The notes below the pieces were generated by a model. That model was not told the origin of the DNA and searched no databases. It worked only from the letters and a program-made list of their open reading frames with translations. The translations under genes were made by a program, and so were the position numbers. Shown here one piece after another: positions 1 through 64,000 of a stretch of DNA of 64,000 bases; the stretch's first letter is position 1; every line of letters begins with the position of its first letter. The stretch spans positions 124,001 through 188,000 of the forward strand of contig JAHLKT010000001.1 in assembly GCA_020444545.1 (NCBI GenBank). Direction: 5' to 3'. Origin of the DNA: Desulfarculaceae bacterium (lineage in GTDB: Bacteria > Desulfobacterota > Desulfarculia > Desulfarculales > Desulfarculaceae).

Positions 1-384
1 CAGCTCGGCCTGCACCACCGGCGCGATGACCAACTGGGCGATGCGGTCACCCCGCTGAAGCACCACGGCTTCGGGGCCCAGGTTGACCAGGCCCACCTTG
101 ACCTCGCCGCGATAGTCCGCGTCGATGGTGCCCGGCGCGTTGACCACGGTGAGGCCCTTTTTGATGGCCAGGCCGGAGCGGGGCCGCACCTGTCCCTCAT
201 AGCCCGCCGGTATGGCCAGGGCCAGGCCGGTGGGCACCATCACGATGTCGCGGGGATCGATGGTCAGGGGCTCGTCCAGGGCGGCGGGCAGGTCCAGGCC
301 GGCGGCCAGCTCGCTCTCGTAGGCCGGGAGCTTGAGCCCCTCGCCGTGAGGCAGCCGCTTGACCAAGACCTTGGGGCGGCTCAT
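1..384 (-). CDS. dut: dUTP diphosphatase (Dut), 3' end cut by window edge
   Basis: Hydrolyses dUTP to dUMP and diphosphate, which keeps uracil out of DNA and supplies dTMP synthesis; cytosolic trimer in the family. The 128 visible codons include motif 2 (RPRSGLA, about residues 67-73) and motif 3 (GTIDADYRG, about 86-94), whose Asp is the catalytic residue. The C-terminal Gly-rich motif 5 would lie beyond base 1, so the gene is incomplete here. The ATG at 384 overlaps the stop of the upstream M16 peptidase gene by 4 bases, which indicates translational coupling and a shared transcript. Only the truncation limits the call. Confidence 0.95.
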
Positions 385-1634
385 GCCCCGGCCTCCGCGG
401 CCAGGCCATCGGCGTCGGCCGGGCCCAAAACGGTGATACCCAGTTTGGTGGGGTCCAGGCACTGGGCCGCGATGCGGGTGAGGTCGTCCACCGTCACCGC
501 CTCGATGTTGGCCACCACCTCTTCCATGGGAACCTCGCGGCCGAAGTTGTATTCGCTGCGGGCCAGGCGGGACATGCGGCTGTCCGAGTTCTCGGCGGCC
601 AGGAGGATGGAGCCCTTGGTGTGCTCCTTGGCGTGGGCCAGCTCCTCCTCGCCCACCGGCTCCACGGCCAGGCGGGCCATCTCGTCCTTGACCACCTTGA
701 GCGCCTCGGGCGAGCGGCCCGGGGCCACGCCCAAATAGACCCCGAAGAGCCCGGCGTCGCTGTAGGAACTGAGATAGCTGTACACCGCGTAGGCCAGGCC
801 GCGCTTCTCGCGCACCTCCTGGAACAGCCGCGAGCTCATGTTGCCGCCCAGGATCACATTGAGCAGAGCGGCGGCGAAACGGTCCGGGTCCACCACCGAG
901 GGGCCGGGAGCCCCCATGGCCACGTGCACCTGCTCGCTGTCGCGCTGGTGCACCCACAGGCCGGGCCGGGGCTCGGGCGGCTGGCGGTGGTTGCGCCCTT
1001 CGCCCATGGGCAGGCCCGAAAGGGCCGGGGCCAACAGATCCAGCAGACGCTCGTGCTCCAGGTCGCCGACGGCCGAGACCACCAGCTTGGAGGGCACGTA
1101 AGAGGTGGCCAGATAGTCCACCAGGTCCTCGCGGCTCACCGCGCTCACGCTCTCGGTGGTGCCCAGCACCGGCCGCCCCAGGGGGTGGCCGGGCAGGAAG
1201 TCCTGGCCGAACATGACGTGCACCAGCTCGTCGGGGGTATCCTCCACCGCGCAGATCTCCTGCATGATCACCTGGCGCTCGCGCTCCAGCTCGGCGGCCG
1301 GGTAGGCCGGGAACAGGAAGATGTCGGTGAGCAGGTCGGCGATCTCGGGCAGAAGCTCGGCCAGGGTGCGGGCGTGGAAGCAGGTCACTTCCTTGGAGGT
1401 GAAGGCGTTGGCCATGCCCCCCATGCGGTCCAGCTCACGGGCAATGGCCAGGGCATCGCGCTTGGCGGTGCCCTTGAAGGCCATGTGCTCGATGAAGTGG
1501 CTGATGCCGCCTTGGGTCGGCTCCTCGTCGCGGGAGCCGACCTCCATCCACAAGCCCGCGGTCACCGAGTAGGCGTGTTCCAGCCTCTCGGTGACAACGC
1601 GGACTCCGTTATCCAGTGTGGTTTTGTTGATCAC
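381..1634 (-). CDS. M16 family zinc peptidase (pitrilysin-like)
   Basis: A 417-residue insulinase-type metallopeptidase. The inverted zinc motif HFIEH lies at residues 46-50, and a third ligand Glu is seen at about 126 (in VIMQEI), the usual 76-residue spacing. The second, inactive-type M16 half follows. Length matches the processing-peptidase-like bacterial proteins (PqqL/YmxG/MppB-like) that sit beside pnp in many bacteria. It starts 8 bases after the pnp stop and ends overlapping dut, so it belongs to the same operon. The physiological substrate cannot be read from the sequence. Confidence 0.93.
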
Positions 1635-1642
1635 AGTTGCCT

Positions 1643-3805
1643 TTAGTCGCGCCTGGGACGGCTGGCGCCTCGGGGAGGACGGCCGCCGCTCGGACGGTCG
1701 TTTTGCACCTCGCCACCCTCGGGAGGCGGCAGCAGGGCCTTGCGGCTCAGGCGCACCTTGCCGCGGTCGTCCACGCCCAGCACCTTCACCTTGACCTTGT
1801 CGCCTTCCTTGAGCACGTCGGTGACCGCGCGCACGCGGGTGTGGTCCAGCTCGGAGATGTGCACCAGGCCGTCGCGGCCGGGAAGGATCTCCACGAACGC
1901 GCCGAAGTCCATGATCTTGACCACGGTGCCTTCGTACACCGCGCCGGCCTCCACCTCCTGGGTGAGGTCCTTGATCATGGCCAGGGCCTTCTTGCCGGCC
2001 GCGCCGTCCACGGCGGCCACGTGCACCGTGCCGTCGTCCTCGACATCGATCTTGGCGCCGGTCTCCATCTGCATGCCGCGGATGATCTTGCCGCCGGGGC
2101 CGATGATGTCCTTGATGCGCTCCACCGGGATCTTGATGGTGGTGATGCGCGGGGCCCAGTCGCTGATGTCGCCCCGGGGGTTGTTGATGGCCTCGGCCAT
2201 CTTGCCCAGGATGTGCAGGCGGCCGTCCTTGGCCTGGGCCAGGGCCTGGCCCATGATCTCCTTGGAGATGCCGCTAATCTTGATGTCCATCTGCACGGCG
2301 GCCACGCCCTCGCTGGAGCCGGTGACCTTGAAGTCCATGTCGCCCAGATGGTCCTCGTCGCCCACGATGTCGGTGAGCACCGCGGTCTTGTCGCCTTCCT
2401 TGATCAGGCCCATGGCCACGCCGGCCACCGCCGCCTTGGTGGGCACGCCCGCGTCCATCATGGACAAGGACCCGCCGCACACGCTGGCCATGGACGACGA
2501 GCCGTTGGACTCGGTGATGTCGCTGACCACGCGGATGGTGTAGGGGAAGCCGTCCTTGGCCGGCAGCACCTTTTGCAGGCTGCGCCGGGCCAGGGCGCCG
2601 TGGCCGATCTCGCGGCGGCCGGGGCCCCGGAGCATGCGGGCCTCGCCCACGCAGAAGGGCGGGAAGTTGTAGTGCAACAGGAAGTCACGGAAGGAGTCTT
2701 CCTTGGTGACCGACTCGATGCGCTGCTCGTCGCCGCTGGTGCCCAGGGTGGTGGTCACGATGGCCTGGGTCTCGCCCCGGGTGAACAGGGCCGAGCCGTG
2801 GGTGCGGGGCAACAGGCCCACCTCGCAGGAAACCGGGCGTACCGTGACGAAGTCGCGGCCGTCCACCCGGCGGCCCTGGTCCAGGATCATGTTGCGCATC
2901 CCGTCGGAGACCAGATGCTCCACCATGTCCTTGACCTTGCCTTCGCGGCCGGCGGCCTCTTCGCCCAGGGCGGCGACGACGTCCTTTTTCACCTGCCGCT
3001 TGACCGCGTAGCGCTCCAGCTTGGGCACGGTGGACAGAACCTTTTTGACGCCCTCGGCGGCCAGCTCGGCCACCTTGGCCTTGAGCTCGGTGTCCTCCAC
3101 CGGCTTGGTGAACTCGCGCTTGGGCTTGCCCACCGCGGCGGCCAGCTCCTCCTGGATGTCCAGCAGGGGCTGCAACTGCTCGTGGCCGAACCAGATGCCC
3201 TCCAGGACCACGTCCTCGGGCAGCAGCTCGGAGCCGCCTTCCACCATGACCACCGCGTCGCGGCTGCCGGCCACGATGAGGTCCAGGTCGCTCTTGGCGC
3301 GCTCATCGGCGGTGGGGTTTACCACGAACTGGCCGTCGACCCGGCCCACCCGCACGCCGGCCGTGGGCCCGTCGAAGGGCACGTCGCTGATGCACAGGGC
3401 GGCCGAAGCGCCGGTGAGGGCCAGCACGTCGGGTTCGTTGACCTTGTCGGCCGAATAGACGTTGGCGATGATCTGGGTCTCGTAGGTCCAACCCTTGGGC
3501 ATGCGCGGACGCACCGGCCGGTCGATGAGCCGGCTGGTCAGGGTTTCTTTCTCGCTGGGGCGGCCCATCTCGCGGCGGAAGAAGTTGCCGGGAATGCGTC
3601 CGGCGGCGTAGGCCAGCTCCTGGTAATCCACGGTGAGGGGCAAGAAGTCGATGCCCTCGCGCATGTTGGTGTCGCCGGTGGCGGTAACCAGCACCACGGT
3701 CTCGCCGTAGGTGACCATAACCGCGCCGCCGGCCTGCTTGGCAATCTTGCCAGTCTCGATCGTCAACTCGCGACCGTTGATGGTCGCCGATACCTTCTTA
3801 ACCAT
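1643..3805 (-). CDS. pnp: polyribonucleotide nucleotidyltransferase (PNPase)
   Basis: Phosphorolytic 3'-5' exoribonuclease of the RNA degradosome. About 720 residues: two RNase PH-like domains separated by a helical domain, then KH ([10 protein letters not shown], about residues 554-563) and S1 domains near the C-terminus, the full family architecture. An in-frame extension upstream to 3889 exists, but the start at 3805 ([12 protein letters not shown]) matches the family N-terminus and has GGAAGG about 10-15 bases upstream, so it was preferred. It follows rpsO by 37 bases, the usual rpsO-pnp pairing. No anomaly seen. Confidence 0.97.
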
Positions 3806-3842
3806 TTTTCTCTCTCTCGCCTTCCTACACGGAACTCGGGCC

Positions 3843-4112
3843 CTACTTACGGATGCCCAGCTCCTTGATAACCGCGCGGTAACGCTCAATGTCTTTACGC
3901 TTGAGGTAGTTGAGCATACGGCGGCGCTGGCCCACCAGCTTCAGCAGGCCACGTCGTGAATGATGGTCCTTCTTGTGGACCTTGAAGTGCTCGGTCAGAT
4001 ACTTGATTCGCTCGCTCAGAAGGGCGATCTGCACCTCCGGCGAGCCGGTGTCGCCCGGTTTACGCTGAAACTTGCCGACAATAGCGCCTTTGTCTTCCGG
4101 GGTCAGTACCAC
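3843..4112 (-). CDS. rpsO: 30S ribosomal protein S15
   Basis: Primary binder of the 16S rRNA central domain. 89 residues, exactly the family length, with the conserved [10 protein letters not shown] and the C-terminal RRRMLNYL helix. The start is GTG at 4112, with AAGGAGG nine bases upstream; the nearby ATG at 4120 reads into a stop after five codons. It lies between truB and pnp as in most bacteria. S15 autoregulation of its own leader is known in other species; no such leader fold was established here. Confidence 0.97.
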
Positions 4113-4169
4113 TTTCTCATTCCTCCTTAGTTACGGGCCTGTCCTTGGCCCCTCGTCTGCGGCCCAGCC

Positions 4170-4188
4170 GGGCGGGACCGTCCCGCCC
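4170..4188 (-). other. stem-loop between truB and rpsO
   Basis: An 8-bp perfect inverted repeat (GGGCGGGA / TCCCGCCC, 3-base loop) lies in the 82-base truB-rpsO spacer. There is no T-run on the minus strand, so it is not an intrinsic terminator. A processing or mRNA-stability element is possible, by analogy with the RNase III site near rpsO-pnp in enterobacteria. Confidence 0.5.
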
Positions 4189-4194
4189 CCCGGG

Positions 4195-5193
4195 CTACTC
4201 GGCCCCCATGGCCGACGCAGATGTTTCGTTCTGGAGCCGCGCATCGGGCGGCTCGGCAAATACTCTTAGGCTCTCGTAGTCGCGGCCGGGCCGTTTTTCG
4301 CCGGGCTCCAGCCACCGCAACACCGCCACCAGCTCGCCCTCCCGCTCCACGCGGAAAGGGCCGGTCGCGGCCGAATCGTCGTTGCCCGTCAGCTCGGCCC
4401 GGGGAATGATCTCCCCTTGCCTCAGCCGCCAGGCCAAATCTTCGTCCACCTCCACCACGGGCAGGCCGCAACGGGCCAGGGCCTCGCCCAGGGGGATCAT
4501 CTTCTCGCTCAGCCCCTCGGGCCCTAGGTCCAGGGCCTCGTCCAGGCCCATTGCCTCGTTCAAGGCAAAGGGCGCCGAGGCCAGGCGGGTGAGGCTCTTC
4601 AGATGCCCCACGGTGCCCAGGTCCTTGGCCAGGTCCTCGGCCAGGGAGCGCACGTAGGTGCCCCGCGAGCAGAGCATCTCAAAGGCGATCTCGCCCGGCT
4701 CCAGGCCGGTGAGCCGCGCCTGGTGCACCGTTATGGGCCGGGGCGGCTTTTTCACCTCCACGCCCTCGCGGGCATAGGCGTAGAGCGGCCTGCCCTGGTG
4801 CTTGGCCGCCGAATAGGCCGGCGGGGCCTGCTCGCGCTCGCCCTCCAGGGCCTTAAGCGCGGCGGCAGCCATGGCCTCGTTCAGCTCGGGCACCGGAGCT
4901 TCGGCGATCACCTGGCCGGTGGGGTCGCCGGTGTCCATGGCCGCGCCCAGGCTCACCACCCCGGCGTAGAGCTTGTCGCCGGTGCCCAACAGGCCCGCCA
5001 TGCGGGTGGCCCGGTTGAACAACAGCACCAACACGCCGGTGGCAAAAGGGTCCAGGGTGCCGGCGTGGCCCAGCTTGGAGGGCTTGTAGCGCCGACGTAG
5101 CTTTTGCACCACGTCGTGGCTGGTGGGCCCGGCGGGCTTGTCCACCACCAACACGCCGTCGGTGAAAAAGGCCGCTTTCTTGCGGCGGCTCAC
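4195..5193 (-). CDS. truB: tRNA pseudouridine(55) synthase TruB
   Basis: Makes pseudouridine-55 in the T-loop of tRNAs. 332 residues. The signature GHAGTLDPFATG carries the catalytic Asp at residue 48, followed by the LY-x-G and RGTYVRSLAEDL motifs typical of TruB and a short PUA-like C-terminus. The start is GTG at 5193, sharing the tetranucleotide GTGA with the nrnA stop; the same frame stays open further upstream, but that part is the shadow of nrnA. Between nrnA and rpsO as in many bacteria; ribF, often found here, is absent. Confidence 0.96.
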   Translation of the reverse strand: MSRRKKAAFFTDGVLVVDKPAGPTSHDVVQKLRRRYKPSKLGHAGTLDPFATGVLVLLFNRATRMAGLLGTGDKLYAGVVSLGAAMDTGDPTGQVIAEAPVPELNEAMAAAALKALEGEREQAPPAYSAAKHQGRPLYAYAREGVEVKKPPRPITVHQARLTGLEPGEIAFEMLCSRGTYVRSLAEDLAKDLGTVGHLKSLTRLASAPFALNEAMGLDEALDLGPEGLSEKMIPLGEALARCGLPVVEVDEDLAWRLRQGEIIPRAELTGNDDSAATGPFRVEREGELVAVLRWLEPGEKRPGRDYESLRVFAEPPDARLQNETSASAMGAE

Positions 5194-6155
5194 GAGAGCT
5201 GCTCCAGGCCCTGCTCCAGCAGGCCCAAGATCTGGCGGCGCACCCCGGCCAGGTTGCCCTCCAGGGTCACCCCGGCCGCGTTCTTGTGGCCCCCGCCGCC
5301 CAGGGCGATGGCCACCCGGCTCACGTCCACCTTGCCCCGGGAGCGCATGGAAACCTTGATGGCTCCGCTGGGGGTCTCGCGCAGCAGGGCCGAGACCTCG
5401 ACGCCGGGGATGAGCCTGAGCGTCTCCACCGCCTGCTCCAGATCGGCCGGCCCGCCTTCCACCCGATTCAGCTCGGCCAGGGTGATCTGGCTGTAGGCCA
5501 GGCGGCCGCCCCGCATCAGCTCCAGGCTGTCCATGATCCGGCCCAGGATGCGCAGGCGCTTGGGCCGGGTGGCGTAGACCTCCTGGCTTATGGCCCACGC
5601 CTCGGCCCCGGCCTCGATGAGGCGGGCCGCCGCGCGCAGGCAGCGGGGAGTGGTGTTGGAGTAGCGGAACGACCCGGTGTCGGTCTGCACTCCCACGAAC
5701 AAGCAGGTGGCCGCCTCGGGGCTCATGCTCCAGCCCTCGGCGTGGGCCATCTCGGCCAAGAGCTCGCAGGTGGCCGCGAATCCCGGGTCCACCCAAACCG
5801 CTTGGCCGACGCTGGCCTCTCCCTGGTGGTGGTCGATCACCGCCACGTTGGGGAGCTTGGCCAAATACGGCGCACTACGCTCGCCGGTGCGCTCGGGCTG
5901 GTGACAGTCCAACAGCACGGCCAGCTCCACCCAATCCTTGCCGGGCAGATCGTTCTGCACGCTCTCCATGCCCGGCATGAACTCGTATTCCTCGGGGATG
6001 GGCCCGGCGCTGTAAACCTTCACCTCTTTGCCCTGGGCGGCGAGCAGGTGCATCAGCCCCAGGGACGATCCCAAGGCGTCGCCGTCGGGCAGCAGGTGGG
6101 ATACCAGCAGCACCCGCTGGGCCCCGGCCAAGGCCTGGACCACCTCGCGCATCAT
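5190..6155 (-). CDS. nrnA: DHH/DHHA1 phosphoesterase, NrnA-like
   Basis: Predicted nanoRNase and 3'-phosphoadenosine-5'-phosphate phosphatase, degrading 2-5-mer RNAs. 321 residues. The N-terminal motif SHLLPDGDALGS (about 19-30) and the central VIDHHQGEA (DHH) provide Mn ligands, and the C-terminal GGGGHKNAAGV motif is the DHHA1 substrate-binding loop. Start codon overlaps the rbfA stop and end overlaps the truB start, so it is tightly coupled in the nusA-pnp operon. Whether it has pAp phosphatase activity as well is inferred from the family. Confidence 0.93.
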   Translation of the reverse strand: MMREVVQALAGAQRVLLVSHLLPDGDALGSSLGLMHLLAAQGKEVKVYSAGPIPEEYEFMPGMESVQNDLPGKDWVELAVLLDCHQPERTGERSAPYLAKLPNVAVIDHHQGEASVGQAVWVDPGFAATCELLAEMAHAEGWSMSPEAATCLFVGVQTDTGSFRYSNTTPRCLRAAARLIEAGAEAWAISQEVYATRPKRLRILGRIMDSLELMRGGRLAYSQITLAELNRVEGGPADLEQAVETLRLIPGVEVSALLRETPSGAIKVSMRSRGKVDVSRVAIALGGGGHKNAAGVTLEGNLAGVRRQILGLLEQGLEQLS

Positions 6156-6544
6156 GCCGAGCCCTCCGGCTCGTCCTCGCCCCGGGCCTGGGCCGCGGCC
6201 TGGTCCTGGGCGCGGGCTTCCCTCAGCACCTGCTCCAGATGCGCCCCCTTTACCTGGGAGTCGTCGTAGACCGGCACCAGGCGGGGGATGCTCTTGAGGC
6301 GCAGGCGGGCGGCCAGCTCGCGGCGCAGGAAACCGGCGGCTGCGTTGAGACCGGCCAGGGCCGCCTCGTGCTGCTCGTGGTCCAGCAAGCTGAAAAACAC
6401 CTTGGCCTGGCTGAGGTCGGGGCTGACATCCACCGCGGTCACCGCCACCGAAGCCACCCGGGGGTCCTTGACCCGCCGCAGCAGCAGCTCGCCCAACTCG
6501 GCCTGGATCAGGTTGCCCAGTCGTTTGGTGCGGCGGGTGCCCAC
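6152..6544 (-). CDS. rbfA: 30S ribosome-binding factor A
   Basis: Late 30S maturation factor binding the 16S 5' helix. 130 residues, single KH-like domain; visible family features are the N-terminal RRTKRLGNLIQ region, the central DLSQAKVFFSLL strand and the RLKSIPRLVPVYDDS segment. The start is GTG at 6544 with AAGGAG five bases upstream. This makes its 5' end overlap the end of ylxP by 37 bases, an unusually long overlap. The extreme C-terminus is Ala/Glu-rich and not conserved. Confidence 0.94.
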   Translation of the reverse strand: MGTRRTKRLGNLIQAELGELLLRRVKDPRVASVAVTAVDVSPDLSQAKVFFSLLDHEQHEAALAGLNAAAGFLRRELAARLRLKSIPRLVPVYDDSQVKGAHLEQVLREARAQDQAAAQARGEDEPEGSA

Positions 6545-6840
6545 GTCATCTCCTTGAGGTTGATCAGCTCCTGGCGCACGTCGGTGATCTCGGCCAAAGC
6601 CAAGCGCTCCACAAAGCGCCGGATGGCCTCCATCTGGCCGTCCACGTGGGCCGTCTCATTGCCGCACACGGTGAAGCCCAGCTCGATGCGCTGCCACAGT
6701 TCCTGGGCCCCCACCTCGGCGGCGGCCGCGTTGAAGCGGGCCCGCACCCGGTCGGTGAGGCTGCGCACCACCTTGCGCTTGGCCTTGAGGCTGCCGCCCT
6801 GGCCCAGGTGCAAGGTTATGGTCATCGCGCCCACCACCAT
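6508..6840 (-). CDS. ylxP: DUF503 family protein (YlxP-like)
   Basis: A 110-residue small protein of the DUF503/YlxP family, recognised by its length, the start MVVGAMTITLHLGQGGSLK, the motif KRKVVRSL and its fixed position between infB and rbfA. Family members are thought to have a ferredoxin-like fold; a role in ribosome assembly is suspected from context but unproven. It begins 6 bases after the infB stop and ends 37 bases inside rbfA in another frame. Confidence 0.88.
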   Translation of the reverse strand: MVVGAMTITLHLGQGGSLKAKRKVVRSLTDRVRARFNAAAAEVGAQELWQRIELGFTVCGNETAHVDGQMEAIRRFVERLALAEITDVRQELINLKEMTWAPAAPNDWAT

Positions 6841-6846
6841 GTTCTT

Positions 6847-9666
6847 CTACAGCGTGGCCGCCACTTCGTGGATGACGTAGAACTCGATCACGTCGCCGAC
6901 CTTGATGTCGTTGTAGTTCTCCAGGCCGATGCCGCACTCGAAGCCCTGGGCCACTTCCTTCACGTCGTCCTTGAAGCGCCGGAGGCTCGACACCTTGGTG
7001 TTGGCGATCACCACGCCGTCGCGCAGCAGGCGGACGTTGGCCCCGCGGGTCACCTTGCCGTCGGTCACGTAGGAGCCGGCCACGGTGCCGATCTTGGGCA
7101 CGCCGAAGGTGTCGCGCACCTCGGCCCGGCCGATGACCTCTTCCTTGAACTCCGGAGCCAGCATGCCGGTGAGGGCGGCGGTCACGTCGTCCAGGATTTG
7201 GTAGATGACCTCGTAGGCGCGGATGTCCACCCGCTCGGCCTCGGCCACCTCGCTCACCTTGCCCATGGGCCGCACGTTGAAGCCGATGACGATGGCGTCC
7301 GAAGCGCTGGCCAGCATCACGTCGGATTCGTTGATGGCGCCGGTGGCGGAGTGGATCACGTTGACCCGCACCTCCTCGTTGCCCAGCTTGCCCAGGGCGT
7401 CCACCAGGGCCTCCACCGAGCCCTGCACGTCGGCCTTGACCACCAGCTTGAGCTCCTGCACCGCGCCTTCGGCCATCTGCTCGAAGAAGCCTTCCAGGGA
7501 GGTCTTGGTCTTGGCCGAAAGCTCGGCCTCGCGCTTCTTCAGGGAGCGGTGATCGGCGATCTGGCGGGCCACCTTGTCGTTTTCCACCACCGCGAACTCA
7601 TCGCCCGCTTCGGGCACGCCGCCGAAGCCCTGCACCTCCACCGGAATGGAAGGCCCGGCGCTGTCCACCGGCTTGCCCCGGTCGTCGAGCATGGAGCGAA
7701 CCTTGCCCGCGAAGGTGCCGCAAACGAAGCTGTCGCCGTTTTTGAGGGTGCCCTCGCGCACCAGAACCGTGCCCACCGGACCGCGCCCCTTGTCCAGGTG
7801 CGCCTCCAGGATGTGGCCCCGGGCCGGCTTGTCGGGGTTGGCCGTGAGCTCCAGCACCTCGGACTGCAACTGGAGCATCTCCAGCAGGCTGTCCACGCCC
7901 TGGCCGGTCTTGGCCGAAACGTCCACCACGATGGTGTCTCCGCCCCAGTCCTCGGGGATGAGGCCATGATCGCTCAGCTCGCGGCGCGCCCGCTCGGGGT
8001 CGGCCCCGGGCTTGTCGATCTTGTTGACCGCCACGATGATGGGCACCTCGGCGGCCTTGGAGTGGTTGATGGCCTCCTTGGTCTGCTCCATGATGCCGTC
8101 GTCCGCCGCCACCACCAGGACCACCACGTCGGTGACCTGGGCGCCGCGGGAGCGCATCTGGGTGAAGGCCTCGTGGCCCGGAGTGTCCAAAAACACCACG
8201 TGTCCGCCGTCGGCCAGGTGCACGTCGTAGGCGCCGATGTGCTGGGTGATGCCGCCGGCCTCGCCGCTGACCACGTCCGCGTGGCGGATGGTGTCCAACA
8301 GCGAAGTCTTGCCGTGGTCCACGTGGCCCATGATGGTGACCACCGGGGGACGCCCCTGCATGTCTTCGGGACGATCCTGGTCCTGCTCCAGCAGGCCCTC
8401 TTCGGCGAAGCCCACGCTTTCGATCTCGAAGCCGAACTCGGCGGCCACGATGGCCGCGTCGTCCACGTCCAGGGACTGGTTCAGGGTGACCATCATGCCC
8501 ATCTTCATCAGGCGGCCCACCATGTCCGCGGCCTTGACGCCCATGCGCTTGGCCAGCTCGCCCACGGTGATGGCCTCGGTGACCTTGATGCGGCGCTTGA
8601 TGGCCTTGGGAGTGGTCAGCTCGGTCTTCATGGCCTTTTTGGCGGCCACGCCCCGGCGGCGGCCCCGGGAGGGCTTTCCGCCGTAGAGAGCGTCCTTGTC
8701 CAGGATCGACTTGCGCTTGCTGCCCGCCTTACGCATGAGCACGTCGTCGGAGGGCACCTGGCCCTTCTTGCCCTTCTTGCGGCGGCGGGGACGGCCGTCG
8801 CTTTTGTCCGGCGGGGGAATCTCGCCGGGGGCCGCGGGCGCGCCCGGGCCGGGACGGGGCCCGCCCCTGCGGGCGGCCGGGGCCGGACGCGAATCCTCGC
8901 GCCAGCGGTCGCCGATGGGCGCCACGGGCTTGGTGGGCTTGCTGATGATGCGGGCCGGGGCGTCCTCGCTGCGCTTGGGCCGCACCACCTTGGCCTTCTT
9001 GGGCTTGGGCTCGGCCTTGGGGTCGGCCTTGGGCTCGGATTTGGCTTCGGGCTTGGCTTCGGGCTTGGGCTCCGGCTTGGGCTCCAGTTTGGGCTCGGCC
9101 TCCGGCTCGGGCTCGGGTTCCGGCTTGGGCTCCGGCTCGGGCTCGGGTTCCGGCTCGGGCTCCGGCTCGGGCTTGGGCTCGGGTTCCGGCTCGGGCTCCG
9201 GCTCCGGCTCGGGCTCGGGGGCGGCTTCGGCCTTGGGCTCGGCCGGGGCCGGCTCGGACTCGGGCTCCGGTTCCGGCTGAGGCTCGGGTTCGGCTTCGGG
9301 CTCGGGCTCGGCCTTGGCCTCGGCCGGGGCGCTCTCCGGAGCGGCCGCCAGGGCCTCCTCCTCCGGAGCTTCGGCGGCCTCGCCTTCTTCCTCGGCGGCC
9401 TCCATGGCCTCGTCAACGCCTTCAGCGCCCGCCTCGGGCTCCACCTTCTTGCGGCGGCGGCGAATGACCCGCGTGGTCACCCGCTTCTCTTCCACCACCT
9501 CGCTGCGTTCGGCTTTGAGCCTGTCGCGCACCGTCTGAGCCTCATCCGGTGTGAGGGTGCTCATGTGGTTGCGAACGTCCATGCCCATATCGAGCATCTG
9601 GCGCACCAGTTCCCGATTGTCGAGCTTGAGTTCCTTGGCCAGCTCATAAACCCGCATTTTGGCCAT
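6847..9666 (-). CDS. infB: translation initiation factor IF-2
   Basis: GTPase that delivers fMet-tRNA to the 30S P site. 939 residues. An IF2_N domain (1-50) is followed by a very long Glu/Pro/Ala/Lys-rich linker (about 100-270), a second IF2_N-like region (about 350-410), the G domain with GHVDHGKTS (G1, about 443-451), DTPGHEAF (G3) and NKIDKP (G4), then domains II, III and IV. The linker has near-perfect EPEP/KPEP runs encoded by tandem DNA repeats at about 9000-9320. Cotranscribed with nusA and ylxP; the commonly intervening ylxR is missing. Confidence 0.97.
9000..9320 (-). repeat. tandem short repeats encoding the IF-2 Glu-Pro linker
   Basis: A stretch of 6- and 12-base units of the type GAGCCC/GAACCG on the coding strand, giving long runs of alternating Glu-Pro with interspersed Lys and Ala. 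All changes are multiples of three, so the reading frame stays open. This is a low-complexity, slippage-prone segment inside infB, not a CRISPR array: there are no unique spacers. Confidence 0.8.
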
Positions 9667-9807
9667 TAACTATCTCCCCGATCTCTACCTGGCGGGAAGG
9701 GGTTTGGGCCCCGCTTCCCATGACCGCCTCGGCGGTCTATGTGCCAGGCCCCGGCCGCCTTGGCGGCGGAGCCTCGCTTGGCTAACAGTCTCTAGTCCAA
9801 CTCGCCC
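9667..9807 (-). other. nusA-infB spacer with two small hairpins, no ylxR
   Basis: 141 bases with no plausible gene. It contains GACCGC-CTCG-GCGGTC (about 9722-9737) and a second GC-rich inverted repeat near 9755-9770. ylxR and the L7Ae-like gene that often lie here are absent. No T-run follows either stem, so read-through from nusA to infB is expected. Confidence 0.5.
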
Positions 9808-11274
9808 CTAGGGCTCTTTGTCCGGCTCCGGGGCGGCTTCGGCCTCGGGTTCGGATTCCTCCGCCGCCTCGGGGGCGGCCTCTTCCCCGGCCTCGGTCTC
9901 GTCGGCCGGTTCCGCCTGGGGCTCCGGAGCCTCCTCGGCCTCGGCCTCCGCCGTCTGGGCCGAAAGTTCCTTCCAGGCCTCGCGGGCCGCGTCCAGGGCG
10001 CTGGGGTCGTCCGCGTTCTCCGCCTGGGCCATGCGCCGCACCGCCTCGGCCAGATAATTCTTGGCGTCGGCGATGAGCCCCTCGGCCCGCTCGGCGTCGA
10101 TGTCGGGCAGGGCGGCCAGCTCCTCGGCGTCCGCCTCGGCCAGAGCCTCGGCCGAGCCGTAGCCCGCCTGGTACAAGGTGTCGGCGCTCACGTCGGAGAC
10201 GCCCACCACGTCCAGCAGGGAGCGGTAGCCGTCGCGCAGGGACTCGCCGTAGCGCGACTCGCTCTTAACGTCGATCTTCCAGCCGGTGAGCTTGGAGGCC
10301 AGGCGCACGTTCTGCCCGCGCCGGCCGATGGCCAGCGAGAGCATCTCGTCGGCCACTATGACCTCCATGGTCTGGTTGGCCTCGTCCACCACCACCCGGC
10401 TGATCTCGGCCGGGGCCAGGGCGTTGACCACGTAGCGGGCCGGGTCCGGGTCCCAGGCGATGATGTCGATCTTCTCGCCCCGGAGCTCCTGGACCACCGC
10501 CTGCACCCGCGAGCCCTTCATGCCCACGCAGGCGCCCACCGGGTCCACGTCGCGGTCATTGGAGGCCACGCCCAGCTTGGTGCGGCTGCCCGCCTCGCGG
10601 GCCACGCCCTCGATGGTCACGATCTGCTCGGAGATCTCGGGCACCTCCAGCTCGAACAGGGCCTCGATGAAGCCGGGGTGGGTGCGGCTGAGCACCACCT
10701 GGGGACCGCGCGAGATGCGCTTGACGTCCAGGACGTAGGCCCTGAGCCGGTCGCCGGGGCGGTAGCCCTCGCGGGGCACCTGCTCCCGGGGGGGCAGGAT
10801 GGCCTCGGTGCGGCCCAGGTTCACCACGATGGATCCCTTGTCGAAGCGCTGCACGATGCCGTTGATGATCTCGTTCTTGCGGTCCTTGAAGTCCTCGTAG
10901 ATGATGTCGCGCTCGGCGTCCTTCATGCGCTGGATGATCACCTGCTTGGCGCTCTGGGCGGCGATGCGCCCGAAGTCGGCGGTGTCCACCTTCACGCCCA
11001 GCTCGTCGCCCACCTCGCAATCCGGGTCCAGGCGGTGGCCGTGCTCCAGGCTGATCTGAGTGTCGGGGTCGTCAACTTCGTTGACCACCTCCTTGAACTC
11101 GAAGACCTCCACCTCGCCGTCCTCATCGTTGTAGGCCACGTCGACCTCCACCTTGGAGCCCAGCTTGCGGCGGGCGGCGGAGCGCATGGCCTCCTCCAGG
11201 GTGTTGATGAGAATCTCGCGGTCCAGGCCCTTTTCACGGGATACCTGGTCGATCATCCTTTTCAGTTCGCTCAT
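9808..11274 (-). CDS. nusA: transcription termination/antitermination protein NusA
   Basis: RNA polymerase-associated elongation factor for pausing, termination and rRNA antitermination. 488 residues: NusA N-domain (1-125), S1 (about 135-200), two KH domains (about 210-345, with GRRGQNVRLAS visible), helix-hairpin-helix region (about 350-425), then a roughly 50-residue Glu/Ala/Pro tail. E. coli-type acidic repeats (AR) are not obvious, and the tail resembles the acidic tails of IF-2 and S2 in this window. Start ATG at 11274; follows rimP by 48 bases. Confidence 0.97.
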   Translation of the reverse strand: MSELKRMIDQVSREKGLDREILINTLEEAMRSAARRKLGSKVEVDVAYNDEDGEVEVFEFKEVVNEVDDPDTQISLEHGHRLDPDCEVGDELGVKVDTADFGRIAAQSAKQVIIQRMKDAERDIIYEDFKDRKNEIINGIVQRFDKGSIVVNLGRTEAILPPREQVPREGYRPGDRLRAYVLDVKRISRGPQVVLSRTHPGFIEALFELEVPEISEQIVTIEGVAREAGSRTKLGVASNDRDVDPVGACVGMKGSRVQAVVQELRGEKIDIIAWDPDPARYVVNALAPAEISRVVVDEANQTMEVIVADEMLSLAIGRRGQNVRLASKLTGWKIDVKSESRYGESLRDGYRSLLDVVGVSDVSADTLYQAGYGSAEALAEADAEELAALPDIDAERAEGLIADAKNYLAEAVRRMAQAENADDPSALDAAREAWKELSAQTAEAEAEEAPEPQAEPADETEAGEEAAPEAAEESEPEAEAAPEPDKEP

Positions 11275-11322
11275 TGGGTACTCCCCAACCTCATTGCCTT
11301 GTCATCCAGGGGTCATCCCCCC

Positions 11323-11799
11323 TCACAAATCTATTTCCAGGCGCGCCTTGGCCACCGAGGCCACGGGCACCGCCATTGGCTTGCCCTTCACCTCGATGAG
11401 CACGTCGTCGCCCATGGTGCCCTTGAGCACGCCGCGCAAGGTGCGGCTTTTTCCGTCCGGCTCGTTCACGGTCAGCTTGGCCGGCCGCCCGGCGAACAGG
11501 TCGAACTCGGCCGGGTCCTTGAGCTTGCGGGTGAGCCCCGGGCTGCTCACCTCCAAGTTGAAGGGCCCGTTGGTGGGGTCCTCCACGTCCAACAGGTCGC
11601 TCACCTGGCGGCTGAGCAGGGCGCAATCGTCCAGGTTCACCCCGCCCTCGCGGCGGTCCACGATCAGGCGCAGCACCTGGCCGCCGGACTCCCGCCGCCA
11701 GTTCAGCTCCACCAGCATCAGGCCCTCGGAGCGCACCACCGGCGCCACGATGTCCCTCAAACGGCGTTCCATCTCGCTGGCGGGGCCACGGGCCTCCAC
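11323..11799 (-). CDS. rimP: ribosome maturation factor RimP
   Basis: 30S maturation factor. The family hallmarks VNLDDCALLSRQVS, LDVEDP and LEVSSPGLTRKL are present, followed by the C-terminal SH3-like domain. The GTG at 11799 is chosen because GGAGGA lies 6 bases upstream; this gives 158 residues. The ATG at 11772 (MERRLRDIV) gives 149 residues and fits the family N-terminus equally well but lacks a clear ribosome-binding site. An open frame continues upstream to 11967 without homology. First protein gene of the nusA-infB operon. Confidence 0.92.
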   Translation of the reverse strand: MEARGPASEMERRLRDIVAPVVRSEGLMLVELNWRRESGGQVLRLIVDRREGGVNLDDCALLSRQVSDLLDVEDPTNGPFNLEVSSPGLTRKLKDPAEFDLFAGRPAKLTVNEPDGKSRTLRGVLKGTMGDDVLIEVKGKPMAVPVASVAKARLEIDL

Positions 11800-12059
11800 A
11801 AGCCGTCCTCCATGCGCAACGCGCAATACAAGGCCCCTGGCCCCGGGAAAACCCGAGACCGTGGACCACGTCAAATCTGTCCGCCCGTCGCGGTGGCCAT
11901 GGAAAGCCGGCCAGATCGGATCAGGTCCACTAATCGAAGCAAGCTTCCAAGCGCCGGGGGGCGGCACCGGGAAACCCCCTCAAAAAGGGACAACCCAGCT
12001 AGGGTCGCGCGGCCCAGCCGCGGCCCGCAAGCCGGGATTGGTTCGGCCAGGTCAATGCG

Positions 12060-12135
12060 TGGAGCGGGCAACGGGGCTCGAACCCGCGACTTCAAGCTTG
12101 GGAAGCTCGTACTCTACCAACTGAGTTATGCCCGC
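12060..12135 (-). tRNA. tRNA-Gly (CCC)
   Basis: A complete cloverleaf on the minus strand: acceptor GCGGGCA/TGCCCGC, D-arm ACTC-GAGT, anticodon stem CGAGC/GCTTG with loop TTCCCAA (anticodon CCC, reading GGG), and T-arm with TTCGAGC. Discriminator T, and CCA is encoded at 12060-12062. It lies 260 bases upstream of rimP in the same orientation, in the position of metY in the E. coli metY-rimP-nusA operon, so cotranscription with the operon is plausible. Confidence 0.97.
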
Positions 12136-12231
12136 TCAACCCAGAAGAAGGCTCCGCCCAGGCCGCACCCGGCCATGGACGCTGCCGCCCTCTCCTGACG
12201 CTTGCCGGCCCCTAAGAGCCGGACAAGGCAT

Positions 12232-12259
12232 ATTATATTGCAAAAACTTCCCCGCGCAA
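12232..12259 (-). promoter_or_regulatory. sigma-70-type promoter for tRNA-Gly / rimP operon
   Basis: On the minus strand TTGCGC (12254-12259) and a perfect TATAAT (12232-12237) are separated by 16 bases, about 95 bases upstream of the tRNA 5' end. It is AT-rich in an otherwise GC-rich surround. A small inverted repeat (GCCGG... about 12203-12222) lies in the predicted leader. Confidence 0.65.
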
Positions 12260-12354
12260 CCGCTATTGTCCACCAGATTATGGGGCGTTGCTTTTTGCCG
12301 CCGCCCCTGCTATGGGTGTTGGCGGACCGACAACCCCTGCTTTGGAGCCGGCGA

Positions 12355-13383
12355 ATGGTACCCCACCCCCCCGCCGCCAGTCTGGACCGGCTGATCACCC
12401 AAGTCATCGAGCCCGGCCTCTGCGTGGCCTGCGGCGCCTGCCTGGGCCTGTGCCCCCACCTGCTGTTCCTGGACGGCCGGGTGGCCGCGCCCGACCCCTG
12501 CGGCCTGGAGCAAGGCCGCTGCGTGGAGCTGTGCCCCGTGGCCGCGCGGCCCTCCCCGGCCGTGCCGGCCGCAGGCCCCCTGGGCAAGGTCAAGGCCGCC
12601 TATGCCGCCCGGGCCAAATCACCGGATTTGCAAACCAAGGCCCAATACGGCGGGGTGGTGTCCACCCTCACGGCCCTGGCCCTGGCCGAAGGGTTGGTGG
12701 GCGAGGCCATTCTAACCGCCCCGGGCCATCGCGGCATCCCCCAGGGGGTGCGGGCCAAGACCCGCGATCAGGTCCTGGCCTCGGCGGGCTCCATCTACGC
12801 CGGGGGCGGGGCCTTGCGCGAGCTCAACCAGGCCCTGTCCGAAGACGCCGGCCATCCCCTGGCCTTGGTGGGCCTGCCCTGCCAGGCGTTGGCCGCCGCG
12901 CGTATGAAAACCCATGAGCGCTACCCGTCGGCGGCCGAGCGCATCGCCCTGAGCATCGGGCTGTTCTGCACCATGAACCTGCCGGGCCGCGAGCTGCGCG
13001 CCCTGCTGCACCAGCACGACATCCGGGGGCCGGTGGAGCGCAGCGACTTCCCGCCCCCGCCGGCGGGCATCTTCCAGGTATGGAGCGAGGGCCAGTACCA
13101 CGAACTGCCTTTGGAAGAGGTCCGCGCCATCCGCTACCCCGGCTGTGCCGGCTGCCCGGACCTCACCGCCGAGGCGGCGGATATCAGCGTGGGGGCCTGC
13201 GAGGGCCGCGAGGGCTGGAACACCGTTTTGGCCCGCAGCGGCCCGGGCGAGGCGTTGATCAACCTGGCGACCAACCTGGAGCTCATCGAGCTGGAGCCCG
13301 CGGCCGAGTCATCTCTGGAGCACCTGAGCGCGGCGGCCGACGCCAAGCGCCAGCGGGCGGAACAGGAGCAGAACCGTGCCTGA
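12355..13383 (+). CDS. 4Fe-4S / FrhB-FdhB-like (coenzyme F420 hydrogenase beta family) protein
   Basis: A 342-residue iron-sulfur protein. The N-terminus has a ferredoxin-like motif with Cys 23, 26, 29, 33 and further Cys at 49, 56 and 60. The rest matches the FrhB/FdhB N- and C-terminal domains: [12 protein letters not shown], a LPCQALAA motif (about residue 177), GLFCTMN, and a later YPGCAGC cluster (about 264). Relatives carry FAD and pass electrons between ferredoxin and other carriers. The ATG at 12355 has GGAG 7 bases upstream; the frame is open further back but without a site. It overlaps iorA by 8 bases, so an electron-transfer partner of the indolepyruvate oxidoreductase is inferred. 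F420 use itself is not shown. Confidence 0.82.
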
Positions 13384-15295
13384 CATAAGCACCCTGACCC
13401 CGGGGGCCAAGGTGCTCCTGCAGGGCAACGAGGCCATCGCGCGGGGCGCCCTGGAAGGCGGGGTGAACCTGGCCGCCGCCTATCCCGGCAACCCCAGCAG
13501 CGAGATATTGCAGACCCTGGCCGACTCGGCCGAGGGCGCGGGCATCTACGCCGAGTGGTCCACCAACGAGAAGGTGGCCCTGGAAAGCGCGGCGGCCGCC
13601 TCCTTCGCGGGGCTCAGGGCCATGGCCTCCATGAAGCAGAACGGGGTCAACGTGGCCCTGGACTTCATCTGCAACCTGACCATCAGCGGCACCAAGGGCG
13701 GCATCGTCCTGGTTACATGCGACGACCCCTCGGGCGTATCCTCCACCAACGAGCAGGACGCCCGCTTCGTGGCCCGCACCGCCGTCTTGCCCCTGCTGGA
13801 GCCCGCCACTCCGGCCGAGTGCCTGGCCATGATGAAGCTGGCTTTTCAGCTCAGCGAGGACATCGGCAATCTGGTGGTGTTCCGCAGCCTGAGCCGCCTG
13901 AGCCACACCCGGGCCGGGGTGACCCCCGGCCCCCTGCCCGACCGCGCGCGCCAGCCCTACTGGGACCCCAAGCAGGCCTGGTTCACCATCCCGGTGGTGC
14001 CGCGCCACCAGGGCATGCTGGCCAAGCTGGCCAAGGCGGGCGAGATACTCAAGGCCACGGGCCTGAACCGCTACGAAGGCCCGGAGCATCCCGAACTCTT
14101 AGTCATCGCCTCGGGCTCGGCCCGGCTCTATGCCGACGAGGCCCGGCGCATGTTGGCGGCCACGGACCGGGTGGGCATCCTGCACCTGGTCTGGACCTGG
14201 CCCCTGGACGAGGAACTGGTGCTCAAACATCTGGCCCTGGCGGACAAGGTGCTCATCGCCGAAGAGCTGGACCCCTTCGTGGACACGGCGGTGAAGAGCC
14301 TCTACGCGCAGCACGTGGCCGAGCTGGGCATCAAGCGCTTCTTCGGCCAGGAGAGCGGCCACGCCCCCAAGGTGGGCGAGCTGAGCCCGGGCAAGCTGGC
14401 CGGGGCCATGGCCGACATCCTCGGCCTGCCCTGGCAAGAGCTGGACCCGGACTACGCCGCGCGCCTGCAACAGGCGCAGGCCCTGGCCGCGCCCCGCGAG
14501 GTGGGCTTCTGCCCCGGCTGCCCCCACCGCGCCTCCTATTGGTCCATGAAGCAGGTTTTGGACGCGGACGGCCGCGAAGGCATCGTGAGCGGCGACATCG
14601 GCTGCTACACCATGGGTGTGTTGAACACCGGCTTCAAGCGAGTGAACGCGGTGCACTGCATGGGCTCGGGCCTGGGCGTGGCCTCGGGCCTGGGCAAGCT
14701 GCGGGACCAGGGCTTTAGGCAGCCGGTAATCTCGGTGGTGGGCGACAGCACCTTTTTCCATGCCGCCCTGCCCGGCCTGGTCAACGCCCGCTGGAACAAC
14801 GCGGACTACGTGCTGGTGGTCCTGGACAACTCGGCCACGGCCATGACCGGCTTCCAGCCCCACCCCGGCACCGGCCAGACCGCCATGGGCACTCCCGGCA
14901 CCCCGGTGGACGTGGAACAGGTATGCCGGGGCCTGGAGCTGCCCTACTCGGTGGTGGACCCCTACGACCTGGCCGCCACCCAGGAGGCGCTCTACGACGC
15001 CTTGCAGGAAGGCGGCGGGGTGCGGGTGCTCATCTTCCGGCGGCTCTGCGCCCTGGTGCAGGGCAAGCGCGGCGGGCATCCCTACGCGGTGAGCGTGGAC
15101 CCGGAGCTGTGCCGGGGCGAGGACTGCGGCTGCAACCGCTACTGCACCCGGGTGTTCCGCTGCCCGGGCCTGGTCTTCGACGAGGCCACCGGGCGGGCCA
15201 AGGTGGACGAGGTGGTTTGCGTGGGCTGCGGAGTGTGCGCCCAGATCTGTCCGGCCGGGGCCATACGGGCCCTGCCCAAGGAGGCGGCGGCATGA
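13376..15295 (+). CDS. iorA: indolepyruvate:ferredoxin oxidoreductase alpha subunit
   Basis: Catalytic subunit that oxidatively decarboxylates aryl-pyruvates (products of aromatic amino acid transamination) to aryl-acetyl-CoA, reducing ferredoxin. 639 residues: N-terminal pyrimidine-binding half (YPGNPSSEILQ), central domain, TPP-binding half with GDIGCYTMG and GDS...DN motifs, and a C-terminal ferredoxin domain with CVGCGVCAQICP. GTG start at 13376 inside the end of the upstream gene. Stop overlaps iorB by 4 bases. Anaerobe-type enzyme; some homologues act on other 2-oxoacids or run in reverse to make amino acids. Confidence 0.93.
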   Translation: MPDISTLTPGAKVLLQGNEAIARGALEGGVNLAAAYPGNPSSEILQTLADSAEGAGIYAEWSTNEKVALESAAAASFAGLRAMASMKQNGVNVALDFICNLTISGTKGGIVLVTCDDPSGVSSTNEQDARFVARTAVLPLLEPATPAECLAMMKLAFQLSEDIGNLVVFRSLSRLSHTRAGVTPGPLPDRARQPYWDPKQAWFTIPVVPRHQGMLAKLAKAGEILKATGLNRYEGPEHPELLVIASGSARLYADEARRMLAATDRVGILHLVWTWPLDEELVLKHLALADKVLIAEELDPFVDTAVKSLYAQHVAELGIKRFFGQESGHAPKVGELSPGKLAGAMADILGLPWQELDPDYAARLQQAQALAAPREVGFCPGCPHRASYWSMKQVLDADGREGIVSGDIGCYTMGVLNTGFKRVNAVHCMGSGLGVASGLGKLRDQGFRQPVISVVGDSTFFHAALPGLVNARWNNADYVLVVLDNSATAMTGFQPHPGTGQTAMGTPGTPVDVEQVCRGLELPYSVVDPYDLAATQEALYDALQEGGGVRVLIFRRLCALVQGKRGGHPYAVSVDPELCRGEDCGCNRYCTRVFRCPGLVFDEATGRAKVDEVVCVGCGVCAQICPAGAIRALPKEAAA

Positions 15296-15909
15296 AGGCG
15301 CTCAAGCACGACCCCCTGGACATCGTGATCACCGGCGTGGGTGGCCAAGGCAACGTCCTGGCCAGCCAGGTTTTGGGCCGGTCCCTGCTCGCGGCGGGCT
15401 ACGAAGTCACCGTGGGCGAGACCTACGGCCTGAGCCAGCGGGGCGGCTCGGTGATGAGCCAAGTGCGCCTCAGCTCCGGGCCGGTGCTGGGCCCCCTGAT
15501 GCCCGAGCACCGCGCCACGGCCATCGTTAGCCTGGAACCCCTGGAAGCACTGAGGGTATTGGGGACTTATGGCCATCCCGGTGTTATAGTAATAACCAAC
15601 GACCGCCCGTTGCGGCCATTGGCGGTCCTGGCCGGGGAGCAGGCCTACCCTGGAGCCGAGGAGCTCAAGGCCACTCTGGCCTCCCTGTGCCACCGGCTAT
15701 ACGCCCTGCCCGCCACCGAAGCCGCCCTGGAGCTGGGCAACCACATTTTGGCCAACGTGGTCCTCCTGGGCGCGCTGTGCGCCCTGGACCTTCTTCCCAT
15801 CGGCGCGGCCGAGGTGGAAGCGGCTCTGGGCGAAATGTTCCCTGAAAAACTCATGGGCCCCAACCGGGCGGCCCTGAGCAAGGGAGCCGAACTCATAACA
15901 AAGGGGTAA
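15292..15909 (+). CDS. iorB: indolepyruvate:ferredoxin oxidoreductase beta subunit
   Basis: Gamma-type 2-oxoacid oxidoreductase subunit of 205 residues. The family motif GVGGQGN lies near residue 16, followed by the substrate/CoA region with YGLSQRGGSV. The ATG at 15292 overlaps the iorA stop (ATGA), as expected for a stoichiometric partner. The next gene follows after only 6 bases. Longer in-frame readings begin inside iorA and are not real. Confidence 0.93.
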   Translation: MKALKHDPLDIVITGVGGQGNVLASQVLGRSLLAAGYEVTVGETYGLSQRGGSVMSQVRLSSGPVLGPLMPEHRATAIVSLEPLEALRVLGTYGHPGVIVITNDRPLRPLAVLAGEQAYPGAEELKATLASLCHRLYALPATEAALELGNHILANVVLLGALCALDLLPIGAAEVEAALGEMFPEKLMGPNRAALSKGAELITKG

Positions 15910-15915
15910 AGACAT

Positions 15916-16500
15916 ATGACAGCGCAGCCACTGACTGCGGGGGTGCTCTTGTTCGAGCAGGTGGAGGTGCTGGATTTCGCCGGGCCCTTCGAGGTGCTGG
16001 GACGTGCCCGCACCGCCGACGACCTGCCTTGCTTCAAGGCCCTGACCATCGGAACCAAGCCGGAGATAGAGTGCGTGGACGGACTCATGGTCCGGCCTCA
16101 TGCGCTATTGGATCAGGCCCCGGCCCTGGACATCCTGGTGGTGCCCGGCGGCCCGGGCGCCCGCCTGCCCGAAAATCCCGAGCCGGTGGTGGAGTTCATC
16201 AAGGCCCAGGCGCCGTCGCTGCAAATACTGGCCTCGGTGTGCACCGGCGCGGTGTGGCTGGCCCGGGCCGGGCTTTTGGACGGCCTCACCGTGACCACCC
16301 ATCCGCGTTTCCGGGCCCAGCTGGCCCGCGACTATCCCAAGGTGACGGTGATCAACAACCGCCTGGTGGATTCGGGCGGGGTGGTCACCGCCGGGGGCGT
16401 GGCCTCGGGCGTGGACCTGGGGTTGTACTTACTGGAGCGCTTCTACGGCTGGGAGACCCGGCGGCAAGAGGCCATCCGCCTGGACGGGCCCTGGCGCTAG
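15916..16500 (+). CDS. DJ-1/PfpI family protein, isonitrile-hydratase-like
   Basis: A 194-residue class I glutamine amidotransferase-fold protein. The nucleophile elbow is SVCTGAVWLA with Cys109; the N-terminal FEQVEVLDFAGPFEV places an acidic residue at Asp20, the arrangement described for cyclohexyl-isocyanide hydratase. It lacks an AraC DNA-binding tail. Located 6 bases after iorB and followed by a terminator, so it is the last gene of this operon. The substrate is unknown; glyoxalase/deglycase-like activity is an alternative. A role with aryl-pyruvate metabolism is only suggested by position. Confidence 0.85.
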   Translation: MTAQPLTAGVLLFEQVEVLDFAGPFEVLGRARTADDLPCFKALTIGTKPEIECVDGLMVRPHALLDQAPALDILVVPGGPGARLPENPEPVVEFIKAQAPSLQILASVCTGAVWLARAGLLDGLTVTTHPRFRAQLARDYPKVTVINNRLVDSGGVVTAGGVASGVDLGLYLLERFYGWETRRQEAIRLDGPWR

Positions 16501-16525
16501 CAAGGGCATAAACTTTGATTCGCGA

Positions 16526-16555
16526 GGGCGGGGCTGCTCCCCGCCCTATTCTTTT
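16526..16555 (+). terminator. intrinsic terminator after the ior operon
   Basis: GGGCGGGG, 5-base loop, CCCCGCCC, followed by TATTCTTTT; 26 bases beyond the DJ-1-family stop codon. Perfect 8-bp GC stem with a T-rich tail on the plus strand. Confidence 0.85.
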
Positions 16556-16614
16556 GCAACCGGCGCCATCCCCCAAGCTACGAAGGCTCGAACCGTCCTT
16601 TTCAGAAATAGACA

Positions 16615-16690
16615 GTCATCGCGAGGAGCGGCGGCCTTGGGGCGGGTAATGAAAGAGGCGACCGTCCCGCCGCGAGGTGGCGATCTTCCT
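16615..16690. repeat. degenerate dispersed repeat (GTCATCGCGAGGAGCGG type)
   Basis: The left end GTCATCGCGAGGAGCGGCGG and the right end GAGGTGGCGATCTTC are roughly inverted copies around a GC-rich centre. The form matches the non-coding element with GTCATTGCGAGGAGC...GAAGCAATC ends that is scattered in many Desulfobacterota and other genomes. A second fragment lies 350 bases away. No transposase is present. Confidence 0.5.
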
Positions 16691-17045
16691 TGGTGTCTTC
16701 TCCGGCTTGGACCGAACAGAGAAGAAGGGGAAAAAGAAAAGAAAAAGCGTTTTTTTGCCGGGGCCGCCCTGGGCCGGCATAAGGGTGGTTGCCGGGAAAG
16801 GGCGCTCGTTGGCGGGGCGTGGACGTGGTGCCGGGGACGCGGAGCAGGGGGGTGAAAAATTAGCTGGGCTTTAGGGAGGCAGGCCGGGTGGGGCGCGGAG
16901 ATGCCGGCCCGGTGGCGACCCCGGCGGGGGTGGTTGGGGGAGAAAAGGGGGGAAGAAAAGACAGGGGGCGCTAGCGGAGCTGCCAGGCCAGTGTAGGGAC
17001 GGGGTTTATCCTCGCCCAGACATTTTTCTAATACCAACAACCCTT

Positions 17046-17074
17046 GTCATTGCGAGCGCAGCGAAGCAATCTCT
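17046..17074. repeat. dispersed repeat fragment (GTCATTGCGAGCGCAGCG type)
   Basis: GTCATTGCGAGCGCAGCGAA followed by GCAATCTCT, the classical core of the widespread repeat; read on the opposite strand it gives the familiar spurious peptide RDCFAALAMT. A recognisable but single-ended fragment. Confidence 0.6.
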
Positions 17075-17228
17075 GCCTGCAAAAGTCGGAGTCGCGCGGC
17101 CGGCCTCGTCAGCTAGAATCGCAAGCCCCCCCAAACCTCCTGCCGCTCGGCCAAAGCCTCGCTGCCCAGACAGCGAGCTGTCTGGGACACCCGCTCTTTT
17201 TTTATTACCTGCTTCTTTGGATCGCCCC

Positions 17229-17259
17229 AAAAAAACCCGGGCCCCATATGGGACCCGGG
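17229..17259 (-). terminator. intrinsic terminator of the mcm operon
   Basis: On the minus strand a near-perfect 10-bp stem (CCCGGGTCCC / GGGGCCCGGG, ATAT loop, one mismatch) is followed by seven T residues. It lies 24 bases after the stop of the cobalamin-binding subunit gene. Confidence 0.88.
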
Positions 17260-17282
17260 CGTTGCTCGCTTTATTCGCCGCG

Positions 17283-17684
17283 CTAGGCGCGCTGCTTCAC
17301 GTTCTGTTGGATGTACTCCACGATCTGGTGGGTGGAGGTGCCCGGGCCGAAGATGTCGGCCACGCCGGCCTCCTTCATGGCGGCCACGTCGCTCTCGGGG
17401 ATGACCCCGCCGCCCAGGACCAGCACCTCGTCGTCCAGGCCCTTTTCCTTGACCAGCTTCATCACCTCGGGGAAGAGATAATCGTGGGCCCCGGAAAGGA
17501 TGGACAGGGCGATGACGTCCACGTCCTCCTGGATGGCCGTGGCCACGATCTGCTCCGGCGTTTGCCGCAGGCCGGTGTAAATCACCTCCATGCCCGCGTC
17601 CCTAAGGGCCGCCGCGATGACCTTGACTCCCCGGTCGTGACCGTCCAGGCCGGGCTTGGCCGCCAATACTCTAATCTTGCGCAT
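17283..17684 (-). CDS. methylmalonyl-CoA mutase, cobalamin-binding subunit (C-terminal domain)
   Basis: B12-binding domain of methylmalonyl-CoA mutase as a separate 133-residue polypeptide. The lower-axial His motif GLDGHDRG is at about residues 13-20, followed by the conserved SILSGAH and GGGVIPESD loops. It pairs with the catalytic-domain protein encoded 13 bases upstream to interconvert succinyl-CoA and (R)-methylmalonyl-CoA. AGGAGGA precedes the ATG and overlaps the stop of the partner gene. The split arrangement is common in Archaea and in some bacteria. Confidence 0.94.
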
Positions 17685-17697
17685 GGCTTTGCTCCTC

Positions 17698-19353
<1,656 letters not shown>

Positions 19354-19365
19354 GTCTCCCCTCAA

Positions 19366-20931
19366 TCACATCGGCACGTTGCCGTGGCGGCGCTGGGGCC
19401 GGAAGGTGCGCTTGGTCTTGAGCACGTCCAGGGCGCGGATGAGCTTGGAGCGGGTCTGGCTGGGCAGGATGATCTCGTCGATGTAGCCCAGCTCCGCCGC
19501 CCGGTAGGGGCTGGCGAACTTGGCCCGGTACTGGCTCACCAGCTCCTGGTAGGTCGCGTCCTTGTCATCGGCCTGGTCCAGCTCCTTGCGGAACACGATA
19601 TTCACCGCGCCCTCGGGGCCCATCACCGCGATCTCGGCGGTGGGGTAGGCCAGGTTCACGTCCGCGCCGTGGTGTTTGGAGCCCATCACGTCGTAGGCCC
19701 CGCCGTAGGCCTTGCGGGTGATCACGGTGATCAGGGGCACCGTGGCCTCGCAGTAGGCGTAGATCAGCTTGGAGCCGTGGGTGATGATGCCGCCGTACTC
19801 CTGGTGCACGCCTGGCAGGAAGCCCGGCACATCCACGAAGGTGACCACCGGGATGTTGAAGGCGTCGCAGAAGCGCACGAAGCGGGCCGCCTTGCGGCTG
19901 GCGTCGATGTCCAAACAGCCGGCGAGCTGCATGGGGTTGTTGGCCACGATGCCCACGGCCATGCCCGCCAAACGGGCGAAGGCGGTGATCATGTTTTTGG
20001 CCCAGCCCTTGCTGACTTCGAAGAAGCTGTCGGTGTCCACCACCGTCTTGATCAGCTTCTTCATGTTGTAGGGCTGCTTGGAGCTGTCGGGGATAAAGGC
20101 GTCCAGCTCCGGCGCGATGCGGCTGGCCGGGTCGCCGGTGTGCTTCTCCGGCGGCTTCTCCTCCCAGTTGCTGGGCAGATACGAGAGCAAACGGCGCACC
20201 ATTTCCAGGCACTCGGCGTCGTCCTTGGCCATGAACTGGGCCACGCCGGACTTGGTGTTGTGCACCTTGGCTCCGCCCACCGACTCGCTGGTCACCTCCT
20301 CGCCGGTCACCGACTTGATGACCGCCGGGCCGGTGATGTGCATGTAGGAGGTCTGGTCCACCATGAAGATGAAGTCGGTGATGGCCGGGCTGTAAACCGC
20401 GCCCCCGGCGCAGGGGCCCATGATGGCGCTGATCTGGGGCACCACGCCGCTAGAGAGCACGTTGCGCCTAAAAATCTCGCCGTAGGAGCCCAGGGAGACC
20501 ACGCCTTCCTGGATGCGCGCGCCGCCCGAGTCGTTCAGGCCGATCACCGGAGCCCCGGCCTTTACCGCCAGGTCCATGACCTTGCAGACCTTCTCGCCGA
20601 AGGGGCCCGACAGCGAGCCGCCGAACACGGTGAAGTCCTGGCTGAAAACAAAAACCGGGCGGCCATTGACCCGCCCGAATCCCGTCACCACCCCGTCCCC
20701 GGGTATTTTGTTTTTTTCCATCCCGAAGTCGGTGCAGCGATGGACCACGAAGCGGTCGAACTCTTCGAAGGTCCCGGTGTCCAAGAGGGCCTCGATGCGC
20801 TCCCGGGCGGTCATCTTGCCCTTGGCGTGCTGGGCCTCGATGCGTTTTTCGCCCCCGCCCAACTGGGCCGCCGCGTCCCGGCGTACCAGATCTTCGATCT
20901 TTTCCTTGGTGGTGACCGGCACGTTCTGCAT
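19366..20931 (-). CDS. acyl-CoA carboxyltransferase subunit (propionyl-/methylmalonyl-CoA type)
   Basis: Biotin-dependent carboxyltransferase that moves CO2 between carboxybiotin and propionyl-CoA/methylmalonyl-CoA; PccB/MmdA/transcarboxylase-12S family. 521 residues with both crotonase-like halves. Visible features: [14 protein letters not shown] (about residue 130), [12 protein letters not shown] (acyl-CoA oxyanion site), [10 protein letters not shown] and [11 protein letters not shown]. The ATG at 20931 is preceded by GGGAGGT. Located between a small biotin carrier gene and mutase, so propionyl-CoA metabolism is likely. Whether it acts as carboxylase, decarboxylase or transcarboxylase cannot be decided because no biotin carboxylase or membrane subunit is nearby. 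Confidence 0.92.
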
Positions 20932-21010
20932 TACGAGGACCTCCCTCTTAACCGATTGCCTGCGCTCCTGCCGGAGCCGCCGCCCGCGCGGGGGGCCCCA
21001 AACAAACGAA

Positions 21011-21081
21011 GGCTGCCCAGAGCTGATTGGGGTTCAGTCCTGGGCAGCCCGCGGCCGCTGTCATAGCGGGGCCTGAACCCC
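21011..21081 (-). promoter_or_regulatory. pseudoknot-capable RNA between biotin carrier and carboxyltransferase genes
   Basis: Two perfect inverted repeats interlock in the 154-base spacer. GGCTGCCCAG (21011-21020) pairs with CTGGGCAGCC (21040-21049), and GGGGTTCAG (21029-21037), inside that loop, pairs with CTGAACCCC (21073-21081) outside it. On the minus strand the first stem is followed by TTCGTTTGTTT, a weak terminator-like tail. The arrangement could be a pseudoknot or an either/or attenuator or stability element. Function is inference. Confidence 0.55.
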
Positions 21082-21085
21082 GTTT

Positions 21086-21298
21086 TTAGCTGAGAACTAC
21101 CAGTACCTGCTCGGCTTCCACGGTCTGGCCCGGCTCAACCTTGATCTCGGCGACGGTGCCGTCTTCCTCGCACAGGATCGGCATTTCCATCTTCATGGCC
21201 TCGAGCACGGCCACTTCGTCGTCCTCGCCAATGGAGTCGCCGACGTTGACCGAGATCTTGATGACTTTGCCGCCCATGGGTGCTTTAATTTCTGCCAA
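21086..21298 (-). CDS. small biotin/lipoyl carrier protein (BCCP-like)
   Basis: A 70-residue stand-alone biotinyl domain with the biotin-attachment motif EAMKME (Lys36) and the flanking GDxIxxDDEV and VEPGQTV turns. The start is TTG at 21298, because GGGAGGT stands 5 bases upstream and the domain begins right there (MAEIKAPMGGKV); an ATG-started reading from 21415 would add 39 residues without homology. It carries carboxybiotin to the carboxyltransferase encoded next. It lacks the Ala/Pro-rich N-terminal region of typical acetyl-CoA carboxylase BCCPs and resembles transcarboxylase 1.3S or methylmalonyl-CoA decarboxylase gamma carriers. Confidence 0.88.
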   Translation of the reverse strand: MAEIKAPMGGKVIKISVNVGDSIGEDDEVAVLEAMKMEMPILCEEDGTVAEIKVEPGQTVEAEQVLVVLS

Positions 21299-21427
21299 GG
21301 TGTACCTCCCTATTGATCCTATGAGCCCAAAGGCCCCTGCGTTTTTGCCTGGTTGAACTTCGGTAAAAATGTCCCCGAAGAATAGACCGATACGGTGATT
21401 TTTGTCAAGTTCCAAGGAGATCGGCGG

Positions 21428-23260
21428 TTATTCCTCGGTGGTCTCCTCGTCTTCCAGTTTGGCCAGGTCCTCGAAACGTATATCCGCGCCCAATACGGCC
21501 ACGATATTTTCGTTGTCGTCGCGCAGGGGGCCGCTCAAGGTGATGCACAACGCGCCGGTGATCTTGCTGGTGTAGAACTCGCTCACATGGAGCTTGCCGT
21601 CCTTCATCGGCTTGATGAACCAGTCGCGGTCGCTGAAATCGGTATCCAACATGGCCGAGGAGTACTTGGCCCGGTCGGTGATGTTGGTGATGTTCTTGGT
21701 TATCTTGTAGCCCTGCGAGTTGACCACGTAGAGGAACTGGATGAAGGGGTTCTTGTCCAGGGCCTCCTGCAACAGGGGCTCGATGACCGCCGGGGCCATG
21801 GTCTTGAGCTCCGGGCGGTCGATGATCTCCTCGCCCAGGGACAGGGCCAGCTTTTTGGCGCGGTCCTTCAGGCGGTCGAACTGGCTGTAGAACAGCTCGG
21901 GCAACTGCTTGCGGGCCACCACCTCCAGCTCGGAGTTGCCGATGGAGGTCAGGCGTCCCTCCTCGTACTGCTCGGAGACCCACTTGTTGATCTTCAAAAT
22001 GCCCGGATGACGCTTGTCCACCCGCTTGTCGCCCTCCAGCTTGAGGCGCTGGTTGACCCAGTGGGCGATGGCCGCGGCCCCGCTCTTGTCGGTGATGGCG
22101 ATGGTGTAGGGCCGGTTGAGGATCTTCTCGGTGTCGAAGATGTTGTAGATCTCCGGGTTCTTCACCAGCCCGTCGGCATGGATGCCCGCCTTGGTGGAGT
22201 TGAAGTCGCGGCCCACGAAAGGGGTGGTGGAGGCGATGCGGTGGCCGATCTCCTTCTCGAAGTACTCGGCCAGGTCGGTGATCACCCTGGTGTCCATCCC
22301 GTCGGCCCTGCCCCGTAGCGAGATGTACTCGATGACCAGCGCCTCCAGGGGCGTGTTGCCGGTGCGCTCGCCAAAGCCCAGCACCGAGCTGTTGGCCCCG
22401 GCGCAGCCGTAGAGCCAGGCGGTGCTGGCGTTGATGAGCACCTTGTAGAAATCGTTGTGGCCGTGCCACTCCAGGAGCTTGCCCGGGCAGCCCGCGTCGT
22501 CGATCATGGCCCGCACCAGGCGGGGCACGCTGCGGGGCAGGGCCGCGCCGGGATAGGTGACCCCGTAGCCCATGGTGTCGCACAGGCGAATCTTGATGCC
22601 GATGCCCGACTCTTCCCGAAGCTTGGCCAGCTCACGGGCGAAGGGCACCACGAAGCCGTAGATGTCGGCCCGGGTGAGGTCCTCGAAGTGGCAGCGGGGG
22701 ATCAGCCCCAGGGACAGGGCGTCCTTGACCACCCCCAGGTAGCGGTCCATGACCTGGGCCCGGGTGAGGTTCATCTTGTGGTAGATGTGGTAGTCGCTCA
22801 CCGAAGTGAGGATGCCGGTCTCCTTGAGGCCCATCTTCTTGACCTCGGCCAGCTCCTCTTTCTTGGCGCGCACCCAGCCGGTGATCTCCGGGAAGCGGTG
22901 CCCCAGGGCCATGCACTGCTCCACCGCTTCCTTGTCCCGCTGGCTGTAGAGGAAAAACTCGCATTGGCGCACGATGCCCTTGGGACCGGAGAGCTTGTGG
23001 AGCATGTCATAGATGTCCACGATCTGTTTGGTCTTGTAGGGCGGGCGCGCCTGTTGCCCGTCACGGAAAGTGGTGTCGGTGATGAACATCTCCTCGGCCG
23101 GGTCCAGGGGCTGGACCATGTGGTCGAAGTCGGTGCGGCACACCTCGTCATAGGGGAAGATGTTGCGGAAGAGCTGCGGCTCCGCTTGGTCCACCAAACT
23201 GACGAAGTTGGGCTGATGCGTGTGGTCCAGCAAGCGGCGGCGCGGATTCCATTCAGCCAT
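21428..23260 (-). CDS. HMGL/isopropylmalate-synthase-like enzyme with C-terminal Cache-like domain
   Basis: 610 residues. Residues about 55-420 form an HMGL-type TIM barrel: DTTFRDGQQ (62-70), HGH metal motif (266-268), GFGERTGNTPLEA and GIHADGLVKNP, which are features of the isopropylmalate/homocitrate/(Re)-citrate synthase branch rather than the pyruvate carboxyltransferase (RDAHQ) branch. Residues about 500-605 look like a Cache/PAS-like sensory fold (NSQGYKITKN, DFSDRDWFIKP, YTSKITGALCITLS, VLGADIRFEDL), but there is no signal peptide or membrane segment. ATG at 23260 with GAGG six bases upstream. Context with methylmalonyl-CoA genes suggests acetyl-CoA plus 2-oxoacid condensation; (Re)-citrate synthase is a candidate, not proven. 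Confidence 0.82.
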   Translation of the reverse strand: MAEWNPRRRLLDHTHQPNFVSLVDQAEPQLFRNIFPYDEVCRTDFDHMVQPLDPAEEMFITDTTFRDGQQARPPYKTKQIVDIYDMLHKLSGPKGIVRQCEFFLYSQRDKEAVEQCMALGHRFPEITGWVRAKKEELAEVKKMGLKETGILTSVSDYHIYHKMNLTRAQVMDRYLGVVKDALSLGLIPRCHFEDLTRADIYGFVVPFARELAKLREESGIGIKIRLCDTMGYGVTYPGAALPRSVPRLVRAMIDDAGCPGKLLEWHGHNDFYKVLINASTAWLYGCAGANSSVLGFGERTGNTPLEALVIEYISLRGRADGMDTRVITDLAEYFEKEIGHRIASTTPFVGRDFNSTKAGIHADGLVKNPEIYNIFDTEKILNRPYTIAITDKSGAAAIAHWVNQRLKLEGDKRVDKRHPGILKINKWVSEQYEEGRLTSIGNSELEVVARKQLPELFYSQFDRLKDRAKKLALSLGEEIIDRPELKTMAPAVIEPLLQEALDKNPFIQFLYVVNSQGYKITKNITNITDRAKYSSAMLDTDFSDRDWFIKPMKDGKLHVSEFYTSKITGALCITLSGPLRDDNENIVAVLGADIRFEDLAKLEDEETTEE

Positions 23261-23297
23261 GGTCCACCTCTTTCCTGATCGAATTTCACATGCACGC

Positions 23298-23343
23298 AAA
23301 AATACCGGAAGGGGGCACCCTCGTCAAAGGGCGTCCCCTCCGG
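23298..23343 (-). terminator. terminator/attenuator-like hairpin in the leader of the HMGL-mcm operon
   Basis: Minus-strand RNA folds CCGGA-GGGG...CCCC-TTCCGG with the inner arm CGCCCT/AGGGTG and a 6-base loop (about 15 pairs, one bulge and one mismatch), followed directly by TATTTTT. It ends only 37 bases before the ATG at 23260, leaving no room for a downstream promoter. Either it is a second terminator for the LysM gene that the operon must read through, or a transcription attenuator. Confidence 0.65.
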
Positions 23344-23352
23344 GTGTTCGCG

Positions 23353-23392
23353 CATACAAACAACTCCGGCCCGCCCCGGGGGGGCGGGCCGG
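23353..23392 (-). terminator. intrinsic terminator of the LysM lipoprotein gene
   Basis: A perfect 12-bp stem (CCGGCCCGCCCC / GGGGCGGGCCGG, 3-base loop, 23366-23392 region) followed on the minus strand by the T-rich AGTTGTTTGT. It lies 20 bases after the LysM stop. Confidence 0.75.
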
Positions 23393-23411
23393 GTTGGTTA
23401 CGTCGTGGTGC

Positions 23412-23873
23412 CTACTTGGGCGGGCAGTAGCGCTTGGCGCCCTTGGGAGGCATGTACTTGGGGAACTTCTTGGCCTGGGTGCGGGCGGCGGCCTTGTCGG
23501 CGTCGCTCACGCTCCGGGGAACCATCAACACGGTGCCGACCGAGATCTTGTTGGGATTCTTGATCTTGTCCTTGTTGGCGTTCCACAGCAGGGGCCACAG
23601 CCAGGGATCGTTGTAGATCTGGGGCTTGGCCGAGATGCTCCACAGGTCGTCGCACTTCTCCACGGTGTAGGTGGTGGGCAGCGCGGGGGCCGGAGCCGGC
23701 TTCTCGGTCACCGGCATGGGCTTGGCCGGCGCGGTCCACTTCTTGACGGCGGGAGGCGGAGGCGGAGCCTTGGGGGGAACTTTCTCCACCCCACACACCG
23801 ATGCACAACCACCCAGCAGGCCCAGAGCGGCTACAATCGCCATCCAGGGCAAAACCTTTTTCAGCTTGGTCAT
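23412..23873 (-). CDS. LysM-domain lipoprotein
   Basis: 153 residues. An N-terminal lipoprotein signal ends in the lipobox LLGGC (Cys23), so it is predicted to be anchored to a membrane facing the periplasm. A Pro/Lys-rich linker follows, then a LysM-like domain (TYTVEKCDDLWSIS ... NPNKISVGTVLMVP, about 68-119), which binds peptidoglycan. The chosen ATG at 23873 has GGAGG 8 bases upstream; another ATG two codons earlier is too close to that site. Monocistronic between its own terminator and the aspS end. It resembles BON/LysM lipoproteins of unknown role. Confidence 0.85.
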   Translation of the reverse strand: MTKLKKVLPWMAIVAALGLLGGCASVCGVEKVPPKAPPPPPAVKKWTAPAKPMPVTEKPAPAPALPTTYTVEKCDDLWSISAKPQIYNDPWLWPLLWNANKDKIKNPNKISVGTVLMVPRSVSDADKAAARTQAKKFPKYMPPKGAKRYCPPK

Positions 23874-24058
23874 TCCCATATCCTCCTTACCAATTTCCTC
23901 CCTAGGAGCGAAGTGCCATAATCACTCACCGGGTAAACCACATTAAGCGAGTCAATGAAGCATCACCCGTAAGTTACCACTATTTTTACTCTCTGTACAA
24001 TTCTAGGCGCGTTGTTCGTATAAAGTCAACATCCGGTGGCCACAATGCCGCCGAGTTG

Positions 24059-25852
<1,794 letters not shown>

Positions 25853-25854
25853 TT

Positions 25855-27108
25855 CTATTCTCCTGCCGCCGCCAGGCGGCTCACAATCTCGCCAAGGGGC
25901 AGCTCGCTCTGCTCGCCGCTGGCCATGTCCTTGAGCGGGGCCGCGCCTGCCTTGAGTTCCTCGCCGCCCACGATGAGCACCTGGGCCGCGTTCATTTTGT
26001 TGGCCCGGCGCATCTGGGCCTTGAGGCTCACGTCGCTGGAGCTCATCTCCACCCACAGGCCCTTCTTGCGTAAGCCCGTGGCCGCGCCAAAGGCCCATTC
26101 CCGGGGCTCGTCGCCCAGGGCGGCGATGAACAGAGCCGGTCCCTGTTGCCACTCGGGCCGGTCCTCGATGAGCAGCGAGAGCCGCTCTAGCCCCAAGGCG
26201 AAGCCGATGGCCGGAGTGGCCGGGCCGCCCAGGGCTTGGATCAGCCCGTCGTAGCGCCCTCCCCCGCCCACCGCGTCCTGGGCCCCCAACTCGCCGGTCT
26301 TGAACTCAAAGGCGGTGCGGGTGTAGTAGTCCAGGCCGCGCACCAGCTTGGGGTCCAGGGAATACTCCACCCCGGCCAGGTCCAGCAGGCGCTTCACCTG
26401 GTCGAAATGGGCCGAGCAGTCCGGGCACCAGGAGCCGGAGATCAGGGGCGCGCTGGCCGCGATCTCCTTGCAATCCTCCTGCTTGCAGTCCAGCACGCGC
26501 AGGGGGTTGTTGACCAGGCGCTTTTTGCAGTCCTCGCACAAACGGCCCTGCTTGCCCTCGAAGTAGGACAGAAGCGCCTCTTTGAACTGGGGACGGCACT
26601 CCGGGCAGCCCAGGGAGTTGAGCACGATCTCCACCTTGGACACGCCCAGGGTCTTCAGCAAATGGTCGGCCATGACCAGCAGCTCGGCGTCGCTCTGGGG
26701 CCCGGCGTCGTCCAGGACCTCGCAGTCGAGCTGGTGGAACTGGCGCAAGCGGCCCTTCTGGGGGCGCTCGTGGCGGAACATGGGGCCGATGGTGAACAGC
26801 TTGTGGGGGCCGGGGACCGCGTGGAGCTTGTGCTCCAGAAAAGCGCGCGCCACCCCGGCGGTGGCCTCGGGCCGCATGGTCAGCGAATCGCCGCTACGGT
26901 CCTCGAAGGTGTACATCTCCTTGGAAACGATGTCGGTCTCCTCGCCGATGGAACGGGCGAAAAGCTCGGTGCGCTCCAAGATGGGAACCCTTATCTCATT
27001 GAATCCGAAAGCCGCGAACGCTTCCCGGGCCGTGGCCTCGATGAAGCGCCACTTGGGGGCCTCGGGGGGCAAAAGATCCTTCATGCCCCTGACCGCCTGA
27101 ATGGCCAA
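25855..27108 (-). CDS. hisS: histidyl-tRNA synthetase
   Basis: 417 residues. Class II core with IQAVRGMKDLLPPE at the N-terminus, motif 2 region (MFRHERPQKGRLRQFHQ), the HisA/HisB loops (LVRGLDYYTRTAFEF and GGGGRYDGL) and the anticodon-binding domain at the end. An internal zinc-like segment with Cys pairs (CEDCKKR, CPDCSAHF) is a normal bacterial insertion. The start is probably TTG at 27108, because the conserved N-terminus begins there; upstream codons to 27252 show no homology and there is no suitable ATG. Ribosome-binding site is weak (AAGG, 10 bases). Confidence 0.93.
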   Translation of the reverse strand: MAIQAVRGMKDLLPPEAPKWRFIEATAREAFAAFGFNEIRVPILERTELFARSIGEETDIVSKEMYTFEDRSGDSLTMRPEATAGVARAFLEHKLHAVPGPHKLFTIGPMFRHERPQKGRLRQFHQLDCEVLDDAGPQSDAELLVMADHLLKTLGVSKVEIVLNSLGCPECRPQFKEALLSYFEGKQGRLCEDCKKRLVNNPLRVLDCKQEDCKEIAASAPLISGSWCPDCSAHFDQVKRLLDLAGVEYSLDPKLVRGLDYYTRTAFEFKTGELGAQDAVGGGGRYDGLIQALGGPATPAIGFALGLERLSLLIEDRPEWQQGPALFIAALGDEPREWAFGAATGLRKKGLWVEMSSSDVSLKAQMRRANKMNAAQVLIVGGEELKAGAAPLKDMASGEQSELPLGEIVSRLAAAGE

Positions 27109-27297
27109 AACGCCGCCGCCTTTCCGTTGTTCGGGTTGGGGCTCCGGGAGAGCCGCCAGGAATTTTGCATATATACCCGGAATTTGTAAGCGGGTCAAGG
27201 AAAGGGCACCCCGGGCCGGTTTACCAAATTGCAATTGAGCGCCCGGCCGCACAATCTACAAATATGTGACCGCCGGGGGCGCGCCCGCCTACCTTGC

Positions 27298-27349
27298 TAC
27301 CGATTGGTATGTTTTTTTGGGGCACAATACCGATTGGTATGTTTTTTGG
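27298..27349. repeat. pair of 22-base direct repeats with TACC-N4-GGTA dyads
   Basis: TACCGATTGGTATGTTTTTT occurs twice, starting at 27298 and 27328 (30 bases apart, nearly three helical turns), and both are followed by GG. Each contains the dyad TACC-GATT-GGTA. A paired transcription-factor site is likely. Confidence 0.6.
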
Positions 27350-27486
27350 CAAAATTGGCCATAACCATCTATTATTAATTGTAAAATCCTCATCGACAAT
27401 TCTGCGCAAAGACCGGCCTCCAAGCGGTTTTTGGCCCTTGGCGCGGCCCGGCGGCCGTCTGGAGGCGCTCCCGGCCCCCATCCCGG

Positions 27487-27502
27487 CCTACCTTTAGGTA
27501 GG
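27487..27502. promoter_or_regulatory. third TACC-N4-GGTA inverted repeat
   Basis: CCTACC-TTTA-GGTAGG, a perfect 6-bp-arm inverted repeat with the same core as the two upstream sites. It is centred about 90 bases before the sigma-54 promoter core, a normal distance for an enhancer-bound activator. Confidence 0.5.
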
Positions 27503-27580
27503 GTTTCCGTCTCCCGCCTCGGAGCGGCCCGATGCCATAACCTACATTTTTTCCTGCTTAATTTTGAAACATTTCATGGT

Positions 27581-27596
27581 TGGCATTGTAGTTGCC
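27581..27596 (+). promoter_or_regulatory. sigma-54 (RpoN) promoter of amtB-glnK
   Basis: TGGCATTGTAGTTGCC has the invariant GG and GC with the proper 12-base register of the -24/-12 consensus TGGCAC-N5-TTGC. It lies about 100 bases upstream of the amtB start. Nitrogen-limitation control through an NtrC-like activator is the expected mode for amtB-glnK. Confidence 0.75.
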
Positions 27597-27697
27597 TTCA
27601 CTAGCCCGGAAACAGCGCCGCCCATACCGCCAGAGGGTAGGACCGGCGGCTTTACACATAACCAGAGGCACTGTTAGTCGAGTAGGAGGACGCAGTC

Positions 27698-28918
27698 ATG
27701 GCAACCCCCATCAGCGCCGGAGACACCGGCTGGATACTCACCAGTTCGGCGATGGTTCTTTTGATGACCCCCGGCTTGGCCTTCTTTTACGGAGGCATGG
27801 TTCGCAAAAAGAACATCCTTTCCACCCTGAACCTTTCTTTCATCATGATGGGCCTGATCGGGGTCCAGTGGGTTCTCTACGGTTACAGCCTGGCCTTCGG
27901 CAAGAACGTCTTCGGCATCGTGGGTGACCTCAGTTTCCTGGGCTTTGCCGGCGTCACCGGCGCGGCGGGGCCCTATTCCGATAAGATTCCCCACCTGGCC
28001 TTCGCGGCCTTCCAGATGATGTTCGCGGTCATCACCCCGGCGCTGATCACCGGCGCCTTCGTGGAGCGCGTGCGCTTCAAGACCTTCCTGGTATTCAGCC
28101 TCATCTGGGCCACCATCGTATACGACCCCCTGTGCCACTGGGTGTGGGGCGACGGCGGCTGGATGGGCGCCATGGGCGCGCTGGACTTCGCCGGCGGCAC
28201 CGTGGTCCACATCGCGGCCGGCTTCAGCGCCCTGGCCTTCGCCATGGCCATCGGCCCCCGCAAGGGCTTCCCCAAGGCTCCCATGGAGCCCCATGACATC
28301 CCCTACACCGTCTTGGGCGCGGGCCTGCTGTGGTTCGGCTGGTTCGGCTTCAACGCGGGCAGCTCCCTGGCCGCCGACGGCCTGGCCTCCTACGCCTTCG
28401 TGAACACCAACACCGCCACTGCCGCCGCGGCCATGAGCTGGATGATGGTGTCCTGGGCCGACGCGGGCAAGCCCAGCGTGCTGGGCATCGCCACCGGCGC
28501 GGTGGTGGGCCTGGTGGCCATCACCCCGGCGGCGGGCTTCGTCACCCCCATGGGGGCCATCGCCATCGGCGCCATCGCCGCGCCCATCAGCTACTACGCC
28601 ATCCGCTTCCGCCAGAAGCGCAACCTCGACGAGTCCCTGGACGTCTGGGCCTGCCACGGCATGGCCGGCACCTGGGGCGCTTTGGCCACCGGCCTGTTCG
28701 CCGCCCCCGCGGTCAACGGCGCCACCGGCCTGTTCTACGGCAACCCGGCCCAGCTGGGCATCCAGGCCTTCAGCGTGGCGGTGACCATCGTGTTCGTGTT
28801 CGTGGTCACCTTCGTCCTGGCCAAGATTCTCGACGCCACCATGGGCCTCAGGGTCAGCCAGCTCGAGGAGGAAGTGGGACTGGACCTTTCCGAACACGGC
28901 GAGCGGGCCTACTCCTAG
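27698..28918 (+). CDS. amtB: ammonium transporter AmtB
   Basis: Trimeric inner-membrane channel for NH4+/NH3. 406 residues, about 11 hydrophobic segments, with family motifs DFAGGTVVHIAAG (containing a pore-lining His region) and ACHGMAGTWGALATG (second pore His). AGGAGG lies 8 bases before the ATG. Followed by the PII gene glnK 44 bases downstream, the universal amtB-glnK pairing in which the PII trimer plugs the channel. No cleaved signal peptide is obvious, unlike in E. coli. Confidence 0.96.
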   Translation: MATPISAGDTGWILTSSAMVLLMTPGLAFFYGGMVRKKNILSTLNLSFIMMGLIGVQWVLYGYSLAFGKNVFGIVGDLSFLGFAGVTGAAGPYSDKIPHLAFAAFQMMFAVITPALITGAFVERVRFKTFLVFSLIWATIVYDPLCHWVWGDGGWMGAMGALDFAGGTVVHIAAGFSALAFAMAIGPRKGFPKAPMEPHDIPYTVLGAGLLWFGWFGFNAGSSLAADGLASYAFVNTNTATAAAAMSWMMVSWADAGKPSVLGIATGAVVGLVAITPAAGFVTPMGAIAIGAIAAPISYYAIRFRQKRNLDESLDVWACHGMAGTWGALATGLFAAPAVNGATGLFYGNPAQLGIQAFSVAVTIVFVFVVTFVLAKILDATMGLRVSQLEEEVGLDLSEHGERAYS

Positions 28919-28962
28919 GAAGCCCCATAGCGGAATCAAAAAGCATAGGAGGCATATAAGCC

Positions 28963-29346
28963 ATGCTTAAGAAGATAGAAGCGATCATCCGCGAGGATAA
29001 GGTGGGCGACGTGAAGGATGCCCTGCACGAGATCGGCATCCGGGGCATGAACGTCTTCGAGATCCGGGGACAGGGCCGCCAGGGCGGCATCACCCTGGCC
29101 GGGCGCTCGGGCACCTACCAGGTGGACATGCTGCCCAAGATGCAGCTCAACATCATCCTCAGCGAGCAGAACGTCGACGACACCATCGCCGCCATCCTCA
29201 AGGCGGGCCAGACCGGCGACGCCGGCGACGGCCTGATCTTCATCTACCCCGTGGACGAGGCGGTGCGCATCCGCACCGGCGAGCGGGGCAACGAAGCGGT
29301 GATGTACCCCGGCGACATCGACGAGAAGAAAAAAGGCGCCGCCTAG
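28963..29346 (+). CDS. glnK: PII nitrogen-regulatory protein
   Basis: 127 residues. N-terminal KKIEAIIRED, T-loop region GRQGGITLAGRSGTYQVD with Tyr52 aligned to the uridylylation Tyr51 of classical PII, and C-terminal VRIRTGERGNEAV. The T-loop is not canonical (GGITLAG in place of KGHTELY), and the protein carries about 15 extra charged residues (DIDEKKKGAA end). Senses 2-oxoglutarate and ATP/ADP and gates AmtB. Ends just before a strong terminator, so the operon is amtB-glnK only. Confidence 0.95.
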   Translation: MLKKIEAIIREDKVGDVKDALHEIGIRGMNVFEIRGQGRQGGITLAGRSGTYQVDMLPKMQLNIILSEQNVDDTIAAILKAGQTGDAGDGLIFIYPVDEAVRIRTGERGNEAVMYPGDIDEKKKGAA

Positions 29347-29386
29347 AAACAGCAGCACCGGCTAGACAACCATAGCGGCAAACAAC

Positions 29387-29427
29387 GGGCCGGAAGGGGA
29401 GCATTCCCTTCCGGCCCTATACTTTTT
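29387..29427 (+). terminator. intrinsic terminator of amtB-glnK
   Basis: A perfect 12-bp stem, GGGCCGGAAGGG / CCCTTCCGGCCC with a 7-base loop, followed by TATACTTTTT. It lies between convergent genes; the reverse strand has a weaker T-tail (GTTGTTTG), so it may serve both directions. Confidence 0.92.
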
Positions 29428-29443
29428 CGGTTCAGCCTCGCGC

Positions 29444-30193
29444 CTAGTTCAGGAAGCGCTCCCGGGCCAGCTCGCGGCCGGTCTCGGTCTTGAAGACCTT
29501 GTCGATGAGCTTGGCCATCTTCTCCTGGCTGATCTCCGGGAACTCCTCGGGAATGTTCACCAGCCAGTCGCTGTCCCACAAGATGCGGAACTCCAGGGTG
29601 TCTATGTTCCGGGCGCTGTGGTGATTGGCGATGATCTTGCCCACGTGGTCGCGGGTGTCCATGTCCAGGCCCAGGTCCTTCATTATCGCCTCGGCGATGG
29701 GCGGGCCTTCCAGCTCCTGCCAGCGCCCGGCGCTGGAGCCGTGCTTGGCCTCGGCCGCCTGGATGCCGATGTCGTGCAACACCGCCGCGGCCAGCACCAC
29801 CTTGGGGTCGCCGCCCTCGGCCTTCATCAGCTCCTGAGCATTGGCCAGCACTGCCTCGGCGTGCTCGATGCGCTTGGTGTCCCGGCCGAAAGTGGCCCGC
29901 ATGGCCTCCAAGAGGCGCTCCAGCAGGGTCTCGCCCCCACCGCCCGCGGCCGCGTTCTCGGCCAGGACCTCCTTGGGGTCGTAGCCCAGGCAGTCCTTGG
30001 CGTGCTCGCACCAATTGGCGCAGCCCAGGTTCAGCTTGGGGTTGGCCACCTTGGACCCGCACTTGGAGCAACGGCGGCTGGCGTCGTCCTTGAAGAACTC
30101 CACCTCCGCGCCGCAGTTGGCGCAGGTGGTCTCGAAGATGTCGCCCGGTCCCCAGAACTTGGTGTCCTGGCCGGGGCACATGGTCTGAGCCAT
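29444..30193 (-). CDS. zinc-ribbon HD-domain phosphohydrolase-like protein
   Basis: 249 residues. N-terminal Cys-rich part with Cys 24/27 and 42/45 forming a probable zinc ribbon, plus extra Cys at 58, 62 and 68. Residues about 85-240 are an HD domain: His111, His140-Asp141 (VLHDIG), NHHSARN and WDSDWL provide metal ligands. Likely a metal-dependent phosphohydrolase of unknown substrate. The ATG shares one base with the stop of the upstream siroheme/4Fe-4S gene (TGATG), so it is the last gene of the Rrf2 operon. An upstream in-frame extension to 30526 is the shadow of that gene. Confidence 0.82.
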   Translation of the reverse strand: MAQTMCPGQDTKFWGPGDIFETTCANCGAEVEFFKDDASRRCSKCGSKVANPKLNLGCANWCEHAKDCLGYDPKEVLAENAAAGGGGETLLERLLEAMRATFGRDTKRIEHAEAVLANAQELMKAEGGDPKVVLAAAVLHDIGIQAAEAKHGSSAGRWQELEGPPIAEAIMKDLGLDMDTRDHVGKIIANHHSARNIDTLEFRILWDSDWLVNIPEEFPEISQEKMAKLIDKVFKTETGRELARERFLN

Positions 30194-31035
30194 CAGATAC
30201 CCCCTCGCTCTCGGGCCCACCAGGCGGCGAAGCGCTCGCCCGGCGGGGCGTGGTCGATGTAGTCGTTCACTACCTGCCGAAAAATATCCACCGCCTGCTC
30301 GGGCCGCTCCACCACGGCCACCTCGCGGGCCAAATGGGGATGCCGCCCCAGCTTGCCGCCCAGGAGCACCCGGGCCAGAGGCGGCCCCAGGCTTACGGCC
30401 TCCTCGGGGCAGGCCTGGCTGCACGCTTTGCATCCCAGGCAGGAATCGGGGTCCCACACGGCGGCCTCGCGCAGGGTGATCGCACTGTCGGGGCAGGCTG
30501 CGGCGCAAAGGCCGCAGGCGGTGCAATCATCCGGCTCGAAAACCGGCCGCGCGGTTCCCACCAGAGCCAAATCCGCGATCTGGGGCCGGGAGCAGCCATT
30601 GGGGCAGCCGCTCAGGGCAATGCGCAGCTTGTGGTGGAACAGCACCGAGTCCTCTTCCACCCGGGCCCGCAGCCGCTCGCTGACCTTGTCTTGCTCCAGC
30701 CAGGCCTCGATGGCCGCGCGCCAGGGCTCGGTGTCCAACAGCACGTTGGGGCAGTTGCTCAGGCCCGCCCGGCAGGCCTCCAGCACCACCATCTCGGCTC
30801 CCGGCTGGTTGGGCGCGGGCAACAAGGAGGCCAGCTCCTTTTCGCTCCGCCCGCCCATCACCGCCCGGAAGCGGGCCTCGGCCTCGGCAAAGTCGGCCAG
30901 GCGCACCCGGTCGCCTCCGGCGGCGGCCACCCGCTGCTCCACCTTGCGCCGGGCCAGGCTCCGCACCAGGGCGGGCACCCGCTTGAGCGCCTCGTGGGCC
31001 TCGGGCTCCCAGGCTATGGCCGGGGTGCGGGCCAT
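30193..31035 (-). CDS. PCP_red / siroheme-4Fe-4S half-domain / 2[4Fe-4S] ferredoxin fusion
   Basis: 280 residues with three parts. Residues 8-55 (WEPEAHEALKRVPALVR...) resemble the PCP_red domain found at the C-terminus of protochlorophyllide reductase BchB. Residues about 80-165 look like a nitrite/sulfite reductase half-domain: Cys88, Cys95 and SGCPNGC (Cys144, Cys148), the sort of four-Cys set that holds a siroheme-linked cluster. Residues 171-215 are a two-cluster ferredoxin (Cys 171/174/177/181 and 199/202/205/209). It is too small to be a complete sulfite reductase. Lies 4 bases after the ferredoxin-like gene. Electron-transfer or redox sensing role inferred; reaction unknown. Confidence 0.78.
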   Translation of the reverse strand: MARTPAIAWEPEAHEALKRVPALVRSLARRKVEQRVAAAGGDRVRLADFAEAEARFRAVMGGRSEKELASLLPAPNQPGAEMVVLEACRAGLSNCPNVLLDTEPWRAAIEAWLEQDKVSERLRARVEEDSVLFHHKLRIALSGCPNGCSRPQIADLALVGTARPVFEPDDCTACGLCAAACPDSAITLREAAVWDPDSCLGCKACSQACPEEAVSLGPPLARVLLGGKLGRHPHLAREVAVVERPEQAVDIFRQVVNDYIDHAPPGERFAAWWARERGGI

Positions 31036-31039
31036 GGGT

Positions 31040-31798
31040 CTAGGCCGCCTCGTTCCAGGGAAGGTCGGCGCTGCTTAGCACTTGGCCGCCCCGGCCGATG
31101 ACCATCTCGCCCACGGGCAGGTCCTTGCCCGCCTTGGCCAGGGCCTGCTCCACTATCCAGTTCAGGCCGCCGCAGCAAGGCACCTCCATGCGCACCACGG
31201 TCACGGAGTTGACCTCCGCGTTGGCCAACAGGTCGGCCAGCTTGTCCACGTGGGCCTGGGGGTTGTCCAGCTTGGGGCAGGCCAGGGCCACCGCCCTGCC
31301 GGGCAACAGCCGGGCGTGCAGGTCGGGCAGCGAGGCCGCCGCGCAGTCGGCCAAGAGCAGCAGGTCCGCGCCCTTGAGGAACGGGGCCTGGGGCGAGAGC
31401 AGTTGCAGCTTGATGGGCCAGTGGCCCAGGGTGCTGGCCGCCGCGCCGGTCGCCGGAGCGGCCGAAGCGGGCGAGAGGCTCATGGCCGCGTGGCCCGGAC
31501 AGCCTCCGGCCATGGGCATACCCTGGGGCTCGGCAGGGGCCGCGCCTTGGCCTTGGCCTTGCAGAAGCTCCTCCACCGCCGCCTCGTCGAACTCCTCGGC
31601 CTCGCGCTGGGTAACGGTCAACGCGCCGGTGGGGCAGCCGTCCAGGCAGGCGCCCAGGCCGTCACAGTAGATCTCGCCCACCAGGCGGGCCTTGCCGTCC
31701 ACCAGCTGCAAAGCGCCCTCGGCGCAGTCCAGGATGCACTGGCCGCAGCCGTTGCACAGCTCCTCGTCGATCTGAATGATGTCGCGGGTCTTACGCAT
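31040..31798 (-). CDS. ferredoxin-domain protein with C-terminal Cys motif
   Basis: 252 residues. N-terminal cluster motif Cys 15/18/21/25, then a second, modified motif CDGLGACLDGCP with Cys 45/51/55. A low-complexity Ala/Gln/Gly linker (about 75-125) leads to a C-terminal domain with LLLLADCAA, ALACPKLD and VPCCGGL. This family is common in strict anaerobes near Rrf2 regulators and hybrid-cluster proteins. Predicted cytosolic electron carrier; the C-terminal domain has no known reaction. Its start overlaps the end of the Rrf2 regulator gene by 8 bases. Confidence 0.8.
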   Translation of the reverse strand: MRKTRDIIQIDEELCNGCGQCILDCAEGALQLVDGKARLVGEIYCDGLGACLDGCPTGALTVTQREAEEFDEAAVEELLQGQGQGAAPAEPQGMPMAGGCPGHAAMSLSPASAAPATGAAASTLGHWPIKLQLLSPQAPFLKGADLLLLADCAAASLPDLHARLLPGRAVALACPKLDNPQAHVDKLADLLANAEVNSVTVVRMEVPCCGGLNWIVEQALAKAGKDLPVGEMVIGRGGQVLSSADLPWNEAA

Positions 31799-32219
31799 TT
31801 TGGGCCTCGCGCAGAAAAGAGTCCTTAAAATCGGACAAACGGGTGGTGCTGAAGTATTCGCGCACCTCGTCGCCCACTCGCTCCAGCAGGCCGCCCATGA
31901 TGCAGTTGCCGTCGCACATGGGCTTACCCAGAAGGCAGTGTTGCTCCCTGAGCGGCCCCTCGGTGGCCTCGTAGACCTCCAGGAGGGTGATCTCCTCGGC
32001 CTTGCCCAGGAGCGAAAAGCCTCCCTTGGGCCCCCGCTGGGAGCGCACCAGACCGGCCCGGCCCAGGCGCTGCATCACCTTGGCCAGGTGGGCTTCCGAC
32101 ACCCGGAGGCGCGAGGCCATCTCCCGGGTGGAGATGAGGCGCCCCGGCTCGGCGGCCAACAGGCCCATGGTGTGCATGGCCAGAGAGGCGGCTTCGGATA
32201 TTTTCAGCAAGTGCTGCAT
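31791..32219 (-). CDS. Rrf2 family transcriptional regulator
   Basis: 142 residues with an N-terminal winged helix (ISTREMASRLRVSEAHLAKV, then RGPKGGFSL wing) and three Cys at 95, 102 and 106, the IscR/NsrR-type arrangement for an Fe-S cluster. It therefore probably senses Fe-S status, oxygen or nitric oxide. First gene of a four-gene operon; a palindrome overlapping its own promoter (32247-32260) suggests autoregulation. NO sensing would fit the anaerobic redox genes downstream but is inference. Confidence 0.9.
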   Translation of the reverse strand: MQHLLKISEAASLAMHTMGLLAAEPGRLISTREMASRLRVSEAHLAKVMQRLGRAGLVRSQRGPKGGFSLLGKAEEITLLEVYEATEGPLREQHCLLGKPMCDGNCIMGGLLERVGDEVREYFSTTRLSDFKDSFLREAQNA

Positions 32220-32246
32220 AAGGATTCCCCTCTAATGAATTATTCT

Positions 32247-32280
32247 GGTATTAAAATACCTATTTAATCCCCAAAGTCAA
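32247..32280 (-). promoter_or_regulatory. promoter and operator-like palindrome of the Rrf2 operon
   Basis: On the minus strand TTGACT (32275-32280) and TATTTT (32253-32258) are 16 bases apart. The -10 element lies inside the dyad GGTATT-AA-AATACC (32247-32260), where a bound repressor would block polymerase. About 27 bases separate the dyad from the Rrf2 ATG. Confidence 0.6.
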
Positions 32281-32451
32281 GCATGGGCCTCCAAAAAATT
32301 TTGGCACCACATCCAAGCATTTGGATTTATTGCAAATTAAATATACGGCCCGCGGGGAGAGTCTTGGCCATAAAAGCGCCAAAAAACTCGGGCCGTTGCT
32401 CGGGGCGGAATAAATCCCCGGGCAGCGGCCCGTTGACTGTGGCCTTGGCGC

Positions 32452-33273
32452 TTAGGCGCGGCGGGTGGCTTTTTTGCCCCGCCGGCGGCGCAGACGGGCC
32501 GCGCCGACCGCGCCCAGGGCGGAGACCATCAGCAGCATGGTGCCCGGCTCGGGGGTGCCCGCGCTGCCGCCGCCTCCGGTGCTGGGCACGCTGGAGATCT
32601 CGGTCACCAGCTTCTTGAGCAGCGACTCGCTGAAGCTGCTGTAGTTGCGCGCCTGCACGATAAAGGAATCGTCCCCGCCGATCACGTTGCTGGAGTAGTA
32701 CTCGGCCAGGCTGTTGTTGCCGATGGGCAGGCCGTTGATCACGATGCCCGCCGCCAAGGCGTCGGCCCGCGCGGTCTTCAGGTTCAGACCGTAGGGGTCC
32801 TGGTTGTTGGTGCCGTCGCCGGAGATGTCTATGACCTCCTTGGTGGCCAGGTAGGTCTCGTCGGTGGCGAAAAGACTGGTGGCGTAGCTCAGGGCCCCGG
32901 AGATGGAAGTGCTGCCCGAATAGGGCCGCTTCACTTCGCTCAAGGCGCTGGCAAAGTCGAAGGAGGTGGCCGCGTCGCCGATGTAGAACCAGTCCACCGC
33001 CGTGGCCTGCTGGTTGCGGCCGGACCAGAACACCATGTTCACCGCGATGGACCCGATGTCGTTGCCCACGATGGCCGAGATCACCTCATCGCTGCGAAAA
33101 GCCTGGGCATAGCCCTGCATCTGCAAGTTGAACTCGGAGTTGCTCACGCTGCCCGACACATCCACCAGCAGGGCGAGCTGCAGGTCCACCGGAATGCTGT
33201 CGGCCCGCGAGGCGGCCGGGACCAGCAGCAACAAAGCCAGGGCCACCAGCATGGCGGTCTTCTTCAGCGACAT
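32452..33273 (-). CDS. VWA-like (DUF1194-type) exported protein with PEP-CTERM signal
   Basis: 273 residues: signal peptide (1-24, ending SRADS), a von Willebrand A-like domain with the MIDAS motif DVSGS (Asp38, Ser40, Ser42) and DISGDGTNN, and a C-terminal Gly-rich stretch, then PEPGT, a hydrophobic segment and an RLRRRR cluster. This tripartite end is the PEP-CTERM sorting signal processed by exosortase. Secreted and probably surface- or matrix-attached. No exosortase gene is in the window. Flanked by non-coding stretches on both sides, so probably monocistronic. Confidence 0.88.
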   Translation of the reverse strand: MSLKKTAMLVALALLLLVPAASRADSIPVDLQLALLVDVSGSVSNSEFNLQMQGYAQAFRSDEVISAIVGNDIGSIAVNMVFWSGRNQQATAVDWFYIGDAATSFDFASALSEVKRPYSGSTSISGALSYATSLFATDETYLATKEVIDISGDGTNNQDPYGLNLKTARADALAAGIVINGLPIGNNSLAEYYSSNVIGGDDSFIVQARNYSSFSESLLKKLVTEISSVPSTGGGGSAGTPEPGTMLLMVSALGAVGAARLRRRRGKKATRRA

Positions 33274-33464
33274 TATTCTTCCCTCTCAAACGCCAGGCTA
33301 TTACGAAGCATCACGCTTTAAAAAAACGAAGTTTGTTGGGGCAGTTTTTTATTCTGGCCCAATAAACCGGGGGATGCAACCAGTTACCCCAAATTTTGCC
33401 AGCCCGGCGGCCGCCTGGCGGGCCTACAATGATTGCTTTGCCGTGCTCCCGGCTCCAGGCGGCC

Positions 33465-34019
33465 CTAGGGCTCCGGCGCAAAGGGATCGGGGCACCCCGG
33501 GGGCAGGGGCACGTCAAAGCTGGTGATCACCCGCGCGATCATGCCGTAGAAGCCGCAGAGCACCACCAGCTCGATCATGGGCTCAAGGCCCAGCTCCTTT
33601 TCCAGGCCGGCTTGCAACTCCGCCGGCAAGGACTCGGCCCGGAACACGTATTCCACCGCGTCGTGGACCAAGGACTGAACCGGGGTGAGGCCGTCGGGCT
33701 TTTCCCCGTTCTGGAGCTGGGCCAGGAGGTCGGCGCTCAGGCCCAGGCCCACGGCCACGGGCTCGTGCTTGCACCACTCATATCCCACCCCGGCCAAACG
33801 GGCGAAGCGCAGGATGGCCAGCTCCCTGAGCTCGCCGGGCAGGGTGGAGTCGCCAAAGCGGAAATAGGTGCCCAGCTGGGCCACGTGCTCCAACAGGTCG
33901 GGGTGGTTTAGCAGGGAGCGGTACATGCCGTCGATGCGGCCGCGTTTGGCGGCCAGCTCGTCGTAGAGCCGCCGGGCCTTGGGGCCCAGATGCCCCACCG
34001 GGTCGGGAAGTCGCGCCAT
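33465..34019 (-). CDS. carboxymuconolactone-decarboxylase-like (AhpD-fold) protein
   Basis: 184 residues of the CMD/AhpD family. The helical core carries ELAILRFARLAGVGYEWCKHEPVA, where the Glu, Cys and His match positions conserved in the family; the two-Cys peroxidase motif CxxC of AhpD is absent, so peroxidase function is doubtful. It begins 20 bases after the stop of the TPP-enzyme gene and probably shares its transcript. The substrate is unknown; a decarboxylase or lactone-related step acting with the TPP enzyme is a guess from position. Confidence 0.82.
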   Translation of the reverse strand: MARLPDPVGHLGPKARRLYDELAAKRGRIDGMYRSLLNHPDLLEHVAQLGTYFRFGDSTLPGELRELAILRFARLAGVGYEWCKHEPVAVGLGLSADLLAQLQNGEKPDGLTPVQSLVHDAVEYVFRAESLPAELQAGLEKELGLEPMIELVVLCGFYGMIARVITSFDVPLPPGCPDPFAPEP

Positions 34020-34039
34020 GGGCTCATGCCTCCAAGTGG

Positions 34040-35776
34040 CTAGTGGTCATCCACCCATTCCTTCTTGGCCTGGCTGTAGGGGGTGACCGGGGTGGTGAAC
34101 TTCTTGTCGCAACGCACGTCCAACAAATAGGCCTTGCCCGAGCCCAGGGCCTGTTCGAAAGCCCCGGCCAGCTCGCCGGGCTGGCTCACGGTGGCCGCCT
34201 CCAGGCCCAAGGAGCGGGCGAAGCCGGCCCAGTCGTGGGTAGGCAGGCTGGTCAGCGCGTCCGGGCCCGGCCCCTCTTGGTGGGCCCGCAGCCACACGTT
34301 GGCCAGGGCGCTGTTGTTGAGCACCACGTAGACCACGGGCAGGCCGTAGCGGGCCGCGGTCTGGATCTCCATGCCGTGCATCATCATGCAGCCGTCGCTG
34401 GTGATCACCGCCAGGGGGGTGCCGGGCCGGGCGGCCTTGATGCCCACCGCGGCGGGGATGGCCCAACCCATGGGCCCCAGGTTGGTGGCCGAGTAATAGG
34501 TATGGGGCCGCAATGCCTTCCAATAGTGCCCCGCAAAGGCGCGGTGGGCCCCGGAATCCACCACCAGGGCGCCCTCGGGCGGCATCGCCTTGCGCAGCTC
34601 GGCTATCACCCGGGCCGGGTGCAGGGGCACCGCCTCGCTGCCCTGGTTCTGTTCGTCGTAGTACTGCCCGCCCAGGGCGCGGATGCCCTCCAGCCAGGCG
34701 GCGCGCGCCGGGATGCCGCTCTTGAGGGCCTGGTCCCGCGCGGGTTCGGGGTTCATCAGCTCGCGCAGCACCTGGCCGCAGTCGCCCACCAGGGGCAGCT
34801 CCACCGGCCAGGTGCGGCCGGGCACCGTGGGGTCGATGTCCACGTGCACCAGGCTGCGCTGGGGCAGCATCTTGGGGTCCCAGAACATGCTGTCGCGCTG
34901 CAACAGGCCCGAGCCCAGCACGATGAGCAGCTCCACCTCGCCGGAAAGCATCGTCTCGATGGCGTGGCGGTGGCCCGCGTAGCCGAACACCCCCAGGCTC
35001 AGGCGGTGGTTCTCGGGCAACACGCCCTTGGCCCTGAGGGTGGTGGCCACCGGAATCTCGTAGCGCTCGGCAAAGCGGCGCAGCTCGTCCCAGGCGGCCG
35101 CCTTCTCCACCCCGGCCCCGGCCAGGATGCAAATCTTCTCCAGCCCCGCGCCGCCCTCCGGCGGGGCCAGCAGGGCCCATAGCCGCTCCATGGCCTTTAG
35201 GTCCACCACGGCCGGGCGGTAGTGGGAGCCGTCCAGCGGGGCCCAGGGCTCCTCGCTGGGAGACTTCTGCACATCCAAGGGCAGGCTAAGGTGCACCGGG
35301 CCCCGCCCCCCGGCCAACATGCGCTCCAGGCAGGCGCGCAGGTGGTGGCGGACCAGGGCCGGGCTCTCCACCGCGAAGGAGGCCAGGCTCAGGGGGCGCA
35401 GGATGCTGATGTCGTCCAGGGCCGCCGGGCTGGAGTCCTGAAAGCCGCCCCGCCCTTCCCAGTCGGTGGGCACCTGGCCCGAGACCACCAGCATGGGCGA
35501 GCCGTCGGTGCGCGCCGCCTCCACGGCGGTGGCGGTGTTGGTGATGCCCGGGCCGCCGATGACCAGGCAGGTCCCGAAGCGGTTGCTGGCCCGGGCGTAG
35601 CCGTCGGCCATGTAGGCCGCCCCGCCCTCCTGGCAGGCCACGATGGGCGTGAGGCCCTCCACCTCGGAAAAGGCGGGCAGGAAAGGGTCCACCAGCCCGC
35701 CGGGCACCATGAACACGTGGGAGATGCCTTCAGCCTTGAGCGCTTCCAGCAGATAGGTGGTCACTTTGGGAGTCAT
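34040..35776 (-). CDS. thiamine-pyrophosphate enzyme, acetolactate-synthase-like
   Basis: 578 residues, three-domain ThDP enzyme: N-terminal pyrimidine-binding domain with the cofactor-activating Glu in ACQEGGAAYMADGYAR, a central domain, and the C-terminal PP-binding domain. In the last, the usual GDG of the Mg/ThDP motif is SDG (TSDGCMMMHG ... VVLNN), still with the spacing to NN. Similar in size to acetolactate synthase, benzoylformate decarboxylase and related carboligases; no FAD-binding signature was recognised, so biosynthetic acetolactate synthase is less likely. Paired with a CMD-like gene. Specific reaction not assignable. Confidence 0.85.
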   Translation of the reverse strand: MTPKVTTYLLEALKAEGISHVFMVPGGLVDPFLPAFSEVEGLTPIVACQEGGAAYMADGYARASNRFGTCLVIGGPGITNTATAVEAARTDGSPMLVVSGQVPTDWEGRGGFQDSSPAALDDISILRPLSLASFAVESPALVRHHLRACLERMLAGGRGPVHLSLPLDVQKSPSEEPWAPLDGSHYRPAVVDLKAMERLWALLAPPEGGAGLEKICILAGAGVEKAAAWDELRRFAERYEIPVATTLRAKGVLPENHRLSLGVFGYAGHRHAIETMLSGEVELLIVLGSGLLQRDSMFWDPKMLPQRSLVHVDIDPTVPGRTWPVELPLVGDCGQVLRELMNPEPARDQALKSGIPARAAWLEGIRALGGQYYDEQNQGSEAVPLHPARVIAELRKAMPPEGALVVDSGAHRAFAGHYWKALRPHTYYSATNLGPMGWAIPAAVGIKAARPGTPLAVITSDGCMMMHGMEIQTAARYGLPVVYVVLNNSALANVWLRAHQEGPGPDALTSLPTHDWAGFARSLGLEAATVSQPGELAGAFEQALGSGKAYLLDVRCDKKFTTPVTPYSQAKKEWVDDH

Positions 35777-36046
35777 GGCGCCTCCGAGCCTTGCGGCCTG
35801 GTTAAGGGTGGCCGGGGACTCGCCGCCCCGTGGCGCACCCAGGGGGATAGCCGATATCGGCTACTAAAATGGTAAAGGAAGCCGGGAAGCGGAAGCAACC
35901 GGGGCGGGCGCGAAGAACCGCACCGTCCGTGCCGCGTAATTACGGCCGGCCCCCTTGGGGAGCAAAGGCAATTCTTGCTTTATTCGCTTGGCATTCGTGG
36001 GATATAGTCATTTCACCTGCAAAATAAGTTCTCCTTCGGAGGCCCA
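35777..36046. other. divergent intergenic region
   Basis: 270 bases between the divergent TPP-enzyme gene and the receptor gene. A weak promoter candidate for the plus strand is annotated separately. The ribosome-binding site GGAGG before the receptor ATG is part of a short inverted repeat (CTCC-TTC-GGAG), too small for a firm claim of translational control. A repeated GATATCGGC-like stretch near 35850 has no clear role. Confidence 0.45.
35980..36008 (+). promoter_or_regulatory. candidate promoter of the signalling operon
   Basis: TTATTC (35980-35985) and TATAGT (36003-36008) with 17-base spacing, 38 bases before the receptor ATG. The -35 is poor, so an activator may be needed. Confidence 0.35.
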
Positions 36047-39000
36047 ATGGCTGCAAAACTGCCCCGCTGCCTTGGTTGGCTTATTGCTTTTGTCTTGGTG
36101 CTGGCCCTGGCGGCCGCGCCCACGGCCTTTGCCGCCGAGGCGCCGAGAAGCGTCACCGTGGCCATCGGCGAGGACTACCCCCCCTTCAACGCGGTGGACG
36201 GCCAGGGACATCCCTGGGGCTGGCTGGTGGACACCTGGCGCTTGTGGTCCTCCAAGACCGGCATCGAGGTCAAGTTCGTCGCCGCCCCCTTTGCCCAGAC
36301 CCTCAAGCTGGTGGCCGAGGGCAAGGTGGACGTGCACGGCGGCTGCTTCTACAGCAAACAGCGCGCCGAATACCTGGACTTCGCGGGCCCCCTTTGCCGG
36401 ACCAGCAGCACCTTTTTCTTCCACAAGGGCCTGTACGGCATCAACACCGTGCTGAACCTGGCCCCCTACCGGGTGGGAGTGATCAAAGGCGATTTCCTGG
36501 TGGAGTTCCTCCGGGACAAGCTTCCCGAGGCCGGCCTGGCCGAGTTCGACACCTACGATGACATGTTTACCGCCCTCAAGGCCGGCGAGATCCGGGTATT
36601 CGCCTCGGACACCCCGGTGGGGCTCTACTTCCTGAATAAGTGGAACCTGATCTCCGACTACACCTTCCTGCCCGACAAGCCGCTCTACAGCGCCGAGTTC
36701 CGGGCCGCGGTGAAAAAGGGCAACGGGGAGCTGGCCGGGATCGTGGCCAAGGGGCTGGATAAAATCAGCCGGGCCGAACGGGTGGCTATCGAGCGCCGCT
36801 GGAGCGGGATGGCCCAGGGCCGCAAAAAGGGCGTGCTCCTGGTGGGCTGCGAGCGTCACAACCAGCCCTTCAGCTCGCTGTCCACCACCGGCAGGCCCAC
36901 CGGCATCCTGGTGGACATCTGGCGACTTTGGGCGGCCAAGACCGGGAGGCGCATCGAGTTCGTCTTCGGAACGCGCTCCGGCCTCATCGACCGGGTGCGC
37001 AACGCCGGGGTGGACATTGTTGCCGGCCTGATAAGCGAGCCCTACATGGACTCGTGGATGCAGCTCTCCCATCCGCTGTTCACCATCAACACCGCCCTGT
37101 TCTACCGCACCTCCGACGGGCCGGTGGACCCGTCGCGGCTGGCCGGCCAGAACGTGGGGGTGCTCAAGGACTCCTTTTTAATCGGCCTGCTGGCCAAGCG
37201 CCATCCGGGCATAATCTTCGAGCAGATCGACAGCATGGCCGGCCTGGCCCGCACCCTGCAGAAAGGCGAAGTGCGGGCGGTGGCCGCGGTGGCCGCCTCC
37301 TTCAACGAGACCCTGGTCCATATGGGCTACAGCGGCGACATCACCTGGGACGGCACGCCTCTATCGGCGGAAAGACTGCAAGCGGGCGTCGCCAAGGACA
37401 AGCCCGGACTCCTCGAGGTGGTGAACAAGGGCCTGGCGGCCATTACCCGGCAAGAGATTCTGGCCATCGAGAAGCGCTGGGTGCCCGACGAGACCATGCA
37501 GCACTTCGCCAACACCGGCAAAAGGTTCGTGCTCAGCCCGGCGGAGAAGAAGTGGCTGGCCGCGCGCAAGAGGCCCATCGTGGCAGGGGCGGAGATGGAC
37601 TGGCCACCCTTCGACTTCGTGCAGGCCGGCCGGGCCACCGGATACTCCAACGAGCTGTTGCGCCTGGCGGCCGAAAGAGCGGGCCTGAACCTGCAATTCG
37701 TTTCCGGCTTCACCTGGGAAGAGCTGCTGGTCAAGTTCAGGAAGGGCGAGATCGACATCCTGCCCGCGGTGTACGAGACCCCGGAGAGGGTCCGGGAGAT
37801 GGCCTTCACCAAGGCCTATGCCGCCAACCCCACGGTGATCGTGACCCGCGACGGCGAGTCGCACATCCGCAACCTCGAGAACATGGCCGGCAAGAAGCTG
37901 GCCGTGATCGAGGGCTTCTCCATCAGCCGCCTGCTCATGGAAAAGCATCGCCATATCAAACAGGTCTTTGTCAAAAACGTCCTGGAGGGCCTCAAGGCGG
38001 TGTCCCTGCGAAAGGCGGACGCCTTTGTGGGCAGCCTGGGAGTTATCACCCACATCCTCAACGAGAACATAATCCCCAACGTGCGCATCGTGGACGAGGT
38101 CGTCCTGGACAAGCCGGAGGCCACCAGCCTGCACATGGCCACCCTCAAGAGCCAGGCGGCTCTTTGCGGCATCTTGCAAAAGGCCCTGGATGCCACCCCG
38201 CCCGGGGCCAAGCAGCGCCTCAAGCAGCAATGGCTGCCGATCTCCGTCGGCAGCCAGGCGGCGACCAAGGAGCTGGTGCTCTCCGCGGCCGACAAAAAGT
38301 GGCTGGCCGCGCACCCCCATATCGCCCTGGGCATCGACCCGGCCTGGATGCCTTTCGAGGGGATCAGCGAGGAAGGGGATTATCAGGGGATCGCGGCGGG
38401 GCTCTGCGAGGTTTTGGCCAAGAAGCTCGGGGTTGCTTTAGAGCCGGCCCCCGGGCTCACTTGGCCGCAGGTCCTGGCCAAGGCCCGCCGGGGCGAGGTG
38501 CAAATGCTGCCCGCGGCCATGCGCACCCCCGAGCGGGAGAAGTATCTGCTGTTCTCCCGGCCCTACCTCAGCTTCCCGGTGGTGGTGGTCACCCGCGATG
38601 ACGTGCCGGTCATAGTCAAGCTGGAGGACTTGAAAGGCAAGGACATCGCGGTGCCCCGGGATTACGCCGTGTTCGAGCTGATCAAAAGGGACCATCCCGA
38701 GCTGCGCCTCAAACCGGTGCAAGACATCGAGCAAGGCCTCAGGGAGGTTAGCGAAGGGGAGGTCTATGCCTATGTGGGCAACATAGCCTCCGTCAACTAT
38801 CACCTGAAGGAAATGGGCCTGAAGAAGCTCAAGATCGCGGCCACCACCGGGTACAACTTCGAGCTGTCCATGGCGGTGCGCAAGGACTGGCCCCAGTTCG
38901 CGGCCATGGTGCAGAGGGCCCTGAACTCCATGACCCCCGAGGAAAAGGCGGCCATTACCAGCCGATGGATCAACGTCCACTTCGCCGGGCGCATCGATTG

Positions 39001-41155
39001 GGGCTTCATAGCCAGGGCGGGAGGCACCGCCGCGGCGGTGGTGCTGATAGTCCTGACGGTGATCATCATCTGGAACCGGCGCATGGCCCGGGAGGTGGCC
39101 CAGCGCAAGGAGACCGAGGAGCGCCTGGCGGCCATGGTGGCCAACGTGCCCGGGGCAATTTTTCAGATGAACATCCACCGCGACGGCCGGCGGGAGTACC
39201 ACTACCTGAGCCCCCAGGCAAAGGAGTTCTTCAACGCCACGCCCGAGGAGATCATCGCGAACAAGAGCCTGCTTCCCTGGCACCCAGAAGACCAGGCGAG
39301 GGTGAACCAGGAGATAGAGGCCTCCATTTCGGCGGAAGGGTACGTCGATCTCGAGGCCCGCATCATTCCTCCGGGCGGGGAGGAGAAGTGGGTCCGCTTG
39401 ACCGCGTCGGCCGCCGATGGAGGCGGGGAATTTCTGCTGGCCACCGGATTCATCCTGGACGTGACCGCGCGCAGAATGGCCGAGGAGCGCTTCAAGAGCA
39501 TGGCCGCCAACGTGCCGGGAACCATATTCCAGTTCGTGGCCACCGCCGGCGGACAGGCGCGCTTCACCTATGTCAACGAGCAGGCCGAGGAGTTTTGGGG
39601 AGCGCCCCCGGAGGTGATCATCGCCGAGAAGCGCCTGCTCCAGTTCCACCCCGACGACAAGGAACGGGCCATCGGAGAGATAAACCGCTCCCTGGTCAAG
39701 CAACAGAAGCTCAATATGGTGGTGCGCATCTACATGCCTAACGGGGAGATCGGCTGGATAAGGGTCAGCGCCACGCCCTCCCGCATTTCCGACAGCGAAC
39801 TCGCCTACAACGGCTTCATCCTCAACATCACCGAGCGCAAGCTGGCCGAGCATGAATATCAGGCCGCCGAGCGCAAGGTGAAGGCCATGAGCCAGGCGGT
39901 GGGCGACGCCCTGATCATGATCGACGGCGAAGGCAAGATCATGTTCTGGAACCCGGCGGCGGAGCGGCTCTTCGGCTACAGCGAAGCCGAGGCCCTGGGC
40001 CAGGACTACCACGGCCTGACCGCGCCCGAGGAGTACCAGGACAAGATCCGGCCCGGTTTGGCCCATTTCGCGCGCACCGGCGAGGGCCCGGTGTTGGGCA
40101 CCACCACCGAGATCACCGGCCGCAACCGGCAAGGCGAGCAGTTCCCGGTGGAGGTGACGCTGTCCTCCTTCCAGCTGGAGGGCCAGTGGTTCGCGGCGGG
40201 CACGGTGCGCGACATCAGCGAGCGCAAGAAGGCCGAAGAGGCCATCAGGGAAAGTGAGCAAAGGGTCCGCACCATTCTCAACTCCATCAACACGGGCATC
40301 GTCATCATCGACCCCGAGAACCACACCATCTTCGACACCAACCCGCTGGCGGAGGAGATGATCGGCGTGTCCAGGGAAGACATCATCGGGGCCAAGTGCC
40401 ATCAGTTCATCTGCCCCAAGGCGGAGAACGACTGCCCCATCACCGACCACAAGCAGAGCATCGACAACTCCGAGCGTATTCTGCTGACCGCCGAAGGCGG
40501 TGAGATTCCGATCCTGAAGACGGTTGTGCCCATCAAGTTCGGGGAGAAGGAATACCTGCTGGAAAGCTTCGTGGACATCAGCCAGCGCAAGGAGGCCGAG
40601 GAGGCGCTTGCCCAAAGCGAGGAGCGTAGCCGGTCGATCCTGGATTCGGCCGGGGAGGGAATTTTCGGGGTGGACGCCTCGGGAGGCATCTCCTTCATAA
40701 ATCCGGCCGCCCTGCACATGCTGGGCTTCTCCGAACAAGAGATCATGGGGCAAGAGGTCCACGACCTGATCCACCACCACCAGGCCGACGGCTCCGAGTA
40801 CCCGGTGGAGGATTGCCCCATGTGGGCCTCCTACACCAAGGGGCAGCCCCACCACATCGAGGATGAGGTGCTCTGGCGCAAGGACGGCTCCTCCTTCCCG
40901 GTGGAGTACGCCTCCACCCCCATCGCCAAGGACGGCAAGGTGCTGGGCGCGGTGGTGACCTTCCGGGACATCACCGAGCGCAAGCAGGCCGAGGAGGAGC
41001 TTAGGCGCAACCTGGACGAGTTGGAGCGCTTCAGCCGCCTGACCATCGGGCGCGAGGAGCGCATGATCGCCCTAAAGCAAGAGATCAACCAGCTCTTGGA
41101 AACGGCCGGCAAGGACAGAAAATACAAGATCGTCGAGCAGAGCGATCTACAGTAA
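36047..41155 (+). CDS. giant membrane receptor: 4 periplasmic solute-binding modules, 1 TM, 5 PAS, no kinase
   Basis: 1702 residues. Signal peptide (1-29), then four SBP_bac_3-type modules (about 33-262, 268-480, 496-737, 744-982); modules 3 and 4 begin with similar LSPAEKKWLAA/LSAADKKWLAA linkers. One transmembrane segment (about 988-1010) and five PAS domains start near 1025, 1147, 1276, 1405 and 1525. The protein ends in a coiled segment (about 1640-1702, RLTIGREERMIALKQEI) and has no DHp or ATPase domain. In known families this coil precedes the kinase, so the kinase is probably the soluble one encoded two genes later. Ligands unknown, probably amino acids or similar small solutes. Start ATG has GGAGG 4 bases upstream. 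Confidence 0.9.
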   Translation: MAAKLPRCLGWLIAFVLVLALAAAPTAFAAEAPRSVTVAIGEDYPPFNAVDGQGHPWGWLVDTWRLWSSKTGIEVKFVAAPFAQTLKLVAEGKVDVHGGCFYSKQRAEYLDFAGPLCRTSSTFFFHKGLYGINTVLNLAPYRVGVIKGDFLVEFLRDKLPEAGLAEFDTYDDMFTALKAGEIRVFASDTPVGLYFLNKWNLISDYTFLPDKPLYSAEFRAAVKKGNGELAGIVAKGLDKISRAERVAIERRWSGMAQGRKKGVLLVGCERHNQPFSSLSTTGRPTGILVDIWRLWAAKTGRRIEFVFGTRSGLIDRVRNAGVDIVAGLISEPYMDSWMQLSHPLFTINTALFYRTSDGPVDPSRLAGQNVGVLKDSFLIGLLAKRHPGIIFEQIDSMAGLARTLQKGEVRAVAAVAASFNETLVHMGYSGDITWDGTPLSAERLQAGVAKDKPGLLEVVNKGLAAITRQEILAIEKRWVPDETMQHFANTGKRFVLSPAEKKWLAARKRPIVAGAEMDWPPFDFVQAGRATGYSNELLRLAAERAGLNLQFVSGFTWEELLVKFRKGEIDILPAVYETPERVREMAFTKAYAANPTVIVTRDGESHIRNLENMAGKKLAVIEGFSISRLLMEKHRHIKQVFVKNVLEGLKAVSLRKADAFVGSLGVITHILNENIIPNVRIVDEVVLDKPEATSLHMATLKSQAALCGILQKALDATPPGAKQRLKQQWLPISVGSQAATKELVLSAADKKWLAAHPHIALGIDPAWMPFEGISEEGDYQGIAAGLCEVLAKKLGVALEPAPGLTWPQVLAKARRGEVQMLPAAMRTPEREKYLLFSRPYLSFPVVVVTRDDVPVIVKLEDLKGKDIAVPRDYAVFELIKRDHPELRLKPVQDIEQGLREVSEGEVYAYVGNIASVNYHLKEMGLKKLKIAATTGYNFELSMAVRKDWPQFAAMVQRALNSMTPEEKAAITSRWINVHFAGRIDWGFIARAGGTAAAVVLIVLTVIIIWNRRMAREVAQRKETEERLAAMVANVPGAIFQMNIHRDGRREYHYLSPQAKEFFNATPEEIIANKSLLPWHPEDQARVNQEIEASISAEGYVDLEARIIPPGGEEKWVRLTASAADGGGEFLLATGFILDVTARRMAEERFKSMAANVPGTIFQFVATAGGQARFTYVNEQAEEFWGAPPEVIIAEKRLLQFHPDDKERAIGEINRSLVKQQKLNMVVRIYMPNGEIGWIRVSATPSRISDSELAYNGFILNITERKLAEHEYQAAERKVKAMSQAVGDALIMIDGEGKIMFWNPAAERLFGYSEAEALGQDYHGLTAPEEYQDKIRPGLAHFARTGEGPVLGTTTEITGRNRQGEQFPVEVTLSSFQLEGQWFAAGTVRDISERKKAEEAIRESEQRVRTILNSINTGIVIIDPENHTIFDTNPLAEEMIGVSREDIIGAKCHQFICPKAENDCPITDHKQSIDNSERILLTAEGGEIPILKTVVPIKFGEKEYLLESFVDISQRKEAEEALAQSEERSRSILDSAGEGIFGVDASGGISFINPAALHMLGFSEQEIMGQEVHDLIHHHQADGSEYPVEDCPMWASYTKGQPHHIEDEVLWRKDGSSFPVEYASTPIAKDGKVLGAVVTFRDITERKQAEEELRRNLDELERFSRLTIGREERMIALKQEINQLLETAGKDRKYKIVEQSDLQ

Positions 41156-41173
41156 GGGAAAGGGAGACCAGCC

Positions 41174-41701
41174 ATGTTCAAGGAAGAGCGAGACGAGCTG
41201 CTGTTCGATTGGAGAATGCTGGGCGACGTGGCCGAGGGACGCCCCAACCTGGGCAACAACATAAGCGTGGAGGTCTACCGGCTGATGCAGTTCACCCTGC
41301 GCGACGTGATCATCCAGGAGTACGGCCCCGAGGCGGCCGACCGCATTTATTTCCGGGCCGGGCGCTCGGCCGGACGCCAATTTTTCCGGAACATGATCAC
41401 CCAAAAGGAAGACTTCAACCAATTCGTCATCGAGTTGCAGCAATTGCTCAGCGACCTGAGCATCAGCATTCTCCGGGTGGAAAAGGCCGACCTGGCCGAC
41501 ATGAACTTCATCCTGACCATGGCCGAGGACCTGGACTGCTCGGGCCTGCCCTTGACCGACGAGAACATCTGCACCTATGACGAAGGCTTCATCAACGGCC
41601 TGTTCCTGGAGTTCACCGGACAGGAGTACGATGTCAAAGAGGTCGACTGTTGGTGCTCGGGAGACCGGGTCTGCCGTTTCGAGGTAAAGCCGAAAGCCTA
41701 A
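41174..41701 (+). CDS. V4R-domain protein
   Basis: 175 residues. The C-terminal half has the V4R pattern [36 protein letters not shown], with Cys residues that in some family members bind a metal or heme; the N-terminal half is helical. V4R domains occur as small-ligand sensors, for example attached to NtrC-type activators and signalling proteins. Here it is a free-standing protein inserted between the receptor and the hybrid kinase genes, with 18 and 4 bases to its neighbours, suggesting a signalling adaptor or cofactor sensor. Function unproven. Confidence 0.83.
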
Positions 41702-41705
41702 AGCG

Positions 41706-44450
<2,745 letters not shown>

Positions 44451-44452
44451 CC

Positions 44453-45529
44453 GTGAAGTCCCTGGAAGAATGCAGCGTGCTGGTGGTGGACGATACCGAA
44501 GCCAACGTTGACATCCTGGTGGACGCCTTGGGCGACCTTTACGAGATCATGGTGGCCATGGACGGCGAAAGCGCCCTGGAGACGGTGGAGGAGGAGCCGC
44601 CCGACCTCATCCTCCTGGACATCATGATGCCGGGCATGGACGGCTACGAGGTGTGCGGCCGCTTGCAGGCCGACCCCCGTTTCAGGAGCATCCCCATCAT
44701 CTTCCTGACCGCCCTCACCGAGGTCGAGAACAAGACCAAGGGATTCGAGCTGGGCGCGGTGGACTACATCACCAAGCCCTTCGAGGTGCGCGAGGTGCAG
44801 GCCCGGGTGCACAACCACCTGGACCTCAAGATGCACCGCGACCACCTGGACCAGCTGGTGGCCATGCGCACCCGCGAGGTGGAGGTGACCCAGGATATCA
44901 CCATCCACAGCCTGGCCTCCCTGGCCGAAACCCGGGACAACGAGACCGGCAAGCATATCCTCAGGACCCAGCGCTACGTGCGGGCCCTGGCCAGCCGGCT
45001 GAGCGATCATCCCAAGTTCGCCGAGGCCCTGCGAGGCGACACCGTGGAGCTTCTATTCAAGTCCACCCCCTTGCACGACATCGGCAAGGTGGGGGTGCCC
45101 GACGCCATTTTGCTGAAGCCGGGCAAGCTGGACGACGGGGAGTTCACGGTGATGAAGAGCCATTGTGAGCTGGGCTTCCAGGCCCTGCTCAAGGCCGAGG
45201 AGGTCTTCGACCTGGAGGAGAGGCCCTCGTTCCTTTCCCACGCCAAGGACATCGCCTACACCCACCATGAGAAGTGGGACGGCTCGGGCTATCCCCAGGG
45301 CCTGGCCGGCGAGGATATCCCCGTATCCGGCCGCCTCATGGCCGTGGCCGACGTGTACGACGCCCTGATCAGCAAGCGGGTGTACAAGCCGCCCTTCAGC
45401 CACGAGCAAGCGGTCCAAATCATCGGCGATGGCCGCGGCACCCACTTCGACCCGGACATCGTGGACACCTTCCTGGAGATGCACCAGGAGTTCGCCGACA
45501 TCGCCAAAGAGTTCGAGGATCAGGACTGA
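44453..45529 (+). CDS. response regulator with HD-GYP c-di-GMP phosphodiesterase domain (RpfG-like)
   Basis: 358 residues. Receiver domain (1-125) with acidic pocket VVDD and phospho-acceptor Asp56, a linker, then HD-GYP (about 140-340): HD at 208-209, HHEKWDG at 271-277 and GYP at 279-281, all present, so it is probably an active c-di-GMP hydrolase. GTG start at 44453, 2 bases after the kinase stop. It makes the output of the preceding phosphorelay a change in c-di-GMP, affecting motility or biofilm in related systems. Confidence 0.94.
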   Translation: MKSLEECSVLVVDDTEANVDILVDALGDLYEIMVAMDGESALETVEEEPPDLILLDIMMPGMDGYEVCGRLQADPRFRSIPIIFLTALTEVENKTKGFELGAVDYITKPFEVREVQARVHNHLDLKMHRDHLDQLVAMRTREVEVTQDITIHSLASLAETRDNETGKHILRTQRYVRALASRLSDHPKFAEALRGDTVELLFKSTPLHDIGKVGVPDAILLKPGKLDDGEFTVMKSHCELGFQALLKAEEVFDLEERPSFLSHAKDIAYTHHEKWDGSGYPQGLAGEDIPVSGRLMAVADVYDALISKRVYKPPFSHEQAVQIIGDGRGTHFDPDIVDTFLEMHQEFADIAKEFEDQD

Positions 45530-45730
45530 GCCGGGCCCCCTCTCGAGCGATGGCGGAGCCCGGACGAGGAGACGGTTTCCTCCGTCATGGCGCATCGGCC
45601 ATGCCGGGACATCGCTCGGCCTATTGATAAATCGAACCTGCCTGCCTTTGCCAAGCTGGGGTCATGGCGGCGGCAATGGGACGATCCCTGATATCGAAGA
45701 TGGTGATGAACCCTAAAAATGGTGACAGCA

Positions 45731-45768
45731 AAGGGGTTAGCCGAAATGGCTAACCCCTTATTTTTTTT
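45731..45768 (+). terminator. intrinsic terminator of the signalling operon
   Basis: AAGGGGTTAGCC, 5-base loop, GGCTAACCCCTT, then eight T residues on the plus strand; 200 bases after the HD-GYP stop. The T-run abuts the encoded CCA end of the oppositely oriented tRNA-Arg. Confidence 0.93.
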
Positions 45769-45844
45769 GGCACGCCAGGAGGGACTCGAACCCCCGACCG
45801 GTGGCTTAGAAGGCCACTGCTCTATCCACCTGAGCTACTGGCGC
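45768..45844 (-). tRNA. tRNA-Arg (TCT)
   Basis: Minus-strand cloverleaf: acceptor GCGCCAG/CTGGCGT (first pair G-T), D-arm GCTC-GAGC, anticodon stem GTGGC/GCCAC with loop CTTCTAA (anticodon TCT, reads AGA), variable CGGTC, T-arm GGGGG-TTCGAGT. Discriminator G, encoded CCA (45768-45770). Confidence 0.97.
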
Positions 45845-45946
45845 GTGTGCCGGACTATTCTAACCTTTGGAGGCGCGGTGTAAAGCCCCGAGCTTGCCAG
45901 GCAGGGGCCGGGATGGGAATATAGACCGCGAGGCAAAGGAGGCCGC

Positions 45947-47089
<1,143 letters not shown>

Positions 47090-47146
47090 CCCCGGAGGGC
47101 GGCAAAGGTAGTTTTGGGCTGCTCTTTTGCGTGGAGAATTAGCCCC

Positions 47147-47323
47147 ATGAGCGACAAACCCAAAGACCCCATCACCTCGGCCGAGCCCACCATGTGCGTG
47201 GTCTGCGCCTGGCGGGTGGATTGCAAAAAGAAGTACTCCTACGAGCAGGGGTCGGTGATCAAATGCGCCGACTACACCCGCGACATGGGCCTACCCAGGG
47301 ACAAGGACGAAGACCGGGCATGA
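47147..47323 (+). CDS. small four-cysteine protein of unknown function
   Basis: 58 residues, with Cys 17, 20, 26 and 40 (MCVVCAWRVDCKKK ... IKCADY), which suggests a small zinc- or Fe-S-binding module. The start ATG at 47147 has GGAG 10 bases upstream, and the stop overlaps the argS start (ATGA), supporting real translation. Similar small proteins are recalled just upstream of argS in other Deltaproteobacteria, but no function is known. Confidence 0.8.
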   Translation: MSDKPKDPITSAEPTMCVVCAWRVDCKKKYSYEQGSVIKCADYTRDMGLPRDKDEDRA

Positions 47324-48984
47324 AGAAGACCATCAGTGATTTGCTAACCGCAGCCCTGGCCTCTGCCTGCGCCGCGGGCGAGCTGCCCGAGGTGAGCGCC
47401 CCCGAGTTCGTGGTGGAAAAGACCAAGCAGGCCGACCACGGCGACCTGGCCAGCAACCTGGCCATGCAGCTGGCCCGTCCCTGCAAGAAGAACCCCCGCC
47501 AAATCGCCGAGGCCCTGGTGGCCCAGCTGGGCACGGCGGAGGTCATCGAGCGCACCGAGATCGCGGGCCCCGGCTTTATCAACTTTTTCTTGAAGCCCGC
47601 CGCCTGGCTGGCCGTGCTGCCCCAGATCCTGGCCGCCGGCGAAAGCTACGGCCAAGGCGAGGCGGGCGCGGGCCAGAAGGTGCTGGTGGAGTTCGTGTCC
47701 GCCAACCCCACCGGCCCGCTGCACGTGGGCCATGGCCGGGGTGCGGTGTTGGGCGACACCATCGCCCGCCTGCTGGATTTCGCCGGTTTCGAGGCCCCAC
47801 GCGAGTATTATCTCAACGACGCGGGCAACCAGATGGCCACCCTGGGCAAGAGCGTCCTGGTGCGCGCCCGCCAACTCCGGGGCTCCGGCGAGCCCTTCCC
47901 GGACAACCACTACAAGGGCGAGTACATCAAGGACCTGGCCGAGGAGCTGATGGCCACGCCCCAGGGCGCGGGCCTGCTGGACATGCCCCAGGACGATGCC
48001 GTGGCCCTGGCCAGCGAGTGGGCGGGCAACAAGATCCTGGACGGCATCCGGGACGACCTGGCCGCCTTTGGGGTGAAGATCGAGAACTACTTCAGCGAGC
48101 GCTCCCTGGTGGCCGGCGGCGCGGTGCAGCGGGCCTTCGACGCCCTGAGCCAGCGCGGCCTCATCTACGAGTCCGAGGGCGCCCTGTGGTTCAAGGCCAC
48201 CGAGTTCGGCGACGAGAAGGACCGGGTGGTCAAGCGCTCCAACGGCGAGATCACCTACTTCGCCAGCGACATCGCCTATCACCTGGACAAGTTTCAGCGC
48301 GGCTTCACCGGGCTAATCGATGTGTGGGGCGCGGATCACCACGGCTACGTGCCCCGGGTCAAGGCCGCCCTGGCGGGCATGGGCCGCGAGCCCGAGGAGC
48401 TAACCGTGGTGCTGGTGCAGATGGTCAACTTGCTGCGCAACGGCGAGCCGGTGGCCATGAGCACCCGGGGCGGCGAGTTCGTCACCCTGCGCGAAGTGGT
48501 GGACGAGGTGGGCTCTGACAGCGCCCGCTTCCTGTTCCTCACCCGGCGCTCGGACGCCCAGCTGGACTTCGACCTGGAGGTGGCCAAGGCCCAGTCCATG
48601 GACAACCCGGTGTTCTACGTGCAGTACGCCCACACCCGGGTGCGGGCCATCCTGCGCAAGGCGGCCGACCAGGGGGTGCCCCTGCCCGACCCGGCCAACA
48701 CCGACCTCAGCGGCCTGAGCGACGAGTCCGAGGTGGCCCTGGCCCGCCGTCTGGCCGAGTTCCCCGAGCTGGTGCTGGGCGCGGCCCTGGCCCTGGAGCC
48801 CCACCGGGTCACTTACTACCTGCACGAGCTGGCCGGAGCCTTCCACTCCTATTACAACGCCTCCCACGTGCTGGTGGACGACCCCGGGGTCAGCGCGGCC
48901 CGCCTGGTGCTCACCCAGGCGGTGGGCCAGGTGCTGGCCAACGGCCTGGGCCTGCTGGGGGTCCACGCCCCGGACAAGATGTAG
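47320..48984 (+). CDS. argS: arginyl-tRNA synthetase
   Basis: 554 residues, class I enzyme. N-terminal Add-1 domain binds the tRNA D-loop; the HIGH-type motif is ANPTGPLHVGHGRGA (HVGH, about 129-143) and the KMSKS-type position reads AMSTR (about 380). C-terminal DALR anticodon domain ends the protein. The ATG at 47320 overlaps the stop of the small Cys protein; longer in-frame reading to 47194 lies inside that gene. Standard length and complete. Confidence 0.96.
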   Translation: MKKTISDLLTAALASACAAGELPEVSAPEFVVEKTKQADHGDLASNLAMQLARPCKKNPRQIAEALVAQLGTAEVIERTEIAGPGFINFFLKPAAWLAVLPQILAAGESYGQGEAGAGQKVLVEFVSANPTGPLHVGHGRGAVLGDTIARLLDFAGFEAPREYYLNDAGNQMATLGKSVLVRARQLRGSGEPFPDNHYKGEYIKDLAEELMATPQGAGLLDMPQDDAVALASEWAGNKILDGIRDDLAAFGVKIENYFSERSLVAGGAVQRAFDALSQRGLIYESEGALWFKATEFGDEKDRVVKRSNGEITYFASDIAYHLDKFQRGFTGLIDVWGADHHGYVPRVKAALAGMGREPEELTVVLVQMVNLLRNGEPVAMSTRGGEFVTLREVVDEVGSDSARFLFLTRRSDAQLDFDLEVAKAQSMDNPVFYVQYAHTRVRAILRKAADQGVPLPDPANTDLSGLSDESEVALARRLAEFPELVLGAALALEPHRVTYYLHELAGAFHSYYNASHVLVDDPGVSAARLVLTQAVGQVLANGLGLLGVHAPDKM

Positions 48985-48989
48985 GCCCC

Positions 48990-49685
48990 ATGCTGAAAAA
49001 GCGCGGCACCCAAAAAAGCCCACGGCGCGAGGCGGCCAAGGAGACCAAGCCGCGCTCGCGTTGGGCCCTGTGGGCGCTCAGCGCTTTCCTTATCTGCTGG
49101 GCCTTCATCCTGGGGGTGCTGGTGGGCCAGGGCTCCCTGGCCAACCCGGAGCAGGTGGCAAGCATAAAGCAGGCTGTGGGCTGGGAGCGCTTCTTCGGCC
49201 CGGACAGCCCGCCGCCCCCCCAGCGCCTCAAGGATCCGGACCTGAAGTTCTACGACCGGGTGAAGCAGCAGCGCCCGGCCGCCGCCACGGCCCCGGCCAA
49301 ACCAACCGCCAAGCCCGCGCCCCAGGCCAAGCCGGTGCCCCAGGTGGCGGCCAAGTCCCCGGACAAGCCCTCCCCCGCTCCGGCCCCCGAGGCCAAGGCC
49401 CCGGAGAAGCCCGCCGCCGTGCCCACGGCCAAGCCCGCCGACGCCAAGGGCCGTTTCGCGGTGCAGGTGGCGTCGTTCTCCGAAAAGCGCCAGGCCCTGG
49501 ACCTGGCCCGCCGCCTGCAAGACAGCGGCTATAGGGCCTACATGCTTATCGTGAACGTGCAGGGGGCGGGCCGCCGCTTCCGGGTGCGGGTGGGCCCCTA
49601 TGCCGAGCTGGACGCGGCCCAGGGCGCGGCCAGCCGCATCCGCTTGCAGCACAAGCTGGCTGCCTACGTCACCCGCGCCGACTAG
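48990..49685 (+). CDS. SPOR-domain membrane protein
   Basis: 231 residues: a basic cytoplasmic N-terminus, one transmembrane segment (about 26-48, WALWALSAFLICWAFILG), a Pro/Ala/Lys-rich periplasmic linker (about 90-150) and a C-terminal SPOR domain (FAVQVASFSEKRQA ... RVRVGPYAELDAAQ). SPOR domains bind denuded septal glycan; FtsN/DedD-like role in cell division is inferred. Starts 5 bases after argS, so it is likely cotranscribed. Confidence 0.9.
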   Translation: MLKKRGTQKSPRREAAKETKPRSRWALWALSAFLICWAFILGVLVGQGSLANPEQVASIKQAVGWERFFGPDSPPPPQRLKDPDLKFYDRVKQQRPAAATAPAKPTAKPAPQAKPVPQVAAKSPDKPSPAPAPEAKAPEKPAAVPTAKPADAKGRFAVQVASFSEKRQALDLARRLQDSGYRAYMLIVNVQGAGRRFRVRVGPYAELDAAQGAASRIRLQHKLAAYVTRAD

Positions 49686-49774
49686 CCGCGCCGGGGCTTG
49701 TGGCAGCCCGCGCGGCTGTGGCACCATGCAAGCTAGAACACCCCGCAACCTAAGTTTTTTGGGATGAAGCGTCC

Positions 49775-50641
49775 ATGAACCATTCCCGCCATCGCCTCGC
49801 CGTCCTCTTGGTGGCCTTGGCCCTGGTCTGCCTGGGCCCGGCCTCGGCCTGGAGCCAACCCGACTACGGCGCCCTGCCGGCCCAATATGCGTCCTTGCCC
49901 AAAGAGGTGAGCAACGACCTGGGCATGGAATTCGTGCTCATTCCGCCGGGCAGCTTCATGATGGGCAGCCCGGACAGCGAGGTGGGCCACCAGCACCGGG
50001 AGGAGGAGCACAAAGTCACCCTGACCCAGCCCTTTTACATGCAGACCACCGAGGTGACGCTCAAGCAGTGGCATGAGGTCATGGGCTCCCGCTGGTTCAC
50101 CGCCAAGCGCCCCGGCGGGCCCAACTCCCCGGTGGTGCAGGTCTCCTGGTTCCAGACCCAGCAGTTCATCTACAAGCTCAACCACATGGGCAAGGCTACC
50201 TACCGTTTGCCCACCGAGGCGGAGTGGGAATACGCCGCCCGGGCGGGCAGCAAAGGCCCCTATCCCTGGGGCGACGGCATCAACTGCAACCTGGCCATGT
50301 ACGCCAACAACAGCCGCAAGACCAGCGAGTGCCAGACCTACTACGAGAAGCGGGGCCTCAAACCCGACGCCCCCGCGCCGGTCAAGAGCTTCCCGCCCAA
50401 CTCCTGGGGGCTCTACGACATGAACGGCAACGTCTGGGAGTGGGTGGCCGACTGGCTGGCCCCCTACCCCAAGGGGCCGGTGAGCGACCCCCTGGGGCCG
50501 GTGAACGGCGAGTGGCGGGTGCGCCGGGGCGGCAGCTGGTTCGGCGGCCCCCTGGTGTTGCGCTCGGCCAACCGCAACTTCGCCCACCCCGCCTCCAAGT
50601 ACGGGACCCTGGGCTTCCGCCTGGTCCGCGAGACCAAATAA
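49775..50641 (+). CDS. exported formylglycine-generating-enzyme-like (SUMF1-fold) protein
   Basis: 288 residues with a signal peptide (1-28). FGE-sulfatase domain motifs: FVLIPPGSFMMGS, TEVTLKQWHEVMG, RLPTEAEWEYAARAG, NGNVWEWVADW, RGGSWF and the C-terminal GTLGFRLVR. The catalytic Cys pair of true aerobic FGE near the RSA-N-R segment is not present (RSANRNFAHP), so it is more likely a binding or non-oxidising SUMF1-fold protein. Periplasmic or surface location. Partner unknown; no sulfatase gene lies nearby. Confidence 0.85.
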   Translation: MNHSRHRLAVLLVALALVCLGPASAWSQPDYGALPAQYASLPKEVSNDLGMEFVLIPPGSFMMGSPDSEVGHQHREEEHKVTLTQPFYMQTTEVTLKQWHEVMGSRWFTAKRPGGPNSPVVQVSWFQTQQFIYKLNHMGKATYRLPTEAEWEYAARAGSKGPYPWGDGINCNLAMYANNSRKTSECQTYYEKRGLKPDAPAPVKSFPPNSWGLYDMNGNVWEWVADWLAPYPKGPVSDPLGPVNGEWRVRRGGSWFGGPLVLRSANRNFAHPASKYGTLGFRLVRETK

Positions 50642-50656
50642 CCTCGGGCCGCCGGT

Positions 50657-51295
50657 ATGCCGGACCTCTATGTATACGTGGTGACCCACGCAACCGGGTT
50701 CGCGCCCAACCCCTTCCACGGCTTCTGCACCCTGGCTTGCTGCAAGCCGATCATTCGCCGGGTGGCCAAACCAGGTGACTATGTGGCCGGCCTCTCCCGC
50801 CGGGCTCAGGGCAACAAGCTCCTCTACGCCATGCAAGTGGAGCGAACGCTTCCCTTTGAGAAATATTGGGAAGAGTTTGAAATAAAAAAAGCGGACATGC
50901 AGTCGGACGACCCCATCCGCCGCCTGGGCGACAACATCTACAAGCCCGAAGTGAACAAGGAAACCGGCCTGACGGAGTTCACCCAACAACCCTCCATGCA
51001 TTCCAACGGGTTGGCAGAGAACCAAGCCAACAAGGCCCACGACCTTTCGGGGAAAAACGTATTGATCGCCTCCGAAGGCGCCTTCGTTTATCCGGGCCCG
51101 GAAAACCCGGTGCCCCTGAAGCAAGACCTTTACAAGGCCTTCACCCCCCTGTCGCGGGGGCATCGCTCCCGCTTCGACCGCAAGGTGATCGATTCCTTCC
51201 AAACTTTCTTTGAAGGCCTGCTCAAGACATACCGTGGCAACCAATTCGGTCTGAGCACGCAGGTCCCCAAGAAATGCACCACTTCCTGCTCCTGA
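50657..51295 (+). CDS. Nmad2-like protein (nucleotide modification associated domain 2)
   Basis: 212 residues. The N-terminus YVYVVTHATGFAPNPFHG-FCTLACCKP-IIRR, the GDYVAGL turn and YAMQVERTLPFEKYW match my recollection of the Nmad2 family, described from genomic neighbourhoods of DNA base modification enzymes. It binds or acts on modified nucleotides by inference; no enzymatic activity is known to me. Base use is visibly richer in A/T (for example 50870-50890) than flanking genes, which together with its isolated position suggests horizontal acquisition. No methyltransferase or restriction gene accompanies it here. Confidence 0.75.
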   Translation: MPDLYVYVVTHATGFAPNPFHGFCTLACCKPIIRRVAKPGDYVAGLSRRAQGNKLLYAMQVERTLPFEKYWEEFEIKKADMQSDDPIRRLGDNIYKPEVNKETGLTEFTQQPSMHSNGLAENQANKAHDLSGKNVLIASEGAFVYPGPENPVPLKQDLYKAFTPLSRGHRSRFDRKVIDSFQTFFEGLLKTYRGNQFGLSTQVPKKCTTSCS

Positions 51296-51365
51296 TCCTT
51301 GCCGTTTTGACCCAGCCTGGCCTGCACGCTACAATGAAACGTCCTTTTCACCCGGAGCGGCAGGC

Positions 51366-51818
51366 ATGATACGCAAAGCTCGCCAACAAGACGTGCGCTT
51401 CATTCACCGGCTCCTGGCCCACTACGGCGGCCAGGGAGTGCTTTTGGCCCGTCCCCTCACCGACCTCTACGAGTTCCTCAGGGACTTCGTCATCGCCGAG
51501 GACGCGGAGGGCCAGGCCGTGGGCGCCTGCGCCATGCATCTTTGCTGGGAGGATCTCTGCGAGGTGCGCTCGTTGGCGGTCTTGCCCGAGCGCCAGGGTG
51601 AGGGCTGGGGCGGCAAGCTGGTGGAGGCCTGCTGTTCCGAGGCGGTCACCCTGGGCTTCAACAAGATCTTCGCGCTGACCTACGTGCCCAAGTTCTTCGC
51701 CCACTACGGCTTCCAGGAAGTGGACAAGCAACAGTTGCCCAACAAGATCTGGGCCGACTGCCTCAACTGCGTGAAGTTCCCCGACTGCGACGAGATCGCC
51801 ATGCTGCTGGAGCTATAG
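51366..51818 (+). CDS. GNAT N-acetyltransferase, short N-acetylglutamate synthase-like
   Basis: 150 residues, one GNAT fold with the acetyl-CoA loop RQGEGWGGKLVEA. The C-terminal NKIWADCLNCVKFPDCDEIAM motif matches short bacterial ArgA-type acetyltransferases that supply N-acetylglutamate for arginine synthesis. The presence of argJ (57134-58384) in the same neighbourhood supports this role. ATG at 51366 has a GGAGCGG site; stop is 3 bases before tldE. Confidence 0.85.
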   Translation: MIRKARQQDVRFIHRLLAHYGGQGVLLARPLTDLYEFLRDFVIAEDAEGQAVGACAMHLCWEDLCEVRSLAVLPERQGEGWGGKLVEACCSEAVTLGFNKIFALTYVPKFFAHYGFQEVDKQQLPNKIWADCLNCVKFPDCDEIAMLLEL

Positions 51819-51821
51819 GCC

Positions 51822-53159
51822 ATGGAATTGGAACGCCAGATGGAGTTGGCCCGCGCGGCCTTGGACAAGAGCAAGGCCGACGCCTGGGAGATCGCGGCGG
51901 TGCACTCGCAGTCGGTGAGCATCGGGGTGCGCGGCGCCGAGGTGGACAAGTTCCAGGAGTCCACCTCCAGCGGCCTGGCCCTGCGGGTCATCGCGGAGGG
52001 CCGCCCGGGCTTCGCCTACGTCATCGGCGGCGACCCGGCGGGCATCGAGCGCGCGGCCGACGAGGCTCTGGCCTCGGCCGCGGCCAGCGACCCGGAGCCG
52101 GGCTTCAGCCTGGCCGCGCCGGTGGCCGATCCGCCCCAAGTGGAGGTTTTCGACCCCGAGCTGGCCGCCGAGCCGGTGGAGGACAAGGTGGCCAAGGCCA
52201 AGGAGCTGGCCGCCGCCGCCTTGGCCGCCGATTCCCGCGTGGTGCACGTGCAGCCGGCCGAGTACGGCTCGGCGGTGTCCACGGTGCGCCTGTGGTCTAG
52301 TGAGGGCCTGGATTTCACCCACCAAGGCACCAACGTCTCGGCCGGGGCCCTGGCCATGGCCGCCGAAAACGGCGAGCAGGAGATGGGCTGGGACAGTCAC
52401 AGCGCCCGCTTCCTCTCCGAGATCGACTGCCAGGCCTTGGGGGCCGAGGCGGGCCGCCGCGCGGCGGCCTTCCTGGGCGCGCGCCCGGTGCCCGACGGCC
52501 GCTACGACGTGATCCTGGACAACGAGGTGGCGGTGCAGTTTTTGGGCCTGTTGGCCGCCTCGCTGCAAGGCGACAGCCTGCTCAAGGGCCGCTCCCTGCT
52601 GGCCGGGCGCGAAAGCCAGGAAATAATCAGCCCCCTGGTGAGCATCATCGACGACGGGCTCTACCCCCGGGGCCTGGGCTCCGGCTCCCTGGACGACGAG
52701 GGCACCCCCATGGCCAAGAAGGTCCTGGTGGAGCGCGGGGTGCTCCGGGGCTTCATCTACGACCGCCTATGGGGCGCCCGCGCCGGACAACAGAGCACGG
52801 GCAACGGCATGCGCGGCTCGCTCAAGGGCCCTCCCGGGGTGGGCTTTAGCAACCTCTACATAGAGCCGGGCGAGCTGAGCCAGACCGGGCTGGAGGCCGA
52901 GATGGGCCGGGGCCTGGTCATCTGCGAGATCATGGGCGGCCACACCGCCGACCCGGTGAGCGGCGAGTTCAGCTTCGGCGCCTCGGGCTTTTTAGTGGAA
53001 AACGGGGCCCGGGTGCGCCCGGTGAAGTCCATCGCCATCGCGGGCCAGGCCCTGGAGCTTTTCGGGTCGGTGGCCGCGGTGGGCTCGGACCTCAAGTTCT
53101 CGGGCCGCGAGGGCTCGCCCAGCCTGCTGCTCAAGGGACTTTCGGTCAGCGGGGCCTAG
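51822..53159 (+). CDS. pmbA: TldD/PmbA family metallopeptidase subunit (TldE/PmbA-like)
   Basis: 445 residues; predicted non-catalytic partner (TldE) or, alternatively, homologue of TldD. Visible family motifs are GVRGAEVDKFQESTSSGLALRV near the N-terminus, and DDEGTPMAKKVLVERGVLRGF and GELSQTGLEAEMGRGL toward the end. The HExxxH zinc motif of catalytic TldD is not seen, which favours the PmbA/TldE side. Involved in other bacteria in processing of unfolded proteins or peptides. Follows the GNAT gene directly; no TldD partner is in the window. Confidence 0.88.
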   Translation: MELERQMELARAALDKSKADAWEIAAVHSQSVSIGVRGAEVDKFQESTSSGLALRVIAEGRPGFAYVIGGDPAGIERAADEALASAAASDPEPGFSLAAPVADPPQVEVFDPELAAEPVEDKVAKAKELAAAALAADSRVVHVQPAEYGSAVSTVRLWSSEGLDFTHQGTNVSAGALAMAAENGEQEMGWDSHSARFLSEIDCQALGAEAGRRAAAFLGARPVPDGRYDVILDNEVAVQFLGLLAASLQGDSLLKGRSLLAGRESQEIISPLVSIIDDGLYPRGLGSGSLDDEGTPMAKKVLVERGVLRGFIYDRLWGARAGQQSTGNGMRGSLKGPPGVGFSNLYIEPGELSQTGLEAEMGRGLVICEIMGGHTADPVSGEFSFGASGFLVENGARVRPVKSIAIAGQALELFGSVAAVGSDLKFSGREGSPSLLLKGLSVSGA

Positions 53160-53246
53160 GGCCTCCGGCGGCATCCTCGGGCCTAATCGCCGGAATATAA
53201 TGACAATTTTGTAATGACAGCCCACGGGTCGGGCTTATTCTCTGGG

Positions 53247-53275
53247 TTGACTCTGCCCGTGCATCATGATAAAGG
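53247..53275 (+). promoter_or_regulatory. sigma-70-type promoter of the M23 peptidase gene
   Basis: TTGACT (53247-53252), 17-base spacer, TAAAGG (53270-53275), about 72 bases before the GTG start at 53348. Confidence 0.5.
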
Positions 53276-53347
53276 TGCTGGAACGTTTTTTGTGAGTCTA
53301 TTCTCCGGGTGGTCCACCCGGTCACCGGCCCCTCAGTAAGGTAAGAC

Positions 53348-54259
53348 GTGGCCAAAAAAATCACTCTCTTGATCTTCTCGGAAGAGGGGTGCGACCGAGT
53401 CAAACGGTTGCGCTTTCCCCGGGCCTTTCTTCCCGTCTTCCTCGTTGCCTTGGCCGCTTCTTTGGCGTTTGCCGCTTATTGGTTCAGTGAGTATTACGGC
53501 GCGGTGGGCCAGATGCCCAGCTTGCAGGCCTATCACCTGCAAAGCCAGCGCCAGCAGGCCCAGATACAGGCCTTTGCCGATCGCCTGGAAGAGCTCAAGG
53601 GCCAGGTGGCCCGCTTGCGCGGCTTCAACGAACGCCTCCGGGTGATGGCCAACCTGGACAAGCCCGGCGCCCAGGAAGAGATCTTCGGCGTGGGCGGCCG
53701 CGAAGGCACCACCAGCGGCGCGGGCATACGCCTGGCCACCACCAGCGCCGAGCGCCGCTTGCAGGTGTTGCAGCGCGATCTGGACCGCCTGAGCGCCGCC
53801 AGCGAGGCCGAGCGCCAGATGCAACAGCACCTGGCCGCCTTCCTGCACGAGCGCCGCTCCATCCTGGCGGCCACGCCCTCCATCTGGCCGGTGCGCGGCT
53901 GGGTCACATCGGGCTACGGACGCCGCATCTCTCCCTTCAGCAAGACCAGCCAGTTCCACGCGGGCCTGGACATCTCCACCCGGCGGGGCACCCCCATCGT
54001 GGCCCCGGCCCCCGGCGTGGTCACCTTCGCGGGTCGCGAGGGCGGCTTTGGGCGCATGTTGGCCATCAACCATGGCCACGGCATCGTCACCCGCTACGCG
54101 CATTTGAACAAGATCAAGGTGAAAGCCGGCCAAAAGGTGGCCCGGGGCGATGCCATCGCCACGGTGGGCAGCACCGGCCGCTCCACCGGCCCTCACCTGC
54201 ACTACGAAGTCCTGTTGTCGGGAGTGCCCACCAACCCAATGTATTACATCCTGAATTAA
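53348..54259 (+). CDS. M23 (LytM) family peptidoglycan endopeptidase
   Basis: 303 residues: short basic N-terminus, one membrane anchor (about 24-44), coiled-coil region (about 60-175) and a C-terminal M23 domain. Zinc ligands: His204 and Asp208 (FHAGLD) and His285, with catalytic His283 (PHLHYE). All are intact, so it is likely active, cutting peptide cross-links in the periplasm, perhaps under EnvC-like coiled-coil control. GTG start at 53348. Followed by a hairpin/T-tail and secA. Confidence 0.93.
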   Translation: MAKKITLLIFSEEGCDRVKRLRFPRAFLPVFLVALAASLAFAAYWFSEYYGAVGQMPSLQAYHLQSQRQQAQIQAFADRLEELKGQVARLRGFNERLRVMANLDKPGAQEEIFGVGGREGTTSGAGIRLATTSAERRLQVLQRDLDRLSAASEAERQMQQHLAAFLHERRSILAATPSIWPVRGWVTSGYGRRISPFSKTSQFHAGLDISTRRGTPIVAPAPGVVTFAGREGGFGRMLAINHGHGIVTRYAHLNKIKVKAGQKVARGDAIATVGSTGRSTGPHLHYEVLLSGVPTNPMYYILN

Positions 54260-54287
54260 TCAGCAGGAACGTGTAGTTATGGTTCTT

Positions 54288-54322
54288 CCCGGCGCGAGGG
54301 CTCGCGTCGGGATTTGCTTTTT
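54288..54322 (+). terminator. terminator after the M23 peptidase gene
   Basis: CCCGGCGCGAG-GG-CTCGCGTCGGG followed by ATTTGCTTTTT: an 8-9-bp GC stem (with one G-T pair) and a T-rich tail, 28 bases after the M23 stop. Confidence 0.7.
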
Positions 54323-54348
54323 CGGCCTTTAGGACCACAATAGGAACC

Positions 54349-56970
<2,622 letters not shown>

Positions 56971-56996
56971 GCCCCCGGCTTTAAGCGAGCTTACAG

Positions 56997-57026
56997 CCCG
57001 GCCGCCCCGCGCGGCCGGGTTTTTTT
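56997..57026 (+). terminator. intrinsic terminator of secA
   Basis: CCCGGCCG, 7-base loop, CGGCCGGG, then seven T residues; 27 bases after the secA stop. Confidence 0.93.
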
Positions 57027-57133
57027 GCGCCTGATTGGGCGCATCCTGAAATGGGCGCGCCTCCCGTCCTGTGGTATATGTCCAGGCGAACCACCCTCCC
57101 CGCCGGGGAAGGCAGCCGAAGGAGACAAGCGCC

Positions 57134-58384
57134 ATGGACCAGCTTCCCGATCTGGGCGACGCCCCGCTCAAGGAAAACCACGAGGTAAAGGCCGTGGTGG
57201 ACGGTTTTTCGGCCGCCGCCGCTCCGGCGGGCCTGCGCAAGGACGGGCGGGCCGACCTGGCCCTCATCGCCGCCGACCAGGCGGTGAGCGCGGCCGGGGT
57301 TTTCACCACCAACAAGCTGGCCGCCGCGCCGGTGCAGGTGAGCCGCAAGCACGTGGCCTCGGGCCGGGCGCGGGCCATCCTGGCCAACAGCGGCGGGGCC
57401 AACGCCTCCACCGGCGAGCCCGGCCTGGTGGCCTGCAACTCCACCTGCGCGGCGGTGGCCGCAGCCCTGGGCTGCTCGGCGGAGGAAGTTCTGCCATGCT
57501 CCACCGGGGTCATCGGCCTGGTGCTGGACGACAAGAAAGTCAACGCGGTGGTGCCCGATCTGGCCGCCAACCTGAAGCCCGAGGGCCTGCCCGAGGCGGC
57601 CGGGGCCTTCATGACCACCGACGCCTTCAAGAAGATGGCCATGCGCGAGGCTTTGGTGGGCGGGGTCAACACCCGGGTGGTGGGCATGGCCAAGGGCGCG
57701 GGCATGATCCGGCCGGACATGGCCACCATGCTCTGCTTCGTGCTCACCGACGCGGCCGCCTCGCCCGAGGCGCTCAAGGAAATATTGGCCGAGGCGGTGG
57801 AGCAGAGCTTCAACCGCATCAGCGTGGACGGCGACACCTCCACCAACGACACGGTGCTCCTGTTGGCCAGCGGCAAGGCAAATAATGCCGAGCTGACCCC
57901 CGGCGATCCGGACCTGGCCTGGCTGGGCGGCGCGGTCACCGCCGTGTGCCAGGAGCTGGCCGCCATGGTGGTCTCCGACGGCGAGGGCGCGGGCCATCTG
58001 GTCCGGGTGCGGGTCACTGGCGCGGCCTCGGCCGCCCAGGCCCGGGGCCTGGCCTATGCCCTGGCCCATTCGCTGTTGGTAAAGACCGCGCTGACCGGCG
58101 GGGACCCCAACTGGGGCCGGATTCTATCCACCGCCGGGGCCCACGCCGCGCGGGAGGGACACCCCTTCGAGGCTGAGAAAACGGCTATTTACATGGGCAA
58201 CGTGGCCGTGGCCAAGGGCGGAGTGGCCACCGGAGCCGAGGCCGAGGCCCAGGCAGTGAAGGTCATGGCCCGGCCGCGCTACGAGATGCGCCTGGAGCTG
58301 GGGCTGGGTAATGAGGAGCACTGGCTGCTCACCACCGACCTCACCAAGGACTACGTGGACCTAAACGCGGACTATCGTTCCTGA
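57134..58384 (+). CDS. argJ: bifunctional ornithine acetyltransferase / N-acetylglutamate synthase
   Basis: Arginine biosynthesis enzyme that transfers acetyl from acetylornithine to glutamate. 416 residues. The autoprocessing site is KGAGMIRPDMA-TMLCF, with Thr198 as the N-terminal nucleophile of the beta chain; NSGGANAST and GGDPNWGRI are conserved. The ATG at 57134 has AAGGAG 9 bases upstream; an in-frame extension to 57071 has no homology. Whether it is mono- or bifunctional is not decidable; the ArgA-like GNAT at 51366 hints at acetyl-recycling with priming from there. Confidence 0.95.
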   Translation: MDQLPDLGDAPLKENHEVKAVVDGFSAAAAPAGLRKDGRADLALIAADQAVSAAGVFTTNKLAAAPVQVSRKHVASGRARAILANSGGANASTGEPGLVACNSTCAAVAAALGCSAEEVLPCSTGVIGLVLDDKKVNAVVPDLAANLKPEGLPEAAGAFMTTDAFKKMAMREALVGGVNTRVVGMAKGAGMIRPDMATMLCFVLTDAAASPEALKEILAEAVEQSFNRISVDGDTSTNDTVLLLASGKANNAELTPGDPDLAWLGGAVTAVCQELAAMVVSDGEGAGHLVRVRVTGAASAAQARGLAYALAHSLLVKTALTGGDPNWGRILSTAGAHAAREGHPFEAEKTAIYMGNVAVAKGGVATGAEAEAQAVKVMARPRYEMRLELGLGNEEHWLLTTDLTKDYVDLNADYRS

Positions 58385-58414
58385 ATCGCAAACCAAGCGC
58401 CACGGGAAACCCAT

Positions 58415-58434
58415 GGGGCCGCCCTTGCGGCCCC
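58415..58434 (+). other. stem-loop after argJ
   Basis: GGGGCCGC-CCTT-GCGGCCCC, a perfect 8-bp stem 30 bases after the argJ stop. No T-run follows, so it is at best a weak terminator or a stability element. Confidence 0.5.
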
Positions 58435-58570
58435 GGGGGGCCTGTGATATTCTTCTGCGGTTCATAACTACACACGCCTTTCCGGGGCGGGGCCAGGTGC
58501 CGGCCATGGCGGCCGGTGGGTTCGCCCACTCAACGGGAGGCGGAGGCAAAACCGAAATTGGAGGAGAGTC

Positions 58571-59518
58571 ATGGCCTATGTGACCATGCGTGAGCTTTTG
58601 GAGGCCGGCGTCCACTTCGGCCACCAGACCGGCCGCTGGAACCCCAAGATGAAGCCTTACATCTTCGGGGCCCGCAACGGCATCCACATCATCGACCTGC
58701 AGCAGACCGTAGTCTACTTCCGCAAAGCTTATGACTTCGTGGTCAAGTCCGTGGCCAAGGGCGGCGAGGTGCTCTTCGTGGGCACCAAGCGCCAGGCGGC
58801 GGACATCATCACCGAAGAGGCCGAGCGCTGCGGCATGTATTACGTCAACCACCGCTGGCTGGGCGGCATGCTCACCAACTACCAGACCATCAAGCGTTCG
58901 GTAGAGCGCTACAAGTGGCTGGAAGGCATCGTGGAAGACGGCACCATCGAGAACTATCCCAAGAAGGAGGCCATGGGCCTCCGGCGCGAGCTGGCCAAGC
59001 TGGAGCGCAACCTGGGCGGCATCAAGGACATGGGCAAGCTGCCCTCCGCCGTGGTGATCGTGGATATCAAGAAAGAAAAGATCGCGGTCAACGAAGCCCG
59101 CCGCCTCAAGATTCCCATCGTGGCCATGGTGGACACCAACTGCGACCCCGAGGGCATCGACTACCTCATCCCGGGCAACGACGACGCCATCCGGGCCATC
59201 CGCCTGATCTCCGGCGCCTTGGCCACGGCCGCCAACGAGGGCATGGCCCTGCGCGAGCAGCGCGGCGGCGCCCGCGAGGCCGAGGACGTGCAGATGCCCA
59301 AGGACATGCCCGAGCTGACCGTGGGCCGCCCCGAGGAACAGGAAGGCCCCGAGGTGGTGGTGATCCGCAAGGAAAAGACCGAGGCCGTGGAGGCCAAGAA
59401 AGAGATCGCCGAGGCCGAGGCCGAGGTCGAGGCCAAGCCGGAGCCCGAAGCCGAGGCCAAGCCCGAGCCCAAGGCCGAGGCCGAGGCCGCCGCGAGCGAG
59501 GAAAAGCCCGAGGCCTAA
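58571..59518 (+). CDS. rpsB: 30S ribosomal protein S2
   Basis: 315 residues; the S2 core (1-235: [44 protein letters not shown]) is followed by an 80-residue acidic tail of Glu/Ala/Pro/Lys (about 240-315), so the protein is about 70 residues longer than usual. GGAGGAG precedes the ATG by 4 bases. First gene of the rpsB-tsf-pyrH-frr-uppS-cdsA-dxr cluster. The tail resembles the IF-2 linker and NusA tail in this genome. Confidence 0.96.
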
Positions 59519-59541
59519 TCTTCTGTTTGTCTTGAAGCAAG

Positions 59542-59569
59542 GCGGGCCCGCCGAAAGGGGTGGGCCCGC
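59542..59569 (+). other. stem-loop between rpsB and tsf
   Basis: GCGGGCCCGCC, 6-base loop, GGTGGGCCCGC (10-11 pairs), followed by a loose T-containing stretch (TAGCCATAGTTTTAG). A partial terminator or processing element that would set the S2:EF-Ts ratio is possible. Confidence 0.6.
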
Positions 59570-59600
59570 TAGCCATAGTTTTAGTAAGGAGTAGATCGCC

Positions 59601-60200
59601 GTGAACATCACCGCCGCCATGGTCAAAGAGTTGCGCGATAAAACCAACGCGGGCATGATGGATTGCAAGAAAGCCCTGGGCGAGTGTGACGGGGACATGG
59701 AAAAGGCCGTCGACTGGCTGCGCCAGAAGGGCCTGTCCGTGGCCGCCAAGCGCGCCGGCCGCACCGCCAGCGAGGGTCAGATCGCCAGCTACATTCACGC
59801 CGGCGGTAAGCTGGGCGTGATGGTCGAGGTCAACTGCGAGACCGACTTCACCGGCAAGACCGAGGAGTTCGGCGCCTTTGCCAAGGACCTGGCCATGCAC
59901 ATCGCCGCGGCCAACCCCCTCTGCGTCAGCGAGGAAGATCTCCCGGCCGAGGTGGTGGAGCGCGAGCGCGAGGTTTACAAGGCCCAGGCCATGGAGCAGG
60001 GTAAGCCGGAGAACATCGCCGAGAAGATGGTCGTCGGCAAGATGAAGAAGTTCGTGTCCGAGAGCTGCCTGATGAGCCAGGCCTTCGTCAAGGACACCGA
60101 CCTGACCATCGAAGACCTGGTGAACGAGCTTCGGGCCAAGACCGGCGAGAACATTCAGATCCGGCGCTTCTCCCGCTTCGTGTTGGGCGAGGAGAGCTAA
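59601..60200 (+). CDS. tsf: elongation factor Ts
   Basis: Guanine nucleotide exchange factor for EF-Tu. 199 residues, the short form: UBA-like N-domain ([20 protein letters not shown]), then EF-Tu-contacting [13 protein letters not shown], and a single C-terminal dimerisation-type half. GTG start at 59601 with AAGGAG 9 bases upstream. Between rpsB and pyrH as in most bacteria. Confidence 0.96.
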
Positions 60201-60219
60201 GCCGGTCCGGGAGGACAAC

Positions 60220-60939
60220 GTGAGCCCCAGCCCCGCCTACGGTAGGGTACTTTTAAAGCTTTCCGGCGAAGCCCTGATGGGCGAAGCCTCCTTCGGCATC
60301 TCGCTGGAGGTTTTGGACTACGTGGCCGGAGAGGTGAGAAAAGCCCACGAACTGGGCGTGCAGCTCGGCGTGGTGCTGGGCGGGGGCAACATCTTCCGGG
60401 GAGTGAGCGCCAGCGCGGCCAAGATGGACCGGGTGCAGGCCGACAACATGGGCATGTTGGCCACGGTGTTCAACTCCATCGCCTTGCAGGACGCCCTGGA
60501 GCGCCTGGGGGTGCCCACCCGGGTGATGACCGCCATCACCATGCCCCAGGTGGCCGAGCCCTACATCCGCCGCCGCGCCATCCGCCACCTGGAAAAGGGG
60601 CGGGTGGTCATCTGCGGGGCGGGGACCGGCAACCCCTACTTCAGCACCGACACCGCCGCCGCCCTGCGCGCGCAGGAGATCGGGGCCGAGGTGCTCCTGA
60701 AAGCCACCAAGGTCGACGGCATCTACGATTCCGATCCGGTCACCCACCCCGAGGCGGTCAAGTATCCCACCGTGACCTACGACCAGGTGCTGGCCGAGCA
60801 CCTGAAGGTCATGGACTCCACGGCCATCAGCCTGGCGGGGGACAACAAGCTGCCGGTTATCGTTTTCAACCTTCTGGAGCCCGACAACATCAAGCGGGTG
60901 CTGCTGGGCGAAGCGGTGGGCTCCCGGGTGGAGGTATAG
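60220..60939 (+). CDS. pyrH: UMP kinase
   Basis: Phosphorylates UMP to UDP; amino-acid-kinase fold hexamer. 239 residues with [22 protein letters not shown], and the [17 protein letters not shown] motif. GTG start at 60220 with GGAGG 5 bases upstream. Followed 2 bases later by frr. Confidence 0.96.
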
Positions 60940-60941
60940 CC

Positions 60942-61499
60942 ATGATTGAAGACGCCAAAAAAGAAGCCAAAGATCTGATGGACAAGGCCATCGAGGCCTT
61001 GAACCGCGACTTCAAGCGGGTGCGCACCGGACGGGCCTCGGTCTCGCTGTTGGACGGGGTACGGGCCGACTATTACGGCGCGCCCACCCCGCTGAACCAG
61101 ATGGCCAGTGTTTCGGTGCCCGAGCCCCGGCTGATCCTCATCCAGCCCTGGGACCCCAGCTCTTGCGGCGCCATCGAAAAGGCGATCCTCAAGAGTGACC
61201 TGGGCCTGACCCCGGCCAACGACGGCAAGGTGGTGCGCATCGCCATCCCGGCCCTGACCGAAGAGCGCCGCAAGGAGCTGGTCAAGGTGGTCAAGAAGAT
61301 GGGCGAGGAGACCAAGGTGGCCATCCGCAACGCCCGCCGCGAGGCCAACGACATCCTGAAGGAGTTCAAGAAGGAAGGCGAAATCAGCGAGGACGACGCC
61401 TTCCGGGGCCAGGACGAGGTGCAGAAGATCACCGACGACTTCGTGGCCAAGGTGGACGAGCTCCTGGAAGAGAAGGAAAAGGAGATCCTGGAGTTTTAG
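60942..61499 (+). CDS. frr: ribosome recycling factor
   Basis: Splits post-termination ribosomes with EF-G. 185 residues, exactly the family length, with [13 protein letters not shown] near the N-terminus and the C-terminal coiled helix ([14 protein letters not shown]). Standard place after pyrH. Confidence 0.97.
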
Positions 61500-61521
61500 G
61501 CCGCCGGGCCGAGCCGCGATC

Positions 61522-62292
61522 ATGGCTTCCCAATCCACCAAAACCGACCCCCTGGCGAGCCTGGATCGCTCCGCCCTGCCCCGCCACGTGGCGGTGATCA
61601 TGGACGGCAACGGCCGCTGGGCCAAGCGCCAGGGCTGGCGCCGGGTGCGCGGCCACGAGGAAGGCGCCGAGAGCGTGCGGGTGATCGTGCGCTCCTGCCG
61701 CAAACTGGGCATCGCCGCCCTGACTCTCTATGCCTTTAGCGAGGAAAACTGGGCCCGGCCCAAGGCCGAGGTCGAGGCGCTGATGCGCCTGCTGGGCCGC
61801 TTTTTGAAAAAAGAGCGCCAGGAGATGCTGGACCAGGGCATCCGCCTCAACGCCATCGGCAGCATCGAGCGCCTGCCCAAGGGCACCAAGAAATTGCTCG
61901 ACGAGACCATGGCCGCCACCGCCGGGGGCAGCGAGATGGTGCTCACCCTGGCGCTCAGCTACGGCGGCCGCCAGGAGCTGACCCAGGCCGCCCGCCGCTT
62001 GGCCGCCGAGGCCGCGCGCGGCGAGCTGGACCCCGAGGCCATCGACGAGGACGCCCTGGCCGCGCGGCTCTACACCCAGGGCCTACCCGAGGTGGACCTG
62101 ATGATCCGCACCAGCGGCGAGCTACGGGTGAGCAACTTCCTGCTCTGGCAGATCGCTTATGCCGAGTTCTACTTCACCGACACCTTTTTCCCCGACTTCC
62201 GCGAGGCCGAGCTGGCCAAGGCCCTACAGGCCTACGCCGACCGCGAGCGCCGTTTCGGCCAAACCGGCGACCAACTGAACGGAAAAGGCTGA
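61522..62292 (+). CDS. uppS: isoprenyl transferase (undecaprenyl diphosphate synthase)
   Basis: cis-prenyltransferase that makes the undecaprenyl carrier for cell wall glycans. 256 residues. VIMDGNGRWAKRQG carries the catalytic Asp28; LYAFSEENWARP and the C-terminal DLMIRTSGELRVSNFLLWQ complete the signature. Its stop shares one base with the cdsA start. Confidence 0.96.
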   Translation: MASQSTKTDPLASLDRSALPRHVAVIMDGNGRWAKRQGWRRVRGHEEGAESVRVIVRSCRKLGIAALTLYAFSEENWARPKAEVEALMRLLGRFLKKERQEMLDQGIRLNAIGSIERLPKGTKKLLDETMAATAGGSEMVLTLALSYGGRQELTQAARRLAAEAARGELDPEAIDEDALAARLYTQGLPEVDLMIRTSGELRVSNFLLWQIAYAEFYFTDTFFPDFREAELAKALQAYADRERRFGQTGDQLNGKG

Positions 62293-63122
62293 TGGACCAG
62301 CCCACCCGACGCCGGCCCATGAGCAGTCTGGCCCTTCGCGCGGCCACCGGCCTGCCCCTGGCCGGCGCGGCTCTGGCCCTTATCCTGCTGCTGCCCCTGT
62401 GGGTGCTGGGCCTGATCATCGCGGGCCTGGCCGGCCTGGGCATGTACGAGTACACCCGCATGGTGCTGCCCGGCCCCTGGCGTTTGCCCGCCTTGGCCGG
62501 GGTGGCCCTGGCCGGGCTGGTCTCCCTGGCCGGCCTGGGCGGCGGCGGCGCGGCCATCGGCGCCCTGGTGCTGGGTCTGTTGGCCCTGGTGCTGGTCTGC
62601 GCCCTCAGCGGCCCGGAGCTGGGCCAGTCCTGGGAAGAGGCCCTCAAGCGGGGCTGGGGCCTGGCCTACAGCGGGGGGCTCTTCGCGGCCCTCACCGTGC
62701 TGCTGGGCCTGCCGAACGGCCGGGTGCTGCTGCTCTTCGCCCTGCTTTGCGTGGTGGCCGCCGACGTGGGGGCCTACTTCGCGGGGCACATGTGGGGCAA
62801 GAACAAGCTGGCTCCGGGCATCAGCCCGGGCAAGACCATCGAGGGCGTGGCCGGGGGCGCGATTCTCGCCGCCGGGTTGGCCGCCATCTTCGCGGCCCTG
62901 TGGCTGCCCGACACCGGCGCCGGAGCCGGGGCCCTGTTGGGCCTGGCGCTGGCCCTGGTCAGCGTGGGCGGCGACCTGGTGGAATCGGCCCTCAAGCGGG
63001 CCGCCGGAGTGAAGGACTCGGGCAACATCCTGCCCGGCCACGGCGGCATCCTGGACCGGGTGGACGGCATCCTGGCCGGGGTGGCGGTGTTCTTGCTGCT
63101 TAGGATGCTCTTGTGGGCGTAA
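62292..63122 (+). CDS. cdsA: phosphatidate cytidylyltransferase
   Basis: Integral membrane enzyme making CDP-diacylglycerol. 276 residues, many hydrophobic segments, and the full C-terminal signature SALKRAAGVKDSGNILPGHG, then GILDRVDG. The N-terminal half is very Leu/Ala/Gly-rich. Its 3' end overlaps dxr by 10 bases. Confidence 0.95.
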   Translation: MDQPTRRRPMSSLALRAATGLPLAGAALALILLLPLWVLGLIIAGLAGLGMYEYTRMVLPGPWRLPALAGVALAGLVSLAGLGGGGAAIGALVLGLLALVLVCALSGPELGQSWEEALKRGWGLAYSGGLFAALTVLLGLPNGRVLLLFALLCVVAADVGAYFAGHMWGKNKLAPGISPGKTIEGVAGGAILAAGLAAIFAALWLPDTGAGAGALLGLALALVSVGGDLVESALKRAAGVKDSGNILPGHGGILDRVDGILAGVAVFLLLRMLLWA

Positions 63123-64000
63123 AGAACCTGGCCATACTGGGCTCCACCGGCTCCATCGGCCTGAGCACCCTGGAGGTCATCGCGGCCCACCGCGAGCGCT
63201 TCCGGGTGAAAAGCCTGGCCGCCGCCCGCTCGGTGGAGGCCCTTGCCGCCCAGGCGGCCCTGGTGCAGCCCGAGCTGGTGGCCGTCTTGGACGCCGAATC
63301 GGCGGACAAGCTCAAGGCGTTGTTGCCCGCCGGGCTCAAATGCCGGATCGTGCATGGGCCCCAGGGCTATCTGGAGGCCGCGGCAGGCTGCGGGGCGGAG
63401 CTGGTGGTCAGCGCCATGGTGGGCGCGGCCGGGCTCTTGCCCACCTACGCGGCCCTCAAGGCGGGCATCGACGTGGCCCTGGCCAACAAGGAGACCCTGG
63501 TGGCCGCCGGCGAGCTGGTCATGGCCGCCGCCTCGGAGAGCGGCGCGGCCATCATCCCGGTGGACAGCGAGCACTCGGCCATCTTCCAGGCGCTCATGGG
63601 CAACGACCGGAGCGCGGTCAAGCGCATCTGGCTGACGGCCAGCGGCGGTCCCTTCCGCGACTTTTCCCAGGCTCAATTGGCCAAGGTGACCCCGGCCATG
63701 GCCCTGGATCACCCCAACTGGTCCATGGGTCCCAAGATCACCATCGACTCGGCCACCCTGATGAACAAGGGCCTGGAGGTGATCGAGGCCCACTGGCTCT
63801 TCGGGCGCGACTACGACGAGATCACGGTGGTGGTGCATCCCCAGTCCGTGGTGCATTCGCTGGTGGAGTACGTGGACGGCTCTTTCATAGCCCAGCTGGG
63901 CCAGCCGGACATGAAGACGCCCATCGCCTTCGCCTTGGCCTACCCCCAGCGCCTGCCCCTGGACCTGCCCCAACTCGACCTGACCCAGGTGGCCTCGCTG
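63113..64000 (+). CDS. dxr: 1-deoxy-D-xylulose 5-phosphate reductoisomerase, 3' end cut by window edge
   Basis: Second enzyme of the MEP isoprenoid pathway. The 296 visible codons (the full protein is about 385-400) include the NADPH motif GSTGSIG (9-15), ALANKETLVAAGE, PVDSEHSAIFQ (metal-binding Asp and Glu), SATLMNKGLEV and HPQSVVHSLVEY. GTG start at 63113, with AGGA 7 bases upstream, lies inside cdsA. The C-terminal domain is outside the window. Confidence 0.95.
   Translation, partial: MGVKNLAILGSTGSIGLSTLEVIAAHRERFRVKSLAAARSVEALAAQAALVQPELVAVLDAESADKLKALLPAGLKCRIVHGPQGYLEAAAGCGAELVVSAMVGAAGLLPTYAALKAGIDVALANKETLVAAGELVMAAASESGAAIIPVDSEHSAIFQALMGNDRSAVKRIWLTASGGPFRDFSQAQLAKVTPAMALDHPNWSMGPKITIDSATLMNKGLEVIEAHWLFGRDYDEITVVVHPQSVVHSLVEYVDGSFIAQLGQPDMKTPIAFALAYPQRLPLDLPQLDLTQVASL

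Follow-up and report, generated by a model that had tools for sequence, protein, structure and literature searches.

In many anaerobes, sulphate reducers and syntrophs included, glutamate synthesis and the oxidative branch of the TCA cycle start from (Re)-citrate synthase. The enzyme of Clostridium kluyveri is reportedly the subject of a study by Li et al. in 2007, and we know of no description of how (Re)-citrate synthase is regulated. LeuA and homocitrate synthase each combine an HMGL barrel with a further domain on its C-terminal side, which in LeuA occupies the position of an end-product sensor. Cache domains are known from other settings. In KinD of B. subtilis (pyruvate), which has a double Cache, and in CitA (citrate) they are extracytoplasmic and feed a kinase. 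The survey that defined Cache domains identified them only in proteins that also have a signalling output domain, and it also gives precedent for Cache domains inside the cell (2016, PMC4822843). Syntrophus aciditrophicus, which belongs to the same phylum as the organism studied here, is cited in PMC12016533 as having an established (Re)-citrate synthase.

The window analysed in this report, a stretch of 64,000 nucleotides from a Desulfarculaceae bacterium, contains a gene whose product joins an HMGL-type enzyme to a C-terminal Cache domain (Table 1). The domain shares its fold with KinD and CitA. However, it is a single Cache, it is predicted to be cytosolic, and its partner is a metabolic enzyme and not a signalling output. 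The LeuA domain is of a different fold and is absent from this protein. An earlier note on the same DNA had located the gene correctly; the strand, which it did not give, is minus, the reading frame running from an ATG at 23260 to a stop codon at 21430..21428 and encoding 610 amino acids. The M-x-x-W-N start common to the relatives in the alignment backs this ATG.

Table 1. Features of the HMGL-Cache gene and its neighbours (positions in the window).
Feature	Position	Strand	Basis
HMGL-Cache protein (610 aa), putative (Re)-citrate synthase with C-terminal cytosolic Cache	21428..23260	-	ORF, Pfam, relatives
HMGL/Claisen catalytic barrel and HCS_D2 subdomain, residues 60-404	22049..23083	-	Pfam, alignment, Foldseek
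Conserved post-barrel helices, residues 405-455, shared with Cache-less clostridial orthologues	21896..22048	-	Clostridial comparison, AlphaFold model
Cache/PDC domain with its own N-terminal helix, residues 460-604	21449..21883	-	Pfam, profile matches, AlphaFold, Foldseek, VIA-align
Small biotinyl-carrier protein, BCCP-like, EAMKMEM biotinylation motif; downstream neighbour	21086..21415	-	ORF
Carboxyltransferase, methylmalonyl-CoA decarboxylase alpha / propionyl-CoA carboxylase beta type	19366..20931	-	TIGR01117 813 bits, below cut-off
Methylmalonyl-CoA mutase large subunit	17698..19365	-	TIGR00641
Methylmalonyl-CoA mutase B12-binding subunit	17283..17684	-	TIGR00640
Aspartyl-tRNA synthetase (aspS), upstream neighbour	24059..26152	-	Synteny

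The motifs DTTFRDGQQ, HGH and DRDWF, all recognized in the earlier note, lie at residues 62-70, 266-268 and 544-548. In the Pfam scan, HMGL-like (PF00682) covered residues 60-332 (E 4.6e-26) and HCS_D2, the post-barrel domain of homocitrate synthases, residues 355-404. The profile search that the earlier note had proposed for the C-terminus returned MCP-like_PDC_1 (PF22673) at 493-600 (E 2.9e-14; 53.9 bits, cut-off 27), and dCache_1 at 484-599 with a score slightly below its cut-off (41.7 bits against 45). Apart from the Cache, only enzyme domains were found by Pfam. The view that the protein has no transmembrane segment also held, the best 19-residue Kyte-Doolittle mean being 0.85. An extracytoplasmic site between membrane helices, which is typical of Cache domains though not required of them, is absent here, and since there is no membrane segment and all partners are enzyme domains, the domain is a Cache by homology and not a receptor.

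Structure prediction, the second check that had been proposed, agreed with the profiles. When the C-terminal 156 residues were folded alone, AlphaFold gave a model with a pLDDT of 88 and a pTM of 0.84, for which Foldseek ranked the sensors KinD and Tlp3 at the top, and VIA-align yielded Z 16.0 against KinD and Z 15.4, at 2.1 Å rmsd, against the citrate sensor CitA. Profile matches among the sequences of solved structures were the KinD, Tlp3 and PctA sensors; YkuI was a weak structural match. On these models the C-terminus is certainly of the Cache fold. The LeuA dimer domain is ruled out by Pfam, Foldseek and VIA-align alike, so that neither this domain nor an unrelated fold, which the earlier note had named as contrary outcomes, was found. 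The Cache is complete and single, is no fragment, and spans residues ~460-604 including a long N-terminal helix; its C-terminal placement was rightly called, where LeuA has its allosteric domain, but it is longer than the '105 residues' first assigned to it. The full-length protein was modelled with a pLDDT of 89 (59 aligned sequences), and the best Foldseek matches of its barrel were homocitrate synthases. The catalytic and metal residues R66, D67, Q70, H191, E193, H266, H268, N302 and H361 are invariant in all 58 Cache-bearing rows of the alignment.

As regards enzyme identity alone, there is a strong case, mainly from gene content and gene neighbourhoods, for a (Re)-citrate synthase of the C. 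kluyveri type. We found no PF00285 (Si-)citrate synthase in its own genome, which is 100% complete and has aconitase-family genes. Among 197 genomes of the phylum, the enzyme family occurs in 101 and a full Si-citrate synthase in 102, with 19 genomes holding both and 13 neither; the Si-enzyme is absent from 82 of the 101 family carriers and present in 83 of the 96 non-carriers. This exclusion corresponds to an odds ratio of 0.036 (Fisher p = 9e-23), a value uncorrected for kinship. In the window's own taxonomic family (20 genomes) the sole non-carrier has a Si-citrate synthase. The exclusion is weak in Clostridia, where 35 of the 66 family carriers also have the Si-enzyme (odds ratio 0.48, p = 0.012), in agreement with the known coexistence of both citrate synthases in that class (PMC6115520).

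The genes beside the orthologues point in the same direction. Isocitrate dehydrogenase and/or aconitase-family genes follow Cache-bearing orthologues in Desulfovibrio, Syntrophorhabdaceae, Omnitrophota, Elusimicrobia, Nitrospirae and others, and the neighbouring dehydrogenases tested with NCBIfam score as isocitrate dehydrogenase rather than LeuB; at one locus (L029) the scores were 517 bits for isocitrate dehydrogenase (cut-off 490) and 136 bits for leuB (cut-off 353). In Syntrophorhabdaceae the downstream genes have a leuC-D-B-like order, and a LeuC/LeuB reading of them was considered and rejected, the dehydrogenase being a curated isocitrate dehydrogenase match that falls far below leuB. 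Clostridial orthologues belong to the same HMGL family and mostly stand beside aconitase: ten of their neighbour genes were scanned, of which seven were aconitase and one isocitrate dehydrogenase. This is the same arrangement as that of a C. thermocellum gene, 61% identical to the verified Re-citrate synthase of C. kluyveri, which adjoins aconitase (PMC6115520). The Cache-less clostridial relatives in our comparison are 46-61% identical to the barrel region. The aconitase/isocitrate dehydrogenase neighbourhood, met in many relatives, is not found in the window, where genes of a propionyl-CoA pathway take this place.

The earlier note had listed several condensing enzymes as options, and (Re)-citrate synthase is the one that fits best, the others (isopropylmalate synthase etc.) being disfavoured. 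That the protein is an isopropylmalate, citramalate or homocitrate synthase could be argued from its best NCBIfam matches, the nifV homocitrate synthase at 138 bits and an archaeal LEU1 at 115 bits. However, the respective cut-offs are 463 and 485, and with all curated synthase models so far below cut-off the protein falls outside the LeuA, NifV and CimA families that those models name. The genome moreover has its own LeuA (744 bits), citramalate synthase (691 bits) and HMG-CoA lyase (NCBIfam), so that those jobs are taken. Together with the lack of a LeuA dimer domain and with orthologues that adjoin isocitrate dehydrogenase rather than LeuB, these results leave such an identity very improbable. 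Misannotation of (Re)-citrate synthases as homocitrate or isopropylmalate synthase is itself on record (PMC12016533).

Downstream of the HMGL-Cache gene in Desulfarculaceae, at 17283-21415 in the window, a biotin carrier, a carboxyltransferase and a two-subunit mutase form one minus-strand block. Partial versions of it were seen at four other loci (L006, L008, L011, L020), and most orthologues are without it. The block fits a route from propionyl-CoA to oxaloacetate that would feed citrate synthesis. The same proximity allows another reading, in which the HMGL-Cache protein is a 5S-like carboxyltransferase that partners the adjacent biotin carrier and the 12S-like subunit, as in a methylmalonyl-CoA:pyruvate transcarboxylase: the gene lies directly upstream of the biotin carrier, carboxyltransferase and methylmalonyl-CoA mutase genes and would supply the third subunit. 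Yet the Pfam scan found no PYC_OADA domain after the barrel, unlike in 5S and pyruvate carboxylase proteins, the genome has a separate 5S-type protein (a 535-aa PYC_OADA frame on C6), and the best curated models are synthases of the NifV/LeuA type. Moreover, the biotin carrier and carboxyltransferase neighbours are restricted to Desulfarculaceae and a few others. We regard a transcarboxylase role as improbable in the extreme, and retain (Re)-citrate synthase. On the upstream side, aspS is close to the gene in most Desulfobacterota loci from many families (L003-L054), a synteny that probably reflects vertical inheritance.

At least 587 relatives emerged when 84,980 species genomes were scanned, and the best 80 loci were fetched. 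Aside from loci cut by contig ends, nearly all of these 80 have the whole barrel-Cache architecture. Carriers are found in Thermodesulfobacteriota, Nitrospirota, Spirochaetota, Omnitrophota, Lentisphaerota, Elusimicrobiota, Armatimonadota, Fibrobacterota, Margulisiibacteriota, Auribacterota and others, in all more than ten phyla. Because the full-length fusion recurs at nearly all of the 80 loci and in many phyla, it is neither a chance event nor an assembly join. The 'borrowed sensor' of the earlier note is an old and widely conserved part of the family, and not an oddity of a single genome.

Within the window's phylum the Cache is present in 98 of the 101 genomes with the family. The other three have Cache-less versions (L145, L146 and L147, in genomes G029, G044 and G136); one of these, L146, is placed among clostridial sequences on the barrel tree, which suggests that the short form reached it by horizontal transfer. 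Clostridia, the class of a clostridial relative, differ consistently: the family occurs in 66 of 291 genomes, and in contrast to the HMGL-Cache protein all 66 clostridial members end at about residue 445-470 without a Cache. Mapped on the barrel tree, the Cache label needs 3 changes, against a mean of about 20 for shuffled labels. The tree puts Clostridia inside the Cache-bearing lineages. As evidence for a single gain of the Cache with loss in Clostridia, this placement is to be interpreted with caution, since support for the deep branches is weak and a very long branch leads to the outgroup.

Some members vary in length. Orthologues of Syntrophales/Syntrophaceae (L019, L021, L023, L027, L030) have an extra ~20-25 C-terminal residues past the Cache helix, and several of family f32 (among them L148 in G077, and those of G193 and G157) lie in much longer open frames of 709-1014 aa, which perhaps are N-terminal extensions or merely open upstream frames. 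A search of plasmids returned only distant Deinococcus homologues and weaker matches. The homologue on the Deinococcus plasmids NZ_CP031163.1 (94541-95797) and NZ_CP097152.1 is 37% identical, lacks the Cache part and is labelled 'pyruvate carboxyltransferase'; its hosts are aerobes.

The pocket of the Cache is lined by R545, W547, F548, Y563, S565, T574 and D593. Across phyla, W547, S565, L571 and D593 are kept in all 58 alignment rows, F548 in 57, R545 in 53 and Y563 in 48, and many other positions of the domain vary. R545 aligns with the arginine R131 of KinD, the residue altered in the R131A structure (4jgq); the wild-type KinD sensor domain was solved with pyruvate (4jgo/4jgp). It also aligns with R126 of PctA. 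The dCache_1AA motif, which we take to comprise Y121, R126, W128, Y129, D131, Y144 and D173 in PctA numbering, has counterparts in R545 (R126), W547 (W128), F548 (Y129, as F), Y563 (Y144) and D593 (D173). In PctA, R126 bonds the carboxylate of the ligand, and roles are described for several other motif positions (PMC10104139). The full motif is absent from the alignment, the position of D131 (550) being variable and Y121 having no clear match. With position 550 variable and R545 lost in 5 of 58 rows, one common ligand for the whole family is not certain. Some members of one branch from Fibrobacterota, Lentisphaerota and Spirochaetota (L064, L066, L077) have H, K or S in place of R545, and ligand or function may have changed there. 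The dN/dS of the Cache core is 0.06-0.13, comparable to that of the barrel, and purifying selection on the Cache is as strong as on the barrel.

These data bear on whether the Cache is only structural, being a leftover, or a module for oligomerisation that has no ligand and simply lends the (Re)-citrate synthase stability. The domain is missing altogether from the clostridial enzymes, so it seems dispensable for catalysis and could be structural only, and the replacement of R545 in part of the branch just mentioned can be read in the same way. PAS and Cache domains also act as dimerisation domains (PMC8694187). However, a purely structural role would not predict the keeping of the carboxylate-binding set of KinD and PctA, and it sits poorly with four invariant residues (W547, S565, L571, D593) and an R545 held in most rows in a domain whose other positions vary. 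Overall, we consider a structural role rather unlikely.

We hypothesize instead, and consider it likely, that the protein acts as a (Re)-citrate synthase and that its Cache works in the cytosol as an allosteric domain responding to a small carboxylate. According to this hypothesis the metal-dependent HMGL barrel would condense acetyl-CoA and oxaloacetate to citrate and so replace the missing ordinary (Si-)citrate synthase, and the C-terminal 150 residues, a complete single Cache that has no membrane helices, would act as a sensor in the cytosol. Through R545, W547, Y563 and D593 the Cache could bind a small carboxylate, be it an amino acid or a 2-oxo acid (e.g. pyruvate). We infer that the Cache regulates the enzyme: binding would adjust the activity or the assembly of the barrel, much as leucine acts through the unrelated LeuA domain. 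By analogy with LeuA-type enzymes, plausible candidate effectors are glutamate, as the end product of the pathway, and a 2-oxo acid of central metabolism.

An enzyme of this architecture has probably been purified already. Cache-bearing orthologues in the family of L027, a Syntrophaceae genome, have 602-633 aa and masses of 68.1-72.1 kDa, and Cache-less enzymes, of about 450-470 aa, have an expected mass of about 50 kDa. Kim et al. in 2013 reportedly gave ~72.9 kDa for the subunit of the S. aciditrophicus (Re)-citrate synthase with a Strep-tag, an enzyme which we take to be SYN_02536. Judged by that reported mass, the purified enzyme probably has the same barrel-Cache architecture, and a Cache-bearing (Re)-citrate synthase has probably already been characterised without the domain being noticed. 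We know of no report that recognises a sensor domain at its C-terminus. Automated domain databases presumably display the union already. Among the matches listed by a search of openly available papers, none treated a Cache domain together with these enzymes. The kind of enzyme and the kind of domain are each known, and in the papers searched the joining of the two into a conserved cytosolic architecture appears to be undescribed.

In conclusion, the presented data raise the possibility, which we rate as evenly balanced, that in anaerobes from more than ten phyla an enzyme of central metabolism is under the direct control of a cytosolic Cache, which would bind a small carboxylate or amino acid and so set the flux of acetyl-CoA into citrate. 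For annotation, the results would correct many genes of the family that now bear the names of other synthases. If the allosteric reading is true, this would be, as far as we know, the first described Cache to act as the allosteric domain of a metabolic enzyme. If the Cache is a control element, the Cache-less clostridial enzymes would be its natural controls, and the role of Cache domains would widen beyond signalling outputs.
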